64,000 nucleotides of DNA from an uncultured Acidobacteriia bacterium (GTDB taxonomy: Bacteria; Acidobacteriota; Terriglobia; Bryobacterales; Bryobacteraceae): contig CAIYDY010000316.1 in NCBI GenBank assembly GCA_903925015.1, forward strand, positions 1 through 64,000. The letters are read 5' to 3'. Shown here piece by piece: positions 1-64,000 of the stretch (position 1 is its first letter; each line of letters opens with the position of its first letter). The notes below the pieces were generated by a model, which saw only the letters and a program-made list of their open reading frames with translations, did not search any database and was not told the origin of the DNA. Both the position numbers and the translations under genes were made by a program.

Positions 1-3000
1 CCGACTTCTGGAAGCCGTTCACCACCCCGGACAGAATTCTGTTCACCACCGGGGACGGCTTGTACTGGGGCGTGGCGAAGTTCTCCGACGTCGCGGCTAT
101 CGTGGCAGCGGCCGGCAACGACACGACTCCCAACCTCGCTTGGGTCTCGGCGGGCGAAAACGGCACCGACAGGGGTGCCACCATCACAGGCAACATCCTT
201 TACCGGGGGGCGGGCAATCCGGAGGATCCGTGGATCACCCTCAACGGCTCGTATTGCGCCAACAGCTGCAATGAAATGCTGTGGGGGGAGAACGGCTATG
301 TTGGTTCGCAAACGACCCTGATGGCCGCCCACGGCGGAATCCAGGTCTACGTGCGCAACCTCACGGCGCAGACTATCAGTTTCGGTGCCGCGCCGTCGCC
401 AACCGTTTACGGAACGAACGTCACGGTCAGCGCCACCGGCGGCACTTCCGGCAACCCGGTCACCTTCACCTCCGCCACGATCGGCGTCTGCACCGTTTCC
501 GGCACCAATGGCGCCACTGTGGCTCTGATCGCCCTGGGCACCTGCACCATTACCGCCAACCAAGCGGGCTCGGCCGCCTATGCGGCAGCGACGGCGGTCA
601 ACCAGAGCTTCACCGTGACACAGGCGGCGCAGACGATCACCTTCGGGGCAGCGCCTTCGCCTGCCGTCTACGGGACGAATGTGACAGTGAGCGCGACGGG
701 CGGAGCCTCCGGCAACGCGGTGACCTTCACCTCGGCCACGACCGGAGTCTGCACGGTGTCGGGCACCAACGGCGCGACAGTCGCTCTGATCGCGGCCGGC
801 ACCTGCACCATCAATGCCAACCAGGCGGGCAGCACGAACTACGCGGCGGCAACGCAGGTCCAGCAGAGCTTCACGGTGACGAAGGCGGCGCAGACGATCA
901 CGTTCTCCGCGCTTTCAGCCCAGGCATATGGGAGTGCCCCGTTCACGGTCAGCGCCACGGGCGGCGCTTCCGGCAACCCGGTCACGTTCACCTCCGCCAC
1001 CACCGGCGTCTGCACCGTCTCCGGCACCAACGGCGCGACCGTGGCTCTGATCGCCGCTGGCACCTGCACCATCAACGCCAACCAGGCGGGCACCTCGAAC
1101 TACGCAGCGGCGACCCAGGTTCAGCAAAGCTTCACGGTGACGCAGCTGGCGCAGACGATCTCGTTCGGGGCCGCGCCCTCGCCTTCCATGTACGGGACCA
1201 GTGTGACGGTCAGCGCCACGGGCGGAGCCTCGGGCAACCCGGTGACGTTTACCTCGGCCACGACGGGCGTCTGCACGGTATCGGGCACCAATGGCGCGAC
1301 CGTGACGCTGGTTGCCGTGGGCACCTGCACCATCAACGCCAACCAGGCGGCGAGCACGAACTACTTGGCGGCTACGCCGGTCCAGCAAAGCTTCACGGTG
1401 ACCCAAGCGGCGCAGGTCATCCAGTTCGCGGCCACCGTGCCTCCGGTCGCGCTTCCCGGTTCGGGCAACTTCACGCTAAGTGCGACGTCGAACGCCCCCA
1501 GCCCGGTCTTCACCTTCGGCACAACCTCGGCGGCGAGCATCTGCACCGTCTCGGGCACCACGGTAACGGTGGTTGGAGCGGGGACCTGCGCGCTGTCGGT
1601 AACGGCGGCCGCGACAGCCAACTATTCCGCGGTGACCACCGCGGTCACGCAGAACCTGCTGGTCACGGCGACAACTGGCGTGGATAGAACCGCCGACGTC
1701 GTTTACGGCCAGGGCGGCAGCTTCACCTCGACGGTCTCGAGCTTGGGCGGGACCACCGCCAACAGTCTCAACCAACCATTCGCAATCGCGGCGGACGGCG
1801 CAGGCAACCTGTACGCGGCCGACTACGGTCAGAACCGGGTGTTGTTCTATCCCGTCGGCAGCACCACCGCCACGCGTGCCTACGGGCAGGGCGGCAGCCT
1901 CACCTCGAATGGCTATGGGACAGACGCCAACAGTCTCAAGGCCTCGCGGGGGGTTGCGGTGGACAGCGGCGGCAACGTCTACGTAGCCGACAGCGATAAC
2001 AATCGGGTGTTGTACTACCCCGCCGGCAGCACCACCGCCACGCGGGTCTACGGGCAGGGCGGCAACTTGAACTCTGCTGGAACCGCGAACCTCGGCGGGG
2101 TCACCGCCACCAGTCTCAACAGACCGATCGGGGTCACGGTGGACAGCGGCGGCAACCTCTACATCACCGATACGTATAACAATCGGGTCTTGTACTACAC
2201 CGCCGGCAGCACCACCGCCACGCGGGTCTACGGGCAGGGCGGCAGCTTCACCTCGAACACCGCGAACCTCGGCGGGACCAGCGCCAACAGTCTCAACGTA
2301 ACGTACAACGTCGCGGTGGACCGCGGCGGCAACCTGTACGCGACCGATTCCAGCAATAACCGGGTACTGTACTATCCCGCCGGCAGCACCACTGCCACGG
2401 CGGTCTACGGGCAGGGCGGCAGCTTCACCTCGAACACCGCGAACCTCGGCGGGCCCAGCGCCAACAGTCTCAACTTTCCAACCGGTATCACGCTGGACAC
2501 GCGCGGAAACCTGTTCGTAAGCGGATACAGTAACAACCGCATCCTCAAGTTCAACAGCGCCTTCCCGGCGGCCAACCCGCTGGATGGAACCTGGACCCAG
2601 GTCGGGAACATGTCCTACGTCACCAATGCCATGTTCGCCGGCGATTGCAACCTGTCCGCGACCTGCAGCTTCAGTGACGGAACCGACTTCTGGAAGCCGT
2701 TCACTACCCCGGACAGAATTCTGTTCACCACCGGGGACGGCTTGTACTGGGGCGTGGCGAACTACTCCGATGTTGCGGCCCTCGTGGCAGCGGCCAGCGG
2801 CGACACCACTCCCAATCTGGCTTGGGTCTCGGCGGGCGAAAACGGCACCGACAGGGGTGCCACCATCACAGGCAACATCCTTCACCGCGGGGCGGGCAAT
2901 CCGGAGGACCCGTGGGTCACACTCAACGGCTCGTACTGCGCCAACAGCTGCAATGAAATGCTGTGGGGCGAGAATGGCTATGTTGGTTCGCAAACGACCC

Positions 3001-6000
3001 TGATGTCCGCCCACGGCGGAATCCAGGTCTACGTGCACAATGTCACGGCGCAGACGATCACCTTCGGGGCCGCGCCCTCGCCGGCCGTGTACGGGATGAA
3101 TGTCACGGTCAGCGCCACCGGTGGCACCTCCGGCAACCCGGTCACCTTCACCTCGGCCACCACCGGCGTCTGCACCGTTTCCGGCACCAATGGCGCAACG
3201 GTTTCGCTGATCGCCCTCGGCACCTGCACCATCAGCGCCAACCAGGCGGTTACGGCAGTCTACACGGCGGCAACGCAGGTTCAGCAGAGCTTCACCGTCA
3301 CCCGGGCGACCCAGACCATCTCGTTCGGGGCCGCACCCTCGCCGACCGTGATCGCCACGAACGTGACGGTCAGCGCCACGGGTGGCGCTTCCGGCAACCC
3401 GGTCACTTTCACCTCGGCCACAACCGGCGTCTGTACGGTATCGGGCACCAACGGCGCCACGGTGGCGCTGATCGCGGGAGGCACGTGCACCATCAACGCC
3501 AACCAAGCGGGCACCACCAACTACACGGCGGCAACGCAGGTCCAGCAGAGCTTTACGGTGACCCTCGTGCCGCAGACGATCTCGTTCGGGGCGCTTTCCA
3601 ATCAGCCCTACGGGAGTGCCGCTTTCACTGTCAGTGCCACGGGCGGCGCTTCCGGCAACCCGGTCACCTTCACCTCCGCCACCACCGGTGTCTGCACCGT
3701 TTCGGGCATCAACGGCTCCACGGTCACGCTGGTTGCCGGGGGAACGTGCACCATCAACGCCAACCAGGCGGGCACCACGAACTACGCTGCGGCTCCGCAG
3801 GTCCAGCAGAGCTTCACGGTGACGCCGCTGGCCCAGACGATCTCATTCGGCACAGCGCCCTCGCCCTCCATGTACGGGACGAGCGTTACGGTCAGCGCCA
3901 CGGGCGGAGCCTCGGGCAACCCGGTGACGTTCACCTCGGCCACCACCAGCGTCTGCACCGTCTCCGGCACCAACGGCGCGACGGTGGCGCTGATCGCGCT
4001 CGGCACCTGCACCGTCAGAGCCAACCAAGCGGCCACCACGAGCTACACGGCGGCACCCCAGGTCCAGCAAAGCTTCACTGTGACGCAGGCTGTGCAGGTC
4101 ATCCAGTTCGCGGCCACCGTGCCTCTGGTCGCGATTATCGGTTCGGGCAATGTCACCCTGAGTGCGACATCGAACGCCCCCAGCCCGGTATTCACCTTCA
4201 GCACCACCTCGGCGGCTAGCATCTGCACCCTTTCGGGCACCACGGTAACGCTGGTTGGAACGGGAACCTGCGTGCTGTCAGTCACGGCGACCGGGTCAAG
4301 CAACTATACTGCCGTGACGACCCCGGTCACGCAGAACCTGCAGATCGCGGGGACAGCCGCCCCGGATCCTACCGCCGACGTGGTTTACGGGCAAGGCGGC
4401 AGCTTCACCACGACTGCCGCAGCCGTCGGCGCTGGCGGTCTCAGTGGTCCATACGGAGTGGCGGTCGACAGCGCAGGCAACCTGTACGCGGCCGACAGAC
4501 TCAACAACCGGGTCCTGTTCTACCCCGCTGGCAGCACCACCGCCACACGCGTCTACGGGCAGGGCGGCAACTTGACCACGAATGGCTATGGCACCGACGC
4601 CAACGGTCTCAACGGCCCGCAAGGCGTCTCATTGGACAGCGCCGGCAACCTCTACATTGCCGATAACGTCAACAACCGGGTCTTGTTCCATCCCGCCGGC
4701 AGTACCACCGCCACGCGGGTCTACGGGCAGAACGGCAGCTTCACCACGACCCAGGCCGGGGCTAGCGCCACGAATCTCCACGGACCGGCGCATGCCCTGA
4801 CGGACAGCGCCGGCAACCTCTACATCGTCGATAACGGCAACAACCGCGTCTTGTTCTACCCCTCCGGCAGCACCACCGCCACGCGGGTCTACGGGCAGAA
4901 CGGCAACTTCGGTGGGGGTGCCGAGAACGGCGGGACCGGCACCAGCGCCAATACTCTCAGCCATCCGGCACAGCTTGCGCTGGACGGCAGCGGCAACCTC
5001 TATGTGGTCGATACCGGCAACCAACGGGTCTTGTACTATCCCGCCGGCAGCACCACGCCCACGCGGGTCTACGGGCAGAGCGGCAGCTTCACCTCGAACG
5101 CGGCCGGGACTGGCGCCAACAGTTTCGAAAATCCGCAGTCGATCGCGCTGGACCCCGGCGGCAACCTGTACGTAGGCGATGGCACCCACCAACGGGTCTT
5201 GTACTTCCCCGCGGGCAGCACCACTGCCACGGCGGTCTACGGGCAGGGCGTCAATTTCGGCATCACGCTGGACGCGCGCGGAAACCTCTACGTCGCCGAC
5301 TACTACCGCAACCGCATCCTCAAGTTCAACAGCACCTTCCCGGCGGCCAACCCGCTGGATGGAACCTGGACCCAGGTCGGGAACATGTCGTACATCACCA
5401 ATGCCATGTTCACGGGCAATTGCAACCTGTCCGCGACCTGCAGTTCCAACAACGGGGTCGATTTCTGGAAGTCGTTCGCCGCGCCGGACAAACTTCTGTT
5501 CACCACCGGGGACGGCTTGTACTGGGGCGTGGCGAAGTTCTCCGATATCACTGCCATTGTGGCAGCGGCAGGCGGCGTCACCACTCCAAATATCACCTGG
5601 GTCTCCGCCGGCGAAAACGGCACCGACCGGGGTTCCACAATCACCGGCAACATCCTGTACCGCGGAGCGGGCAATGCCGAGGACCCGTGGGTCACACTCA
5701 ACGGCTCGTACTGCGCCAACAGCTGCAATGAAGTCCTCTGGGGCGAAAATGGCTTTGCTGGCTCGCAAACGACCCTGATGCTCTCCCACGGCGGCATCCA
5801 AGTCTACGCGAGCAGTCTCCTGGGCCAGACGATTGCCTTCGGTGCCGCGCCTTCCCCGGCCGCGTTCGGGACGAACGTCACCGTCAGCGCCACCGGCGGC
5901 GCCTCCGGCAACCCGGTTACCTTCACCTCCGCCACCACCGGCGTCTGCACCGTTTCCGGCACCAACGGCGCCACGGTTGCTCTGATCGCCGGGGGCACCT

Positions 6001-7139
6001 GCACCATCACCGCCAACCAGGCGGGCAACACCAACTACGCGGCAGCGACGGCGGCCAACCAGACCTTCACGGTGACCCGGGCGGCGCAGACCATCACCTT
6101 CGGCGCGCTTTCCGCCAAGGGCAACACAGACGCGGCGTTCGGTATCTCGGCGACGGCAAGCTCCGGCCTCGGGGTTTCATTCTCCTCGCTCACCACCTCG
6201 ATCTGCACTGTCTCCGGCGGCACGGTGACTCTCACCACCACCTCCGGAACCTGCACCATCCAGGCCACCCAGGCTGGCAATTCGAACTACGCAGCGGCCT
6301 CGGCCGTCAACCAGTCGTTCACCGTCACCCTGGTTGCGCAGTACGTCACCCTGCAGACCAGCCCCGCCGGCCTCCAGGTGAGCATCGACGGCGGCGCGGC
6401 CCAAACCGCTCCCTACTCGGTTCTCCTGACCGCGGGCAGCCACACCATCGCCACCGTCGCCACCCAGGCCGGAACCGCAGGCACCCAGTACGTGTTCTCC
6501 GGCTGGAGCGATTCGGGCGCTCTCAGCCACTCGATCACGGTCTCCCCGGCACCCACCACCTATACGGCAACCTTCGGCACCCAGTACCTGCTGACCACCT
6601 CAGCCGGACTCAGCGGCACGGTCACCGCAGGCGGGTACCTCAACGCCGGCACCAGCGCGTCCATCACCGCGACCCCCTCCTCCGGGTTCACCTTCAGCAA
6701 CTTCACTGGAGCCACCACCTCCACCAGCAACCCGCTTTCCCTGCTGATGGACGCCCCGAAGTCGGTGACGGCAAACTTCTCCGCCATCGGAGCGCCGCTC
6801 CTTACGGCCATCATCGCGGCCAAGGCGGATGGCGCGCTGCCCAACGAACGTATCTGGACCCTGCAGGTCACCAACTCCGGCACTGGAGCCATCACCAACG
6901 TTCGCGTAACCAGCGTCCAAGTCGTAGCGGTCAGCCCGGCCACCGCTTCCGTAACGCTCGGCAGCACCAACTACCCGGCGGCGCTCGCGAACCCCGCGCT
7001 CAGCCCCGGCCAATCGTCCACCGTTCCCGTATCGGTGATCTTCCCGGCCTCACCCACCGCGCGCATCCAGTTCCGGATCAACCTGGCGGGTGACAACGGC
7101 TACACCAACTCGATCACGCTCAGCAACGTCGTCCGCTAA
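1..7139 (+). CDS. Giant secreted repeat protein with Ig-like and NHL repeats (5' end outside window)
   Basis: The reading frame is already open at base 3, so the true start lies upstream and the TTG at 60 is not a real start. At least 2,378 codons are visible. The order is: an unrecognised Cys-containing module (to about 357), Ig-like repeats of about 87 residues (366-1671), NHL-type beta-propeller repeats with the signature D-x-x-GNLY-x-x-D-x-x-NNRVL (1684-2560), then the same three blocks again (2571-5330), then the module and two Ig-like repeats (5343-6334). The end is an InlB-B/PEGA-like region (about 6340-6795) and an unassigned 110-residue domain. No membrane anchor, LPXTG or PEP-CTERM signal is seen at the C-terminus. 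Low charge and Thr/Ser/Gly/Ala richness fit an extracellular protein. Function unknown; a structural or adhesive role is an inference. A PEP-CTERM gene follows 24 bp downstream. Confidence 0.85.
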   Translation, partial: DFWKPFTTPDRILFTTGDGLYWGVAKFSDVAAIVAAAGNDTTPNLAWVSAGENGTDRGATITGNILYRGAGNPEDPWITLNGSYCANSCNEMLWGENGYVGSQTTLMAAHGGIQVYVRNLTAQTISFGAAPSPTVYGTNVTVSATGGTSGNPVTFTSATIGVCTVSGTNGATVALIALGTCTITANQAGSAAYAAATAVNQSFTVTQAAQTITFGAAPSPAVYGTNVTVSATGGASGNAVTFTSATTGVCTVSGTNGATVALIAAGTCTINANQAGSTNYAAATQVQQSFTVTKAAQTITFSALSAQAYGSAPFTVSATGGASGNPVTFTSATTGVCTVSGTNGATVALIAAGTCTINANQAGTSNYAAATQVQQSFTVTQLAQTISFGAAPSPSMYGTSVTVSATGGASGNPVTFTSATTGVCTVSGTNGATVTLVAVGTCTINANQAASTNYLAATPVQQSFTVTQAAQVIQFAATVPPVALPGSGNFTLSATSNAPSPVFTFGTTSAASICTVSGTTVTVVGAGTCALSVTAAATANYSAVTTAVTQNLLVTATTGVDRTADVVYGQGGSFTSTVSSLGGTTANSLNQPFAIAADGAGNLYAADYGQNRVLFYPVGSTTATRAYGQGGSLTSNGYGTDANSLKASRGVAVDSGGNVYVADSDNNRVLYYPAGSTTATRVYGQGGNLNSAGTANLGGVTATSLNRPIGVTVDSGGNLYITDTYNNRVLYYTAGSTTATRVYGQGGSFTSNTANLGGTSANSLNVTYNVAVDRGGNLYATDSSNNRVLYYPAGSTTATAVYGQGGSFTSNTANLGGPSANSLNFPTGITLDTRGNLFVSGYSNNRILKFNSAFPAANPLDGTWTQVGNMSYVTNAMFAGDCNLSATCSFSDGTDFWKPFTTPDRILFTTGDGLYWGVANYSDVAALVAAASGDTTPNLAWVSAGENGTDRGATITGNILHRGAGNPEDPWVTLNGSYCANSCNEMLWGENGYVGSQTTLMSAHGGIQVYVHNVTAQTITFGAAPSPAVYGMNVTVSATGGTSGNPVTFTSATTGVCTVSGTNGATVSLIALGTCTISANQAVTAVYTAATQVQQSFTVTRATQTISFGAAPSPTVIATNVTVSATGGASGNPVTFTSATTGVCTVSGTNGATVALIAGGTCTINANQAGTTNYTAATQVQQSFTVTLVPQTISFGALSNQPYGSAAFTVSATGGASGNPVTFTSATTGVCTVSGINGSTVTLVAGGTCTINANQAGTTNYAAAPQVQQSFTVTPLAQTISFGTAPSPSMYGTSVTVSATGGASGNPVTFTSATTSVCTVSGTNGATVALIALGTCTVRANQAATTSYTAAPQVQQSFTVTQAVQVIQFAATVPLVAIIGSGNVTLSATSNAPSPVFTFSTTSAASICTLSGTTVTLVGTGTCVLSVTATGSSNYTAVTTPVTQNLQIAGTAAPDPTADVVYGQGGSFTTTAAAVGAGGLSGPYGVAVDSAGNLYAADRLNNRVLFYPAGSTTATRVYGQGGNLTTNGYGTDANGLNGPQGVSLDSAGNLYIADNVNNRVLFHPAGSTTATRVYGQNGSFTTTQAGASATNLHGPAHALTDSAGNLYIVDNGNNRVLFYPSGSTTATRVYGQNGNFGGGAENGGTGTSANTLSHPAQLALDGSGNLYVVDTGNQRVLYYPAGSTTPTRVYGQSGSFTSNAAGTGANSFENPQSIALDPGGNLYVGDGTHQRVLYFPAGSTTATAVYGQGVNFGITLDARGNLYVADYYRNRILKFNSTFPAANPLDGTWTQVGNMSYITNAMFTGNCNLSATCSSNNGVDFWKSFAAPDKLLFTTGDGLYWGVAKFSDITAIVAAAGGVTTPNITWVSAGENGTDRGSTITGNILYRGAGNAEDPWVTLNGSYCANSCNEVLWGENGFAGSQTTLMLSHGGIQVYASSLLGQTIAFGAAPSPAAFGTNVTVSATGGASGNPVTFTSATTGVCTVSGTNGATVALIAGGTCTITANQAGNTNYAAATAANQTFTVTRAAQTITFGALSAKGNTDAAFGISATASSGLGVSFSSLTTSICTVSGGTVTLTTTSGTCTIQATQAGNSNYAAASAVNQSFTVTLVAQYVTLQTSPAGLQVSIDGGAAQTAPYSVLLTAGSHTIATVATQAGTAGTQYVFSGWSDSGALSHSITVSPAPTTYTATFGTQYLLTTSAGLSGTVTAGGYLNAGTSASITATPSSGFTFSNFTGATTSTSNPLSLLMDAPKSVTANFSAIGAPLLTAIIAAKADGALPNERIWTLQVTNSGTGAITNVRVTSVQVVAVSPATASVTLGSTNYPAALANPALSPGQSSTVPVSVIFPASPTARIQFRINLAGDNGYTNSITLSNVVR
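3..2684 (+). repeat. Intragenic super-repeat, copy A
   Basis: The segment beginning with the codons for DFWKPFTTPDR recurs at 3, 2685 and 5460 (third copy slightly diverged), giving periods of 2,682 and 2,775 bp, both multiples of three. Copy A holds most of the Cys module, four canonical plus one divergent Ig-like repeat, and five NHL repeats. Confidence 0.85.
2685..5459 (+). repeat. Intragenic super-repeat, copy B
   Basis: Same order as copy A, but with six NHL repeats instead of five, which accounts for most of the extra length. Long stretches of the Ig-like units are nearly identical to copy A at the nucleotide level. Copy C starts at 5460 and is cut short after two Ig-like units, where the C-terminal domains begin. 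Confidence 0.85.
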
Positions 7140-7163
7140 CACAGGAACACTCGAGAGACAACC

Positions 7164-7733
7164 ATGAAAATCCTAAAATACATGCTTCTGTCCGCTCTCC
7201 TGGCCACTGCGGCCTTGGCGGAAACCAACTTCACTGTCAATCCCACGCCGCTGAACGGTAACGGCGGCGGAATCAATGGCTGGGGCTTCACACTCAACAA
7301 CGAAACGTCCGGCTATCTCTCGGTGGACAGCGTTCAGTTGTTCAGCCTCGTGGATACCCCCGTCTACCGCTTCGGCCCGTCCAGCAACTTTACCGAGCTC
7401 TTCGCGACATACCAGTTCAATGCCGCCAACATCCTGATCGGCCCGAACTCGGTCTACACACTCGCCTACAACGGGTCGGACCAAGGTCTTGCAACTTGGA
7501 ACTTCCCCGTCGGCGATGCCTACGGGCACCTGCTCTCCAACGTCTTTCAGATCCAGTTGAGCTACTCGCTTTTCGACGACAACGCTTACACCAACCAGAT
7601 CGGCGCGGGAACTCTAACTGCCGATGCTCAGATCGAATATACGCCCGAACCCTCCACCTGGCTCCTGCTGGGGACCGGCATTGGCCTAATCGGTCTTCGG
7701 CGTCTGCGTTCCGGTCCGACTATCGCCAGCTAG
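7164..7733 (+). CDS. PEP-CTERM sorting-domain protein
   Basis: 189 aa with an N-terminal signal peptide (MKILKYMLLSALLATAALA) and a classic C-terminal PEP-CTERM signal at about residues 161-185: the PEPSTW motif, a hydrophobic segment and a basic RRLR cluster. In known systems this tail is recognised by an exosortase (EpsH family) that places the protein at the cell surface. The middle (about 20-160) is rich in Asn, Tyr and Phe and matches no domain I recognise; it looks like the beta-rich body common in these proteins. It lies 24 bp after the giant repeat protein and may be co-transcribed with it. No exosortase is in the window. Confidence 0.85.
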   Translation: MKILKYMLLSALLATAALAETNFTVNPTPLNGNGGGINGWGFTLNNETSGYLSVDSVQLFSLVDTPVYRFGPSSNFTELFATYQFNAANILIGPNSVYTLAYNGSDQGLATWNFPVGDAYGHLLSNVFQIQLSYSLFDDNAYTNQIGAGTLTADAQIEYTPEPSTWLLLGTGIGLIGLRRLRSGPTIAS

Positions 7734-7762
7734 CGGCCCAAATTGCCAGCGTGTGTTGTGTT

Positions 7763-7856
7763 CCTGCCCCAACTTATTTCCAGCTTGCAAGGATTTGTGG
7801 GGCAGGATGGCATCCTGCGGCCGGGTCGCCGACCCGGCCACGCGCCAGGAGGCGCG
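7763..7856. repeat. Cluster of three adjacent perfect palindromes (REP-like)
   Basis: Three consecutive perfect inverted repeats lie in the 190-bp gap: GCAGGAT-GGC-ATCCTGC (7802-7818), GGCCGGGTC-GCC-GACCCGGCC (7819-7839) and CGCGCC-AGGA-GGCGCG (7841-7856). An additional CCTGCCCC (7763-7770) can pair with GGGGCAGG (7799-7806) as an alternative fold. It may be a dispersed REP/MITE-like element or a transcript 3' stabiliser. There is no T-tract, so a simple intrinsic terminator is unlikely. Confidence 0.7.
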
Positions 7857-7923
7857 AGGTTCCCCGAGCCTCCTGTTGGATGCCCTTCAACTTGCCGTAT
7901 CTGCTCATTGAAACAAGGGAATC

Positions 7924-8505
7924 ATGATAGAGATGTTAGTTTCCGACCAGTTCCCCACATCCGAACAGTCGACGGCCGAACGGTCCGCGCCTCCGTGTCC
8001 GAAGTGCAAACACACCGCAGTTCTACCCGTCGCGCAAACAGTCTTCGAGGCGATTCTCTCATTCCAGCGTTTCCAGTGCAGCCGTTGTCAATATCGGCGC
8101 CGTTCCCAATTCGGGTGGACGGCCATCCCCAAAGCACTTCTGGCTCTCGGGCTTTTGGGTGCCGCCGTTTATCTCGTACGGTCGCCACGATTTCTCAATT
8201 ACGCCTTGTCTAGCAGGAGCTCGGTGGGCGAAACCGAAAGACTCGCCCAAGCCCGGGCCGCCGCCGGAGGGCAGGGTTCCACATTTGAACAAATGATGAA
8301 CCGCAAGCCCAAGGCGACTCTCGACAACGCCGAGATCCGCCGGCTCTGGCGCGCCGATGTGGGCACCAGCGTTGTGCTTCAGATGATTCGGACCTCGAAC
8401 GGCTCCTATGACGTGAGTACCAACGCCATCATCGCCCTAAGGGAGGCCCGGGTGGACCAGTCCATCATCCTCGCCATCATAGATGCAAACTACAATTCGC
8501 GTTGA
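7924..8505 (+). CDS. Zinc-ribbon, single-pass membrane protein of unknown function
   Basis: 193 aa. Two CxxC knuckles (C25/C28 and C52/C55) form a likely zinc ribbon at the N-terminus, followed by one transmembrane segment (about 69-87). The C-terminal segment (about 128-190) has the shape LDNAEI..L...DVGTSVVL.MI....G.YDVST.AIIALREA.VDQSIILAII. I remember this helical motif as common in acidobacterial proteins, but its role is not known to me. A second in-frame ATG nine bases downstream could also be the start. The following TPR lipoprotein begins 4 bp after its stop, which suggests co-transcription. Confidence 0.75.
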   Translation: MIEMLVSDQFPTSEQSTAERSAPPCPKCKHTAVLPVAQTVFEAILSFQRFQCSRCQYRRRSQFGWTAIPKALLALGLLGAAVYLVRSPRFLNYALSSRSSVGETERLAQARAAAGGQGSTFEQMMNRKPKATLDNAEIRRLWRADVGTSVVLQMIRTSNGSYDVSTNAIIALREARVDQSIILAIIDANYNSR

Positions 8506-8509
8506 CACC

Positions 8510-10780
8510 ATGTTCACAAACATTAAGTCCAAAGCGGCAGCATGTCGACTGGTCGTGGCCTGTCTCTGCATCCTAGTCTCAACAGCCTGCTCCGGCACCC
8601 CCGAATCTCGTGAAGCGGCCCGCATGAAAAAGGGCAACGAGGATTTTGAGAAGGGGGATTACCGCAAAGCTGTCATCGAGTTCAAGATTGCTTCGCAGAA
8701 CATGCCCACCCATGCTGAGCCGCTGTACCAGCTGGGTCGCACCTACCAAAAGCTCGGTAACGTCGCACTTGCATACCAGAGCTTTCAGAAAGCCCAGACC
8801 GTTGAACCTGGCCACGAAGGGGCGCGTCTGCAGGTCGCCATGTACAAGGTGGGCAGCAACAGGCCAGAGAATCTCGAAGAGGCCAAACCGGTCCTCCGCC
8901 AGTACCTCGCGGCTCACCCGGCGGACACGGAAACCATCGGAGCTCTGGCCCTTGCTGAGGCGAAGTCCGGCAACAAGGGCGAGGCTCTTCGCTATCTCCT
9001 GCTCGCCGCCGATAAGGACTCCGCCAACACCCGGCCAGCCATGGTTGTGGTCGCGTGGTACGCGGCAAAGAACGATCCTGCCGCAGCCACCGCCATCACC
9101 CACGCGCTCACCAGCAGCCATCCCGCCTCCGCCGAACTGGCCTCGCTCCGTGCGGAAGTGGCTCTTTCCGCGCACGATTCCGCAGATGCCAACGCAGAGA
9201 TCGCGCGCGCGCTGACTCTCAACCGCGGTTCCCGCCAAGCACTCCAGCTGCGCCTGCGCCAGGAACTTGTCGCTGGCAACACACTCGGGGCCGAGGAGAC
9301 GGCCAAAGCACTCTCCCAACTTCCTGAAAAACAGCTTTGGTCCGCCTGGGCCCGCATGCTCTTTAGCGAAGGCAAAGTCGATGAGGGTATCGCCGAATTC
9401 AAACGGGTTCTCGCGGAGCATCCCGGCGACCCAAGTCTCCCGGACCAGTTCTCCGCCCTCCTCCTCACCGCCGGACGCCGCGCCGAAGCCGCCGCTGTCA
9501 TCTCTTCGACCCTCTCCCGTCTACCCAAAGACAAAACAGCGCTCCTCCAGCGCGCCTCGCTTGCCATCGACAACGCGGATCTCGAAGCCGCCTCCCGCGA
9601 TATCAGGACCCTCCAGGAACAGAAGGCATTCTCGGCTCCCCTCAGCTACCAGCAGTCCCGGCTCTTCGCCGCCCGAGGGAACGTTCATCGGCAAGGCGAA
9701 CTCCTTGTGGAAACCCTCAAACTCGATCCCCGCCTTTTTGCCGCCCGCCTCGACCTTGCCCAACTCCTCCTGAGCCTCGGAAATGCCAAACAGGCCCTCG
9801 AAACTCTCAATCAGGCTACCCCCATCGAACAGGGGTCCGTTGAGCATGCCTATGCCCGCAACATTGCACTCACGGAAGCGGGGGACTACCCGGCGGCCCG
9901 CAAGAGCATTGATGCGTCCCTCGCAAGAGCCCGCAATGCCGGCTTTCTCTACTCGGACGCACTTCTGCGGTCCAAGACCAAGGATCTGCCCGGGGCCCGC
10001 AAGTCGCTCGAAGCGGCGTTCGCGCTGACCCCCTCCCATCCCGCCGTTCTCAGTCTTCTGGGTGATGTGATGTCAAAGTTGGGCGAGCTTCCCCGGTTCC
10101 AGGCCATGTTGCGGGAGGCTGCCGCCAAGAATCCGCGCGTGCCGGAACTGCAAACCACCCTCGGGCGTCTCCTTGCCGCGCAGGGGAATCAGGCCGAAGC
10201 CCGTGCCGCCTTCACGGCCGCCGGAAACGTCCCGGATGCAATCTTCGGCCTCGCCCGTCTCGATATGGATGCCGGCGCTTTCGATGCCGCCAGGCAGCGG
10301 CTCCTCGATCTCACCAAGACCCGTGACAATGCGGCGACCCGCATGCTCCTCGCCGAAGTGGAAACACGCAAGGGCTCGGCCCCCGAAGCCATCACCGCCC
10401 ACTACTTGAGAGCCCTCGAACTCGACCCCTCCAATTCACAGGCCATGAACAACTTGGCCGATACACTCGCTTCACGCCTGAACAAGATGGACGACGCGCG
10501 TTTCTGGGCTGAGAAAGCCTTGGCTCTCGACCCCGACAATCCCCTCAGTGCCGACACCGTCGGCTGGATCTACTTCCGCCAGGGCAAGACGGAAGCCGCC
10601 CTGCCATTTCTGGAGCGCTCCCTGAAAGCAAAGGATCGTCCCACCGCCCACTACCACCTCGCCGCTGCCCTCGCCGCCACCGGCGACAAAACCCGGGCTC
10701 AAAAGGAATACGCCCTGGCCCTGAAGCAGGACCCCAAATCACCCGCGAGGTCGGAAGTCGCCCGCCTATTTGGCCAGTAG
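8510..10780 (+). CDS. TPR-repeat lipoprotein, PrsT-like
   Basis: Start placed at the ATG at 8510 rather than the in-frame ATG at 8483, because it gives a compact lipoprotein signal with lipobox LVSTAC (Cys about residue 23) and avoids overlap with the upstream gene. The rest (about 730 residues) is a run of TPR-type helical pairs, for example AEPLYQLGRTYQKLGNVALA near the start and AHYHLAAALAATGDKTRAQK near the end. Length and form resemble the PEP-CTERM-system TPR lipoprotein PrsT, and a PEP-CTERM protein lies two genes upstream. The PrsT assignment is an inference; a generic TPR lipoprotein is the alternative. Probably an outer-membrane or periplasmic assembly scaffold. Confidence 0.8.
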   Translation: MFTNIKSKAAACRLVVACLCILVSTACSGTPESREAARMKKGNEDFEKGDYRKAVIEFKIASQNMPTHAEPLYQLGRTYQKLGNVALAYQSFQKAQTVEPGHEGARLQVAMYKVGSNRPENLEEAKPVLRQYLAAHPADTETIGALALAEAKSGNKGEALRYLLLAADKDSANTRPAMVVVAWYAAKNDPAAATAITHALTSSHPASAELASLRAEVALSAHDSADANAEIARALTLNRGSRQALQLRLRQELVAGNTLGAEETAKALSQLPEKQLWSAWARMLFSEGKVDEGIAEFKRVLAEHPGDPSLPDQFSALLLTAGRRAEAAAVISSTLSRLPKDKTALLQRASLAIDNADLEAASRDIRTLQEQKAFSAPLSYQQSRLFAARGNVHRQGELLVETLKLDPRLFAARLDLAQLLLSLGNAKQALETLNQATPIEQGSVEHAYARNIALTEAGDYPAARKSIDASLARARNAGFLYSDALLRSKTKDLPGARKSLEAAFALTPSHPAVLSLLGDVMSKLGELPRFQAMLREAAAKNPRVPELQTTLGRLLAAQGNQAEARAAFTAAGNVPDAIFGLARLDMDAGAFDAARQRLLDLTKTRDNAATRMLLAEVETRKGSAPEAITAHYLRALELDPSNSQAMNNLADTLASRLNKMDDARFWAEKALALDPDNPLSADTVGWIYFRQGKTEAALPFLERSLKAKDRPTAHYHLAAALAATGDKTRAQKEYALALKQDPKSPARSEVARLFGQ

Positions 10781-10798
10781 GAGCGAATCAAGCCAGCA

Positions 10799-11194
10799 TT
10801 ACCAGATGACGGCCACTCCGTAGCGGGCCAGAACCGTGTCCCGGCTAACGAGAACACGATTTTCACAAGTTGCTTGTGCCACCAGGATCCGGTCAAACGG
10901 GTCCTTATGAATCGGAGGGAGTTTGGCCAGGGCCATCACATGGGTCGCACGGATGGGTAGAACCGTGATGCTGCTCCCGGTTACGTATCGACCCCACCAG
11001 GCAAGCGGGTCGGGGACGAGTGCGTCGTTCTTTCCGATTTTAAGAACCAGTTCCCAAAGATTCGCCGCGGAAGCGACCACGTCACCTTGCGGCAGGAGCT
11101 TGATTCCCTGTGGGCCGAGGTTCTGGGGTGCGGCCAGTGCCCAGACCAGCGTGTGGGTGTCGAGAAGCAACTTCGGCTGGGCAGGGCCCGTCAT
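10799..11194 (-). CDS. vapC: PIN-domain toxin, VapC family
   Basis: 131 aa PIN domain. The acidic residues expected for the metal site are present: Asp in LLLDTHTLVWAL, Glu in NLWELVLKIG, Asp in DPFDRILVAQA and Asp in LVSRDTVLARYG. Proteins of this family are Mg2+-dependent RNases, often acting on tRNA or rRNA, and are neutralised by a co-encoded antitoxin. It lies one base after the antitoxin gene, the usual order. It is convergent with the TPR lipoprotein gene (18 bp between stops). Complete and apparently intact. The symbol denotes family only; the RNA target cannot be read from the sequence. Confidence 0.85.
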   Translation of the reverse strand: MTGPAQPKLLLDTHTLVWALAAPQNLGPQGIKLLPQGDVVASAANLWELVLKIGKNDALVPDPLAWWGRYVTGSSITVLPIRATHVMALAKLPPIHKDPFDRILVAQATCENRVLVSRDTVLARYGVAVIW

Positions 11195-11195
11195 A

Positions 11196-11432
11196 CTATT
11201 TGCCTTCCGCCCATGCCTCGGCCTCGTCGTCAGTCATCGGTGCCCACCATTCATCCCCAGGCGGGACCAGGTCGTCGCCTCGTGCAATACCCAGGGGGAA
11301 TCCCCCGCCGCGCGTCTTGATCAGGTCGGCAACCGGCTTGCCGTGCCGGGCTATCGTGACCGTTTCCCCTTGCTCCACAAGCTCCAGCAGATGTGACAGC
11401 TGAGTCTTCGCTTCATGTACGTTAATCTGCAT
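11196..11432 (-). CDS. Phd/YefM-family antitoxin
   Basis: 78 aa. The N-terminal half (MQINVHEAKTQLSHLLELVE..GE.V.IARHGKPVADL) is the typical Phd/YefM DNA-binding fold. The C-terminal part is acidic and Trp-rich and probably wraps the toxin. A good ribosome binding site (GAGGAC) precedes the ATG. A 21-bp palindrome lies just upstream over the likely promoter, fitting autoregulation by the toxin-antitoxin complex. Confidence 0.85.
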   Translation of the reverse strand: MQINVHEAKTQLSHLLELVEQGETVTIARHGKPVADLIKTRGGGFPLGIARGDDLVPPGDEWWAPMTDDEAEAWAEGK

Positions 11433-11441
11433 GTCCTCAGT

Positions 11442-11462
11442 TTAGTCCTTTTTGTGGACTAA
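11442..11462 (-). promoter_or_regulatory. Operator-like palindrome of the toxin-antitoxin operon
   Basis: Perfect inverted repeat TTAGTCC-N7-GGACTAA, 9 bp upstream of the antitoxin start codon. On the minus strand it ends in ACTAAACTGAGG, so a TAAACT -10 box overlaps its proximal arm. This is the placement expected for conditional autorepression by an antitoxin-toxin complex. Confidence 0.65.
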
Positions 11463-11923
11463 TTGCATCGGAACCGTCAAGGCTCCGGCTACCGCACCTC
11501 ACCCGCGTCATCTCGCGCATCAATGGAACCTACGTGTGCTCAGCGGATTGCAGTTTGCGCGAGGAGAACGTGCGAGCACGGTTGGAGCTTTTGGTGCAAG
11601 AGATACAGAACATAGACGCCGCCGGCCAGTAACCCGGTCATAAACTGTATTTCCATTTAAATCAACAACATCCATCACCTTCGGCTCGTTTTGCCCCTCG
11701 CTCCGTGGCATACTCCACCTCGGAGGAGCCCTATGCTCTCGGAACGACAACTCGCAGCCAACCGTCACAGACCGCCACGCACATTTCTTGAGAATTTATT
11801 GGCCCCGCATGGCTCCGTTTTGGCTCCGTTTTGGCTCTGTTTTTACCCGCCTAATCAAATGGAATCAATAACTTGGGGGTTCCAAGCACGCAGAAAATGG
11901 TGGCGTTGCTTTTTGACCCCGAC
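11463..11923. other. Decayed 461-bp region between the TA module and the sigma factor
   Basis: No intact gene is visible. On the plus strand an open frame ending at 11632 reads ..TRVISRINGTYVCSADCS.. and looks like the C-terminal scrap of a lost protein. A second fragment starts at 11733 (listed separately). Three 11-bp direct repeats (GGCTCCGTTTT twice, GGCTCTGTTTT once) occupy 11811-11843. The region is noticeably more AT-rich than its flanks. Confidence 0.4.
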
Positions 11924-11927
11924 CTAA
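11733..11927 (+). pseudogene. Truncated gene fragment with the SERQLAANR start motif
   Basis: A strong Shine-Dalgarno (GGAGGA, 11723-11728) precedes an ATG whose product begins MLSERQLAANR. That opening resembles a family of acidobacterial proteins starting with SERQ/TEKQ-LAANR followed by a STGPKT-PEGK segment; here that segment and the body are missing and the frame runs through low-complexity sequence (the 11-bp repeats) to a stop at 11927. It is most likely an internally deleted remnant. The family resemblance is from memory and is the weakest part of this call. Confidence 0.3.
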
Positions 11928-12517
11928 GGACGGACGCCGGGGTCCAGTTCCTGCATCAGCATGGCCCGGGCAATCTGCCATTGGCGTTTGACCGTGCTGA
12001 CAGATAGCCGCAGGACCGAGGCGGTCTCCTCCACGCTGAGTTCCCCGAAACAGCGCAACTCCACCAGATGGGCCAAGTGGCGGTCACGTTCGGCCAAGCG
12101 GGTCAACGCTTGGTCGAGCGCCAGCATTTCCAGTGGCTCCACCCGGACCACCGCGTCGCCCTTGAGGCGAAGCAGCGCGTCGGTGTCGAGTTGGCGACGT
12201 CCCGCCAAGCGGGCGCGGGCGTGGTCGAGGAGGATCTGTCGCATCGCCACCGCCGCGCAGTTGATGAAATGGGCCCGGCTCTGGTAGTTTTGCTCCCGGG
12301 CGGCACCCAGCTTGAGCCAAGCTTCATTGACAAGGGCGGTCGGCTGCAGGGTGTGGTTCGCGCGCTCGCTCCGCATCAGGCGGCGGGCAATCTGTCGGAG
12401 GTGGGTGTGGACCGCATCCAGCAGACGCTGTTGCACTTCGGGATCGCCGGCACCGTCCGAGATCTGCTTGAGCAGACGGTTGACTTCCTCGTCGGGTGTG
12501 GAGGTTTCGGGAACCAC
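11924..12517 (-). CDS. ECF-type RNA polymerase sigma factor (TIGR02999-like)
   Basis: 197 aa. Region 2 lies in the first half (HTHLRQIARRLMRSERANHTL, then NEAWLKLGA..FINCAAVAMRQILLDHARAR), and region 4 is a helix-turn-helix at about 160-190 (ELSVEETASVLRLSVSTVKRQW). The NHTLQPTALVNEAWLKL segment is typical of the ECF subfamily abundant in Acidobacteria and Planctomycetes. The start is GTG at 12517; a TATTCT box (12524-12529) ends 6 nt before it, so the mRNA may be leaderless. No anti-sigma factor is adjacent. Confidence 0.9.
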   Translation of the reverse strand: MVPETSTPDEEVNRLLKQISDGAGDPEVQQRLLDAVHTHLRQIARRLMRSERANHTLQPTALVNEAWLKLGAAREQNYQSRAHFINCAAVAMRQILLDHARARLAGRRQLDTDALLRLKGDAVVRVEPLEMLALDQALTRLAERDRHLAHLVELRCFGELSVEETASVLRLSVSTVKRQWQIARAMLMQELDPGVRP

Positions 12518-12523
12518 TCGGCC

Positions 12524-12529
12524 AGAATA
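12524..12529 (-). promoter_or_regulatory. -10 box directly upstream of the sigma factor start
   Basis: TATTCT on the minus strand, 6 nt before the GTG start codon. Transcription would begin at or within a base or two of the start codon. No convincing -35 element. Confidence 0.4.
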
Positions 12530-12548
12530 CCACAGCCTCGCTCGCCGC

Positions 12549-13448
12549 TCACGCTTGGATTAGCCAAATCGGCGGATCGAAACGGCGGTACAATCCGTCG
12601 CGCAGACCCTCCAGGGCCGCAGCGGGGGCGCGGCCCGACCTTGCAGCATCCACAACTTCGGCGAATCCTTCCACAATATTCCGGGCCGCAACCGTGGTCC
12701 GGTCGAGTTTCAGGCCTGCCTTTACCAGGTGGTCCCACGTGAGGAAACGGTTGCGGATCATCAGATACTGGGCAACGGCGACGCCAATATCCGTGGGAAT
12801 GTACTTCGCGCCCAGGTGGTTCACCCGGATCACGCTCGCGTGGAGCGAGGCGATGAAGCCGTAGGCCGCACCTCCACCGTGGAAGAACCGGGCGTCCGGA
12901 AGCCCGGCTTTTTCAATAACCAGACGCCGGGTCAGAGCACCGTCCAAATCGCAGTATTGGGCAGGGGCGAATTTGCGTCCATTGGCGAAGGAAATCTCCC
13001 CGGGAATGGGCACCAATTTGGCCGATCCAACATCCCAGACAGCCTCCCCGGAAGATCGACCGCTCGGCAGCTCCTTGCGGATTTCGATTAGATCCCCGGC
13101 GTGCTGCCACGACAGCATGGTCTGGAGGCAATCCGGATTCGGCTCGAACCGGTCGGTCATGGTCCAGACCCAGCCGAAATCATGGCGGCAGTGCATCCAC
13201 TGCATGCCAGCCCGGAAAGCCCCCGTCTCGCCGGAATTCAGGGGCAGGGTCATCACTTCAACTTGCGGAAATTCAGCAGCCAGCACCTCGGCGCTGCCGT
13301 CCGTTCCGGCGTTGTCGACAACGTTGTCGACGACAAGGATGCAGTCCGGCAGGCGGGTCTGGCGCAGAAGCGCCCGAAGGCAGACTCTGAGACGGTCCTT
13401 TTGGTTTCGGGTGGCGACAACGGCGCAGACAGTGTTGGACACGCTCAA
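12549..13448 (-). CDS. Glycosyltransferase family 2
   Basis: 299 aa. The N-terminus (VCAVVATRNQKDRLRVCLRAL) and the VVDN..GTDGS nucleotide-binding segment are typical GT2 (GT-A fold). Two oddities: VVDN is duplicated (residues 39-46) through a 12-bp tandem duplication at 13311-13334, and the acidic motif usually read as DDD or DxD appears as MTDRFEPNPD (98-100 TDR). It may therefore be a divergent or weakly active enzyme. The start is TTG at 13448, overlapping the stop of the upstream gene as TTGA; GTG at 13442 is an alternative. Donor and acceptor cannot be deduced; GlfT/rhamnosyltransferase-like members are the closest in style. Confidence 0.8.
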   Translation of the reverse strand: MSVSNTVCAVVATRNQKDRLRVCLRALLRQTRLPDCILVVDNVVDNAGTDGSAEVLAAEFPQVEVMTLPLNSGETGAFRAGMQWMHCRHDFGWVWTMTDRFEPNPDCLQTMLSWQHAGDLIEIRKELPSGRSSGEAVWDVGSAKLVPIPGEISFANGRKFAPAQYCDLDGALTRRLVIEKAGLPDARFFHGGGAAYGFIASLHASVIRVNHLGAKYIPTDIGVAVAQYLMIRNRFLTWDHLVKAGLKLDRTTVAARNIVEGFAEVVDAARSGRAPAAALEGLRDGLYRRFDPPIWLIQA

Positions 13449-14164
13449 ATCCGCCCAAACTTGGCGACGGCCTCGCGGATCGACCTGAATTTCTCGATGA
13501 ACGGGATCATCGTGTGTTCGGTGTTGTCCAGTTCCTCTGCGCGCTTCAGGATCTCGGCGGCCTTGGCCCGCGGGATGACAACGACACCGTCCTCGTCCGC
13601 GGAAATGATGTCCCCGGCGTTGACCAAGGCTCCGGCGCAGGTGATGGGCACATTGACCCCCGCAAACCGGTAATGGTTGACCGACGTGGACGGGGCAATG
13701 CCGGTGCTGAATACCGGGAATTGCAGTTTCTTGATCTGCGGTGTGTCGCGGACGGCGGCGTCGATCACGGCACCGGCGAACCCCCGGGCCTTCATCGCGG
13801 TCGCCATCAGGCCGCCGATGCCGGCGATATCGCCCCCGTCATCCAGTTTCATCACGTAAACGGACCCCGGGGCGGCGGCATCGATCGCGTCCAGCATACC
13901 CTGCGAGGCCTTTGAGCCGTCCTTATGCTCCTCCTTCTTGAGCAGCACCGTCACGGCCGGACCGACGAATTTGGTGGTGAACACGGGCCGCATGCCGTGG
14001 TGCATGTACATCTTCTGGCCATAAAGCTGCTCAATCGCATCCGCCACCGATGCCACCTCGACATTCTTGAAGCCCTCAATCAGCGGGTCGCCCGCCGGAG
14101 GCTGAGCCAGGAGGAAGGCCACGGAAACAACTGCGGCGGCGAAGACGGGAACCGAAACTCTCAT
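13445..14164 (-). CDS. Secreted RraA-like (HMG/CHA aldolase-type) protein
   Basis: 239 aa. After an N-terminal signal peptide (about residues 1-22) comes an RraA/aldolase fold with the expected blocks: VASVADAIEQL, GPAVTV, GDIAGIGGLMATAMKARGFAG, then DAAVRDTPQI and FPVFSTG. RraA relatives are either regulators of RNase E or divalent-metal 4-hydroxy-4-methyl-2-oxoglutarate/oxaloacetate aldolases. The usual DGxxRD metal motif is DAAVRD here. A signal peptide is unusual for this fold and argues against an RNase-regulating role. It is translationally coupled to the downstream glycosyltransferase (4-bp overlap). Confidence 0.8.
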   Translation of the reverse strand: MRVSVPVFAAAVVSVAFLLAQPPAGDPLIEGFKNVEVASVADAIEQLYGQKMYMHHGMRPVFTTKFVGPAVTVLLKKEEHKDGSKASQGMLDAIDAAAPGSVYVMKLDDGGDIAGIGGLMATAMKARGFAGAVIDAAVRDTPQIKKLQFPVFSTGIAPSTSVNHYRFAGVNVPITCAGALVNAGDIISADEDGVVVIPRAKAAEILKRAEELDNTEHTMIPFIEKFRSIREAVAKFGRI

Positions 14165-14183
14165 CGGTTTCCAGCTTACTACC

Positions 14184-14507
14184 TCAAAGGTCGACAGTCT
14201 CGCCCAGCTGTTCGCCGATCACATCCCCCATCAACTGCAGCAAACTGCGGCCATCGGGCAGTTCGAACGCGGATGAGGCCGGATTCCAATCCAGCTTGAA
14301 GCTCTTCACGCGGGCCGAGACCCAAATCTGGTGGACGGGTGAGTTCGGGCTAACCACAAACTTGGCCGGCGGGTCGTCGAACTCAACCGCCAAAGCCCCT
14401 TCCTTGCTATCGACATCGAAATCGAAATCCTCGGAGGTCCGTTCCAAGGCCCGGCGGAGGGTATCCATCGCGCCGTCGCAAGCTGTCCGAAATTGTTGGT
14501 CGTCCAT
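14184..14507 (-). CDS. cyaY: Iron donor protein CyaY (bacterial frataxin)
   Basis: 107 aa, the normal CyaY length, using the ATG at 14507 (MDDQQFRTACDGAMDTL). Conserved features are an acidic first helix (TSEDFDFDVDSKEG), the beta-sheet signature HQIWVSARVKSFKLDW and the terminal FELPDGRSLLQLMGDVIGEQ. Frataxin binds Fe2+/Fe3+ and modulates iron-sulfur cluster assembly on IscS/IscU. It lies 8 bp after the NRAMP gene and 19 bp before the RraA-like gene, probably in one transcript; no isc genes are nearby. A longer upstream frame exists but would overlap the transporter. Confidence 0.85.
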   Translation of the reverse strand: MDDQQFRTACDGAMDTLRRALERTSEDFDFDVDSKEGALAVEFDDPPAKFVVSPNSPVHQIWVSARVKSFKLDWNPASSAFELPDGRSLLQLMGDVIGEQLGETVDL

Positions 14508-14515
14508 AGTAGTCC

Positions 14516-15757
14516 TTACTCTCCACGGAGGGATATGCCAGTCAGCGCCAGGGTCATCCCGATCACGACGATGGCCGTGACCCAAGCCACGGCGTTATAC
14601 AAGGGTGGATTCACCCACTCCTTCATCAGCCCCTTCTTATTGACGAGGATGATCATAAAGATGAGAATGAACGGCAGCAGCATCCCGTTCAGCACCTGGG
14701 ACAGCAGGATCATCCTTACCATCGGGAAATTCGGCACCAGGACCACCCCGGCCCCAACCACGATCAACAGGGTGTAGAGCCAATAGAAGATCGGTGCTTC
14801 CTTCCAGGTGCGGCTCACGCCCGATTCAAAGCCCAACCCCTCGCACACCGAGTATGCAGTGGAGAGCGGCAGAATGCAGGCGGCGAACACCGAGGCGTTC
14901 AGCAACCCGGCGCTGAACAGCAGAAACGCATACTGGCCGAAGGGCTTGAAGGCAAGCGCGGCCTCGCTCGCGTCCTTGATGTCCGTCGGATGGCCCCGGT
15001 AGGCCCCGGCGCAGGCCACGATGATGAAGAACGCGATCACGGAGGTCATCACGCAACCGACGATCACCTCAACCCGCGATTCCCGGTACTCCTTGGCCGT
15101 AATTCCCTTCTCCACGACCGCAGCTTGCAGATAGAACTGCATCCAGGGCGCGATCGTGGTCCCAACCATCGCGATCAACATCGTGATGTAGCCGCCGTCC
15201 AGCATCAAGGTGGGTCGAATGCTGGTGATCAGGGCCTCGTGCCAGTCCGGCTTGACCAGAAATCCGGCGATTACGTAGGAGATGTAGATCACGCAGGCGA
15301 ACAGGAAGATCTTCTCGACGCTGGCGTAGTTCCCCTTCACGGCGAGAAACCAGACTAGGACGCCGGCCAGCGGCACCGAAATGTATTTGGAGACGCCAAA
15401 CAAGTCCAGCGCGGTGGCTACACCGGCGAACTCGGCCACGATATTGGTGAAGTTCGCCATCACCAGCAGGAGCATGATGCCGAAGGTGATTCGTAAGCCG
15501 AACTCCTCGCGGATCAAATCCGAAAGACCCTTGCCTGTGACGGCCCCCATCCGGGAACACATCTCCTGGGTAACAATCAGCGCCACCGTAATCGGCAGCA
15601 GCGTCCACAACGGCAGGTACAGCCAGCGCGCGCCGGCTTGCGAGTAGGTATAGATGCCGCCGGAATCGTTGTCGACAACGGCGGTGATGAAGCCCGGCCC
15701 CAGCACAGCCAGGAACACGAAAAAATGGCGCTTGAGGCGGGCGAGCAGATCTCTCAT
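14516..15757 (-). CDS. NRAMP-related divalent cation transporter, possibly Mg2+ (NRMT-like)
   Basis: 413 aa, about 11 transmembrane helices. Against canonical NRAMP/MntH, the TM1 DPGN motif reads D31-S-G-G34 (in VVDNDSGGIY), keeping only the Asp, and the TM6 MPHN motif reads APWM (in TTIAPWMQFY), so the soft methionine ligand and the Asn are lost. Loss of the Met is the hallmark of NRAMP-related Mg2+ transporters (NRMT). The gene overlaps the MgtE-N/CBS gene by ATGA, which supports Mg2+; the cyaY gene downstream would fit Fe2+ or Mn2+. I favour Mg2+ with moderate certainty. Family assignment is firm; substrate is inferred. Confidence 0.85.
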   Translation of the reverse strand: MRDLLARLKRHFFVFLAVLGPGFITAVVDNDSGGIYTYSQAGARWLYLPLWTLLPITVALIVTQEMCSRMGAVTGKGLSDLIREEFGLRITFGIMLLLVMANFTNIVAEFAGVATALDLFGVSKYISVPLAGVLVWFLAVKGNYASVEKIFLFACVIYISYVIAGFLVKPDWHEALITSIRPTLMLDGGYITMLIAMVGTTIAPWMQFYLQAAVVEKGITAKEYRESRVEVIVGCVMTSVIAFFIIVACAGAYRGHPTDIKDASEAALAFKPFGQYAFLLFSAGLLNASVFAACILPLSTAYSVCEGLGFESGVSRTWKEAPIFYWLYTLLIVVGAGVVLVPNFPMVRMILLSQVLNGMLLPFILIFMIILVNKKGLMKEWVNPPLYNAVAWVTAIVVIGMTLALTGISLRGE

Positions 15758-17004
15758 TTCTTCTTCCTCAAGACAGTAATCACATCGTCCGCCGTAATGA
15801 CCCCGGCCAAGGTGCCGTCCTTTTCGAGGACCGGGAGGGCCAGCAGATTGTACTTGTCAAACAATTCCGTGACTCGGCGCTCCTTCTCCTGCGGAGCGGT
15901 GGAGATCAGCCGCTCGTATGCCAGTTCGCGCAGCTTGGTACCCCCATCGGCCAGAAAGAGGCGGGCAAGCGGGACGGCCGCCGTGATCCGTCCATCGGGA
16001 CTTTCCAGAAACAGCAGGTGGGTGTTCTCGAGCAGGTCTTCGTGGGTGCGCAGTTGGACCATCGCCGCATCCAGCGTCATGTCCTCCGGCAGCACAATGG
16101 CTTCCGTGTTCATCATGCCGCCTGCAGTGTGTTCGTCATATTCGAGAAGCTCGCGGACATCCTCCTGCTCCTCTTCCATCTCTTCGAGAATTTCCTCGGC
16201 GGATTCGTCGGCCAAGTCATAGAGGGCGTCGGCGGCCTGGTCGGGCGACATTTCCTCAACGATGTCCGCCGCGACCTCGGGCTCGAGCGCCTCCAGAATG
16301 CTGGCCTGCATTTTCGGATCGATCTCCGATAGTGCCTCGGCCGCAACCTCGCTATCAATGGTGCCCATGATGGCCTCACGGTCGGCCGGGCCGAGCTCCT
16401 CCATGATGTCCGCCAAATCGGCGGGGTGGAGCTTTTCCAACTTTTCGTTGGAAATGTTGAGACGGAGGCGGCGAAGGGGGTCCGACTCCAGGATGTTGCA
16501 GAAATCCCAGCTGATCGAATTGGGCGAGATCGGTTGCTGCACCCGGCGGACGAAGGCGCTCGGCAGGACTCCCTGCACCAATCGGCGGAAAATGCTGCGG
16601 AGGCCGATATCGACTTCCATGACGGACAGCGAATCCCGGTCGTCCTTGCGGATTTCGAAGGTAACGTCGTTTACGCGGACGACCTTGCGACCGTTGACGT
16701 CGATGATCTGCTGGTCCAACAAGTCGCGCTGGATGCGGAGCATGTACTCGTCCGAATGGTAGGGGTACAAGCGCTCGTTGGAGAGCTGTATCCCCTTTTC
16801 CAGTGAGATGGAGGTGATTTGGTCGTAGCGGATGGAGAGCCAGGCGCCGCCGTTGCCAACCAGGAAACGGTCCACGCGGGAAGGGTGGATGAGGGGAACG
16901 ATGGCAGCATCCTTCACACGTCCGATACGCCTGTGTTTCAGGTCGTATACGGGCATGCCGATCAATTCGGTGAAAAAGAGGAAGGAGAAGTTTTCCGCTG
17001 TCAT
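15754..17004 (-). CDS. Soluble MgtE-N/CBS regulatory protein with PRC-barrel domains
   Basis: 416 aa with no transmembrane segment. Domains: two PRC-barrel-like segments (about 8-75 and 95-135), an MgtE N-domain of superhelical repeats (about 185-290, with the blocks LHPADLADIMEELGPADRE and EALEPEVAADIVEEMSPDQA), and a CBS pair (about 294-416, starting HTAGGMMNTEAIVLPEDMT). In true MgtE the N and CBS domains sense Mg2+ and gate the attached channel; here the channel part is absent and the next gene encodes an NRAMP-type transporter in a 4-bp overlap. The simplest reading is a detached Mg2+ sensor for that transporter. Confidence 0.85.
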   Translation of the reverse strand: MTAENFSFLFFTELIGMPVYDLKHRRIGRVKDAAIVPLIHPSRVDRFLVGNGGAWLSIRYDQITSISLEKGIQLSNERLYPYHSDEYMLRIQRDLLDQQIIDVNGRKVVRVNDVTFEIRKDDRDSLSVMEVDIGLRSIFRRLVQGVLPSAFVRRVQQPISPNSISWDFCNILESDPLRRLRLNISNEKLEKLHPADLADIMEELGPADREAIMGTIDSEVAAEALSEIDPKMQASILEALEPEVAADIVEEMSPDQAADALYDLADESAEEILEEMEEEQEDVRELLEYDEHTAGGMMNTEAIVLPEDMTLDAAMVQLRTHEDLLENTHLLFLESPDGRITAAVPLARLFLADGGTKLRELAYERLISTAPQEKERRVTELFDKYNLLALPVLEKDGTLAGVITADDVITVLRKKK

Positions 17005-17095
17005 AGCGCCATCCGCTTGGAACTCCGAACAAGAGGCGGCGCGCGGAGGCCCGTGTGGGTCTGGCGAATGGAACGGACTGGCTGCGCTCTACATC

Positions 17096-17117
17096 TGGTT
17101 CAGGACTGCCTGAACCA
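17096..17117. promoter_or_regulatory. Perfect inverted repeat between sppA and the MgtE-N gene
   Basis: TGGTTCAGG-ACTG-CCTGAACCA: a 9-bp perfect stem with a 4-nt loop, 92 bp upstream of the MgtE-N start and 56 bp after the sppA stop. No U-tract follows in either direction. It could be an sppA 3' hairpin, an attenuator or an operator for the Mg2+ operon. Confidence 0.5.
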
Positions 17118-17172
17118 ATATGCCGCACAGGGCCCCCCTATTGCAAGGGAAAAACGCCGCCCGCGGCACACG

Positions 17173-18933
17173 CTACCGATACTCGATGGAGAACGGGGCC
17201 ATTTGTAACATTCCTCCGCGCATCCAGACGCGGAGGCGGCGATCCGCCCACGCGGCCGCGAGGGGTGCCAAACCGGTTCGCGAAAACACGCCCGAGAGGC
17301 GGGCGGCAACATCCTGGTCGCCCGAATCGGACGCCGAGGTGTGCAACCACATGTCGAGGAGACTCCGTTTCCCGGGGAAAGTGACCAAGTGAACTTTGGC
17401 TGTGGCTGGAATTCCGGCCTTCTTGCGCACCAACTCCACGGCGCGGTCTATGCCCCCCAACTCATCCACCAGCCCTTTGGCTTTCGCTTGGTCGCCCATC
17501 CAGACCCGACCTTGCGCCAAGGGCTCGATCTCGGCGAACGGACGCTTGCGGGAGGCAGCAACCTTGCCCACGAAATCGACGTATGTGGCGTCAATCCCGT
17601 CGCGCAATTTGGTGCGGGCGGCAGCGGACATGGGCTGGTCCTCGGACTCCATCAATGCCAACTTGCCCCGGCTGACGAAGTCCTTCGAGAGCCCAACCTT
17701 TTCATATAGGCCGCGCAGATTCGGCTTGGCGAAGACAACGCCGATGGAGCCGGTTTCAGTTCCGGGATAGGCCACAATCGGATCGCCGGACATGGCCATG
17801 TAGTATCCACCCGAGGCCGCCGCGTCGGACATGGAGATCACGACAGGCTTTTTCCTGTGCAGTTCCTGCATGGCGCGCCACATTTCATCCGACGCGGGCA
17901 CCTCGCCGCCAGGCGAATCGATGCGGACGATCACACCTTTCAAGGTCGAGTCATCCGCAACCTTCTTGATCATGCGGACAAATTGGCCGGATTCGAGACC
18001 GGAGTCATCTGTGGAATCGGAGTCGCCCCGGCTGATCGCGCCTTCGGCAACAACAAAGCCGATCTTGTCCGGGGAGCCGGCATCCGGATCGGGCGAGGAG
18101 ACGTAGTCGTGCGCGGAGGACTTCTTGATCTCCTTCTGCTTGAGTGCCTTTTTGAGGTCGGTCCACATTTCGTCCTCGTATTTGATCTCATCGACCAAGC
18201 CCTTGGCCTTGGCCTGGCTGGAAAGGAACGGGCCTTCGTCGATGGTGGCCCGGATCTCGGCCTCGGACCGGTTCCTCCCCCGGGCGATGGCCGCCACCAA
18301 GTCGCCAAAAACGTTGTCCGCGATCCCGTTGATCACTTCCCGTGTCTCGGCGCTCATGGAGGTGCGGGTGTAGCTGTCGCCAAAATCCTTGTATTTTCCG
18401 GCGTGCTCCACTTCCACCTGCACACCAAGCTTGTCGAGCGTACCCTTGTAATACATCAACCCGAGGGCGACGCCCTTCACGTTGAGCCCGTCGGAAGGCC
18501 CGACGTAGATTTTCGACGCACCGGAGGCCAGGTAGTAGTCGCGGCTGGTGGGGGTTCTGAGGTAGGCGTAGACGGGTTTGCCGGATTTGCGGAACTCATC
18601 CAGATCGTGCCGGATCTCCTGCATCTTGGCCCAGCCGAGGCTGGCACCTTCCGGTTGGAGCACGAGCGCCTTGATTTTGGGGTCCTTGGCGGCCCGGCGC
18701 AATACGGACCAAATGTTTTGGACGGTGAGCGTATCCTTGTCACCGAGGATCGGCAGCGGAATTTCAAGGGGGCTGCGCTCAGGGATTTCGCCCGAAAGCC
18801 GGAGAACCAGGGTCGAGCCATCGGCCACCGCCGCCGGTTTCGACTTGAATGATGCCAACGCCACCAAGCCGCCGACAAAGAGCAGGATCACAAGGACCAC
18901 ACCGCTCAGGACTCCAAGAAGATACTTTGCCAT
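17173..18933 (-). CDS. sppA: Signal peptide peptidase SppA, 67-kDa type
   Basis: 586 aa from the ATG at 18933; the upstream in-frame ATG at 19104 would add a non-signal extension that overlaps the divergent gene. An N-terminal membrane anchor (about 4-28) is followed by two tandem S49 domains. The catalytic dyad appears as Lys182 (GKYKDFGDSYTR) in the first domain and Ser374 (DAAASGGYYMA) in the second, the layout of E. coli SppA. The enzyme degrades cleaved signal peptides in the membrane. The last 40 residues are variable and rich in basic and aromatic residues. Divergent from the M14 peptidase gene. Confidence 0.9.
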   Translation of the reverse strand: MAKYLLGVLSGVVLVILLFVGGLVALASFKSKPAAVADGSTLVLRLSGEIPERSPLEIPLPILGDKDTLTVQNIWSVLRRAAKDPKIKALVLQPEGASLGWAKMQEIRHDLDEFRKSGKPVYAYLRTPTSRDYYLASGASKIYVGPSDGLNVKGVALGLMYYKGTLDKLGVQVEVEHAGKYKDFGDSYTRTSMSAETREVINGIADNVFGDLVAAIARGRNRSEAEIRATIDEGPFLSSQAKAKGLVDEIKYEDEMWTDLKKALKQKEIKKSSAHDYVSSPDPDAGSPDKIGFVVAEGAISRGDSDSTDDSGLESGQFVRMIKKVADDSTLKGVIVRIDSPGGEVPASDEMWRAMQELHRKKPVVISMSDAAASGGYYMAMSGDPIVAYPGTETGSIGVVFAKPNLRGLYEKVGLSKDFVSRGKLALMESEDQPMSAAARTKLRDGIDATYVDFVGKVAASRKRPFAEIEPLAQGRVWMGDQAKAKGLVDELGGIDRAVELVRKKAGIPATAKVHLVTFPGKRSLLDMWLHTSASDSGDQDVAARLSGVFSRTGLAPLAAAWADRRLRVWMRGGMLQMAPFSIEYR

Positions 18934-19025
18934 TTTGCTCTTCAGTCTGACCTTAGCATGTTTGCCCAAGCATGCCACAGAATCGCTTCCGCCGTTTCGT
19001 GCGCCCAACGCGCTACCATGCTGGA

Positions 19026-21897
19026 ATGTCCACCCGCCTCCTGTTGCAGTCAGCGATGCTGTTCGCGGCACTTGCCGGTCTAGTTTCGGCACAGACGATT
19101 CCAACGCCCGAATCGGTGCTCGGCCACAAGCCGGGGGACGATTTCTACCTTGCCAGCTACACCGAGTCGCGGGATTACTTCCGCAAACTCGCGGCGGTTT
19201 CGGACCGGATCAAGCTGATCAACGTGGGTAAAACGACCCGTGGTCAGGATTGGGAAATCGCGGTGATCTCGTCACCCAAAAACCTGGCGAATTTGGATGC
19301 GCAAAAGGCGATCTCGCAGCGGCTGGCGCAAGGCCGGGGTCTGGACGACGCGACCGCCAAGGCCCTGGCGCGCGAGGGCAAGGCGATCGTCCACATCGAC
19401 GGCGGACTCCATTCGACCGAGGTGGCAGGGGCGCAACAGTCCATCCTGCTCGCCTACAAGCTGCTTTCGGCCCAAGGGGATCCGGAGGTGGACGCGATCC
19501 TCGAAAACGTCATCCTGATGCTTTGGCCGACGCTGAATCCGGATGGCCAGAACGAGGTGGTGTCCTGGTATCGGCGCAACGTGGGAACGCCGTACGAGAT
19601 TTCGCCGTTGCCGGATCTGTACCAGGAATACGTGGGCCATGACAACAACCGCGACGGCTACATGAACAACATGCTGGAGTCGCGGGACGTGACCAAGACC
19701 GAGCTGGAATGGGCTCCGGTGGTTTTCTATTGCCACCACCAGACAGCCCCGTTCCCCACCCGGATTTTCATCCCTCCATTCACCGAGCCGATTTCCAGCA
19801 ACATCCATCCCTTGATGGCCCGCTGGTTGAATGCGCTGGGGATCGACATGGCCGCATACCTCGACGGGCACGGGCTGCCGGGGGCAGTTCACAAGGTGGG
19901 CTTCGACAACTGGTATCCGGGCTTCCTCGATTTCACAGGCATCTTCCGGAACTCCATATCCTTCTTTACCGAAACCGCACTCTACGCGTACGCGACCCCG
20001 CATTTCTACTCCGTCAACGACTTTCCCAAGGACCGGCAGGGTCTGAGAAGCGAAGTCTTCTACTCCAGCCCGTGGAAGGGCGGCTGGTGGCACCTTTCGG
20101 ACGCCGTCAATTACATGCTGGGCGCGTCGATGAGCGTTCTCGACACGGCGGCGAAGTATCACGAGGTGCTGCTTTACAACCGCTACCAGGCCGCACGCGA
20201 CAACATGGCCAAGTTCCGCAAGGAGCCTCCGTTCGCCTACGTGATCCCTCATGAGCAGAAGGATTTGCCGACGGCGGCTATCCTGATCGAAAAGCTGCTG
20301 ACGAACGGCATCGAAGTCCATCGGGCCGCGCGTCCGTTTGCCGCCAACGGTCGCGAGTACTCCGGCGCGTGGGTGGTTCTGATGGACCAGCCGTTCGCGC
20401 CGCTGGTGAAGGAATTGTTCGAGGTCCAGCAGTACCCCGACCTCCGCACCACGCCCAACGGGCCGCCGATCCGTCCGTATGACGTGGCTGGATGGACGCT
20501 CCCGATGCAAATGGGCGTCGAAGTGGCCACAGTCCTTGTGCCGTTGAATGACGGCCAGCGCGCCGCGCTGGAACCGGTGCGGAGTGCGGCATTGCCCGCC
20601 GGCGGAGTTTCGGGCACGGGTAGCGCTTTCAGCCTTTCCCGTGACACCAACGCAGCCTACCGGCTGGTGAATCAAGCATTTGCGGCGGGGGCCAAGGTGG
20701 AGACCTCCGGGAACGATTTCATACTGACCGGGGAGAAAGTGCCGGACCTGGCCCGCGCGTCATCCCTGACATTGAAATCCGTGGCCAAGGCACCTGCGGA
20801 TGCCGTGTCCGTCAAGAAACCCCGCCTTGGACTCTACCGCCCTTGGCAGCCGGTCATCGACGAAGGTTGGACCCGCTGGATTTTGGAAGATTACGCCTTT
20901 GCGCCCGTCACGCTCCGCAACGGCGACATCCGCGCCGGGCACCTGCGGGAACGGTTCGACACGATTCTGATTCCCGACACATCCCAGCGCACGATCCTGG
21001 ATGGTTATGCGGTCGGCGTGGTGCCGGGCGAGTTTTCGGGTGGCCTGGGAGAACCTGGATCCGCGGCATTGCGGGATTTTGTGCGGGAGGGGGGGCACGT
21101 TGATCGCATTCAACAACGCTACGCTGTTCGCGGTCGACCAATTCCATTTGCCGGTTGCCAACGTACTGGCAGGGTTGACGCCGGACCAGTTTTACTGTTC
21201 CGGGTCGCTGCTGCAGGTGGAGTTGCGCGATCCTGCGCATACGGCCGTCGCGGGATTGCCGCGCGAGCCCAACGTGATGTTCGAGCTTGGTCCGGCATTT
21301 GAGACGCGCGCCGGTTTCCGGGGCACAATCCTGGCTGGTTATCCCAAGGACTCGAATCCATTGGCGAGCGGTTATCTGCTCCATCCGGAGCGAATCCAGG
21401 GCAAGGCTGCAGCGCTCGAAGTGTTCTATGGCGAGGGGCGCGTTTACCTGTTCGGGTTCCGCCCGCAGTGGCGGGGACAATCGCACGGAACGTACAAGTT
21501 CTTCATGAATGCGATCTTCGACAGTCCGGCCGCGGCGAAACCCACGTCGGCACCGAAGACCTCGGCGGCGGCGGGAGCGGCTGATCCTTGGCGCGCGGTT
21601 GTGGCACCGGTCCAAGGGGATTTGGCCGTCCTGCTTGGACTGAATCGCGCTTTCCATTCGGCCAGAGGCTCGGCGGCAGTTGAGGAACGGGCAAAGTTGA
21701 CCGCCGCCGTGGACAAGTTCGAGCGGGAACGTATCTTGGAGGTGCAGGACAGCGCGGGCGCGCTGGACGAGGCTGGTCGGAAAAAGGCGGCGGCTCTGGT
21801 GAAGGCGATGCGGACGGCCGCGGCGGATTTGCGCTCCAAGGAGATGGAGGAGTCGCTCGACGGGGCCGGTTTGGCGGAGCGCTACAAGGTCGAGTAG
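19026..21897 (+). pseudogene. M14-family zinc carboxypeptidase, frameshifted at a G7 run
   Basis: The first frame (19026-21302) carries a signal peptide and an M14 catalytic domain: HSTE zinc ligands (129-132), the LNPDGQNE substrate segment, and a further His-rich strand (VFYCHHQT). After EPGSAALRDFVREGG the frame turns to nonsense at a run of seven G (21089-21095). The frame that overlaps from 21001 to 21897 continues sensibly (GTLIAFNNATLFAVDQFHL) to the end. Removing one G restores a single product of about 956 aa. It could be a sequencing error, phase variation or a fresh mutation. TACCAT ends 6 nt before the ATG at 19026. Homologues in Acidobacteria are large secreted M14 peptidases; the substrate is unknown. 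Confidence 0.85.
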
Positions 21898-21898
21898 T

Positions 21899-22528
21899 TC
21901 AGAACCGCGACAGAAAACCCAATCGCGGCGCGATGGCGAAGTTCAGCTGGACGAGGACGATGAATCCGATACTCGCCCAAGTATCAAAAATGCACAGCAG
22001 CGCACCGAATGCGTAGAGCGATTGCGCCACAACGATCCGGCGCTCAATAGCCTTGCCGACTTCCGCCGGTGTCCCTTGGGTGACCAAACCTGCGCGGCTC
22101 GCGTATTTCCAACTCACCAGCAGTACGCCCCCCAAGAGGAAGATGTTCGCCCAATAAAGCACCAAGGCGGTGCGGTATTCGATGTACTCGGCCAGTAGGA
22201 GGGTGGAGAACGGCAACAGCGTCACGAAGAACAGAAATGCGAGCTGGATCCACGACAGGTGTCGATTGGTATGTGCGAAACGGCTGAGTTGGGCCTGCTG
22301 TCCAGTCCAGAAGATGGAGAGTGTCAGAAAACTCATCAGACAGGTGACGATCTGCGGCAGCATGGCTCGGAGCGCAACCCACAATTGCTCCTCGCTGTGG
22401 ATGGTAGCCCGGGCGGGGACGTGAAGGTCCAAGACAAGCAGCGTCATGGCGACCGCAAAGATACCGTCGCTCAGCGCTTCGACCCTCTCAACACTATCGC
22501 CTGCGATTCGGTTGTAGGTGGGTTTCAA
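21899..22528 (-). CDS. TMEM175/DUF1211-family potassium channel-like protein
   Basis: 209 aa with six predicted transmembrane helices. TM1 carries the family signature RVEALSDGIFAVAMTLLVLD, a variant of RxxxFSD in which Phe is Leu. Bacterial TMEM175 proteins assemble as tetrameric K+ channels that lack the usual TVGYG filter. The start is TTG at 22528; no ATG is available in frame before the signature. A TACCCT box lies 8 nt upstream on the minus strand. Tail to tail with the M14 peptidase (1 bp between stops) and divergent from the spermidine-synthase-like gene. Confidence 0.85.
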   Translation of the reverse strand: MKPTYNRIAGDSVERVEALSDGIFAVAMTLLVLDLHVPARATIHSEEQLWVALRAMLPQIVTCLMSFLTLSIFWTGQQAQLSRFAHTNRHLSWIQLAFLFFVTLLPFSTLLLAEYIEYRTALVLYWANIFLLGGVLLVSWKYASRAGLVTQGTPAEVGKAIERRIVVAQSLYAFGALLCIFDTWASIGFIVLVQLNFAIAPRLGFLSRF

Positions 22529-22561
22529 TCTACTTCAGGGTAACGTAAACCGGATTCGGTG

Positions 22562-22567
22562 TATGAT
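22562..22567 (+). promoter_or_regulatory. -10 box of the spermidine-synthase-like gene
   Basis: TATGAT ends 11 nt before the ATG at 22579, so the 5' leader would be only a few nucleotides. No Shine-Dalgarno sequence is visible. Confidence 0.35.
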
Positions 22568-22578
22568 TCGGGAACCGC

Positions 22579-24939
22579 ATGAACAAGAATTCGTCCGTCC
22601 CCCCAATGCTCTACGCCTTGTTTGCGGCAAGCGGATGCGCCGCGCTCATCTACGAAGTGGTCTGGATGCAGATGCTGGAGTTGGTGCTCGGCTCCACAGC
22701 GGCGTCGATGGCCGTACTGCTGGGCGTGTTTATGGGCGGGATGTGTTTGGGGAGTTTGCTGCTGGCCCGCTTGGTGCCACTCGGCTGGAATCCGATTCGG
22801 GTCTATGCGGCAATGGAAGTTGCAGCGGGTGTTCTGGGAATCGCCGTACCGCTGGTACTGCCGTTCGTGCAACACATCTATGTGGCTGCGGCTTCGGACG
22901 GGTCATGGAACTTGGGATTGCGGGCCCTTGTATGCGCCGTCTGCCTGTTGCCGCCAACCGTGGTAATGGGGGCGACGCTGCCTGCAATTTCCCGTGCGGT
23001 GGGCTCTGCCAAATCCGGCGGATTGTATGCGGCAAATATCTTCGGCGGAGTGGTGGGATGTTTGGCCGCCGGTTTCTGGCTGCTGCGGGTCTTCGACATG
23101 ACAGTCGCGGGAGGCGTGGCCGTCGGGATAAACCTGATGGCCGCGATGCTGGCGTTGCGGGTCGGCGGGCAGTTTGGCGGTCGAACGAGAGATGTATCCG
23201 GTTCCGTGGGAGGGACGCCGCAGTGGCAGGTGCTTACCGCCATCGGCCTCTCCGGCTGTACCGCCCTCGGGGCTGAGGTCGTGTGGACCAGGTTATTGGC
23301 GCTCAGCTTGGGCCCAACGGTATACACATTTTCGATCATCCTCGCAGTCTTCCTGATCGGCATGGGTGGCGGCAGCGCTGCGGCGACCCGGCTCGCGACC
23401 CGGAAGGCGGATCCACAATGCTTTCTGGGCTGGACACAGGCCGCGCTGGTCCCCGCCATTTGCTGGGGTGCGTGGATGGTTGCGGACGTGCTTCCCTATT
23501 GGTCAAAGGAGCTAGCGCCCACGTCCAGTCCCTGGGCGGGATTCGGAGTGGACTTCCTCCATTGCGCTGTGGCAATCCTGCCAGCCGCTTTTCTATGGGG
23601 GGCAAGCTTTCCATTTGCGCTGGACAGCATGGCGGACGGGCGCAACGCCGACGCCGGGGTGTCTGTCGGCCACGTATATGCGGCAAATACATTAGGGGGA
23701 ATTCTTGGGGCCGTCGGATTCAGTGTCGTGCTGGGTGGTTGGATTGGTTCCGGCAATGCGGAGAAAATTTTGGTGCTGATCTCCGGCTTGGCAGCCGTAT
23801 CGGCGTTTGGCGTAGGCGCGTGGCGTTTCACGGCACCGGTGGTAGCGGCGACCTTGCTAGGTGCGGCGCTGGTCCCGCAGGTTCCATGGCAACTGCTGGC
23901 GTTCGGTCGCAGGATGCCGGTGGAAGTGGGCCCCTGGAAGATGTTGTATGCGGCCGAGGGCGTGAATTCGTCCATCGCGTACACGCAATGGGTGGATGGC
24001 CGGCGATATTTCCACGTGGCGGGCAAACGGGAGGCGTCAGACATCCCCGCCGACATGAAGGTGCAACGGATGCTGGGCCACATGCCGGGGCTGATCCACC
24101 GGAATCCGGAATCGGTGCTGGTGGTGGGATGCGGTGCCGGGGTGACGGCCGGATCGTTTGTGGTGCATCCCGAGATCCGGCGCATCGAACTCTGCGAGAT
24201 CGAGCCACTCATTCCTCCGGCTACGGCACGGGTCTTCGCAGCCGAAAACCACGACGTGATGAAGGATCCGCGCACCCACATTGTGATCGACGATGCACGG
24301 CACCACATGCTGACCACGGCGCGCACCTTCGACATCATCACCTCCGACCCGATCCATCCCTGGGTGAAGGGTTCCGCTGCGCTCTACACGAAGGAGTATT
24401 TCGAGATGGTCCGCGCGCATTTGAAACCGGGCGGGCTGGCAACGCAATGGGTGCCGCTCTATGAGAGCGACCTCGCCGTGGTCCAGAGCGAGATCGCAAC
24501 CTTTATGGAAGTGTTCCCGGAAACCATCGTCTGGGGCAACTACGACTTGTTCGACCAAGGCTACGACGTGGTCCTGATGGGTTCGATGACGCCGATCACG
24601 ATTGACGTGGACGCCGTCGAGGCCCGGATTCAGGCTTCACCAAGACTTGCGGAGTCGTTGCGCAGCGTGGGCTGGCGTGGTGCCGTCGATCTGCTAGGGG
24701 CCTACGCATCCCGAACGTCCGATCTGCGGATCTGGCTGAAGAACGCCCAAATCAACCGCGACCGGGGGTTGCGATTGCAATATTTAGCCGGGATGGCATT
24801 GAATCAAGGGCGCGCGGGCTGGATCTACGGCGAGATGGAACGCCGGAGCCCGTTCCCGAAGGACCTTTTCACGGGGTCGGCGGAATCCGTCGCGGCGGTG
24901 CGGAAGGTGTTCGACGAATGGCGGACGAGCCAGTTTTAG
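22579..24939 (+). CDS. Membrane-embedded spermidine-synthase-like methyltransferase-fold protein
   Basis: 786 aa. About the first 470 residues hold some 12-14 hydrophobic helices, starting AASGCAALIYEVVWMQMLEL, the usual opening of fused MFS/spermidine synthase proteins. The last 300 residues form a Rossmann fold: VLVVGCGAGVTAGSFV (nucleotide site), ELCEIEPLIPPA, VIDDARHHMLTT, then DIITSDPIHPWVKGSA. The aminopropyltransferase acidic pair seems partly kept (Glu in CEIE and Asp in TSDP). The polyamine role of such membrane fusions is not established. A polyamine synthase without adenosylmethionine decarboxylase nearby is therefore only a family-based label. Confidence 0.8.
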   Translation: MNKNSSVPPMLYALFAASGCAALIYEVVWMQMLELVLGSTAASMAVLLGVFMGGMCLGSLLLARLVPLGWNPIRVYAAMEVAAGVLGIAVPLVLPFVQHIYVAAASDGSWNLGLRALVCAVCLLPPTVVMGATLPAISRAVGSAKSGGLYAANIFGGVVGCLAAGFWLLRVFDMTVAGGVAVGINLMAAMLALRVGGQFGGRTRDVSGSVGGTPQWQVLTAIGLSGCTALGAEVVWTRLLALSLGPTVYTFSIILAVFLIGMGGGSAAATRLATRKADPQCFLGWTQAALVPAICWGAWMVADVLPYWSKELAPTSSPWAGFGVDFLHCAVAILPAAFLWGASFPFALDSMADGRNADAGVSVGHVYAANTLGGILGAVGFSVVLGGWIGSGNAEKILVLISGLAAVSAFGVGAWRFTAPVVAATLLGAALVPQVPWQLLAFGRRMPVEVGPWKMLYAAEGVNSSIAYTQWVDGRRYFHVAGKREASDIPADMKVQRMLGHMPGLIHRNPESVLVVGCGAGVTAGSFVVHPEIRRIELCEIEPLIPPATARVFAAENHDVMKDPRTHIVIDDARHHMLTTARTFDIITSDPIHPWVKGSAALYTKEYFEMVRAHLKPGGLATQWVPLYESDLAVVQSEIATFMEVFPETIVWGNYDLFDQGYDVVLMGSMTPITIDVDAVEARIQASPRLAESLRSVGWRGAVDLLGAYASRTSDLRIWLKNAQINRDRGLRLQYLAGMALNQGRAGWIYGEMERRSPFPKDLFTGSAESVAAVRKVFDEWRTSQF

Positions 24940-24969
24940 TCTCGCGGTTGAAATCTTTCGCTAGGAGGC

Positions 24970-24999
24970 GAGACAACGGGCCCCGGTTCGCGCTATACT
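24970..24999 (+). promoter_or_regulatory. Promoter of secG
   Basis: A near-consensus -10 (TATACT, 24994-24999) with a weak -35 (GAGACA, 24970-24975, 18-bp spacer). The predicted start is within about 2-4 nt of the GTG start codon at 25009, so the mRNA is probably leaderless. Confidence 0.5.
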
Positions 25000-25008
25000 G
25001 GTCAAGTT

Positions 25009-25338
25009 GTGATTGGAATCCTTCTTACTTTCGTGCACGTGGTTGTGTGCTTGTTCCTGATCATCGTGGTGCTCCTCCAGAGCGGCAAGGCGGCCGATTT
25101 GGCCGGTGCCTTCGGCGGGCAGGGTTCCCAGACCGCATTTGGTCCGCGGGGCTCGGCAACGCTGCTTTCGAAAGCGACCACGATCTCGGCGATCTTGTTC
25201 ATGGTGACATCGATTTCCTTGTCGATTGTTGCAACACGTGAATCCGGTGCTTCCAGCTTGCCAGAGTTGAAGCGTCGGCAGACCCAGGGCGCTCCGGCTG
25301 CTCCGAAGCCTGCCGCACCGGCTCCTGCGAAGAAGTAG
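25009..25338 (+). CDS. secG: Preprotein translocase subunit SecG
   Basis: 109 aa from a GTG start. TM1 (IGILLTFVHVVVCLFLIIVV), the conserved cytoplasmic segment LLQSGKAADLAGAFGGQGSQTAFG, then TM2 (about 57-75) and a basic Ala/Pro-rich tail are diagnostic of SecG, the accessory subunit of the SecYEG channel. A tRNA-Leu gene follows 23 bp downstream, an arrangement seen in many bacteria. Confidence 0.95.
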   Translation: MIGILLTFVHVVVCLFLIIVVLLQSGKAADLAGAFGGQGSQTAFGPRGSATLLSKATTISAILFMVTSISLSIVATRESGASSLPELKRRQTQGAPAAPKPAAPAPAKK

Positions 25339-25361
25339 TTTCCAAGCACGAAAGGTCACCT

Positions 25362-25448
25362 GCGGAGGTGGCGGAATTGGCAGACGCACTAGCTTGAGGT
25401 GCTAGCGGGAGCAATCTCGTGGGGGTTCAAGTCCCCCTCTCCGCACCA
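25362..25448 (+). tRNA. tRNA-Leu (GAG anticodon), CCA encoded
   Basis: Complete class II tRNA. Acceptor stem GCGGAGG pairs with TCTCCGC (one G-U), the D arm contains TGGCGGAATTGGCAGA, and the anticodon stem CTAGC/GCTAG encloses loop TTGAGGT with GAG. A variable arm GGGAGCAATCTCG and the T arm GGGGGTTCAAGTCCCCC follow. The 3' CCA is at 25446-25448. Confidence 0.96.
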
Positions 25449-25460
25449 AATTTTGAATAG

Positions 25461-25496
25461 ATCAAATGGCTTCCCGGAAACGGGAGGCCATTTGAT
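25461..25496 (+). terminator. Long hairpin after tRNA-Leu, probable terminator
   Basis: A 16-bp stem (ATCAAATGGCTTCCCG / CGGGAGGCCATTTGAT, one G-U) closed by a GAAA tetraloop, beginning 13 nt after the tRNA. Only a short TCTCTT follows rather than a U-tract, so it may act as a terminator, a processing signal or both. It is nearly symmetrical and could work in both directions. Confidence 0.6.
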
Positions 25497-25837
25497 TCTC
25501 TTAGAGCGAACTGGTGATCGTCTATTCGCAACTGGCTTCCATTTCTGCGTCGTTCGACAGTCTCAAAACTGGGCGATTTGGGAGAAGTCCTTGCATAGGA
25601 CCATTTGACGAGAGGACCCCTGTACTGTTTCATCGCCACAATTCAGAGGCGAGCCGACACTAAGATCCCGCCGTCTTGCGGAGTTGATACCTCCGTAGCC
25701 GAACGTCATGCTAAGGAATTCGCGTGACAGTGTCGGCGACCCTGCCGAAGGCTGCCAGCTTGCCCACAAATGCTGGGCAATTACGGAGCCAGTGGCCCTC
25801 CCTTGCGGTAGCCGCTCGGAAAGTCGCACCGCCCGAC
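25497..25837. other. Gap between tRNA-Leu and the cytochrome gene; no gene seen
   Basis: About 340 bp with no convincing coding frame. A hairpin TTGCCCA-N7-TGGGCAA (25760-25780) lies 57 bp downstream of the cytochrome stop and may mark the 3' end of that minus-strand transcript, though no U-tract follows. Short minus-strand open frames at 25427-25710 have no start context or recognisable domain. Confidence 0.4.
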
Positions 25838-26932
25838 TCAATCCGGATAGTCCGTCTTCGACCGGACCACACGGATCCAATGGTCGGCGAACGCGTGGTG
25901 CGCCTCGGCTGGTTCCACGCGCTGCATGTGGCAGGACGTGCACCGCTCCCTGCCCACTGGACATAGCTTCTTCTTCAGCGACGTGTTCCCATTGTTGTGG
26001 CAGGCGGCGCATTTGGAATCGTAATAGCGGTAATCCTCGACCAGCGCGCCGTGCGGATCGTGGCAGGCGGTGCAGGAGATCCGGGCGTCGTCGAGCGAAA
26101 AGCAGGGGCTGTTGGAGAGCCGGTAGGACGGGAACCGGGCGTTGTTGATTCCCTTGATACCCATCAGCATGACGGACTCCCAGGTGCGGTGGCAAGCCCC
26201 GCAGAACTCGCCGCTCTCCTGCGGTGCCAGCGCCTTCAAGGAACGGATCGTCCCCGCAACCATCTTGCCGGCAGTGGCTGCTGCCACGTGCGCAACGCCG
26301 GGACCATGGCAGGCTTCGCACTGCACCCCACTTTCGAAATGCGCCAACTGGAGCGTGCCGCCGACCCTCGCTCCCGTCGTGTGGCATCCGAAGCAATTTC
26401 GCGGCTCGCTGCCCGACATCACCCGCCCGGCGGCCACCAGCAGACTCGACGGCTTCGCGTTGATCGCCCCGACCGTCAGATCCAAGCCGCCGAGCTTGGC
26501 GTAGTAGCTGACCCGCGATTCGTAGAACTGCCCGTCCACCTGGAAGACATAGGTCTGGCCAGCCTTGCCCTGGCCGAAGGCATAGAGCAGCGGGGTCTCC
26601 AAGGTTTCGCCGCCGCCGATAACTCGGTAGAGCACTTTGTCCCCGACACGCCGGATGTCATAGGAATAAGGGGCGTCGCGGAAGGTAAAGTGCACGCTCC
26701 CTGCAAGAATCTTGCAGTCCGCCACTGGCTCCAAAGCCCGCGACATGCTGCTGCCAACGAATTTGGCCGTCTCTTTAGGGTGGCAGACGGCGCATTGGTA
26801 CGCCCCAGCGAACACCCCGGACGTGTTCCAAAACCCGGCGGCGGTGGGGGTGGTCATCGCGGGCGTGGTCTGGGCCCAAACGGAAAATGCCCCAGCGAGC
26901 AGCAGCACGGATCCCGCAGTCAGCCTTGGCAC
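25838..26932 (-). CDS. Secreted seven-haem cytochrome c-type protein
   Basis: 364 aa with a signal peptide (about 1-20) and seven CXXCH haem-binding motifs, in order CAVCH, CFGCH, CEACH, CGACH, CTACH, CAACH and CTSCH. Motifs 1 and 2 are separated by about 130 residues of beta-rich sequence; motifs 3 to 7 are close together like NrfB/DmsE-type or cytochrome c554-type multihaem proteins. It should be periplasmic and transfer electrons or act as a reductase. No CXXCK active-site motif and no membrane quinol dehydrogenase are nearby, so the partner is unknown. Confidence 0.85.
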   Translation of the reverse strand: MPRLTAGSVLLLAGAFSVWAQTTPAMTTPTAAGFWNTSGVFAGAYQCAVCHPKETAKFVGSSMSRALEPVADCKILAGSVHFTFRDAPYSYDIRRVGDKVLYRVIGGGETLETPLLYAFGQGKAGQTYVFQVDGQFYESRVSYYAKLGGLDLTVGAINAKPSSLLVAAGRVMSGSEPRNCFGCHTTGARVGGTLQLAHFESGVQCEACHGPGVAHVAAATAGKMVAGTIRSLKALAPQESGEFCGACHRTWESVMLMGIKGINNARFPSYRLSNSPCFSLDDARISCTACHDPHGALVEDYRYYDSKCAACHNNGNTSLKKKLCPVGRERCTSCHMQRVEPAEAHHAFADHWIRVVRSKTDYPD

Positions 26933-27101
26933 CCTTCCATCTTATGGCAGACGGGAACGGGAGGTCGTTCCCTGACGGTCGCGGCTCGGAAACGGCGCGA
27001 ACGGGCAAGCGGACAAGAAAATGAAATTTGGCCGCTCGTCCTCGCAACCGAAGGCTGGGGGCAAGCCTGCTATATTGTGCTAATCGCCGAAACGCCTTGC
27101 C

Positions 27102-29888
27102 ATGACTGAGCCGACACAGCAAGATCCAGACGCATTTTCACGGCCCCTTTGGTCCGTACCCATCCAGCACGAACGTCTGGCGGAGTTAACCGCCGATACC
27201 CGGGACAGCCGGAAGGAACTGCCGTTGAAACGCGATATCCGATCCCTTGGAATTCTACTGGGGAAGGTCTTGGTTGAACAATGCGGCCCCGAGCTCTTCG
27301 AAACCGTGGAATCGTTGCGCCGGCAACTGATTGAACACCGCGAGCATGCTGATCGAGGGCAGGGTGACCCGCTGATCGCGAAAGCCAAGGAACTGGTTGC
27401 CTCTCTCGATACCGAAACCGCAAATCGCGTCACAAAGGCGTTCGCCATCTACTTTGAGTTGACCAATCTTGCGGAGACCAATCATCGCAAACGTCGGCGA
27501 CGGGCCGCGCAGTTGCAGGCGGACCAGAAACCTCTACCCGGCACGTTCCACGGAACCCTGTTGCGTTTGAAAGATTGGGGCATCTCCGGGGAAGCAGCGC
27601 TGGAAGCCCTCGGCAGCATATCCGTGGAACCGGTGTTTACGGCCCATCCGACGGAATTCGCGCGCCGTGCCGTACTCACCCGGCGCGCGTTGATTGCGCA
27701 AAACCTGGAGAAGCTCGATGAGTTGCCACTCTCGGACGCAACGGCCGTTCGCTGTCAGGAAGCCATCCTCGCCGAGGTAACGGGCCTCTGGCAGACTGAC
27801 GAGATTCGGCTGAAACGTCCAACGGTGTCCGATGAGATCCGCTTCGGCTTGGAATATTACCAGCTATCCCTCTTTGAGACCGTGCCAAAGGTGTACGACG
27901 AGGTCGTGGAATCCTTCAGACGCGTTTATGGTATCCCCCTCGATTCGTCACGCCTGCCCGTTTGTGTGCGCTTCGGCTCGTGGATCGGCGGGGACAGGGA
28001 CGGCAATCCGTTCGCTACAGCCGCCCGCACCTGCGAGGCGCTAACCCTCGCGCGGCAGACAGTTCTGGATCACTACCTGGCATCCGTGCGCAGCCTGATA
28101 CGCCGTCTACGAGTGTCGGTTCGCCAGATCCCGGCCTCCGCAGCCCTCCAAACGCAACTCGACAGCTACCAGCAGTCCCTACCCGAATCGGCTGAACTGC
28201 AGCGGACTTCCTCAACCGAATGGTACAGGCGTTTCCTTACCTTCCTGCACTTGCGGCTCCGTTTGGCACGTGAAGGCTCGGTTTCACCCGCTGCGTACCA
28301 ATCGCCCGCCGAATTCGGCAGTGATCTGGCGCTGATTCGCGAGAGCCTCATGCAAAATGGAGGCGCGAGGCTGGCGCAGACCCTGATGGACCCGCTCCTG
28401 CTGCAATTCCGGCATTTCGGTTTCAAGCTCTATGTGCTCGATGTCCGCCAGCACCGGAACGTGCACGAGGGCGTCTTGGCTGAGATCCGGGAGAAGAGCT
28501 CGGGGAATACGGACGCGCTGGCGGGCAGTTTGACCGACGCGTCGCGCGAACTGTTCGACACCATGCGCACCATTGCGCAAGAGAAGTCACTGCGCGGCGG
28601 CGACGTGATTCGCTGCCACATCATCAGCGGAACCGAAAGCGATGACGACATTCTGAACGTGGTTCGTATCGCCGCTTTGGCGGGGGTGCGTGTCGCGGGA
28701 TACGGCGATGACCCAGGCTTGATGCCGGTGCCGCTGTTCGAATCCATTGACGCACTCCGGCGCGCTCCCGAGATCATGCGCAAGGTCTGGTCCCATCCGG
28801 AGTATGCCAAACTCCTCGAATCCTGGAACGGCTGGCAGGAAGTGATGCTGGGCTACTCGGATTCCAACAAAGACGGAGGCATGCTCACCAGCACTTGGGA
28901 GTTGTACAAGGCCCACCACTCCTTGCACGAGGCCGCACGGGAGTATGGCCTGAAGCTGAGGGTGTTCCATGGACGCGGTGGAACCGTGGGACGCGGCGGA
29001 GGTCCCACGCACCGCGCCATTCTGGCGCAACCGCCGGGGGACTTCTCCGGTGCCATCCGCATTACCGAGCAAGGGGAAGTCCTGAATTGGAAGTATTCAG
29101 ACCCTGTGCTTGCCGAGTGGAACCTAGAAGTGATGATCGCGGCAAGCCTGGAAGCGTTGGTGCGGCCAAGTTCGGAAGCGGCTCCTGCGGCAGCCGAGGT
29201 GCTTCAATGCATGGATGCCATGTCCGCCGAGGCGTTTGCCTTTTACCGCCGGAGTATCGCCGAAGACCCCGAAGTTTTGCGCTACTTTGAAGAGGCGACG
29301 CCGGTGAATGAGCTGGAACACGCGCACATCGGCTCACGGCCCAGCCGACGCGCAGGTAGCCGCAAGGTGGAAGACCTCAGGGCCATCCCGTGGGTTTTTG
29401 GCTGGATGCAAAGCCGCCACGCGGTTCCGGCTTGGTTCGGCGTCGGTTATGCGGTCGAAAGCTTCATGAATCGTGGCACCGCCGAAGTGGAACTTCTGCA
29501 GGGAATGCTGAAGCAGTTCCCGCTGTTTGCCGACATGTTGAGCAACGTGGAACTGGCCATGGCCAAGGCCGACATGTCGATTGCCGAACTGTATTCGGGG
29601 CTGGTTGGCGACGAGCAGATCCGCACGCGGGTTTACGGCATGCTGTTGAGCGAATTTGAGCGCACCAAACGGGTGATCTTCTCGCTCAAGGGCACGTCAA
29701 CGCTGCTGCAACGCAGTCCTGTTCTGGCCCGCTCCATTCAGTTGCGGAATCCGTACGTGGATCCGCTAAGCCTGATTCAGGTCGAACTCCTGCGCCGAAA
29801 GCGGGCAGGCGGTGTTGACGATAGGATCGACAGGGCGATTGCGTCGACGATGAACGGCATCGCTGCGGGGCTTCATAATACGGGATAA
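27102..29888 (+). CDS. ppc: Phosphoenolpyruvate carboxylase
   Basis: 928 aa, full length. Makes oxaloacetate from PEP and HCO3-, the main anaplerotic reaction. Catalytic landmarks: VFTAHPTE with His182, the GYSDSNKDGG block (about 585), and the mobile loop FHGRGGTVGRGGGPTHRA (about 625-642). The C-terminus ends HNTG where the family nearly always ends QNTG, a change in a residue set next to the active and aspartate-inhibitor site. A TATATT box (27071-27076) lies 25 nt before the ATG. Its 3' end overlaps the convergent LysR gene by 16 bp. The dab genes just beyond could supply its bicarbonate. Confidence 0.95.
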   Translation: MTEPTQQDPDAFSRPLWSVPIQHERLAELTADTRDSRKELPLKRDIRSLGILLGKVLVEQCGPELFETVESLRRQLIEHREHADRGQGDPLIAKAKELVASLDTETANRVTKAFAIYFELTNLAETNHRKRRRRAAQLQADQKPLPGTFHGTLLRLKDWGISGEAALEALGSISVEPVFTAHPTEFARRAVLTRRALIAQNLEKLDELPLSDATAVRCQEAILAEVTGLWQTDEIRLKRPTVSDEIRFGLEYYQLSLFETVPKVYDEVVESFRRVYGIPLDSSRLPVCVRFGSWIGGDRDGNPFATAARTCEALTLARQTVLDHYLASVRSLIRRLRVSVRQIPASAALQTQLDSYQQSLPESAELQRTSSTEWYRRFLTFLHLRLRLAREGSVSPAAYQSPAEFGSDLALIRESLMQNGGARLAQTLMDPLLLQFRHFGFKLYVLDVRQHRNVHEGVLAEIREKSSGNTDALAGSLTDASRELFDTMRTIAQEKSLRGGDVIRCHIISGTESDDDILNVVRIAALAGVRVAGYGDDPGLMPVPLFESIDALRRAPEIMRKVWSHPEYAKLLESWNGWQEVMLGYSDSNKDGGMLTSTWELYKAHHSLHEAAREYGLKLRVFHGRGGTVGRGGGPTHRAILAQPPGDFSGAIRITEQGEVLNWKYSDPVLAEWNLEVMIAASLEALVRPSSEAAPAAAEVLQCMDAMSAEAFAFYRRSIAEDPEVLRYFEEATPVNELEHAHIGSRPSRRAGSRKVEDLRAIPWVFGWMQSRHAVPAWFGVGYAVESFMNRGTAEVELLQGMLKQFPLFADMLSNVELAMAKADMSIAELYSGLVGDEQIRTRVYGMLLSEFERTKRVIFSLKGTSTLLQRSPVLARSIQLRNPYVDPLSLIQVELLRRKRAGGVDDRIDRAIASTMNGIAAGLHNTG

Positions 29889-30802
29889 CCGCCCGAGCTA
29901 GGCTCGTCGGCGTTGCCGGTCGCGTGCTCGATCAGCGTCTTAACCAGCGGATTGGGAAACGTACGGCTCGGTGTGATCGCATAGAAACGTTCCTTGACCG
30001 ACGAAAATCGGTACCGTTCAACCAGCACGCCCGAACTCAATTCATCCTGTACCACGACTTTGGGCACCAGCGCGACGACGTTCAAGCGCAAGGCAAGGAC
30101 ACGCAGCATGGCCATGTCGTCGACTTCGGCCGCGATGATCGGCCGTAGACCCGCCTGGTCCATGATCAAGTCGAATGACGCCCGGACCTCGCTTTCGAGG
30201 CTGGGCAGGAGCACCGGAGTAGTCCGCAAGTCATCCGGGAACCGGAATGTTTGGCCAGCGGCGGGCCGGCCAACCAGGCTGAGGTCCTGCTCGGCCAACA
30301 GATGGCTGTGGTGTCCCGTATCGGCATCGCGGCGCAATGCCTGGTTGGCGAGGACAACGTCCACTTCGTGGTTTCGAAGCTGTCCGATGAGGTCGCGCAC
30401 CGTGCCGGAGCGCAGGACAAGTTGGACGTCGTCGCTGCTGCCGAGAGGCTTGAGAAATTCCCACTGGAAGTTGCGCGAAAGGGTGGCAACGGTTCCCACA
30501 CGCAGCACCTGGCGGGCAACCGGTGATTGGTGGCGGAGGGTATCCACAAGTTCATCGCCCGTTCGAAAGATGGTATCTGCGTAGCGAAGCGCCATCTGTC
30601 CGGCTTCGGTCAATTGGAGTTTGCGGTTCTGGCGTACAAACAGGGGATAGCCGAGACTTTCCTCCAGATGCCGGAGCTGGACGCTCAGAGCGGACTGTGC
30701 AATATTGAGTCGGGCCGCAGCTTTGGTCAATCCGCCTTCGTGGGCGATCGCGCGGAAATAGCGCAGGTGGTTGTAGTTGAGGATTGCGTCTCTCGGCAAC
30801 AT
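29873..30802 (-). CDS. LysR-family transcriptional regulator, divergent from dabB
   Basis: 309 aa. N-terminal winged HTH (NYNHLRYFRAIAHEGGLTKA, then AQSALSVQLRHLEESLGYPL) and a periplasmic-binding-like effector domain from about 95. The sequence style (LNYNHL, FLKPLG) is like NhaR rather than CysB or CbbR. It is divergent from dabB across a 74-bp gap that holds a perfect 8-bp inverted repeat, so it most likely controls the dab operon and itself. Effector unknown; an ion, bicarbonate-related or sulfur signal are candidates. Confidence 0.9.
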   Translation of the reverse strand: MLPRDAILNYNHLRYFRAIAHEGGLTKAAARLNIAQSALSVQLRHLEESLGYPLFVRQNRKLQLTEAGQMALRYADTIFRTGDELVDTLRHQSPVARQVLRVGTVATLSRNFQWEFLKPLGSSDDVQLVLRSGTVRDLIGQLRNHEVDVVLANQALRRDADTGHHSHLLAEQDLSLVGRPAAGQTFRFPDDLRTTPVLLPSLESEVRASFDLIMDQAGLRPIIAAEVDDMAMLRVLALRLNVVALVPKVVVQDELSSGVLVERYRFSSVKERFYAITPSRTFPNPLVKTLIEHATGNADEPSSGGYPVL

Positions 30803-30807
30803 CTCTT

Positions 30808-30839
30808 AAATAGAACGATATCATATAAATCTTCTATTT
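30808..30839. promoter_or_regulatory. LysR-type operator in the lysR-dabB gap
   Basis: AAATAGAA-N16-TTCTATTT, a perfect 8-bp inverted repeat in an AT-rich island containing T-N11-A patterns. It lies 5 bp upstream of the regulator ATG and immediately upstream of the dabB promoter, the usual geometry for a LysR activator and autorepressor. Confidence 0.6.
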
Positions 30840-30861
30840 GTGGAAAGAGTCTCAAGGCCGC

Positions 30862-30867
30862 TAATCT
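30862..30867 (+). promoter_or_regulatory. -10 box of the dab operon
   Basis: TAATCT, 9 nt before the dabB ATG. There is no good -35 at 17 bp (TGTGGA), consistent with an activator-dependent promoter served by the LysR site just upstream. GGAAG before the ATG may act as a weak ribosome binding site. Confidence 0.4.
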
Positions 30868-30876
30868 AACGGAAGA

Positions 30877-32283
30877 ATGCAAATCACAGGTACAAAGCAA
30901 AACCGGGCTGCAGCGGCGGGCGAGATCTATCCGCTCCTTTGTTTCGGCGGCGCACTGGCGGCGTTGCCGTTTTGCGACCGGTTGACGGGGGTGCTGCTGA
31001 TTCTCAGCACTTTTCTATTCGCCGTGATTTGCCGGTACTCCCGGCGGTACCTTGACGGCGACCCGGGCCAGCCACGATTCTACTTCTGGATCTGCACAAC
31101 GGGGAGCTGCGTACTGGTCTTGATCGTGGCGCAGAACCTTCTACTATTCGCGTTCGCGTGGCTGGCGACGAGTCTGAGCCTCCACCAACTGCTGCAGTTT
31201 TATCCGGAACGGCCTGGCGCGCTTCTGGCGGCACGCAAGAAGTTTCTGATCAGCCGGTTGGGCGATTGCGCGCTGGTTGGGGCATTGTTTCTAACGTACC
31301 AGGTATTTGGCACCTGGGACTTCGGCGAAATGTTTGCGATGGCGCAGTCGATGCGTGCGGGGGAACAGATTTCTACATCCGTAAATCTGGCAGCCTGCCT
31401 ACTGGTCTTTGCGGCAATGCTGAAATCCGCCCAATTTCCCTTCCACAGCTGGCTGCCGGACACGATGGAGACCCCGACGCCGGTTTCGGCGCTGATGCAC
31501 GCGGGGATTATCAACGCCGGGGGAATCTTGGTAATCCGTCTAAGTCCAATTATTTCAATGTCTCCGACGGCGATGACGGCGCTCGCGGCAGTGGGCGCTT
31601 TCACCGCTCTATTCGGATCCGTGGTGGCGCTCACACAGGCCAGCGTGAAGAGATGCCTCGCGTTTTCGACCGTTGCTCAGATGGGTTTCATGATGCTGGA
31701 GTGCGGATTGGGCGCATTCCATCTGGCGTTGCTGCATCTGGCGGCGCACTCGCTGTACAAAGCCTACGCGTTTCTTTCCTCCGGCAGCGCGGTTTCAGTG
31801 AAGCCCAAGAAAACGCAACCACGGGAAACGGAACAGGCGACAGGGGTGGCCGCGCTGGTTGCCGGTCTGGTACCGGCGGCGACGGCATGGGCGACGGGTT
31901 CGCGATACTTCGACCAGCCCGTGCTGGCTGGGATATTCTTCATCGGCATTGCCCAACTGTTGTGGGGAGCGAAGCGGGGGTGGCACGTGGTCACGGGAGT
32001 CATGGCAGGGGCTTGCCTCACGGCGGTGTACCTGGGACTGGAGAGAGCGGCTTCGACTGTGGTGAAGCCGGTCCAGATCCCGGACAACCCACTATTGTCC
32101 GGCACGATCCTAAGCCTCTTTCTGCTGACAGCACTGCTCCAGAGCCAGTTGCCGCGCATCCGGAGGACCGTCGTGGTGAGTACTTTCTACATCCACGCCC
32201 GGAATGGGTTTTACTTCAATACGCTGGCGAACCGCCTGACGATGGCGCTGTGGCCGGTGCAATTCAACGAGGGGAGTCGATAA
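30877..32283 (+). CDS. dabB: DabB-like membrane subunit of inorganic-carbon uptake complex
   Basis: 468 aa, about 13 transmembrane helices, a NuoL/MrpA-type proton-channel protein. The family core is visible as KSAQFPFHSWLPDTMETPTP followed by VSALMHAGIINAGGIL and FGSVVALTQASVKRCLAFST. NuoL itself is longer and would be flanked by other nuo genes; here the partner is a DUF2309 (DabA) protein, which defines the DAB pair. DAB complexes are thought to convert CO2 to HCO3- vectorially using the cation gradient. The stop overlaps the dabA ATG as TAATG. Confidence 0.88.
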   Translation: MQITGTKQNRAAAAGEIYPLLCFGGALAALPFCDRLTGVLLILSTFLFAVICRYSRRYLDGDPGQPRFYFWICTTGSCVLVLIVAQNLLLFAFAWLATSLSLHQLLQFYPERPGALLAARKKFLISRLGDCALVGALFLTYQVFGTWDFGEMFAMAQSMRAGEQISTSVNLAACLLVFAAMLKSAQFPFHSWLPDTMETPTPVSALMHAGIINAGGILVIRLSPIISMSPTAMTALAAVGAFTALFGSVVALTQASVKRCLAFSTVAQMGFMMLECGLGAFHLALLHLAAHSLYKAYAFLSSGSAVSVKPKKTQPRETEQATGVAALVAGLVPAATAWATGSRYFDQPVLAGIFFIGIAQLLWGAKRGWHVVTGVMAGACLTAVYLGLERAASTVVKPVQIPDNPLLSGTILSLFLLTALLQSQLPRIRRTVVVSTFYIHARNGFYFNTLANRLTMALWPVQFNEGSR

Positions 32284-34541
32284 TGCCGGTACAGTCTTTG
32301 CCGTCTATTGAAACCACAATTCCGACCAGCGTGATAGACGCTGCCTGCGGTCGGATCCCGCCACTGTGGCCGTTACAGAATTTTGTAGCGGTGAATCCAT
32401 TCCTCGGCTTGACGGGAAGGAGCTTCCCAGATGCCGCAAGACTGGTCGATGCGGTGGGACACGGCCCGATGCTGATGACTGCGGACTACTACCGGGAGCA
32501 ATTCCGTACAGGGGCCATCAGCACGGAGCAGATTGCGGCCGCATTTACGGATTACACCGGCCTCCCACACCCCGAGGACGCGGCAAAGTGGCTGGATTCG
32601 GAACTGGGCCGCCCTGAGGAGTCGATGCGGATCCTGACGGTGGCGGAATGGATCGACCATACGACGAGAACCCAGTGGGCAGGGTTCGTGACGGATGAAA
32701 TCTCGAAGTGGCTCTCGTCCTACTTTGACTGTGGCCAGAGCCGGTGGGAGATTCCGTGGAGAGACGAATCCCCATATGGGGCGTGGAGGCGGGCAGCTTC
32801 CATCGACTTGAACCCGGAGGCGTTTGGTCTGCGGGGTTTCCGGTCGCTGGTTCGGGCGCTGCCGGAATCGGAGTCCGCCGCGATCCAGCACCTGCTCTTT
32901 CTGCTGGGCGTCAAAGGCTCGGAAGTGGAGGATTTCCTACACCGCCAGTTGATGAGCGTCTTCGGTTGGAGTGCATGGTCGGCCTACCAGGATCGGCAAG
33001 CGCCGGGACAAACCCTGACCCGACAGGTGCTGGCGATCCGGTTGGCCTATGATGCGGCCCTGCTCGGAGTCGTGGAAGGCTACGATGCACAGCACAGAAT
33101 CAGCGCGCCGTCCTCATTCACGACCGCACGGTATGTGGCTCAACTGGCTGCGGAAGGCACATTCCGGTCAACACTCGCGACGAAGATTGCCACCGCACCA
33201 GTCGGAAAGCCTGGGACGTCGAGAAAATGCCTGCAAGCCGTCTTCTGCATCGACGTCCGGTCCGAGGGATACCGGAGGGCACTGGAAGCGCAGGCCGAGG
33301 GGATTGAAACCATAGGATTTGCAGGTTTCTTTGGCATGGCGCTGGAGTTCCAAGGTTCGGCCCTTTGCCCAGTGCTGCTCTCTCCCGGGTACGAAGTGAA
33401 GAGCGGGACGACGCAGGATGGCAAGGGCTGGATGTCCGGCATCTGGGCCGGGGCATGGGAAAAGCTGCGGGGTTCCGCCTCCGCCTGCTTCCCCGCCGTG
33501 GAAACTGGTGGGCTCTGGTACGGGGCGGCGATTGTGAAACGGCTCCTCGGGTTGGCGGACACGACTGTCGACACCCAAAACCTGGAGTGGCAGATTCCGC
33601 TGGAGTCGCGGGTCCGTCTGGTGGCCGATGCGCTGCGGAACATGAGCGTCAGCGTGCGGGATCTCGCCCCGATTGTTCTGATCTGCGGCCATGGGAGCAG
33701 GACGGACAACAATCCGTACGGGTCGAGCCTCGATTGCGGTGCCTGCGGCGGACACAAGGGCGACGTGAATGCACGGTTCGCCGCAGCGCTGATGAACGAC
33801 CCCGAGGTTCGGGAAGAACTGAAGGGTAGGGGGATTGTGATTCCGCCGGACACAGTCTTCGTTGCGGGGCTGCATGTGACCACTACGAACGAGGTCGTAC
33901 TCTATGACACAGAGTTGCTGACGCCCGCGCAGTCCGAACAGCTGCAAGCCTGGCTGCGCCACGCATCGAAGTCGCTGGGCAGCGACGGGGTGAAGCGCAG
34001 CCGCGACTGGTCCGAGGTGCGGCCGGAATGGGGACTGGCGGGCAACGCGGCATTTATCGCCGCTCCACGATCCCGCACGCGCGCACTGGATCTGGGAGGA
34101 CGCGCGTTCCTGCATGACTACGACTCCACGGCGGATACCGATGGCTCCGTCCTGAACCTGATACTAGCCGCTCCAGTAGTGGTGGCCAGTTGGATCAATC
34201 TGCAGTACTACGGGTCTACGGTCAATAACGGATTGTTCGGCAGCGGCAACAAGGTGCTCCACAACGTGGTGGGGACCTTCGGAGTCTGGGAGGGAAACGC
34301 AGGTGACCTGAGGACCGGGCTGCCGATGCAGTCCCTGCATGACGGCCGGAAGTGGGTGCACGAGCCGCTGCGGCTCCAAGTCTTTGTCGAAGCGCCGAGG
34401 GCAAGTATTGATGCAGTGCTTGAAGCTCATCCTGAGGTGAGGGAGTTGGTCGAAAACGATTGGATACATCTGATTGCGATGGACGGGGATGCCTTTTCCG
34501 AGCGCAAGCCAGCAGGCGTGTGGCGAAGGATGGGCGTATGA
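32283..34541 (+). CDS. dabA: DabA (DUF2309), carbonic-anhydrase-like subunit
   Basis: 752 aa from the ATG at 32283, which overlaps the dabB stop. The beta-carbonic-anhydrase-like zinc site of DabA is intact: Cys322 and Asp324 in AVFCIDVRSEG, His470 in LICGHGS and Cys485 in LDCGACGG, with the same 15-residue gap between the last two as in the Halothiobacillus protein. With DabB it forms an energised one-way CO2-hydrating complex. In a presumably heterotrophic organism the product would feed carboxylases such as the nearby PEP carboxylase. A long upstream in-frame extension (to 31158) lies inside dabB and is not coding. Confidence 0.92.
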   Translation: MPVQSLPSIETTIPTSVIDAACGRIPPLWPLQNFVAVNPFLGLTGRSFPDAARLVDAVGHGPMLMTADYYREQFRTGAISTEQIAAAFTDYTGLPHPEDAAKWLDSELGRPEESMRILTVAEWIDHTTRTQWAGFVTDEISKWLSSYFDCGQSRWEIPWRDESPYGAWRRAASIDLNPEAFGLRGFRSLVRALPESESAAIQHLLFLLGVKGSEVEDFLHRQLMSVFGWSAWSAYQDRQAPGQTLTRQVLAIRLAYDAALLGVVEGYDAQHRISAPSSFTTARYVAQLAAEGTFRSTLATKIATAPVGKPGTSRKCLQAVFCIDVRSEGYRRALEAQAEGIETIGFAGFFGMALEFQGSALCPVLLSPGYEVKSGTTQDGKGWMSGIWAGAWEKLRGSASACFPAVETGGLWYGAAIVKRLLGLADTTVDTQNLEWQIPLESRVRLVADALRNMSVSVRDLAPIVLICGHGSRTDNNPYGSSLDCGACGGHKGDVNARFAAALMNDPEVREELKGRGIVIPPDTVFVAGLHVTTTNEVVLYDTELLTPAQSEQLQAWLRHASKSLGSDGVKRSRDWSEVRPEWGLAGNAAFIAAPRSRTRALDLGGRAFLHDYDSTADTDGSVLNLILAAPVVVASWINLQYYGSTVNNGLFGSGNKVLHNVVGTFGVWEGNAGDLRTGLPMQSLHDGRKWVHEPLRLQVFVEAPRASIDAVLEAHPEVRELVENDWIHLIAMDGDAFSERKPAGVWRRMGV

Positions 34542-35431
34542 CGACGCACCTGCAAGCCCTCGAAGCGGAGGGGATCTTCGTCCTGCGCGAAGTTGCGGCA
34601 GAGTTCGAGCGGCCGGTTCTGTTGTTTTCCGGCGGAAAGGATTCCATTGTCATCAGCCATCTGGCCCGCAAAGCGTTCTGGCCGGGGTTGATTCCCTTCC
34701 CCTTGATGCACATCGATACCGGGCACAATTTCCCCGAGACACTGGAGTACCGTGACCGGTGGGTTGCGAAGGTCGGGGCCCGGTTGATTGTGCGTAGCGT
34801 TGAAGATTCGATCCGCCAAGGCCGGGTGACGGAACAGAAGGGACCCGATGCGAGCCGCAACTCCCTCCAGAGCGTGACTTTACTCGACGGCATCCGCGAG
34901 TTCCAGTTTGACTGCGCGATTGGTGGCGCCCGCCGGGATGAAGAGAAAGCCCGTGCCAAAGAGCGATTCTTTTCCCTGCGGGATCCGCTGGGTCAGTGGG
35001 AGCCACGGAATCAACGACCCGAGTTGTGGTCCCTCTACAACGGACGGAAAAACCCCGGGGAACATTTCCGCGTGTTTCCGATCAGCAATTGGACGGAACT
35101 GGATGTCTGGCAGTACATCCAGCAGGAGGGCGTGGAACTACCAGAGATCTACTTCACCCATGAGCGGGAGTGCGTGGAGCGCAACGGGACTCTGCTGGCA
35201 AGGTCAGAGTATATCGGCCTGAAGCCGGGGGAGCGGTACGAGACGCGGCGCATCCGATTCCGGACAATCGGGGATATGACTTGCACGGGGGCCGTGGTGT
35301 CGGAAGCGTCGAGCATCGGGGAAATCGTCAGCGAAATCGAGACCAGCCGGGTGAGCGAACGTGGCGGACGGGCGGACGACCGCGTGTCGTCTGCGGCGAT
35401 GGAGGACCGGAAAAGGGAGGGGTATTTCTGA
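34538..35431 (+). CDS. cysD: Sulfate adenylyltransferase subunit 2 (CysD-like), orphan
   Basis: 297 aa from the ATG at 34538, overlapping the dabA stop as ATGA. An N-type PP-ATPase with the pyrophosphate loop SGGKDS (31-36), followed by IGGARRDEEKARAKERFFS and the FPISNWTELDVWQYI segment typical of CysD. CysD normally works with the GTPase CysN to make adenosine-5'-phosphosulfate; no cysN, cysC or cysH is within the window. The intact catalytic loop and the tail KREGYF (usual for CysD) argue that it is functional with a partner elsewhere. Its tight coupling to dabA is unusual. Confidence 0.9.
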   Translation: MTTHLQALEAEGIFVLREVAAEFERPVLLFSGGKDSIVISHLARKAFWPGLIPFPLMHIDTGHNFPETLEYRDRWVAKVGARLIVRSVEDSIRQGRVTEQKGPDASRNSLQSVTLLDGIREFQFDCAIGGARRDEEKARAKERFFSLRDPLGQWEPRNQRPELWSLYNGRKNPGEHFRVFPISNWTELDVWQYIQQEGVELPEIYFTHERECVERNGTLLARSEYIGLKPGERYETRRIRFRTIGDMTCTGAVVSEASSIGEIVSEIETSRVSERGGRADDRVSSAAMEDRKREGYF

Positions 35432-35503
35432 GAGGCGGCATTGGGCACCGGCCTCAGTCGCCGCCTGTCTCCGTTAAGATGGAGGAACCAAAGTCGAACT
35501 GCG

Positions 35504-36431
35504 ATGTCCCCCGAGCGTTGGCGCGAAATCGAGGATCTCTACCACGCGGCACTTGATCGCGAGCCCGCTGCGCGCGAGGCCTTACTGGCCGGATCGGATG
35601 CGGAGTTGCGGCGCGAAGTGGAATTATTGATGGCTCAGGGTTCGGACCAACCCGCCGTGGCTCGCCAGGCCGGACTCGACCAACTGATTGGGCGGACCAT
35701 TTCACATTACAGAGTCATTGGGAAGCTGGGCCGCGGTGGGATGGGCGTCGTCTACAAAGCCCGCGACGTACGGCTGGACCGCTTTGTCGCTCTCAAGTTC
35801 CTGTCCGACGATCTCGCGTACAACGCCGAGGCCCTCTTGCGATTCCGGCGCGAGGCCCGAGCGGCATCCGCATTGAACCATCCGAATATCTGTACGATCC
35901 ATGACATCGGGGAGCAGGACGGCCATCCTTATTCTGGTCGTGGAGTACCTGGGCGGCGCAACGCTCAAGGAGCCCATTTACGACTCCGGACGGGGCAACC
36001 AGGCGATGGACATGGAAACTCTGCTCCCACTTGCCATCCAGATCGCGGAGGCACTGGACGCCGCCCATCAGGCTGGAATCGTACACCGGGACATCAAACC
36101 AGCCAACATCTTTATTACGGGGCGGGAGCACGCAAAAATCCTCGACTTCGGGCTGGCGCAGCAGCTGACACCGGATACTGCCAACATGATCACGGCCACC
36201 ATGGCCAAGATGATTACGGCCAAGGGGGCTGTGATGGGGACGTTTGCGTACATGTCCCCGGAGTAACTCCGGGGCCTGCCGCTGGATGCGAGGACGGATT
36301 TGTTCTCGTTCGGCATGGTGCTCCGGGAGATGGCCACGGGCCTGAAACCGTCGGCCGTGCTATCGAAGCCGACGGGCGTTTCTGCGGAGCTCGTCAAGCA
36401 GGTAAGAGCAGAATCCGCCAGCTTCCAATAA
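35504..36431 (+). pseudogene. Ser/Thr protein kinase, decayed
   Basis: The first frame gives an acidobacterial-type N-terminal extension ([15 protein letters not shown]), then the kinase glycine loop [15 protein letters not shown] and FVALKFL. After [10 protein letters not shown] one extra T (within TTATTCTGG near 35931) shifts the frame. The sense continues in the next frame as [14 protein letters not shown], then [18 protein letters not shown] and GTFAYMSPE, where TAA (36264-36266) replaces the expected Gln codon. [24 protein letters not shown] follows, and the frame ends at 36431 without the rest of the kinase lobe or any sensor domain. One frameshift, one nonsense change and a truncation make this a genuine pseudogene. 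Confidence 0.85.
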
Positions 36432-36471
36432 GTAGACGAACCTGGCACCATAATTCTGTTAGCCGTTGACC

Positions 36472-36477
36472 TATAAT
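36472..36477 (+). promoter_or_regulatory. -10 box of the metallophosphoesterase gene
   Basis: A perfect TATAAT ending 6 nt before the ATG at 36484. Transcription would start on or next to the start codon, giving a leaderless mRNA; no Shine-Dalgarno is present. Confidence 0.5.
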
Positions 36478-36483
36478 CCCCAC

Positions 36484-37284
36484 ATGCGACTCGCTTGGTT
36501 GACCGACATCCACTTGAACTTCGTCCCACTCGCTGGCCGTATCAAGTTCTACGCCGCCATCCGTAACGAAAAGCCCGATGCCATCCTTCTCGGCGGTGAC
36601 ATCGGGGAATCAGACACCCTGGTTCCCTACTTGGCCGAGATGGAAAGGGAGCTCGACCTCCCCATCTATCTCGTGCTCGGCAACCACGATTTTTACCGGG
36701 GCTCCATCGCAGTTATGCGCAATCAGGTGGCGACCGAATGCGCACGCTCGTCGCGCCTCAATTGGCTGCCCCTGGCCGGAATCGTCCCTATTAACTCCAA
36801 CACTGCTCTTATTGGTCACGACTGCTGGGCTGACGGCCGCCTCGGCGACTTCTTCACTTCCGACGTCCGCCTCAACGACTACCAGCACATACGCGAACTC
36901 ACCGGCCTAACCAAACAGGCCTGCTTCGAGCAACTAAACGCCCTCGGCGATGAGGCGGCCGCCTACCTTCGGATGCGAGCCACTGAAGTCCTCGCTTCTG
37001 GACGCGACGTCCTGATCCTTACCCACGTCCCACCCTTCCGTGAGGCCTGCTGGCATGAGGGTGGGATCTCCGACGACAACTGGCTGCCCCACTTCACATG
37101 CAAAGCCGTCGGCGACGCGTTGGTCGCCCTCATGCGGGAACACCCCAACCGAACGATGACCGTTCTATGCGGCCACACCCACAGTGCCGGGACAGCCAAA
37201 ATTCTGCCCAACCTAGTCGTCTACACCGGAGGTGCCGACTACGGAGCGCCCCGAGTCCAAGCCGTCTTCACTCTGACGGACTGA
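36484..37284 (+). CDS. Calcineurin-like metallophosphoesterase
   Basis: 266 aa from the ATG at 36484, cytosolic. All five metal-binding blocks are present: TDIHLN, LLGGDIGES, LVLGNHDFY, LILTHVPP and LCGHTHSAG. The fold holds a dinuclear Fe/Mn or Mn centre; substrates range from nucleotides to phosphoproteins and cannot be chosen here. It starts 52 bp after the kinase pseudogene, and its promoter lies in the intervening gap, so it is an independent unit. Confidence 0.9.
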   Translation: MRLAWLTDIHLNFVPLAGRIKFYAAIRNEKPDAILLGGDIGESDTLVPYLAEMERELDLPIYLVLGNHDFYRGSIAVMRNQVATECARSSRLNWLPLAGIVPINSNTALIGHDCWADGRLGDFFTSDVRLNDYQHIRELTGLTKQACFEQLNALGDEAAAYLRMRATEVLASGRDVLILTHVPPFREACWHEGGISDDNWLPHFTCKAVGDALVALMREHPNRTMTVLCGHTHSAGTAKILPNLVVYTGGADYGAPRVQAVFTLTD

Positions 37285-37303
37285 GCCGCTACCCACCGAG
37301 CTG

Positions 37304-38788
37304 CTATTTCTTTGAAGGGCTATCGTCGGCCTTCAAATCGCCTAGCGCATATTGAATTCCGGCCCGGATATGTTCCAACATCGGGGTCATGGCATAAACA
37401 CGCGCGCTATGCCCGTGACCCTCATAGAAGACTCGTCCCTGTCCTTCGCGTCGGATGTAGCTGAGCGCGTAGTCGCCGTCGGTGCGTGGATTCGGTTCCT
37501 TGGCCTTGTCGGCAGCGCTCATTTTGTCGTAGTCAATGCTCGTCAGCATGTGGACATTGGTCCGGGAGAATGAATCCTGTGCGAACGTGTACGTTTCGTC
37601 GTGGATCTCGAATTCCTGCCCGTGGAACATCGACGTCAGCGGGCTCTTCGGATCATCGATTTTCACCGTGATCAGTTGCGGGTCCGACCAGTGGAACTTG
37701 AAATAGCCACCGATCAGCTTGTTGAATTCCGGCCATTGCAGAACCGGAGCAGCTTCGCCGCCGCGTCCCCCGGCACCCGCGCGTCCACCGCCACCGGCCG
37801 GACCCGCCATCACAACACCCGCAAAGCGTGCGTTGAAATCCGCAGTACTGACCTTACCGGCTTTTTCGGTATCCAGCTTGTCAAACCAGACGTCGGCCAA
37901 CGAGGCGAGCTCGGCGCGAGTAAGACTCCGGTCGTTATCCTTGTCTCCCTGCGCCAGAAACTGGGTAGCCAAGGTGGAAGCCAAAGGGCTGAAGACAGGC
38001 CGACGTGCCGCTGTGAACGCAGCCACACAATCGGAGTGGTAGGAGTCGGTGGCAGCGTGGATACTGGCAACCCCCTTGCCACTGCGGACGAAATCGAGGA
38101 AGGCCGCGCGACGGGATGCCGTCACAGACTTGTCCTCATCGTCGAGGAAGCATGACGTGGTGCTGTCCAGGAAAATGGCGTCGTATTGCTTCAGGTTGGC
38201 CGCGTTGATATCTTTGGGGTCGTAGCTGACGGTGGTAGTCCACACGCTGTTGGGGCTGCCCGGTGTGCCGCCCAGGACCTCGACCATTTTCGCCGCGAGC
38301 GGGATGGAAGCGTGAACGAAGCCGCCCGCACCGGTGGATGCGAAGACGAGGACCTTGCGCACCTTGGCGGGTTTTGCGCCGGGAGCCGTGGGCAACGCCG
38401 CCAGCATCGCGTCGACTTCGGACTGGGTGGCGACCAAAGGGGTGGTGTTGCCTGCGGCGTTGAAGCGAGACATCCCTCCCGGTTGAGGCACCGGGGCCGG
38501 GAAGAGAGCGCTGAGGCCGGACAGAATCTGCTCCTGCGAGAGCTTACCGCTCTTGCCGGTATCCCAGTTCGTAAACCAAGCGTCGAAGGCCGACTTCGTC
38601 TCGGCTCGGGTCAGAGTGCCGTCCTTGTCGGTGTCGGTCGCGGAGAAAAGAGGCGCATACATGGCCCCACGTCCGCCACCGCCCCGGCCCTGCCCGCCTG
38701 CAGGCTGCTGTCCGTTCGCCACATAGGCAAGTAGACCTGCGACGCCAACCGCCGCTAGCGTTTTGGTGGTCAATCCGATCATGTTCAT
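37304..38788 (-). CDS. Secreted ThuA-like protein with inserted EF-hand pairs
   Basis: 494 aa with a signal peptide (about 1-26). Two EF-hand-like pairs are visible: residues 52-63 (DTDKDGTLTRAE) with 76-87 (DTGKSGKLSQEQ), and about 278-290 (DKDNDRSLTRAE) with about 302-313 (DTEKAGKVSTAD). A ThuA/class I amidotransferase-like fold (about 141-470) surrounds the second pair: KVLVFASTGAGGFVHASIP, YDAIFLDSTTS, FVRSGKGVASIHAATDSYH, then after the EF-hands a Gly-rich linker, FEIHDETYTF and RVFYEGHGHSA. The second EF-hand pair therefore interrupts the enzyme-like domain. Function unknown; ThuA relatives are tied to sugar metabolism. Confidence 0.85.
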   Translation of the reverse strand: MNMIGLTTKTLAAVGVAGLLAYVANGQQPAGGQGRGGGGRGAMYAPLFSATDTDKDGTLTRAETKSAFDAWFTNWDTGKSGKLSQEQILSGLSALFPAPVPQPGGMSRFNAAGNTTPLVATQSEVDAMLAALPTAPGAKPAKVRKVLVFASTGAGGFVHASIPLAAKMVEVLGGTPGSPNSVWTTTVSYDPKDINAANLKQYDAIFLDSTTSCFLDDEDKSVTASRRAAFLDFVRSGKGVASIHAATDSYHSDCVAAFTAARRPVFSPLASTLATQFLAQGDKDNDRSLTRAELASLADVWFDKLDTEKAGKVSTADFNARFAGVVMAGPAGGGGRAGAGGRGGEAAPVLQWPEFNKLIGGYFKFHWSDPQLITVKIDDPKSPLTSMFHGQEFEIHDETYTFAQDSFSRTNVHMLTSIDYDKMSAADKAKEPNPRTDGDYALSYIRREGQGRVFYEGHGHSARVYAMTPMLEHIRAGIQYALGDLKADDSPSKK

Positions 38789-38911
38789 AAATCTGCTTCC
38801 CGTGAGTTAGGCTATCACGATTGGAACGATTGATCCCGTGCTCGAATCGCAAACGGGATGGGATCGCGCAACGCACACTTGACGCATGGTGTCATCTTCC
38901 GATTTACCCGA

Positions 38912-38940
38912 TTGACTTTATCGATTACGCCTGATAGGCT
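38912..38940 (+). promoter_or_regulatory. Promoter of the TonB-dependent receptor gene
   Basis: TTGACT (38912-38917), a 17-bp spacer, and TAGGCT (38935-38940), 26 bp upstream of the ATG. A GGAAGGGG stretch in between could serve as ribosome binding site, though it is somewhat far from the start. Confidence 0.5.
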
Positions 38941-38966
38941 TTCCCGGAAGGGGTTTAGAACCATCC

Positions 38967-41900
38967 ATGTCGAATCGACTACAATCCAGAAGCCGCACGT
39001 TCCTGCTGGCACTGGCGCTGGCCGCCGTCCCGGCCACGTTCGCCCAGCAAACCGCAACCATCGCAGGCACTCTTGCCGATCCCTCCGGCGCGGGTATTCC
39101 CGAAGCCACATTGACACTGACCAACCAGGACACCGGCATCGCGGTGATTACGGCGAAGTCCAGCTCCAGCGGCAATTTCTCGTTCCTCGCTGTTCCCGCA
39201 CCGGCGACGTACACAATCTCGGTCCAAGTTACCGGCTTTTCGCGTCTGGAACAGAAAAACCTAGTGATCACGGAAGGCGAGCGGCGCGCGATCGGCACTC
39301 TGACCCTCGCGGTCGGCAGCACAAGCGAATCGGTTACTGTCCAAGCCGACGCAACCCCCGTCCAAGTCCAAAGCGCCGAGCGCTCCTCCAACTTGGACAA
39401 GCATGAAGTAGCGGCCCTGCTGTCGCGCGGCCTTTCCATCGGCGGCCTTATGCGCGGCCTGCCAGGGTTCGCGGGCGCGAGTGACGCCGACGGCCCCAGT
39501 TCGGGCCAGAATTACTCCGCGATCAACGGCACCCGCGCGGCGGCGACCATCCCCACGCTCAACGGTGTTGACGGCTCAGACCCCTCCAGCCAGGGAGCAC
39601 TCTATGCGACCGAGGCATTGGACGCCCTGGCCGAGCTCGACGTCAAGACATCCAGCTACCAAGCGGAATACGGCCAGAGCGGCGGCGCGATCATCAATCT
39701 TTCCACCAAGTCCGGTGGCAAGGAGTTCCACGGCGGATTGTACACGTACTTCCGCAACGAGGATTTGAACGCCAACTCGTACTTCAACAACCTCAATAAC
39801 GTGCGCATCGCCAAGTACCGATATGTGATCGGCGGCGGCAGCATCGGCGGACCGGTCTATATTCCCGGCAAGTTCCCGCAGCTGAAGAACAAGGTTTTCT
39901 TCTTTTTCAACAACCAGTACGCCTACCAAGGTGTCCCCAAGGCGCTGCAACAGAACACCATGCCCACCGCGCTCGAACGCGCCGGCAATTTTTCCCAAAG
40001 CGTCACGGTTGGCGGTGCACTAATTCCTGTGAACGCGCCTGGGAGCAAGACTGCGTACCCCGGCAACATCGTGCCGCAGAGCCAGCTCAACCCACTCGGT
40101 CAATCCCTGCTCAGCGTGTTCCCGCAGCCGAACTTCAACAATCGGGCGGTCAGCGGCGGCAACTACAATTTCGTGTTCCAAGAGACGCCAATCGTCAACA
40201 TCGAAAACTACACGTTCCGGAATGACTACAACGTGACCGAAAAGTTCCGCTTCTACGGCCACTACAACAGCATTATCAACAGCAGCACTGGTTTCGGCGT
40301 CGGTGCGGCTCCTGGTCCGGCATGGGGCTTGGTCAGGTCCTTCTATAAGTCGCGCATCCAGACCCCGTCGATCAACGCCGTCTACACGATCTCGCCCACC
40401 CTCATCAACGAAGTCACCTTTGGCGTCAACCACTGGGATGAGCCAGGTGGTCCGGTGAGCGACGCGGAAAACGCCAAGATCCAACGCTCCACATATAACC
40501 TCAACGGGCTCGGCCAGTGGTATCCGTCGGCGAACTCAAACAATGTAATTCCGATCATGAGCTTTGGCGACGTTCCGTCAGCGGCAGGCTACTCCTACGA
40601 CGCCCGCGCTCCGATCAATGGCGCAACCACCAAGTTCACCTTCTCTGACAACGTGACCAAGGTGCTCGGCAACCACACCCTGAAGACCGGCATCAGCATT
40701 GAACGCACGCGGATGTGGAAGGGCAACCCCGGCACAGCCTATTCCGGCAACTTCGCCTTCGCAAAAGACGTGAACAATCCACTCGACACCGGCTACGGCT
40801 ACTCGAACGCCGTCCAGGGCGTTTTCGACACCTACACCGAAAGTTCGGCACGCAACGCGGCGGACTACCGTGAGTCGGCCTTCGAGGAGTATGTCCAGGA
40901 TTCGTGGAAGGTCTCCAAGCGGTTGACACTGGAACTGGGCATCCGCTTCACGACGAGGATCCCGTGGACCCAGAGGAAGAACATCATGGCTGGATTTAAC
41001 CCCGGCTCGTGGGATCCAAAGAACGCGGCGTTGCTCTACAATCCGGGCATCAACGGCGCTGGCGTGCGTGTGGCGGTCAATCCTGCCACGGGGGCGCAAC
41101 TTCCGGCGGTCTACATCGGCGGTATTGTCCCCGGCGTGGGCAACCCGGTCAACGGAATCATCATCTCCGGCCAACCCGGTGTACCGGTTGGTCTGACCAA
41201 TGGCTCATCCTTCGACCCCGGACCGCGTTTCGGCTTCGCCTATGACGTGTTCGGAAATGGCAAGACCGCTCTCCGCGGCGGTTTTGGCATCAGCTACATC
41301 CCCACCAGCCAGCCCAGCCTGTGCTGCTCAGGCAGCTTCCAATCGACGCCCCCGTTGTCATACACGCCTACCACGTACTACGGCACCCTCAACTCGTTCC
41401 TGGGTACCGCCGGGACCCTCTTCCCGTCGAACGTCCTCGGCAACGACGAACACCGTCTGGGCTCCACCTATGCGTTCAGCCTTGGTGTGCAACATGACAT
41501 CGGCCACTCGATCGTGATCGACATCGCCGGAGTCGGCACCTTGGGACGCCACTTGGAAATGGCCCAGAACCTGAACCAGTTACCCTACGGTGCCCGTTTT
41601 GCGGCCAGCGCACAGGATCCAACACTGCCTGGCAAGCCGCTTCCGAATAACTTCCTCGCCCCGTACAAGGGCTATGGCTCGATCAACTTCATCCAGCCCA
41701 TCGGAACCTCAAGCTACTACTCCCTGCAAACCCAAGCAAACCGCCGCTTCTCGAACGGCATGGAGTTCAAGGCGAACTTCGTGTGGTCGAAGGCGATGGA
41801 CTACGGCTCGGGCAACGGCAACACCATCGCCACCTACGCGAATCCCCGCCTGCTGAACTATGGTGAGTCTTCGTACGACCGCACATTCGTCACCAACATT

Positions 41901-42437
41901 TCGTGGCTCTATGAGCTGCCCGGCTCGAACCGCTTCAAGAATCCGATCATGAAAACGATGCTCGCCCATTGGAACGTTTCCGGCATCGGCACCTTCGCGG
42001 ACGGCGCACCGACCGGTGTTGGCTTCAGCACCGTTTCCGGCGTCGATCTGATCGGCGGCGGCGACGGCCAGCGCATCAACGTGACCGGCAACCCGCAACA
42101 GGGCTACGGAAACCGCAACCAGTACCAATGGTTCAACACCTCGGTGTTCGCGCAACCGGCACTCGGCTACATCGGCAGTGCGGCCCGCGATGTTTTCCGC
42201 GGTCCTGGCCAGAACCAGTGGGATCTTTCGGGCTTTAAGAACTTCACGGTGAAGGAACGGTTCGTGTTCCAGCTTCGTGGCGAGTTCTACAACGCATTCA
42301 ACCACGCCCAGTGGTCCAGCATCAACACCTCTGCGAAGTTTGACGCGACCGGCAAGCAGGTCAACGCTCTCTTCGGTACGGCAACCGCCGACCGCGGACC
42401 GCGCGTGATCCAGTTGGCTGTTCGGGTCAACTTCTAG
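38967..42437 (+). CDS. Oar-type TonB-dependent receptor with carboxypeptidase-like N domain
   Basis: 1,156 aa with a signal peptide (about 1-27), a CarboxypepD_reg-like Ig domain (about 28-120, TIAGTLADPSGAGIPEATLT), a plug domain (about 125-235, ending SYQAEYGQSGGAIINLSTKS) and a beta-barrel ending in ..RGPRVIQLAVRVNF with the terminal Phe of an outer-membrane barrel. This large OmpA-related/Oar class is greatly expanded in Acidobacteria, where members take up glycans, peptides or siderophores; the ligand cannot be read from sequence. It has its own promoter and terminator, so it is monocistronic. Confidence 0.92.
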   Translation: MSNRLQSRSRTFLLALALAAVPATFAQQTATIAGTLADPSGAGIPEATLTLTNQDTGIAVITAKSSSSGNFSFLAVPAPATYTISVQVTGFSRLEQKNLVITEGERRAIGTLTLAVGSTSESVTVQADATPVQVQSAERSSNLDKHEVAALLSRGLSIGGLMRGLPGFAGASDADGPSSGQNYSAINGTRAAATIPTLNGVDGSDPSSQGALYATEALDALAELDVKTSSYQAEYGQSGGAIINLSTKSGGKEFHGGLYTYFRNEDLNANSYFNNLNNVRIAKYRYVIGGGSIGGPVYIPGKFPQLKNKVFFFFNNQYAYQGVPKALQQNTMPTALERAGNFSQSVTVGGALIPVNAPGSKTAYPGNIVPQSQLNPLGQSLLSVFPQPNFNNRAVSGGNYNFVFQETPIVNIENYTFRNDYNVTEKFRFYGHYNSIINSSTGFGVGAAPGPAWGLVRSFYKSRIQTPSINAVYTISPTLINEVTFGVNHWDEPGGPVSDAENAKIQRSTYNLNGLGQWYPSANSNNVIPIMSFGDVPSAAGYSYDARAPINGATTKFTFSDNVTKVLGNHTLKTGISIERTRMWKGNPGTAYSGNFAFAKDVNNPLDTGYGYSNAVQGVFDTYTESSARNAADYRESAFEEYVQDSWKVSKRLTLELGIRFTTRIPWTQRKNIMAGFNPGSWDPKNAALLYNPGINGAGVRVAVNPATGAQLPAVYIGGIVPGVGNPVNGIIISGQPGVPVGLTNGSSFDPGPRFGFAYDVFGNGKTALRGGFGISYIPTSQPSLCCSGSFQSTPPLSYTPTTYYGTLNSFLGTAGTLFPSNVLGNDEHRLGSTYAFSLGVQHDIGHSIVIDIAGVGTLGRHLEMAQNLNQLPYGARFAASAQDPTLPGKPLPNNFLAPYKGYGSINFIQPIGTSSYYSLQTQANRRFSNGMEFKANFVWSKAMDYGSGNGNTIATYANPRLLNYGESSYDRTFVTNISWLYELPGSNRFKNPIMKTMLAHWNVSGIGTFADGAPTGVGFSTVSGVDLIGGGDGQRINVTGNPQQGYGNRNQYQWFNTSVFAQPALGYIGSAARDVFRGPGQNQWDLSGFKNFTVKERFVFQLRGEFYNAFNHAQWSSINTSAKFDATGKQVNALFGTATADRGPRVIQLAVRVNF

Positions 42438-42458
42438 GTTTACGTTCCATGAATGAAA

Positions 42459-42497
42459 GGGGGACGGCATCGCTTCGGCGGTGCCGTCCCCCTTTTT
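42459..42497 (+). terminator. Intrinsic terminator of the TonB-dependent receptor gene
   Basis: An 11-bp perfect stem GGGGGACGGCA / TGCCGTCCCCC with a 12-nt loop, followed by TTTTT. It starts 22 bp after the stop codon. The best intrinsic terminator in the window. Confidence 0.9.
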
Positions 42498-42555
42498 ATC
42501 GCGCAACACTCCGGGACGATGCATTCATGGTCCCGGACTCATGCTAGGATCAGGC

Positions 42556-43617
42556 GTGGCGATTTACGAACTCACGAAAACTGAGATCCGCTCCCTGGGC
42601 GAAACCACGTTTGCGGATCAAGGAATCGCCGAGCGCGGAGACCTGCAGCGGCTGCTCCGCGAGCAGATCGACGTGATTGCCCCTGACACACTGATCATCT
42701 CCGAAGAGTTTTGCGAGTGGGAGGACAGCAGGAAGCGGATCGACTTGCTGGGTATCGACCGTGATGCACGCCTCGTGGTTTTCGAATTGAAACGGACCGA
42801 GGATGGCGGTTATATGGAACTCCAGGCTGTACGCTATGCCGCCATGGTGTCCAATATGACGTTCTCGCGTGCCGTGGAGGTTTACGGGCGGCACCTTGAG
42901 AAGATCGAATGTCCGGACGATGCCCGAGCCTCGATGCTTCAGTTTCTCGGCTGGGAGCACGACGAGAGCGGGTACTTCGGCCAGGATGTTCGAATTGTTC
43001 TCGCATCAGCGGACTTCTCCAAGGAATTAACCACCTCGATACTCTGGCTGCGTAATTGTGGGGTGGAGATTCGCTGTGTGAGAATCAAGCCATATGCACT
43101 GGATGGACGGACCCTGCTGGACGTTCAGCAGGTGATTCCACTCCCGGAGGCTGCGGACTATACGATTGGAGTAGAGAAAGCACAAGCATTGCGTCGAACG
43201 GTCACCTCGGACAGGATCCAGTCCCGCGACTTCTCCAAGTACGACGTGACGATCGACGGCAAGTTGGCGGAGATCCAAGTCTCAAAGCGGGGACTTGTCT
43301 TGATGGTCGCCAAGATCGCACTCGATAGACTCCCGTGGAACACGGTATTGACCGTCCTGCCATCTGCACGCTGGTTGATTCTGGAGGGTGATCTAGAGGA
43401 AGTGCAATTCAAACGCCGGGCGGGACAACTGACAGCAAAGCAAGGCGGCAAGTACGACTTGGCCCGCTACTTTTGTGACGAGGAGAACCTTCTGCACAAG
43501 GAGGGTAAAACCTACGCACTCTCCAACCAATGGACCGGAACCGCCGCAGAAGATGCAGTGAACAAATTGCTGGCAATGCTGCCGACTGGCGTTTTCAGAT
43601 ATTCAAAGAGCGAGTAG
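42556..43617 (+). CDS. PD-(D/E)XK nuclease-like protein (NucS/DUF91-related)
   Basis: 353 aa from the GTG at 42556, chosen because AGGA lies 6 nt upstream; the ATG at 42541 lacks such a site and would add five residues. The nuclease core is seen as RKRIDLLGIDRDARLVVFELKRT: the Asp and the E-x-K that define the fold, preceded by EEFCEWEDS. The C-terminal half (about 175-350) carries a domain with no recognised name. Related NucS proteins cleave mismatched or branched DNA, but this domain mix also occurs in uncharacterised, defence-like genes. Flanking genes are housekeeping, so DNA repair is as plausible. Confidence 0.75.
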   Translation: MAIYELTKTEIRSLGETTFADQGIAERGDLQRLLREQIDVIAPDTLIISEEFCEWEDSRKRIDLLGIDRDARLVVFELKRTEDGGYMELQAVRYAAMVSNMTFSRAVEVYGRHLEKIECPDDARASMLQFLGWEHDESGYFGQDVRIVLASADFSKELTTSILWLRNCGVEIRCVRIKPYALDGRTLLDVQQVIPLPEAADYTIGVEKAQALRRTVTSDRIQSRDFSKYDVTIDGKLAEIQVSKRGLVLMVAKIALDRLPWNTVLTVLPSARWLILEGDLEEVQFKRRAGQLTAKQGGKYDLARYFCDEENLLHKEGKTYALSNQWTGTAAEDAVNKLLAMLPTGVFRYSKSE

Positions 43618-43643
43618 GTAGCACCACAACGTGGGGAGAAGAT

Positions 43644-44036
43644 CTACCGTTTCACGACCGTGTCCACAGCCGCCTGAGCCTTCGCAACTTCGGCCAGCAA
43701 CGCAGCAGTATCCCCACCACTCGCCTTCAACGCCACAGCCAGCCGCGCCTTTGCCTTCTCCGCATCAATCTCGGAGCCAAACTCGGCTGCATCGGCCAAA
43801 ACCCGCACCCGGCCCGGCTGAACTTCGACAAACCCGCCATACACGGCCAAGGTTTTCAGCTCCGCGCCAGCCTTGAACGTCAACACCCCGCCGTCCATCA
43901 ATTCGGACAGCAAAGGAGCGTGTCCGGCCATCACTCCGATATACCCCTCGCGGGCGGGTATCTGGACTTCAGACACCCGCTCGTCGACGAGCATTCTTTC
44001 CGGACTCACCAACTGGAACTGGATCGACTCAGCCAT
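43644..44036 (-). CDS. atpC: ATP synthase epsilon subunit
   Basis: 130 aa. The N-terminal beta-sandwich (FQLVSPERMLVDERVSEVQI, GYIGVMAGHAPLLSEL) and a C-terminal helical pair (about 90-130) are complete. Epsilon belongs to the central stalk and can inhibit ATP hydrolysis through the C-terminal helices. Last gene of the F1 operon, 16 bp after atpD. Confidence 0.95.
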   Translation of the reverse strand: MAESIQFQLVSPERMLVDERVSEVQIPAREGYIGVMAGHAPLLSELMDGGVLTFKAGAELKTLAVYGGFVEVQPGRVRVLADAAEFGSEIDAEKAKARLAVALKASGGDTAALLAEVAKAQAAVDTVVKR

Positions 44037-44052
44037 TTTTGATCCTCGGAGC

Positions 44053-45525
<1,473 letters not shown>

Positions 45526-46389
45526 TTATTCCGCGGCCGCCGCGCCGCTGACAACTTCGATGATTTCCTTGGTGATCGCAGCCTGACGCACACGGTTCAT
45601 GTGCAAGGTGAGGGTCTCGATCACTTCCTTAGCGTTGGTCGATGCCGTGTCCATCGCGGTCATGCGCGCAGCCTGGTACGCGGCAACTGTTTCGAGCATC
45701 GACCGGAACACGGAGACTTCGACCAAGCGCGGGATCAATTGCTCCAGCATCTCGAGGGGGGACTGCTCATAGATGTAATCCGCAGAACTCCCTGAACCAG
45801 CCATCGGCGGCAGGGGTAGAATCTGCGCCACCGAAAGGTTGGCCGACATCACGGACTTGAAATCATTGTTGATGATATAAACGCCATCCGTCTCGCCGTC
45901 CCGGTAGCGCCGGATCACATCCTTGGCGATCCCAGCCGCGTCCTGATAGGTGGGCTTGTTCAGGATATTGATGTGCTCGGAAAGGATCTTCGCGCCGCGC
46001 TTGCGGTAAAAGTCCCGTCCTTTGCGTCCGACGAGGGTGAGAGTGATTTCCTTGCCCGCGTGCTCGTCGGCAAACTTTTGGGCCGCTTTCAACAGATTTG
46101 AGTTGAAAGCGCCAGCCAAACCGGTGTCGCTGGTGAGGAAGATCAGGTCAACCCGCTTGGATTCGCGGGTCGCGAGCCATGGGCTGCTCCCGGCACGGTC
46201 GTCCGATGCAGCCGCGGCGGTCAGATTCGCCAACATCTCGCGCATGGTCTGCGCATAGGGACGGGCCGCAATAACGCGCTCCTGTGCACGGCGCAGCTTC
46301 GCTGCCGAGACCATTTTCATGGCCTTGGTGATCTGCTGCGTGTTCTTGACCGAGCGGATGCGCCGCCGGAAATCGATCAAACTCGGCAT
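45526..46389 (-). CDS. atpG: ATP synthase gamma subunit
   Basis: 287 aa. Both coiled-coil arms of the rotor are visible: the N-terminal helix with RIRSVKNTQQITKAMKMVSA and the C-terminal helix with RMTAMDTASTNAKEVIETL followed by LHMNRVRQAAITKEIIEVV. Complete. It sits between alpha and beta as in most bacteria. Confidence 0.96.
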   Translation of the reverse strand: MPSLIDFRRRIRSVKNTQQITKAMKMVSAAKLRRAQERVIAARPYAQTMREMLANLTAAAASDDRAGSSPWLATRESKRVDLIFLTSDTGLAGAFNSNLLKAAQKFADEHAGKEITLTLVGRKGRDFYRKRGAKILSEHINILNKPTYQDAAGIAKDVIRRYRDGETDGVYIINNDFKSVMSANLSVAQILPLPPMAGSGSSADYIYEQSPLEMLEQLIPRLVEVSVFRSMLETVAAYQAARMTAMDTASTNAKEVIETLTLHMNRVRQAAITKEIIEVVSGAAAAE

Positions 46390-46398
46390 ATCGGGTTT

Positions 46399-47919
46399 TT
46401 ACGCCTTCGCCTTCTTGAATCTTTCCTTCAGTTCGTTGATAGCCGCAGTGAGGTCGGCTTCCAACTGCTTGTCGATGGCCTTCTTCTCGCGGATGGCGTT
46501 CAGGATACCGGGCTTGGCCGTTTCAAGGAATTTGTACAATTCCTGTTCGAACGGGCGGCAGTCCTCAACGCGCATGTCATCGAGTAGACCGCGGGTACCG
46601 GCGAAGATGATGACAATCTGCTTTTCAACAGGCAGCGGCTGGTACTGGGGCTGCTTCAGGATTTCCACGAGCCGCTTGCCGCGGTTCAACTGGTCTTGGG
46701 ATGATTTGTCGAGATCCGAGCCGAACTGCGCAAAGGCAGCCAGTTCGCGGTACTGCGCCAAATTCAAACGCAGCGGACCGGCAACCTGCTTCATAGCCTT
46801 GATCTGCGCATTGCCGCCGACGCGGCTTACCGAAAGTCCGACGTTGACGGCCGGGCGGATGTTGGAATTAAAGAGATCCGATTCCAGATAAATCTGGCCA
46901 TCGGTGATCGAGATCACGTTCGTCGGGATGTAGGCCGAGACGTCACCCGCCTGGGTTTCGATGAATGGTAGCGCGGTCAGCGAACCGCCGCCCATCTTAT
47001 CGCTCAACTTTGAGGCGCGCTCCAGAAGACGACTATGCAAGTAGAACACGTCGCCTGGGAACGCTTCGCGGCCCGGGGGACGGCGGAGCAGCAGCGAAAT
47101 TTCGCGGTAGGCGGCTGCGTGCTTGGAAAGGTCGTCGTAAACGCAAAGAGCGTGGCGGCTGGAATCACGGAAATATTCGCCGATGGCGCAACCAGCATAA
47201 GGTGCCAAGTACTGCATTGGAGCTGGGTCGGAGGCGGATGCCGAGACCACGATGGTGTATTCCATCGCGCCCGCGTCCTCCAGCGTCTTCACGACCTGCG
47301 CTACGGTGGAGCGCTTCTGGCCGATCGCGACATAGATGCAAATCATGTCGCCGCCCTTTTGGTTGATGATGGCGTCGAGCGCGATCGCAGTCTTGCCGGT
47401 CTGGCGGTCGCCGATGATCAATTCGCGCTGGCCGCGGCCAATCGGGATCATTCCGTCGATGGCCTTGATACCGGTCTGCATCGGCTGCTTCACGGGCTGG
47501 CGGTCGATGACGCCAGGCGCGATGCGCTCGATGGCGTTCCGCTGCGTGGTTGCAATCGGACCCTTGCCGTCGATCGGACGACCGAGGGCATCCACGACGC
47601 GACCGATCATGGCCTCGCCGACAGGGACCGACATGATCTGGCCGGTCCGGCGGACTTCGTCGCCTTCGCGAATTTTTTGGTATTCACCCAGCAACACCGC
47701 TCCGACCTGGTCTTCCTCCAGATTCATCGCGATGCCCGACACGCCGTGCGGGAACTCAATCAACTCGCCCGACATGACCTTCGACAAGCCGTAGATACGC
47801 GCGATGCCGTCGCCGACCGAGATGATCGAGCCTACCTCGCTCACGTCAACCGCGCGGTCGTAGTTCTCGATCTCCTGCCGGAGAATCTTTGTAATCTCGT
47901 CTGCCCCGATTTGAGCCAT
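46399..47919 (-). CDS. atpA: ATP synthase alpha subunit
   Basis: 506 aa. P-loop GDRQTGKT, the segment [20 protein letters not shown], and the signature [17 protein letters not shown] close to the usual [13 protein letters not shown]. Regulatory, non-catalytic nucleotide site of F1. It is 41 bp after atpH and 9 bp before atpG. Confidence 0.97.
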
Positions 47920-47960
47920 AGGATTCCGAATTCAAAAATAGTTTCTTAAACAGCGTTGAC

Positions 47961-48518
47961 TTAAACAGCCAAGCGCAAACGCAGGCTCTCCAGCCGCCCC
48001 TGCACCGATCCGTCATACACTTTGGAGCCGAGCTTCGCCTTCGCGCCGCCGATCAACTCCGGATTCACTGAAAAATGCGCACGAACACGGCCCTCAATGG
48101 CCCGCTCCAATTCAGAGGTAACCGCAACCTGTTGCGCGGAGGTCAATTCATAGGCTGAAGCGATCTCGGCCCTCGTCCATCCCAACCGTTCATCAAGGGC
48201 CAGATCGAAAGCCTCGAGCATGGGAGTCAAATCGCCGGCACGGCGCCTGTCGCTCAACACAAAGAGGAAATTGCGGATAATGCGGTGAAGACCCAGCTCG
48301 TCCGCGATGCGCCCGATCACATGGCGCTTCCGAGTGGCTGAAATTGCCGGCGATGCCAGCGCTACCTTCAAGACAGGAGCTGCCTTCGCCGCAGCCTCAA
48401 ATAAGCGCAGGTCGCGAACCGCAACGGCGGGATCGACGGACCCAGGCTTTGTGGAATCACCTAGAACCACGTCCACCAAAGCGTTCGCGTATCGGGTTAC
48501 AAGTGCGGAGGAAGTCAT
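47961..48518 (-). CDS. atpH: ATP synthase delta subunit
   Basis: 185 aa from the ATG at 48518 (MTSSALVTRYANALVDV), the usual OSCP/delta opening; an upstream in-frame ATG at 48611 lies inside atpF. The C-terminal signature ELIGGAKAKLGSKVYDGSVQGRLESLR is complete. Links the F1 head to the b/b' stator. It starts 8 bp after the atpF stop. Confidence 0.94.
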   Translation of the reverse strand: MTSSALVTRYANALVDVVLGDSTKPGSVDPAVAVRDLRLFEAAAKAAPVLKVALASPAISATRKRHVIGRIADELGLHRIIRNFLFVLSDRRRAGDLTPMLEAFDLALDERLGWTRAEIASAYELTSAQQVAVTSELERAIEGRVRAHFSVNPELIGGAKAKLGSKVYDGSVQGRLESLRLRLAV

Positions 48519-48525
48519 GCTGGAT

Positions 48526-49161
48526 TTATGTATTTTTCGACTTGTCCGCAGCCGCAGCGGTGCTGGCGGCCAGACCGCCAACAAAAGTATCGATGAGCGC
48601 GGCCTGCACATCGCCGGTCATCCGGCTCTTCACTTTTTGCGTAGCCAGTTCAATCGCCAGCTTGGCCGCGTGCCTCTGCAGCTCCAGCCGGGCCAACTTG
48701 CTGGCGGATTCTATTTCCATTGCCGCGTGCTGTGAAATTCTGACCAATTCGAGCTCGGTCTCGCGACGCAGCCGAATCGCTTCATGCTCGCGCTCGGACC
48801 TCGCCTCGGCCTTCAAAGCCTCCACGGTGCCCGCCAAGCCGTCGAGCTTGACCTGAACCGCCATTGCCCTAGCCTCAGCGGCGACCTTGGCATTTTCGCC
48901 AGCCGCCAACGCCTCGCGAATGCCAGCGGAACGCTCGGCCAGGAACGGGCCAAGATTCTTCGACATCAGGTAACCCAAGCCAGCGGCCAGAATGCCGAAG
49001 TTGAGCCACTTCCACATCATCAGGTTGCCGCCGGGCTCGCCCTCGTGCTTTTCGCCTTTAGCCTCGACCTGCTTGGACTCCTGAGCCAGAGCCGGAAAGA
49101 TGAATGCGGGTGCGAGCAGCAGGCAACCGGCAGCAACAAAAATCGATATACGGCGGCGCAT
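48526..49161 (-). CDS. atpF: ATP synthase subunit b with signal-peptide-like N-terminus
   Basis: 211 aa. A signal-peptide-like leader (about 1-26, ending PALAQES) precedes the true membrane helix (about 47-65, MWKWLNFGILAAGLGYLM) and the long stator helix with heptad-like charge (about 75-190). The extra leader makes this longer than the usual 156-170 residues. It overlaps the b' gene by one base (TAATG). Confidence 0.88.
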   Translation of the reverse strand: MRRRISIFVAAGCLLLAPAFIFPALAQESKQVEAKGEKHEGEPGGNLMMWKWLNFGILAAGLGYLMSKNLGPFLAERSAGIREALAAGENAKVAAEARAMAVQVKLDGLAGTVEALKAEARSEREHEAIRLRRETELELVRISQHAAMEIESASKLARLELQRHAAKLAIELATQKVKSRMTGDVQAALIDTFVGGLAASTAAAADKSKNT

Positions 49162-49610
49162 TAGGCCACCCGCCTGTTTAGAATGGAATCCGCAATCTGT
49201 GTGGCCAAAAGATCACTTTGAAGTTCGAGGGATTGGCGGGCGACCGCTGCTTCTTCAGCCACAGCAGCTTTTCCAGCTGAGATCCGCGCTTCCGACTCCA
49301 CGCGCGCCGCTTGGATCCGACCCGACTGCTCGGCGTTGAGCTGTTTCAGGAAAGCTGCGTTTTCGGCGTAGATCTCGCCGCGTGCGACCGCGAGAGCGGT
49401 TTCGTAATTGGCCACGCGGGAATCGGCGCTCCTCAGGCTTTGGGCGGCAGCCTCGCGGGCTCCTTCGCTCAGGCGATGACGCTCCTTCAGAACTTTGTCC
49501 AGAGGTGCCAAATAGACATACTTGACGCAGACCGCGAGAAGCAGGACGAGGAAGCAAGTGGGGAGGCCATTCAGGACGATCCCACCAAGGGCTTGCAGAG
49601 TTTGATCCAT
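49161..49610 (-). CDS. atpF': ATP synthase subunit b'
   Basis: 149 aa. One membrane helix near the N-terminus (about 12-30) and a long Ala/Glu/Arg-rich helix, the form of a second stator subunit. Having both b and b' is the heterodimeric stator seen in photosynthetic bacteria, many Alphaproteobacteria and Acidobacteria. First gene of the operon in this window; subunits a and c, and AtpI, are not next to it. Confidence 0.85.
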   Translation of the reverse strand: MDQTLQALGGIVLNGLPTCFLVLLLAVCVKYVYLAPLDKVLKERHRLSEGAREAAAQSLRSADSRVANYETALAVARGEIYAENAAFLKQLNAEQSGRIQAARVESEARISAGKAAVAEEAAVARQSLELQSDLLATQIADSILNRRVA

Positions 49611-49642
49611 TTCGAGAGGTGATTCGGAACGGCGTACGACTA

Positions 49643-49660
49643 GGTAAATTCCAATTTACC
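49643..49660. promoter_or_regulatory. Palindrome upstream of the atp operon
   Basis: GGTAAATT-CC-AATTTACC, a perfect 8-bp inverted repeat 32 bp upstream of the b' start, in an AT-rich island of an otherwise GC-rich gap. Its position over or just below a promoter suggests an operator, though a hairpin is also possible. Confidence 0.45.
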
Positions 49661-49775
49661 ATGCCATGCGGCACGAACGGTACTCTCCACGGACACACGT
49701 CGCCCCAAGTGGACCTGCGGCCCGTTTCGGGCCGGTGCAATTGATGGGACGCCGCCGGACAACCGGGCGTTACGC

Positions 49776-50477
49776 CTACCTTTTGGCGACCACAACCCGC
49801 GATGGGTACAGAGTCTGACGCACCTGCCGGTCGTGCTCCAACTCAAATTCGCAGGCTTCCATCATCTCGGGAATGCGGGTCTCCACTTGGCGCCCCAGGA
49901 ACGCCGGGGCAATACTGCCGATGAACCGGTACCAAACATTGAACGCCGGATCCTGCTGCCCGATCAACACCAGCGCCAATCTTCCATTGGGACGCAGCAC
50001 CCGGCGCATTTCGGCCAAGGTGTGCACGATGTCCTCTTCGCCCAGCAACTCCAGCAAATAACAGCAAACAACGGCGTCGAACGCCCCGTCACCGAAAGGC
50101 ATGCGCCTTGCGTCCACAGCCTGGCAGTGGGCTTCGACGCCAGGTATTCGCCGCCGCGCGACCCGTTGCGTTCGCGCCGCCATGTTCGGCGAGATATCCA
50201 CTCCGCAGGTCATGCCGTTGGGATTGCTCCTCAACAGGCGCCGGAACATTTCCCCCGAGCCGGTTGTGACCTCCAGAACGCGCATTCCGTCGGCAACCCC
50301 GGCCAAGGACAAGGCCACCTTGTGGGCATCGGAATGAAACAGCATGGTCGAGAGCGGGTATATCTCGGCCACCAGATCGTAGATGCGCCGCGTGTTGCCG
50401 GGCAGGAAGCGGAACGTGTCCTCGACCTTGCTTCCGAGCGATCCACGGGCAGTGGGGCGTGCGCTGAATGTCGACAT
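49776..50477 (-). CDS. Class I SAM-dependent methyltransferase (UbiE-like fold)
   Basis: 233 aa. The SAM-binding motif reads VLEVTTGSGEMFRRL, followed by CGVDISPNMAARTQR, AVDARRMPFGDGAFDAVVC and LAEMRRVLRPNGRLALVL. The motif I glycine cluster has TGSG after two Thr, slightly altered from GxGxG. The substrate is unknown: small-molecule or quinone methylation are the common options. The stop of the histidine kinase lies 2 bp upstream of its start, so the two are co-transcribed. Confidence 0.85.
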   Translation of the reverse strand: MSTFSARPTARGSLGSKVEDTFRFLPGNTRRIYDLVAEIYPLSTMLFHSDAHKVALSLAGVADGMRVLEVTTGSGEMFRRLLRSNPNGMTCGVDISPNMAARTQRVARRRIPGVEAHCQAVDARRMPFGDGAFDAVVCCYLLELLGEEDIVHTLAEMRRVLRPNGRLALVLIGQQDPAFNVWYRFIGSIAPAFLGRQVETRIPEMMEACEFELEHDRQVRQTLYPSRVVVAKR

Positions 50478-50479
50478 CG

Positions 50480-51784
50480 TTACCGCGCCGGCACCGATAG
50501 TGACGGCGTATCCGGCACCTCAATCTCGATTCGCGTTCCGCGCCCGGGCTGGCTGTCGATCAACATGCGGTAATCACCGTTATACAGCACCTTCAGTCGC
50601 TCTTTCAAATTCGTGACACCGATGCCTTTGTTGAGGATGTTCGAAAGCTCCGATTCCGGAATCCCAACCCCGTCATCCTCGACCTCCACAACGAGCCGCC
50701 CACCCGCCCTGCGGCTGCGGAGAGTGACGGAACCGCCCTCCACTTTGGACGCAATTCCATGCTTGATCGAGTTTTCCACCAGTGGCTGGAAGAGCATGCT
50801 GGGCACCAGAAGATCGAGGGTGTCTGGGGCTATATGGTTGGAAACACGCAGCTTGTCGCCAAACCGAACGCGCTCGATCGCCAAATAGTCCTCCATGAAA
50901 TCCAGCTCGTCACGCAGCGGTGCCAAGTGTTCGGTAGTGCGCAACCGGCGGCGCATGATCCGCGCCAACTGGGTGACCATGACCCGCGCGCGTTCGGGAT
51001 TGATCCGGATCAGCGTCGAAATTGAATTCAGCGTATTGAAAAGAAAATGGGGGTTGATCTGACTGGCAAGAGCTTCGAGGCGCGCCTGCATCAGCAAGCG
51101 CTGTTGCGATTCCAGTTTGGCCTCGTTGCGCGAGTTGTTCCAAACCTTCAGTGGCAGGGTGATGCAAAAGTAGGTGGAAATATACATGCCCCCGACCAAT
51201 GGCAGCGGGTCGGTCAGGCGCTCCGGCGCGAAAAGGCGGGGCGGGTCGAATGCCGTGGCGAGTGCTTGGCGCAGGAATTCCGCAGCCACCACCCCGAAGC
51301 TGAACCATGCGTGGAGGGCAGCACTGCGGAGCTCCCGACCGGGCTGGAATACCCGGTAGAAGTTCACTTCGGGGAACGGCGAGAAGCGCCAGATATCGTC
51401 GCGGTCCACGGCAGCGTCGCGGAGGAGTCCGCCACCAAGCCCGACAGCCGCGAAGAACGGCAGCGAAAGATACTCGCTGCCAAGCATCGCCGGAACGGCG
51501 ATCACCAGACCTGCAAGCAGTCCAGTAACGTAGCCGCCCGCAATGCCAGCAAGAAGGACTCCCTCCAGACCTAAATCCAGCGCGGGGTAGTCGCCGGTCG
51601 CCACGCGGATCGCCACACCGGGCCCGAACATGGCCGCAAACCACAGCACAAGGCGGATACGCTGAGCCAGCGTCCGCTCCTCGCGCTGGAGCATCCGCTT
51701 GGCCGCCGCACTGCGGACGCCGAAGCTCGCGATCGCAGCAGCGACCGCTACCCTCAGCAGGAGCAGGATGATGTGTTGTTGCAT
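50480..51784 (-). CDS. LytS/YehU-type sensor histidine kinase
   Basis: 434 aa. Six or so N-terminal membrane helices (5TM-5TMR_LYT-like), then a His_kinase domain: the phosphoacceptor in LASQINPHFLFNTLNSIS, the N box QPLVENSIKHG, then DDGVGIPESE and GIGVTNLKERL of the ATPase domain. Such kinases usually pair with a LytTR response regulator gene in the same operon; here the next gene is a methyltransferase and no regulator is near. Divergent from ribA. Confidence 0.9.
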   Translation of the reverse strand: MQQHIILLLLRVAVAAAIASFGVRSAAAKRMLQREERTLAQRIRLVLWFAAMFGPGVAIRVATGDYPALDLGLEGVLLAGIAGGYVTGLLAGLVIAVPAMLGSEYLSLPFFAAVGLGGGLLRDAAVDRDDIWRFSPFPEVNFYRVFQPGRELRSAALHAWFSFGVVAAEFLRQALATAFDPPRLFAPERLTDPLPLVGGMYISTYFCITLPLKVWNNSRNEAKLESQQRLLMQARLEALASQINPHFLFNTLNSISTLIRINPERARVMVTQLARIMRRRLRTTEHLAPLRDELDFMEDYLAIERVRFGDKLRVSNHIAPDTLDLLVPSMLFQPLVENSIKHGIASKVEGGSVTLRSRRAGGRLVVEVEDDGVGIPESELSNILNKGIGVTNLKERLKVLYNGDYRMLIDSQPGRGTRIEIEVPDTPSLSVPAR

Positions 51785-51848
51785 GCCGGTCGCAGCGGGG
51801 GCACGGGCCCCCGGCGCGTTCTTTGGGGAACGGGCCCTTGCTGGTCAT

Positions 51849-51854
51849 TATAAT
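51849..51854 (+). promoter_or_regulatory. -10 box of ribA
   Basis: A perfect TATAAT ending 5 nt before the TTG start at 51860. An in-frame TAA at 51851-51853 lies inside the box and rules out any upstream start, so the message is probably leaderless. Confidence 0.5.
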
Positions 51855-51859
51855 GGGGT

Positions 51860-52483
51860 TTGTCCGGCAAGTTCGAACTACACCAGGCCGCAGAGGCCGA
51901 TTTTCCAACCGAATACGGCCAGTTCCGCATCTTCGGCTTCGAAGGCAGGACCACCAGTGGCACCGGAACGGCGGTCGAGGAGGCCGTGGTCATCACCATG
52001 GGCGACGTCGCCAACGGCCCTCCGCCCGTTTTGCGCATCCACTCCCAGTGCCTGACCGGAGACGTGTTCCACAGCCTGCGCTGCGATTGCCGCGCCCAGC
52101 TGGAAATCGCCCTGGAACGGATAGGGGCCGAAGGGCGGGGCTTGGTCGTGTATGAAATGCAGGAGGGACGCGGAATCGGCATTATGAACAAATTGCGCGC
52201 CTACCAACTCCAGGACCAAGGTGCCGACACCGTGGAGGCCAACGAGCAACTGGGGTTCGAGAGCGATCTCCGCAATTATGCCCTGCCGGGCGCGATCCTG
52301 CTGAGCCTCGGAATACGGTCCGTGCGGCTTCTTTCCAACAACCCCGACAAGGTCCATGCGGTGGAACAGGCTGGCGTTGAGGTGGCGGAACGACTCCCTT
52401 GCGTAGCTGCGCCGGTCGAATCGCGCCGCGGATACCTGGAGACAAAGCGCGACAAAATGGGCCACCTTTTCGACCTTTCCTAG
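51860..52483 (+). CDS. ribA: GTP cyclohydrolase II
   Basis: 207 aa, a stand-alone RibA domain that opens the GTP ring in the first step of riboflavin synthesis. The zinc ligands are in HSQCLTGDVFHSLRCDCRAQLE (two Cys in CDC plus one upstream), followed by YEMQEGRGIGIMNKLRAY and LLSNNPDKV. TTG is the only possible start, because TAA precedes it in frame at 51851. No ribB or other rib gene is adjacent. Confidence 0.95.
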   Translation: MSGKFELHQAAEADFPTEYGQFRIFGFEGRTTSGTGTAVEEAVVITMGDVANGPPPVLRIHSQCLTGDVFHSLRCDCRAQLEIALERIGAEGRGLVVYEMQEGRGIGIMNKLRAYQLQDQGADTVEANEQLGFESDLRNYALPGAILLSLGIRSVRLLSNNPDKVHAVEQAGVEVAERLPCVAAPVESRRGYLETKRDKMGHLFDLS

Positions 52484-52545
52484 ACCTGAAAAATTCTTCT
52501 ATTTCCGGCCCTAAACTTTCCACCCGCCCCTGCCGATAGAAGGGC

Positions 52546-52911
52546 ATGAATGAAAGACGTTTCGAAAAGCGTCTCCTATGCGCCCAGTTGGTGCGCGTCG
52601 AATGGACCGTGGGGCCGGAGCGATTCCGCAGTTCGGAGGCGGTTCTGGAGGACATTTCCGCGATTGGAGGCTGCGTCCAAATGGACACGCCAATCCCCAT
52701 CGGAGCCCCAATGGAATTAATCATCGATACGGAAAATGGGCCGCCGGCGAACTACCGAGGTCATGCCTGCTATTGCGCATTCCGGGATTTTGGATATTTT
52801 GTCGGAGTGCGCTTCTCCGACACGAACCTGTGGACGGTTGCGACTGTAGCACCAGAGCACTTGCTGAATTTGGAGTCGCTGAGCCAACGGGCAATGCCGA
52901 TGCGGATGTAG
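52546..52911 (+). CDS. PilZ-domain protein
   Basis: 121 aa. The c-di-GMP motifs are RRFEKR at residues 4-9 (RxxxR) and EDISAIGG (DxSxxGG), followed by the beta-barrel (MELIIDTENG, FGYFVGVRFSD). Probably a soluble c-di-GMP receptor. An AGAAGGGC sequence precedes the ATG. The 189 bp downstream, up to the ddl stop, hold no recognisable gene. Confidence 0.8.
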   Translation: MNERRFEKRLLCAQLVRVEWTVGPERFRSSEAVLEDISAIGGCVQMDTPIPIGAPMELIIDTENGPPANYRGHACYCAFRDFGYFVGVRFSDTNLWTVATVAPEHLLNLESLSQRAMPMRM

Positions 52912-53100
52912 GGGTGAGGAATGCCGCGGAGCCGACGGGCACCAAGCCGATGATTGTGGGCTCCGTGGCACATGACGGAGAAGCCAAACAGTTGGCAATG
53001 ATGTTGCGCAACCGTCCCGGACCCAAGTCTGCCCCGCAGGGGATTGCGGCACCATGCCCCCGAAGGAACAACGGAACCCATGGAGTGGTTCGGCGCTACC

Positions 53101-54078
53101 CTACCGGCTAAACCGAGTAACCGTCTTCGCCGCGTGCCGCTCCAACGCCAACTCCACCAACCGGTCGATCAGATCCGGGTAGCGGATGCCCGTATACTCC
53201 CACATCTTCGGGAACATGCTGATCGAAGTAAAACCGGGAATCGTATTGATCTCGTTCACAAAAAACTGCCCGGAAGACTCCTCCCGCAGGAAATCGACGC
53301 GCCCCATACCCTCGCAGCCCACGGCCAAGTAGCAAGCCACCGCCAACCGACGCATTTCGGCCTCATCCTCCGCCGACAACTTCGGCGGCAGCTCGATCCG
53401 AGCAGCATTCAGCAGGTACTTGTCCTCGTAGTCATAGAACTCGCGCGACGGCAGGATCTCGCACGGTACACTCGCCGCGGGATCTTCATTCCCCAACACG
53501 GCGCACTCGAATTCCCTGCCCTCGATACCCCGCTCCACAATCACTTTCCGGTCGAACTCAGCCGCCGTCGCCAGCGCGGCTTCCAACTCCGCCAGATCGT
53601 GTGCCTTGGAAATTCCGACTGACGACCCCAAATTCGCCGGTTTCACGAACATCGGAAACGGCAAACGCGCCGCGACTTCCTCCGGCGTGAACTGGCCGCG
53701 ATGCAGCACAAGGTAATCCACCACCGGCAGACCCTGGTCGCGGCACACGCGCTTCATCACGTCCTTGTCCATCGACACCGCAGACGCCAGCACATTTGCC
53801 CCCACGTAGGGCAAATCCGCCAGCTCGAACAGCCCCTGCATCGTCCCATCCTCGCCGAATGTCCCGTGCAGCACGGGAAACACGACGTCGATATCCGGGT
53901 TTGCGCCGGGCTCGGGCAGAATCGGCCCCGGACTCCACCGCCCCTGCTTGTCAATGAAGTACTTCTTCACTTCGTACTTGTCCGGATTCAGCGCAGCAAT
54001 GACCGACTCCGCCGACCTCAGCGAAACCTCATGCTCTCCCGACCGGCCCCCGTAAACTACCGCCACCCGTGTCTTCAT
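53101..54078 (-). CDS. ddl: D-alanine--D-alanine ligase
   Basis: 325 aa from the ATG at 54078, which overlaps the asnS stop as TAATG; the longer upstream frame lies inside asnS. ATP-grasp ligase: [17 protein letters not shown] opening, [25 protein letters not shown], and [20 protein letters not shown]. Makes the D-Ala-D-Ala end of peptidoglycan precursors. Complete. Confidence 0.95.
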
Positions 54079-55385
54079 TAGGGCCTCAGGGTATAAAGCA
54101 TTCGGGGGAAGGCAATCGTCTCCCGAATATGTTCCAATCCGCATATCCACGCCACGCAACGCTCGATGCCCATGCCGAAACCGCCGTGCGGCACCGTGCC
54201 GTACTTGCGCAGGTCGATATACCAGTCAAACGCTTCCTTGGGCAGCTTGTGCTCCTCGATCCGCTTCAACAGCAATTCGGGATCATGCAACCGCTGTCCA
54301 CCGCCGATAATCTCGCCATAGCCTTCCGGTGCCAGTACGTCCACACCCAGCGCAACCTCGGGCCGATCCGGATCAGGGGCCATGTAGAACGCCTTGATGG
54401 CCGACGGGAACCGGTCCACCAACATCGGCCGGTCGAACTGCTTGGTTAGAATGGTCTCGTCGCCGCCGCCGAAATCGCTGCCCCATTCGATGTTCGAGCC
54501 ATTCGCCTGCAGGTTTTTCACGGCGTCGTCGTAGCTCATCCGCACGAACGGCGATTGGACGAGTTCCAACTTCGACGTATCCCGCTCCAGAACCTTCAGT
54601 TCCTCGCGCTTCTTGTCCAACACTCGCCCCACCACGTAGACGATGAACTCTTCCGCAACCCGCTTGATCTCCTCCAAGTCTGCGTAGGCCATCTCGGGCT
54701 CCACCATCCAGAATTCCGTCAGGTGCCGCCGGGTCTTGGATTTTTCAGCCCGGAACGTCGGCCCGAAGCAGTAGACCTTGCCGAAGGCCATCGCCGTCGC
54801 CTCGCTGTACAACTGGCCGGACTGTGACAAATACGCCTTCTCGTCGTCGAAGTAGTTCACTTCGAACAGAGTTGTCGTGCCCTCGCAGGCGGCAGGAGTA
54901 AAGATCGGGGTATCGACCAGCGTGAAGCCGTGGTTGTCGAAATAATCCCGAACCGCGCGCACGATCTCATGGCGCACACGCAAAATCGCGTGTTGGCGCT
55001 GCGACCGCAGCCACAGGTGCCTGTGGTCCATCAGGAATTCGATGCCGTGGTCCTTCGGCGTAATCGGGTAGGGATCAGCCTCGGAAACGCGCTGCAGGAT
55101 GTCGACTCCCTCCACATCCAGTTCGAACCCGCCCGCCGCGCGGCTCTCGGCCCGGAGCGATCCCCGGATGATCAGCGACGATTCCTGTGTCAGGTGCTTC
55201 AACGACTCGAACACCTCTTCCGGCAGGTTGTTCTTCATCGCAACGCACTGGATCACCCCGCTGCCGTCGCGCACAATCGGGAATACAATCTTGCCCGACT
55301 TCCGCAGGTTGTACAGCCAACCCGCAATCTCGACCGACTCGCCCGCGTGCTTCGCGGCATCTTCAATCCGAATCCTGTTCGCCAT
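54078..55385 (-). CDS. asnS: Asparagine--tRNA ligase
   Basis: 435 aa, class II synthetase. An N-terminal OB-fold (about 15-100), then motif 2 ([20 protein letters not shown]) and motif 3 ([17 protein letters not shown]). Features typical of AsnRS over AspRS are the compact length and the absence of the GAD insert. AGGGGATAG precedes the start. The presence of AsnRS means Asn-tRNA is made directly. Co-transcribed with ddl downstream. Confidence 0.92.
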
Positions 55386-55395
55386 TTTCTATCCC

Positions 55396-56223
55396 CTAGG
55401 CCGCTTCCAGCTTGTCGAAAACCTTGTTCATTTCGAGCAGCGGAAACTGCATCTCCGGTACTTCCTTCAACTCCAGCATCAACGGATACTGCCCCGGACG
55501 CGACCGCAGCATCTTCATCGTCGCCGCCCAATCCATCGTCCCGCCCTCCGCAAACGGAAACAGGTGCTGGTCCTCCTTGCCGTCATTGTCATGGACGTGT
55601 AAGGACCGCACCCTAGGCTGCATCGCGGCAAACTCGCTTGCGACATTTCCGAGCAGATGCGCATGCCCGGTGTCAAAGACGTAGTTCATATTCAGATGCG
55701 TCATATTGTTGAAAAGATTGAGTCGATCCGCCGACGACAGTCCATTCGGGATATTCTCCAGCAGGATTTCCACGCCACGCTGCCGGGCGAACACCGTCAA
55801 CTCCTCCAACGCCGTGAACCCCGCATCGATCGAGTATTCGGAGAACTCCTGCCCGGTGACACCCAGATGCTGGATCAAATAGCGGAACGGAATGGTCTCC
55901 GAAACCTCCAGCGCGCGCTTGATTTCATCCACCCAACGGATCCGCTCGCCCTTGACGCGTTCCGTGATGTTGATGTGGGTATCGGGGCCTGACCGGCCCC
56001 AGACCTCGTCGGTAAACATCGGTGCGTGCACGGAGTGCAGCTTCACCGGGGAATCGCGGAAAAAGTGCCCCAGTTCGGCGATTTGCGGCTTGTCCCGGTA
56101 ATCAAAATGCTGCCGCGCGCAAAAAATCTCGATGGCCGGAATTCCCGCGCCCTCAACCCGGTTCAGCCATGCCGCCGTTAGCCGGTGGCTGACCATTGCG
56201 TGCGTCGAAATCATCCGGATCAT
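55396..56223 (-). CDS. Sugar phosphate isomerase/epimerase-type TIM barrel
   Basis: 275 aa, AP_endonuc_2-like barrel. Metal ligand candidates lie in LHSVHAP, ILLENIPNG (Glu), YVFDTGHAHLLG and LHVHDNDGKEDQHLFP, the order known for xylose-isomerase-like enzymes. No signal peptide. The substrate is undetermined; hydroxypyruvate isomerase, inosose isomerase and endonuclease IV relatives share the fold. It lies 10 bp upstream of asnS and 3 bp after the ggt stop. Confidence 0.85.
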   Translation of the reverse strand: MIRMISTHAMVSHRLTAAWLNRVEGAGIPAIEIFCARQHFDYRDKPQIAELGHFFRDSPVKLHSVHAPMFTDEVWGRSGPDTHINITERVKGERIRWVDEIKRALEVSETIPFRYLIQHLGVTGQEFSEYSIDAGFTALEELTVFARQRGVEILLENIPNGLSSADRLNLFNNMTHLNMNYVFDTGHAHLLGNVASEFAAMQPRVRSLHVHDNDGKEDQHLFPFAEGGTMDWAATMKMLRSRPGQYPLMLELKEVPEMQFPLLEMNKVFDKLEAA

Positions 56224-56226
56224 TCG

Positions 56227-57918
56227 TTAATACCCCTTCGCTTTGCCCTCGACACGACCGTCGTTCGCCCCTTGGATCCACTCGCCATCCAGCACAATCG
56301 TTTGCACTTCGCCGATGGCGGCAGCCGGGCGGATCGTGTGCCCACGCTGCTTCAACAATTCCATGGTATCGGGCGACACTGCCTTCTCGACCGAAAGGGA
56401 ATCCGGCATCCACTGGTGGTGGATCCGGGGTTGGTCCACAGCCTCGTGCGCATTCATCCCGAAATCGACCACATTGAGAATCACCTGCATCACAGTGTTG
56501 ATGATGGTGGGACCGCCGGGCGAGCCGGTCACCATGAAAAGCTTGCCGTTCTTGGTGAGGATGGTGGGCACCATGGAGGAAAGGGGGGTCTTGCCGGGTG
56601 CAATGGCGTTCGCCTCGCCCTGGATAAGCCCGAATAGATTCGGATGGCCGGGATCTGCGGCAAAATCATCCATCTCGTTGTTAAGCAAGAACCCAAGACC
56701 AGTCGCCGTAACGCCGGAACCGAAACCGCCGTTCAGGGTATAGGTCACCGATACCGCATTTCCGTCGGCATCCACGATGGAAAAATGGGTCGTTTCGTGG
56801 CTTTCCTTGGCAAGTGCGGCGATCGTGGCCAAATCGGCAGCATGCACGGAGGTGCTGGGGGATGCCTTCGCAGGGTCGATGCTGTCGCGAAGTTTTTTGA
56901 TATAGGCGGGGTCGAGGAGTTTTTCTACCGGCACCTTCACGAAATCGGGGTCGCCCAGGTGTTCGGAACGGTCGGCGAAGTAGCGGCGCATGGCTTCCGC
57001 CTCGTAGTGCAGGGCGTGGGCTGAACCGGCGCCGGATTTGGTGTAGTCGGTGCCCGCCAGAACACCCATCATTTGCAGGATGCCGACGCCGCCGGAACTG
57101 GGTGGCGGAGCCGTAATCACGCCGTAACCCTTGTAGGTGCCTTCGAGTGGCTTCAATTCGCGAACCTTGTAGCCTTTTAGGTCGGCCAGGGTGATTTCGC
57201 CGTGGTGCTCGGCCATGTCCTTGGCGAGCAACCGGGCCGTTTCACCTTCATAGAAATCCTTGGCCCCAAGATCGCGGATCCGGGTCAGGGTCTTCGCCAA
57301 ATCCGGCTGCCTGAAGGTCTCGCCCACGTCATAAAATGCGCCACCCTTGAGGAAAATCCGCTTCGAGTCTTCGAATTTCGACAGACGGGTGCTGGTCCCT
57401 TGGCTCTTCAAGCTGGTGCCGAGGCCGTAGGAAACGGGAAAACCGTCGGCGGCAAGAGTCACGGCGGGCTGGACCAAGTCTTTCCACGGCTTCTTGCCGA
57501 ACTTGGCGTGGGCGTATTCCATCCCACGGACGGTCCCGGGAATGCCGGAAGCACGGTAGCCGAGGACGGATTCCTGGGTTGCCCGGCCCGTCTTGGCGTC
57601 AATGTACATGTTTCGGGAGGACGACAGCGGTGCGCGCTCGCGGAAATCGAGGAATGTGGTTTCGCCACTGGCCATGCGGACCAGCATGAAGCCGCCTCCG
57701 CCCAAGTTTCCGGCGGACGGGTGCGTTACAGCGAGTGAAAAAGCCACGGCGACCGCCGCGTCAACGGCGTTTCCGCCGGATTCCAGGATTGCAACCCCGG
57801 CGTCGGTGGCATGTGGTTCCCTGGAGACCACCATGGCGTGCTTGGCGTGGACAGGCTGCCGCGCAAAAACCGGAGCCGAAAGCGAGATGATGCAAAGGAC
57901 GGCGGTGATCTTCCTCAT
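56227..57918 (-). CDS. ggt: Gamma-glutamyltransferase
   Basis: 563 aa with a signal peptide (about 1-19), so periplasmic. The precursor self-cleaves before Thr376 in KESHETTHFSIVDADG to form large and small chains; the substrate-binding block PLSSMVPTILTKNGKLFMVTG and the SPGG oxyanion region are present. Breaks gamma-glutamyl bonds in glutathione and similar peptides. First gene of a minus-strand run leading to asnS and ddl. Divergent from the hydrolase operon. Confidence 0.94.
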   Translation of the reverse strand: MRKITAVLCIISLSAPVFARQPVHAKHAMVVSREPHATDAGVAILESGGNAVDAAVAVAFSLAVTHPSAGNLGGGGFMLVRMASGETTFLDFRERAPLSSSRNMYIDAKTGRATQESVLGYRASGIPGTVRGMEYAHAKFGKKPWKDLVQPAVTLAADGFPVSYGLGTSLKSQGTSTRLSKFEDSKRIFLKGGAFYDVGETFRQPDLAKTLTRIRDLGAKDFYEGETARLLAKDMAEHHGEITLADLKGYKVRELKPLEGTYKGYGVITAPPPSSGGVGILQMMGVLAGTDYTKSGAGSAHALHYEAEAMRRYFADRSEHLGDPDFVKVPVEKLLDPAYIKKLRDSIDPAKASPSTSVHAADLATIAALAKESHETTHFSIVDADGNAVSVTYTLNGGFGSGVTATGLGFLLNNEMDDFAADPGHPNLFGLIQGEANAIAPGKTPLSSMVPTILTKNGKLFMVTGSPGGPTIINTVMQVILNVVDFGMNAHEAVDQPRIHHQWMPDSLSVEKAVSPDTMELLKQRGHTIRPAAAIGEVQTIVLDGEWIQGANDGRVEGKAKGY

Positions 57919-57971
57919 ATAAGAGTGATTGTAGGGGACGCAAAGGTGCCGGACTTGGGGGAGCGTGCATA

Positions 57972-58865
57972 ATGAGAGCGATGCGTCGAATTCCCATCAT
58001 CCTCGCCCTAGCGGCCTCAGTCTTGTATGCCGCGGAGGGCCCGCTTGACCTGCATGCGCCGGAGATCAAGCTTTGGCCCGGCGGAGCCCCTGGTTCCGAG
58101 GGAAAAACGGCACCGGAACGCTGGATCGAAGGGGCCACTCCCGACGCGTTCCACCGCGTGACCGATATCCACAACCCGTCGATCACCGTCTTCCTGCCTC
58201 CGAAAGGGAAGGCGAACGGGGCCGCATTCATCGTCGCGCCGGGGGGTGGGCACCGCTACTTGGTGATGGATCTGGAAGGCAAATTCGTCGCCGAAAAGTT
58301 GAACTCGATGGGGATCGCGGCGTTTGTGCTAAAGAGTCGGCTGGCCAACGCGCAGGGGTCCACATACAAGATCGAGAAGGAAAGTTTGGCAGACACGTTG
58401 CGGTCGATTCGGCTGGTGCGCAGCCGCGCGAAGGAGTGGGGCGTGGATCCGGCCCGAGTCGGCGTAATGGGCTTTTCCGCTGGGGGCCAACTGGCCCTGC
58501 TGGCAGAAAACCATTTCGACGATGGCAAACCCGACGCCGCCGATCCAGTGGAACGCCTGAGTTCGCGACCGGATTTCGCCGTCCTCGGCTATCCCGGAAT
58601 CAGGGACTGGAAGACACCGGTGGAGAAGACACTGCCACCGACGTTCATCTACGTAAATGACGACGATCCACTGGCCACCGGTGCCGCCGAGTATTACTTG
58701 GAACTGCGCAAGGCAAAGATTACCAGCGAATTCCATGTGTTCCGCAGGGGTGGCCACGGCGTCGGCATGACCGGACGAACAGCAGAATTCAAAACTATGC
58801 CGGAATCCAAGTGGCCGGATTTGCTACAGGCTTGGCTGACTGATATAGGAGTGACACCCAAATGA
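57972..58865 (+). CDS. Secreted alpha/beta hydrolase (acetyl-xylan-esterase-like)
   Basis: 297 aa with a signal peptide ending at about residue 23. The opening LWPGGAPGSEGKTAPERW and nucleophile elbow MGFSAGGQLAL (Ser) match the BD-FAE/pectin acetylesterase-like lipases of Acidobacteria; the acid is in YVNDDDPL and the His in RRGGHGVGM. The ATG at 57981 is an alternative start with CATAAT 7 nt upstream. Overlaps the next gene by ATGA. Confidence 0.88.
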   Translation: MRAMRRIPIILALAASVLYAAEGPLDLHAPEIKLWPGGAPGSEGKTAPERWIEGATPDAFHRVTDIHNPSITVFLPPKGKANGAAFIVAPGGGHRYLVMDLEGKFVAEKLNSMGIAAFVLKSRLANAQGSTYKIEKESLADTLRSIRLVRSRAKEWGVDPARVGVMGFSAGGQLALLAENHFDDGKPDAADPVERLSSRPDFAVLGYPGIRDWKTPVEKTLPPTFIYVNDDDPLATGAAEYYLELRKAKITSEFHVFRRGGHGVGMTGRTAEFKTMPESKWPDLLQAWLTDIGVTPK

Positions 58866-59593
58866 AGGTCGCAATACTTTTTACGCTGGCACTAACTGCT
58901 GCCGCGCAACAGGCACCCAACCCTGATTGGGCCCGGCTGGCACGCTATGCCCAGGACAACGCAAAGATCGGGGCTCCGGGCAAGGACGAAAACCGTGTGG
59001 TGTTCATGGGCGATTCGATCACCGACGCCTGGGGGCGGCGGGACTCGCAGTTCTTCCCGGGCAAGCCCTACGTAAACCGCGGCATCTCCGGCCAAACTGC
59101 GCCCCAGATGCTGGTGCGATTCCGGCAGGACGTGGTCAACCTGCGCCCGGCGGTTGTGCTGATCCTGGCCGGGACCAATGATGTGGCGGGAAACACCGGG
59201 CCGGAAACACCCGAGGCAATCCAAGGATATCTCCTGTCGATGGTGGATATCGCGCGTGCCAACGGTATTGAACCGGTCCTCTGTTCGATACCACCGGCCG
59301 CGGACTTTCCATGGAAGAAGGGTTTGGAGCCTGCGCCAAAGATCGAGGCTCTGAACAAGTGGATGAAGGAGTATGCAGCGATGCACGTGATTCCCTACGT
59401 CGATTACCACTCGGCACTTCAGGACGGCAAGGGCGGCATGAAGCCCGAGTTTTCGGAAGACGGGGTGCACCCCACCAAGGCCGGGTATGAAGCGATGGCT
59501 CCGCTGGCGGAGCGCGGCATCGCCGAAGCGTTGAACAACCGGCGGTCCAGGCTGCGGCGCAACGTCGCAGGCAAACCGTCTTCGGACAAGTAA
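58862..59593 (+). CDS. Secreted SGNH/GDSL hydrolase
   Basis: 243 aa with a short signal peptide (about 1-15). Blocks I, II, III and V are all present: FMGDSITDAWG (Ser), NRGISGQTAPQM (Gly), LAGTNDVAGN (Asn) and DGVHPTKAGYEAM (Asp-x-x-His). Carbohydrate esterase or lysophospholipase-like activity is typical. Translationally coupled to the preceding esterase. Confidence 0.9.
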   Translation: MKVAILFTLALTAAAQQAPNPDWARLARYAQDNAKIGAPGKDENRVVFMGDSITDAWGRRDSQFFPGKPYVNRGISGQTAPQMLVRFRQDVVNLRPAVVLILAGTNDVAGNTGPETPEAIQGYLLSMVDIARANGIEPVLCSIPPAADFPWKKGLEPAPKIEALNKWMKEYAAMHVIPYVDYHSALQDGKGGMKPEFSEDGVHPTKAGYEAMAPLAERGIAEALNNRRSRLRRNVAGKPSSDK

Positions 59594-59599
59594 GGGCTT

Positions 59600-61000
59600 A
59601 TGGCATCCCAGGTGTGGCGCATGTCCGCGGTTGAAATCGCGGAGAAAATTGCTTCGGGCTCACTCTCGGCAAGGGAGGCGGTGGAATCCCACCTCGCACG
59701 CATCGAGGCCGAAAACCCGAAATACAACGCGGTTGTGACACTGGCCGCCGAGCAGGCGTTGGATGCCGCCGATGCAGCCGACCGGCAGTTGGCGGCGGGT
59801 GAACCGGTGGGCCCCCTGCACGGGGTGCCGGTTGTCCACAAGGATCTGCAACCGACAAAAGGGATCCGGACGACATACGGATCGCGTCTGTTCCAGGATT
59901 TTGTCCCCGGCGCGGATTCGCTTCTAGTGGAACGAATCAAGGCCGCCGGGGCGATCACCCTTGGGAAAACCAACACCCCGGAATTTGGGGCCGGATCGCA
60001 AACATTCAACGCGGTCTTCGGGAAGACGCTGAATCCGTGGGACACGACGAAAACCTGCGGCGGCAGCACCGGGGGCGGTGCGGTGGCTCTGGCGACAGGC
60101 ATGGCACCGTTGGCCGACGGCAGCGACCTGGGCGGATCGTTGCGGAATCCGGCAAGTTTTTGCAGCGTCGTCGGGCTCCGTCCCACGGCGGGCAGGGTTC
60201 CAGCTTGGCCAACGCAGTTTCCGTGGATGCCGCTTTCGGTGGAGGGTCCAATGGCTCGGTCGGTCTCCGACCTGGCTTTGTTCTGCTCCGCGATTGCGGG
60301 ATATGACCCACGCGCACCGTTGTCATTCGATGACGGGGCCGATTTCGCCGCCCCGTTGGGCCGCAGTTTTCGGGGAACACGCGTGGCTTGGTGGACCGGC
60401 TTGGGCGGAATCCCGGTGGACAAACGTGTGCGCGACATCACCAACGCACAGCGCGGAGTGTTCGAAGCGCTGGGCTGCATTGTGGAGGACGCCGAGCCGG
60501 ATCTCTCAGGCGCCGACGAGGTCTTCCGCACACTTCGCACGTGGATGACGGGAGTCCGTCTGGGTGAGGCCGTTCGGGCGCATCCAGCCCTTTTCAAGGA
60601 CACCCTCCACTGGGAAGTGGAGAAAGCCTCCCAGTTGACCGCCCAGCAAGTGGGTGATGCCCATGTGCGCCTTGCGGAAATCCACGAGCGGATGCGCAAA
60701 TTCATGGACAGGCACGAATTTTTCGTGCTCCCGGTGAGCCAAGTGCCTCCGTTCGACGTGAACCTGCCGTATCCGATGGAGGTGGATGGAATCCGAATGG
60801 AAACGTATATCGACTGGATGAAGTCCTGCTATCTCATATCGGTAACCGGGGCGCCCTCATTGTCGGTACCGGCCGGATTCACGCCCGAGGGATTGCCCGT
60901 GGGTATCCAGATTGTGGCGGGACACCGCAAGGAACGCGCGTTGCTGGAGATTGGATTTGCGTTCGAGCAGGCCGTAAATATTACCCGGAGGCTGATTTGA
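59600..61000 (+). CDS. Amidase signature family enzyme
   Basis: 466 aa, no signal peptide. The catalytic triad of amidase-signature enzymes is visible: Lys in GVPVVHKDLQ, cis-Ser in CGGSTGGGAV (the next Ser of GGSS is Thr here) and the nucleophile Ser in GSDLGGSLRNPAS. The GatA role is unlikely, since GatB and GatC are absent and AsnRS is present. The natural substrate is unknown. It lies 6 bp after the SGNH gene and overlaps the next gene as TTGA. Confidence 0.88.
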   Translation: MASQVWRMSAVEIAEKIASGSLSAREAVESHLARIEAENPKYNAVVTLAAEQALDAADAADRQLAAGEPVGPLHGVPVVHKDLQPTKGIRTTYGSRLFQDFVPGADSLLVERIKAAGAITLGKTNTPEFGAGSQTFNAVFGKTLNPWDTTKTCGGSTGGGAVALATGMAPLADGSDLGGSLRNPASFCSVVGLRPTAGRVPAWPTQFPWMPLSVEGPMARSVSDLALFCSAIAGYDPRAPLSFDDGADFAAPLGRSFRGTRVAWWTGLGGIPVDKRVRDITNAQRGVFEALGCIVEDAEPDLSGADEVFRTLRTWMTGVRLGEAVRAHPALFKDTLHWEVEKASQLTAQQVGDAHVRLAEIHERMRKFMDRHEFFVLPVSQVPPFDVNLPYPMEVDGIRMETYIDWMKSCYLISVTGAPSLSVPAGFTPEGLPVGIQIVAGHRKERALLEIGFAFEQAVNITRRLI

Positions 61001-62688
61001 GGTACCTGCTGCTGGTTCTGGCCTTGTCTGTATCGGCTCCCGCAGCCGACAAGTGGGCCACTGTTTGGGCCGGTTCCGTCCATGGGCCCTATCCCGCGGG
61101 AAACGCGGTCGCGCAGCCGGATCTGTCCATGGTTTTGCCAAGCAAGGAGGCTCGGAACCAGACGTTCCGGCTTGTGGTTCGGCCCGACTTGTGGGGATCA
61201 CGGATGCGGTTCCGATTTTCCAACGTCTTCGGCTCCAAACCATTGGTCCTGGACAATGTGTTTGCCGGGGAGCATGAAGGCGGTGGCCAAGTCATCAATG
61301 GAACCAATCGACCGGTGCTATTTGGAGGCAAGCAGGTGGTGGAAATCGCGCCGGGCTCGATGTTATGGTCCGACCCGGTAGCGGTCGCCGTACCGAAGCA
61401 GCCGGCGGGTCGCAAATTGGCCGTCAGTTTCCATGTGGCCGGGACGTCGGGACCAATGACTTGGCACGCCAAGTCTCTGCAGACATCGTACTTGTCGGCA
61501 CCGAATTCGGGAACGCACGGAGCCGAGGAGGATGCCGAAAATTTCCCGTTCACGACAACCTCGTGGTACTTCCTGGATGCCGTGGATGCCATGCTGCCGG
61601 ATACAACCCAGGTGGTTGTGGCGTTCGGCGATTCAATCACGGACGGAACAGCCTCCACGATCAACGGCGACGACCGCTGGCCGGACTTCTTCTCGCGCCG
61701 GATGCATGCAAAGTTTGGAAGCCGATTCGCGGTTGTGAACGCGGGAATTGGCGGAAACCAAGTGGTGGGGCCCGCGAAATACGACACGTCGAAACCACCC
61801 GGGGGCGGCCCTTCCGCGCTGGATCGGCTGGACAGGGATGTGTTGGAGCTTTCGGGAGTGACATCCGTCGTGTGGCTGGAGGCCATCAATGACATTGGCG
61901 CGGCGGGTGCCACAGCCGAGTCCGTGATCCAGGGCTACCGCGACGGAGTTGCGCGCCTCCATACCAAGAAGATTCGAGTGGTGGGGGCAACAGTGACTTC
62001 GGCCTTGGGAGCCGCATCGGGAGCCGGGAAGCCGGAAGTGGATGTGGCCCGTAAGACAATCAACCAGTTCATTCGCACCGGCGGGTTGTTCGACGGCGTC
62101 GCGGACTTCGACGGGGCGACGCTGGACCCCGCCTCCGGGACGCTGAAGGCCGAATTCCAGCCCGATAGTTCCACCGGGGCGCGCAGCGACAAGCTGCACC
62201 CGAACCGGGCCGGATACAAGGCGATGGGCTATTCGATCGACCTCGGCCTGTTTGAAAAGTCTGGTAAGCTGGGGGCCATGGCGAATACACCGGAACTGGA
62301 ACGCGGGCGGATTCTCGGCATTGGCGGACTGTTCTTCAAATCGGCGGACAGCCCTCGGCTCGGACAGTGGTACGAGAAAAACCTCGGGATCAAGGCTGGA
62401 CCGTACGGGACATCGTTCCCGTGGCGGGACCACGACGACCCGTCAATGGAACGGGTCACCGCGTGGAGCATCTTCAAACAGGAGTCCAAGTACTTCGACC
62501 CGAGCACTTCGCAGTTCATGGTCAACTACATCGTGGACGACTTGGACGCCATTCTGGCCAGGCTCACCGCCAACGGCACCAAAATCGATCCCAAGCGCGA
62601 AGACCACGAGTACGGTCGATTCGCGTGGGTTTTTGACGCCGATGGCAACAAGATCGAGCTGTGGGAGCCGAAAACAGCCAAGCCCTGA
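60997..62688 (+). CDS. SGNH hydrolase fused to a VOC (glyoxalase-like) domain
   Basis: 563 aa, TTG start in a TTGA overlap with the amidase stop. Signal peptide (about 1-17), a beta-rich domain (about 20-195), then an SGNH hydrolase: VAFGDSITDGTASTING, VNAGIGGNQVVG, WLEAINDIG and DKLHPNRAGYKAM. The hydrolase ends near residue 425 at YSIDLGLFEKS. After a short linker comes MANTPELERGRILGIGGLFF and a VOC domain (about 428-560, ending FDADGNKIELWEP). The sequence TGGTAAGCTGGGGGCCATGG at the junction holds an out-of-frame TAA and what looks like a gene start, so the fusion probably arose by a small indel. The VOC half would then be exported, which is unusual. Confidence 0.85.
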   Translation: MRYLLLVLALSVSAPAADKWATVWAGSVHGPYPAGNAVAQPDLSMVLPSKEARNQTFRLVVRPDLWGSRMRFRFSNVFGSKPLVLDNVFAGEHEGGGQVINGTNRPVLFGGKQVVEIAPGSMLWSDPVAVAVPKQPAGRKLAVSFHVAGTSGPMTWHAKSLQTSYLSAPNSGTHGAEEDAENFPFTTTSWYFLDAVDAMLPDTTQVVVAFGDSITDGTASTINGDDRWPDFFSRRMHAKFGSRFAVVNAGIGGNQVVGPAKYDTSKPPGGGPSALDRLDRDVLELSGVTSVVWLEAINDIGAAGATAESVIQGYRDGVARLHTKKIRVVGATVTSALGAASGAGKPEVDVARKTINQFIRTGGLFDGVADFDGATLDPASGTLKAEFQPDSSTGARSDKLHPNRAGYKAMGYSIDLGLFEKSGKLGAMANTPELERGRILGIGGLFFKSADSPRLGQWYEKNLGIKAGPYGTSFPWRDHDDPSMERVTAWSIFKQESKYFDPSTSQFMVNYIVDDLDAILARLTANGTKIDPKREDHEYGRFAWVFDADGNKIELWEPKTAKP

Positions 62689-62692
62689 CTGT

Positions 62693-63559
62693 TTACTGGC
62701 GTTTTTTGGGCTTGGGGCGGCCCGTACCATGGCCGATCCCCTTCTTGACGGTCTTCTTGGGTGTTGCCCGGCGGTTGGCGACCGATGACCGCTTGGCTGG
62801 CCGCTCCAAGGCGGTACCGGTTTTTGCCGGATCCGGGCTTTCGTGAACGGCCGCCATCAAGGCCATCACTTCGACAGGCAGAAGGTGGCGAAACTCGCCC
62901 GGATTGAGCTTGCCGATCTCCAACGGTCCAATTTTGACGCGCCGGAGCTTTTCCACAAGATGCCCCAAGTGCTTGAACATGATGCGGATCTGCTGGTTCC
63001 GGCCTTCGATCAAACGCACTTCGTACCAGGGGTTGTCCCCTTTGCGGATCAACCGAAGTCCGGCAGGTGCCGTACGTTTGCCGCTCAAGGGGATGCCTGT
63101 GCGGAATTTCTCTTCGGCTTCCGGAGTCAGATTCCCCTTGATCTTCACCACGTAGGTCTTGGGTACGTGGCTCTTGGCGGAGGTGATGGAGTTCGCGAAT
63201 TCACCGTCGTTGGTGAGGATGAGCAGGCCTTCGCTGTGGTAATCCAATCGTCCAACGGGAAACACCCGGACTTTCAAGCCATGCAGAAGGTCGAGCACGG
63301 TCGCCCGCCCTTGCGGATCGCTGGCCGTCGTGACTACGCTGTCGGGCTTGTAGAGCGCCAGATAAACGTGCTTCTCGGGCTCGCGCAGCAGGCGCCCATC
63401 CACTTTGATGTGGTCGGTCTCGAGGTCCGCCTTGGTGCCAAGCTCGGTGACGGTCTTGCCGTTCACCGTGACACGGCCCTCGATGATGATTTCCTCGGCC
63501 TTTCGGCGGGAGGCAATGCCCACGCTCGCCAGAATCTTTTGTAACCGTTCTTCCGCCAT
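62693..63559 (-). CDS. Ribosomal large-subunit pseudouridine synthase, RsuA/RluB family
   Basis: 288 aa. An N-terminal S4 domain (RLQKILASVGIASRRKAEEI) precedes the catalytic domain with VGRLDYHSEGLLILTNDG, whose Asp is the nucleophile, and IEGRNQQIRIMFKHLGH. A Lys/Arg-rich tail (about 250-288) is extra. RluB modifies 23S rRNA near position 2605 in E. coli; I assign the family rather than the exact site. Next to scpB, as in many bacteria. Convergent with the SGNH-VOC gene (4 bp between stops). Confidence 0.92.
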   Translation of the reverse strand: MAEERLQKILASVGIASRRKAEEIIIEGRVTVNGKTVTELGTKADLETDHIKVDGRLLREPEKHVYLALYKPDSVVTTASDPQGRATVLDLLHGLKVRVFPVGRLDYHSEGLLILTNDGEFANSITSAKSHVPKTYVVKIKGNLTPEAEEKFRTGIPLSGKRTAPAGLRLIRKGDNPWYEVRLIEGRNQQIRIMFKHLGHLVEKLRRVKIGPLEIGKLNPGEFRHLLPVEVMALMAAVHESPDPAKTGTALERPAKRSSVANRRATPKKTVKKGIGHGTGRPKPKKRQ

Positions 63560-63568
63560 TGTGTGTAC

Positions 63569-64000
63569 CTAGTCCCCATCGGGGGGCGGAAACAACATCG
63601 GCTCAACCGGTTCCGCCTGCTCCGGCTGGCCTTTTTCCTTGTGCTTCCCGGATGTCTTGCCGGGTCCTGGGTTTTCCGTCTTTTCAGGCTCGGCATCAAA
63701 CCGGGCCAATTCCTGGAATTCCTTCAACGTTGGGAGTTCGGCTAAATCGCGCAGGCCGAACTGGAGGAGAAACTCGCGCGTAGTCTTGTATAGGATCGGC
63801 TTCCCGACCACATGTTTGCGTCCGGCAGTGGCGATCAAACGCCTGTCAATCAGGGTTTTCAGCACGCCTGCACCCTGGACACCACGGATCTCCATGATCT
63901 CCGGGGCGGTGATGGGCTGCTTGTAGGCGATGACGGCCAGTGTTTCGAGGGCTGGCAGGGACATCTTCAGCGGTGGATTCAGGTTCTTGACAAAACGCCG
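63569..64000 (-). CDS. scpB: Segregation and condensation protein ScpB (N-terminus outside window)
   Basis: The frame is open through the window edge, so the gene continues beyond 64000; the ATG at 63964 is internal (KNLNPPLK precedes it). The second winged-helix repeat is seen in SLPALETLAVIAYKQPITAPEIMEIRGVQGAG, then RKHVVGKPILYKTT and FLLQFGLRDLAELP. The tail is Pro/Glu/Lys-rich. ScpB with ScpA and SMC forms the chromosome-organising condensin. Confidence 0.93.
   Translation of the reverse strand, partial: RRFVKNLNPPLKMSLPALETLAVIAYKQPITAPEIMEIRGVQGAGVLKTLIDRRLIATAGRKHVVGKPILYKTTREFLLQFGLRDLAELPTLKEFQELARFDAEPEKTENPGPGKTSGKHKEKGQPEQAEPVEPMLFPPPDGD

Follow-up and report, generated by a model that had tools for sequence, protein, structure and literature searches.

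A conserved Mg2+-type NRAMP module in Acidobacteriota with an MgtE-like soluble partner as its putative gate

Results

Two overlapping genes encode an MgtE-like protein and an NRAMP-family transporter

The window analysed here is a stretch of 64,000 nucleotides from a soil acidobacterium, an uncultured Acidobacteriia bacterium of the Bryobacteraceae (assembly GCA_903925015.1, contig CAIYDY010000316.1, positions 1 to 64,000 of the forward strand). As a preliminary description of this DNA had reported, it carries two reading frames that overlap by an ATGA; both lie on the minus strand. The features of the locus are listed below, with the evidence for each in brackets.

15754–17004, minus strand: putative Mg2+ sensor or soluble partner, 416 residues, ATG start (open reading frame list, Pfam, AlphaFold, fold match)
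16783–16989, minus strand: PRC barrel 1, residues about 6–74 (PF05239; beta-rich segment in the model)
16459–16734, minus strand: predicted second PRC-like barrel, residues about 91–182 (alignment, model)
16132–16431, minus strand: MgtE_N superhelix, residues 192–291, holding E223, D255 and D259 (PF03448, E 1e-23; ligand mapping)
15766–16122, minus strand: CBS1–CBS2 pair, residues about 295–413 (PF00571; MgtE alignment)
15754–15757, minus strand: ATGA overlap of 4 bases between the partner stop and the transporter start (sequence)
14516–15757, minus strand: NRMT-type NRAMP transporter, 413 residues, ATG start (PF01566; match to EleNRMT, 7qia; TM of the model)
15656–15667, minus strand: TM1 site, D31-S-G-G34, DxxG (sequence, alignment)
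15149–15160, minus strand: TM6 site, T200-T-I-A203, TxxA, followed by P-W-M (sequence, alignment)
14696–14698, minus strand: TM10 glutamine Q354, equivalent to Gln379 of EleNRMT (invariant in 31 sequences)
14184–14507, minus strand: frataxin/CyaY-like gene (PF01491)

The frataxin/CyaY-like gene starts 8 bases past the transporter stop codon and is possibly co-transcribed with the transporter. We considered it as a conserved third gene of the module and rejected it, since just 3 of the 80 named loci related to this one have it beside the transporter. An Rfam search upstream of the pair gave no match to an M-box or any other riboswitch, and a scan of the locus for promoters and terminators gave nothing above chance level.

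The soluble partner resembles a detached MgtE cytoplasmic domain

The upstream gene product had been described as the MgtE_N and CBS domains of MgtE, fused to PRC-barrel segments and separated from the channel, and the domain searches bear this out. Pfam matches comprise MgtE_N, CBS and a PRC barrel (E 1e-7), and Pfam and profile searches found the MgtE channel domain (PF01769) neither in this protein nor in the window genome. In an AlphaFold model built with 41 homologues (mean pLDDT 89.5), two beta-rich segments precede the MgtE_N superhelix and the CBS pair, and the best solved fold matches of the model are the MgtE cytosolic domains 5x9g and 2yvy. Pfam marks PRC in 34 of the 41 homologues, and in the window protein it marks only the first barrel; judging by its repeat pattern and predicted strands, the second segment is probably also a PRC-like barrel. 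It is the most conserved stretch of the N-terminal half, with D102, V111, D113, R140 and W166 invariant across the aligned homologues. Among the accessible papers, none combined the terms ‘PRC-barrel’ and ‘MgtE’.

In Thermus MgtE, Mg4 is liganded by D91 and D247, Mg5 by D226 and D250, Mg6 by D95 and Mg7 by E59, and the Mg2 and Mg3 ligands are the plug-helix residues E258 and D259 (PMC5882242). The window partner is about 30% identical to the T. thermophilus cytoplasmic domain and retains the Mg4, Mg6 and Mg7 positions: E59, D91, D95 and D247 align with E223, D255, D259 and D407. Unlike MgtE, however, it has two PRC-type barrels in front, no plug helix and no channel, and both Mg5 ligands are replaced (D226 by N386 and D250 by T410). 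The residues corresponding to E258 and D259 of MgtE are missing: the protein stops 3 residues past CBS2, all 41 homologues stop 2–13 residues past it, and in the alignment to MgtE a plug helix is absent from every one of them. Most residues of MgtE that contact ATP (PMC5529423) are also replaced in the window partner, with Y170, R187, D188, N203 and F227 all changed.

The position of MgtE D95 (D259 of the window partner) is invariant in all 31 near homologues of the partner, those of clade 1. The two Mg4 positions (MgtE D91 and D247) tend to covary among partner relatives, with D/D the commonest state (61 proteins) and G/Q found in 14. Joint change of this kind is expected if the two residues still meet, although shared ancestry could also yield it. 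A Mg2+-driven closing of the N domain on the CBS pair is therefore possible. The plug helix, through which MgtE passes the signal on, is missing; the relay would have to differ from that of MgtE, and the conserved second barrel would be the best candidate for the relay surface.

The transporter is an NRMT by closest relative, signature and phylogeny

The downstream gene product matches the Nramp family (PF01566) with an E value of 2e-87. Among solved structures the nearest match is EleNRMT of Eggerthella lenta (7qia, 7qji), with an E value of 3e-107 against 2e-21 for the next best, and the model of the window protein fits EleNRMT with a TM of 0.89–0.91 at about 44% identity. The NRMT signature pairs a DxxG motif in helix 1 with TxxA/T in helix 6 (PMC8806188). 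In the window protein, D31-S-G-G stands for the canonical DPGN and T200-T-I-A-P-W-M for A-x-x-M-P-H; the motifs had thus been read correctly as DSGG for DPGN and APWM for MPHN. The tryptophan after the TM6 proline and the TM10 glutamine are likewise shared with EleNRMT, and a quick tree groups the two proteins apart from canonical NRAMPs (SH-aLRT 94). On the basis of closest relative, signature and tree, we assign the sequence to the NRMTs (NRAMP-related Mg2+ transporters).

Comparison with canonical NRAMP/MntH proteins (DraNramp, ScaDMT) qualifies the earlier statement that the protein lacks transition-metal ligands. The selective TM1 Asn and TM6 Met are lost (to Gly and Ala, respectively), as is the TM6b His (to Trp), but the metal-site Asp (D31) and the TM10 Gln (Q354) are retained, as is the LeuT-type fold. 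EleNRMT carries Mg2+ and Mn2+, but not Ca2+, and does so without proton coupling (PMC8806188); it was characterised in the absence of a partner protein.

Partner and transporter always occur together

We surveyed 149 acidobacterial genomes for full-length matches to the partner and for transporters with the DxxG-TxxA site. A genome that is 67% complete (G136), in which a truncated clade-2 transporter lies at the end of a contig, was left out of the count. The two sets coincide fully: 41 genomes have both proteins, and none has only one. The two genes lie close together on one strand in 33 of the 41 and are unlinked in the other 8 (on separate contigs or with 200 kb between them). A family-wide search identified three further genomes, all Terriglobales, without a close transporter match, and these also have no partner; both proteins are present in the 16 other genomes examined. 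That the two occur and disappear together without exception, including in genomes where the genes are unlinked, strongly supports the conclusion that the partner is functionally tied to the transporter.

The same arrangement recurs more widely: both genes are close together on one strand, within the fetched flank, in 60 of the 80 named related loci. With the 33 of 41 genomes above, this is far from a chance arrangement. Loci with the pair occur in Bryobacterales, Terriglobales, Geobacteraceae and Omnitrophota; the nearest relatives are in Bryobacterales, and the window is accordingly assigned to that order. The partner gene lies upstream of the transporter in the clade nearest the window, and downstream of it in a second NRMT-like clade of 33–37% identity (L065–L068 and L074–L079). 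The pairing has thus persisted although the gene order was reversed. NRAMPs whose binding site differs (DPGN/MPH, DDDPSG, GPGT) lack a neighbouring partner gene.

Several variants were seen. Partner and transporter are separated by a glycosyltransferase gene in several Terriglobales (for example, L168:3952-5001), with short overlaps with the transporter gene kept; we read this gene as an insertion rather than as part of the module. A long open frame in one genome (G145), considered as a single-chain fusion of partner and transporter, contains two separate genes. An NRAMP-like protein of the window organism's own genome (L064, G000:C309:50403-51632) and ten relatives form a separate group that has DDDPSG in TM1, SPY in TM6 and Ala for the TM10 Gln, and is without an MgtE-like partner. 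Other NRAMP-like sequences close to the second NRMT clade carry the unusual TM1 motifs DNDAGA (L069, L071) or ENDGPS (L073, L085) and also have no partner nearby.

The module replaces MgtE

Five of the 41 module genomes encode the MgtE channel domain, compared with 80 of the 108 others. Counted by family, as presence in most members, it is found in 0 of 15 module families and 42 of 49 others; since the genomes are related, genome-level p-values are inflated by shared ancestry and are not to be read literally. Exclusion is also seen within families: one (f25) has the module in one of its genomes and MgtE in the other, and in another (f21) the sole module-less genome has MgtE. Of the three module-less Terriglobales genomes, none has MgtE and two have CorA. 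Across the 149 genomes, we found no depletion of CorA in those with the module.

Of the 23 genomes that lack both CorA and MgtE, 17 have the module, and 12 of the 149 have the module but no CorA, MgtE or MgtA above the curated cut-off; the MgtA search is informative only above that cut-off, weaker matches being other P-type ATPases. The window genome has neither MgtE nor CorA, and one good MgtA-type ATPase. It also has a canonical DPGN/MPHN NRAMP, which can serve Mn2+/Fe2+. The open frame of that protein (L001, G000:C135), of about 625–703 residues, suggests a C-terminal extension.

This correlation is what one would see if the module performed the task of MgtE. The description of the transporter as an NRAMP of Mg2+ type is thus supported by NRMT membership, the DxxG-TxxA signature and the replacement of MgtE. 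Since the partner is obligate and the pair replaces MgtE, Mg2+ is the likeliest substrate, and we infer that it is the main one in the window organism.

Relation to previously described pairs

Neither the gene pairing nor the idea of Mg2+ feedback is new. According to Shin et al. 2014, most NrmT genes adjoin a gene for a homologue of the MgtE cytoplasmic domain, and feedback regulation was proposed there (PMC4072509). What is new here is the obligate co-occurrence and co-loss of the pair and its replacement of MgtE. The Acidobacterium capsulatum pair fully rescued a B. subtilis Mn2+ uptake mutant but gave partial or weak Mg2+ rescue, with growth confined to low millimolar Mg2+; the partner added no effect to that of the transporter on Mg2+ growth (PMC4072509). 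The pairs described in that study (Clostridium acetobutylicum Ca_c0685; A. capsulatum ACP2976-2977) belong to the same two families as the window pair and are likewise adjacent and in the same order; PRC barrels, present in the window partner, go unmentioned in the accessible text of that paper. The window pair also differs in having no M-box.

One of the surveyed genomes (G162), which we take to be A. capsulatum ATCC 51196, has the partner gene next to the transporter gene. The transporter is 58% identical to that of the window, with DPNG in TM1 instead of DSGG, a variant found in only 5 of 112 relatives. The partner has S/H at the Mg4 positions, where MgtE and the window partner have D/D. 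Since the presumed A. capsulatum pair differs in both respects, the Mn2+ result may not transfer to the window pair. We can only speculate that DPNG, which still keeps DxxG, may go with a different selectivity. This genome has no MgtE, CorA or MgtA above the cut-off and has a strong canonical NRAMP; a Mg2+ role would therefore fit the genome better.

Discussion

We propose that the pair is an NRMT Mg2+-uptake module with a dedicated MgtE_N-CBS-PRC cytoplasmic partner that lowers uptake at high Mg2+, a reading to which we give even weight for and against. The NRAMP-fold protein would import Mg2+, and probably some Mn2+, through the widened DxxG-TxxA site, which would take the ion partly hydrated and, as in EleNRMT, might work without proton coupling. 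When cytosolic Mg2+ is high, the ion would most likely bridge the N domain and CBS pair of the partner (D255–D407, with D259 and E223), and the bridged dimer would compact. The compacted partner would then contact the transporter, probably by the second PRC barrel, and uptake would fall. Points that speak against this reading are the A. capsulatum complementation results, the lack of an M-box, the missing plug helix with its Mg2 and Mg3 ligands, the replaced Mg5 and ATP-site residues, and the finding that CorA is no rarer in module genomes.

A different view is that the module mainly takes up Mn2+ and that the partner responds to Mn2+ or to divalent ions in general, in line with what Shin et al. 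concluded from the A. capsulatum pair. The A. capsulatum NrmT complements a B. subtilis Mn2+ transport mutant, its Mg2+ rescue is weak (PMC4072509), and Mn2+ transport is retained both in EcoDMT binding-site mutants and in EleNRMT (PMC8806188). Replacement of MgtE across families, however, argues against this view. So do the features of the presumed A. capsulatum genome: its rare DPNG and S/H residues contrast with DSGG and D/D in the window, and it combines a canonical NRAMP with the absence of MgtE, CorA and MgtA over the cut-off. We consider a chiefly Mn2+-importing module improbable. It is far less probable still that the genes are neighbours by accident and their products act independently, an idea already disfavoured: a glycosyltransferase gene intervenes, or the genes are far apart, in several Terriglobales, but co-occurrence in 41 of 41 genomes, co-absence in the rest of the 149, co-loss in three more and opposite gene orders in two clades all speak for a link.

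The more serious challenge concerns the partner. The transporter may carry Mg2+ while the partner is not a Mg2+ gate but an assembly, membrane-anchoring or chaperone factor, its MgtE_N and CBS domains serving as scaffold or nucleotide sensor. Consistent with such a role, the plug helix is absent from all 41 homologues, the Mg4 pair is lost in many Terriglobales, the ATP site is poorly kept, conservation within the N-terminal half is highest in the second PRC barrel, and EleNRMT (PMC8806188) and the C. acetobutylicum NrmT (PMC4072509) transport Mg2+ without a partner. However, the invariance of D259 in 31 clade-1 homologues and the predominance of D/D at Mg4 are more easily reconciled with a Mg2+ gate, and we regard a non-gating partner as unlikely, though by a lesser degree than a Mn2+ module.

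The proposal that an NRAMP has acquired the Mg2+ gate of MgtE therefore stands in part. Co-occurrence and co-loss tie the partner to the transporter, but gating itself is only plausible, since there is no plug helix, only part of the ligands is kept, and the one experiment on an acidobacterial pair saw no effect of the partner on growth with Mg2+ (PMC4072509). The preliminary description was right on the anatomy and probably on the metal, and went beyond the evidence on gating. Returning to the reading we prefer, its wider form is one that we hold tentatively and at somewhat less than even confidence: that a channel-derived Mg2+ gate acts in trans on a secondary transporter of unrelated fold, that PRC barrels docking on the NRAMP, rather than a plug helix, relay the Mg2+-driven compaction of the MgtE_N-CBS dimer, and that in many Acidobacteriota the module has come to fill the place of MgtE. 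What we describe is a conserved Mg2+-type NRAMP module in which the partner is a putative gate.

Across 149 acidobacterial genomes, the survey makes the MgtE-like protein beside NrmT an obligate genomic partner. The DPNG and Mg4 differences provide a sequence reason why the one experiment on an acidobacterial pair may be unrepresentative. If the partner gates the transporter, a sensory domain would have moved between unrelated transporter folds.
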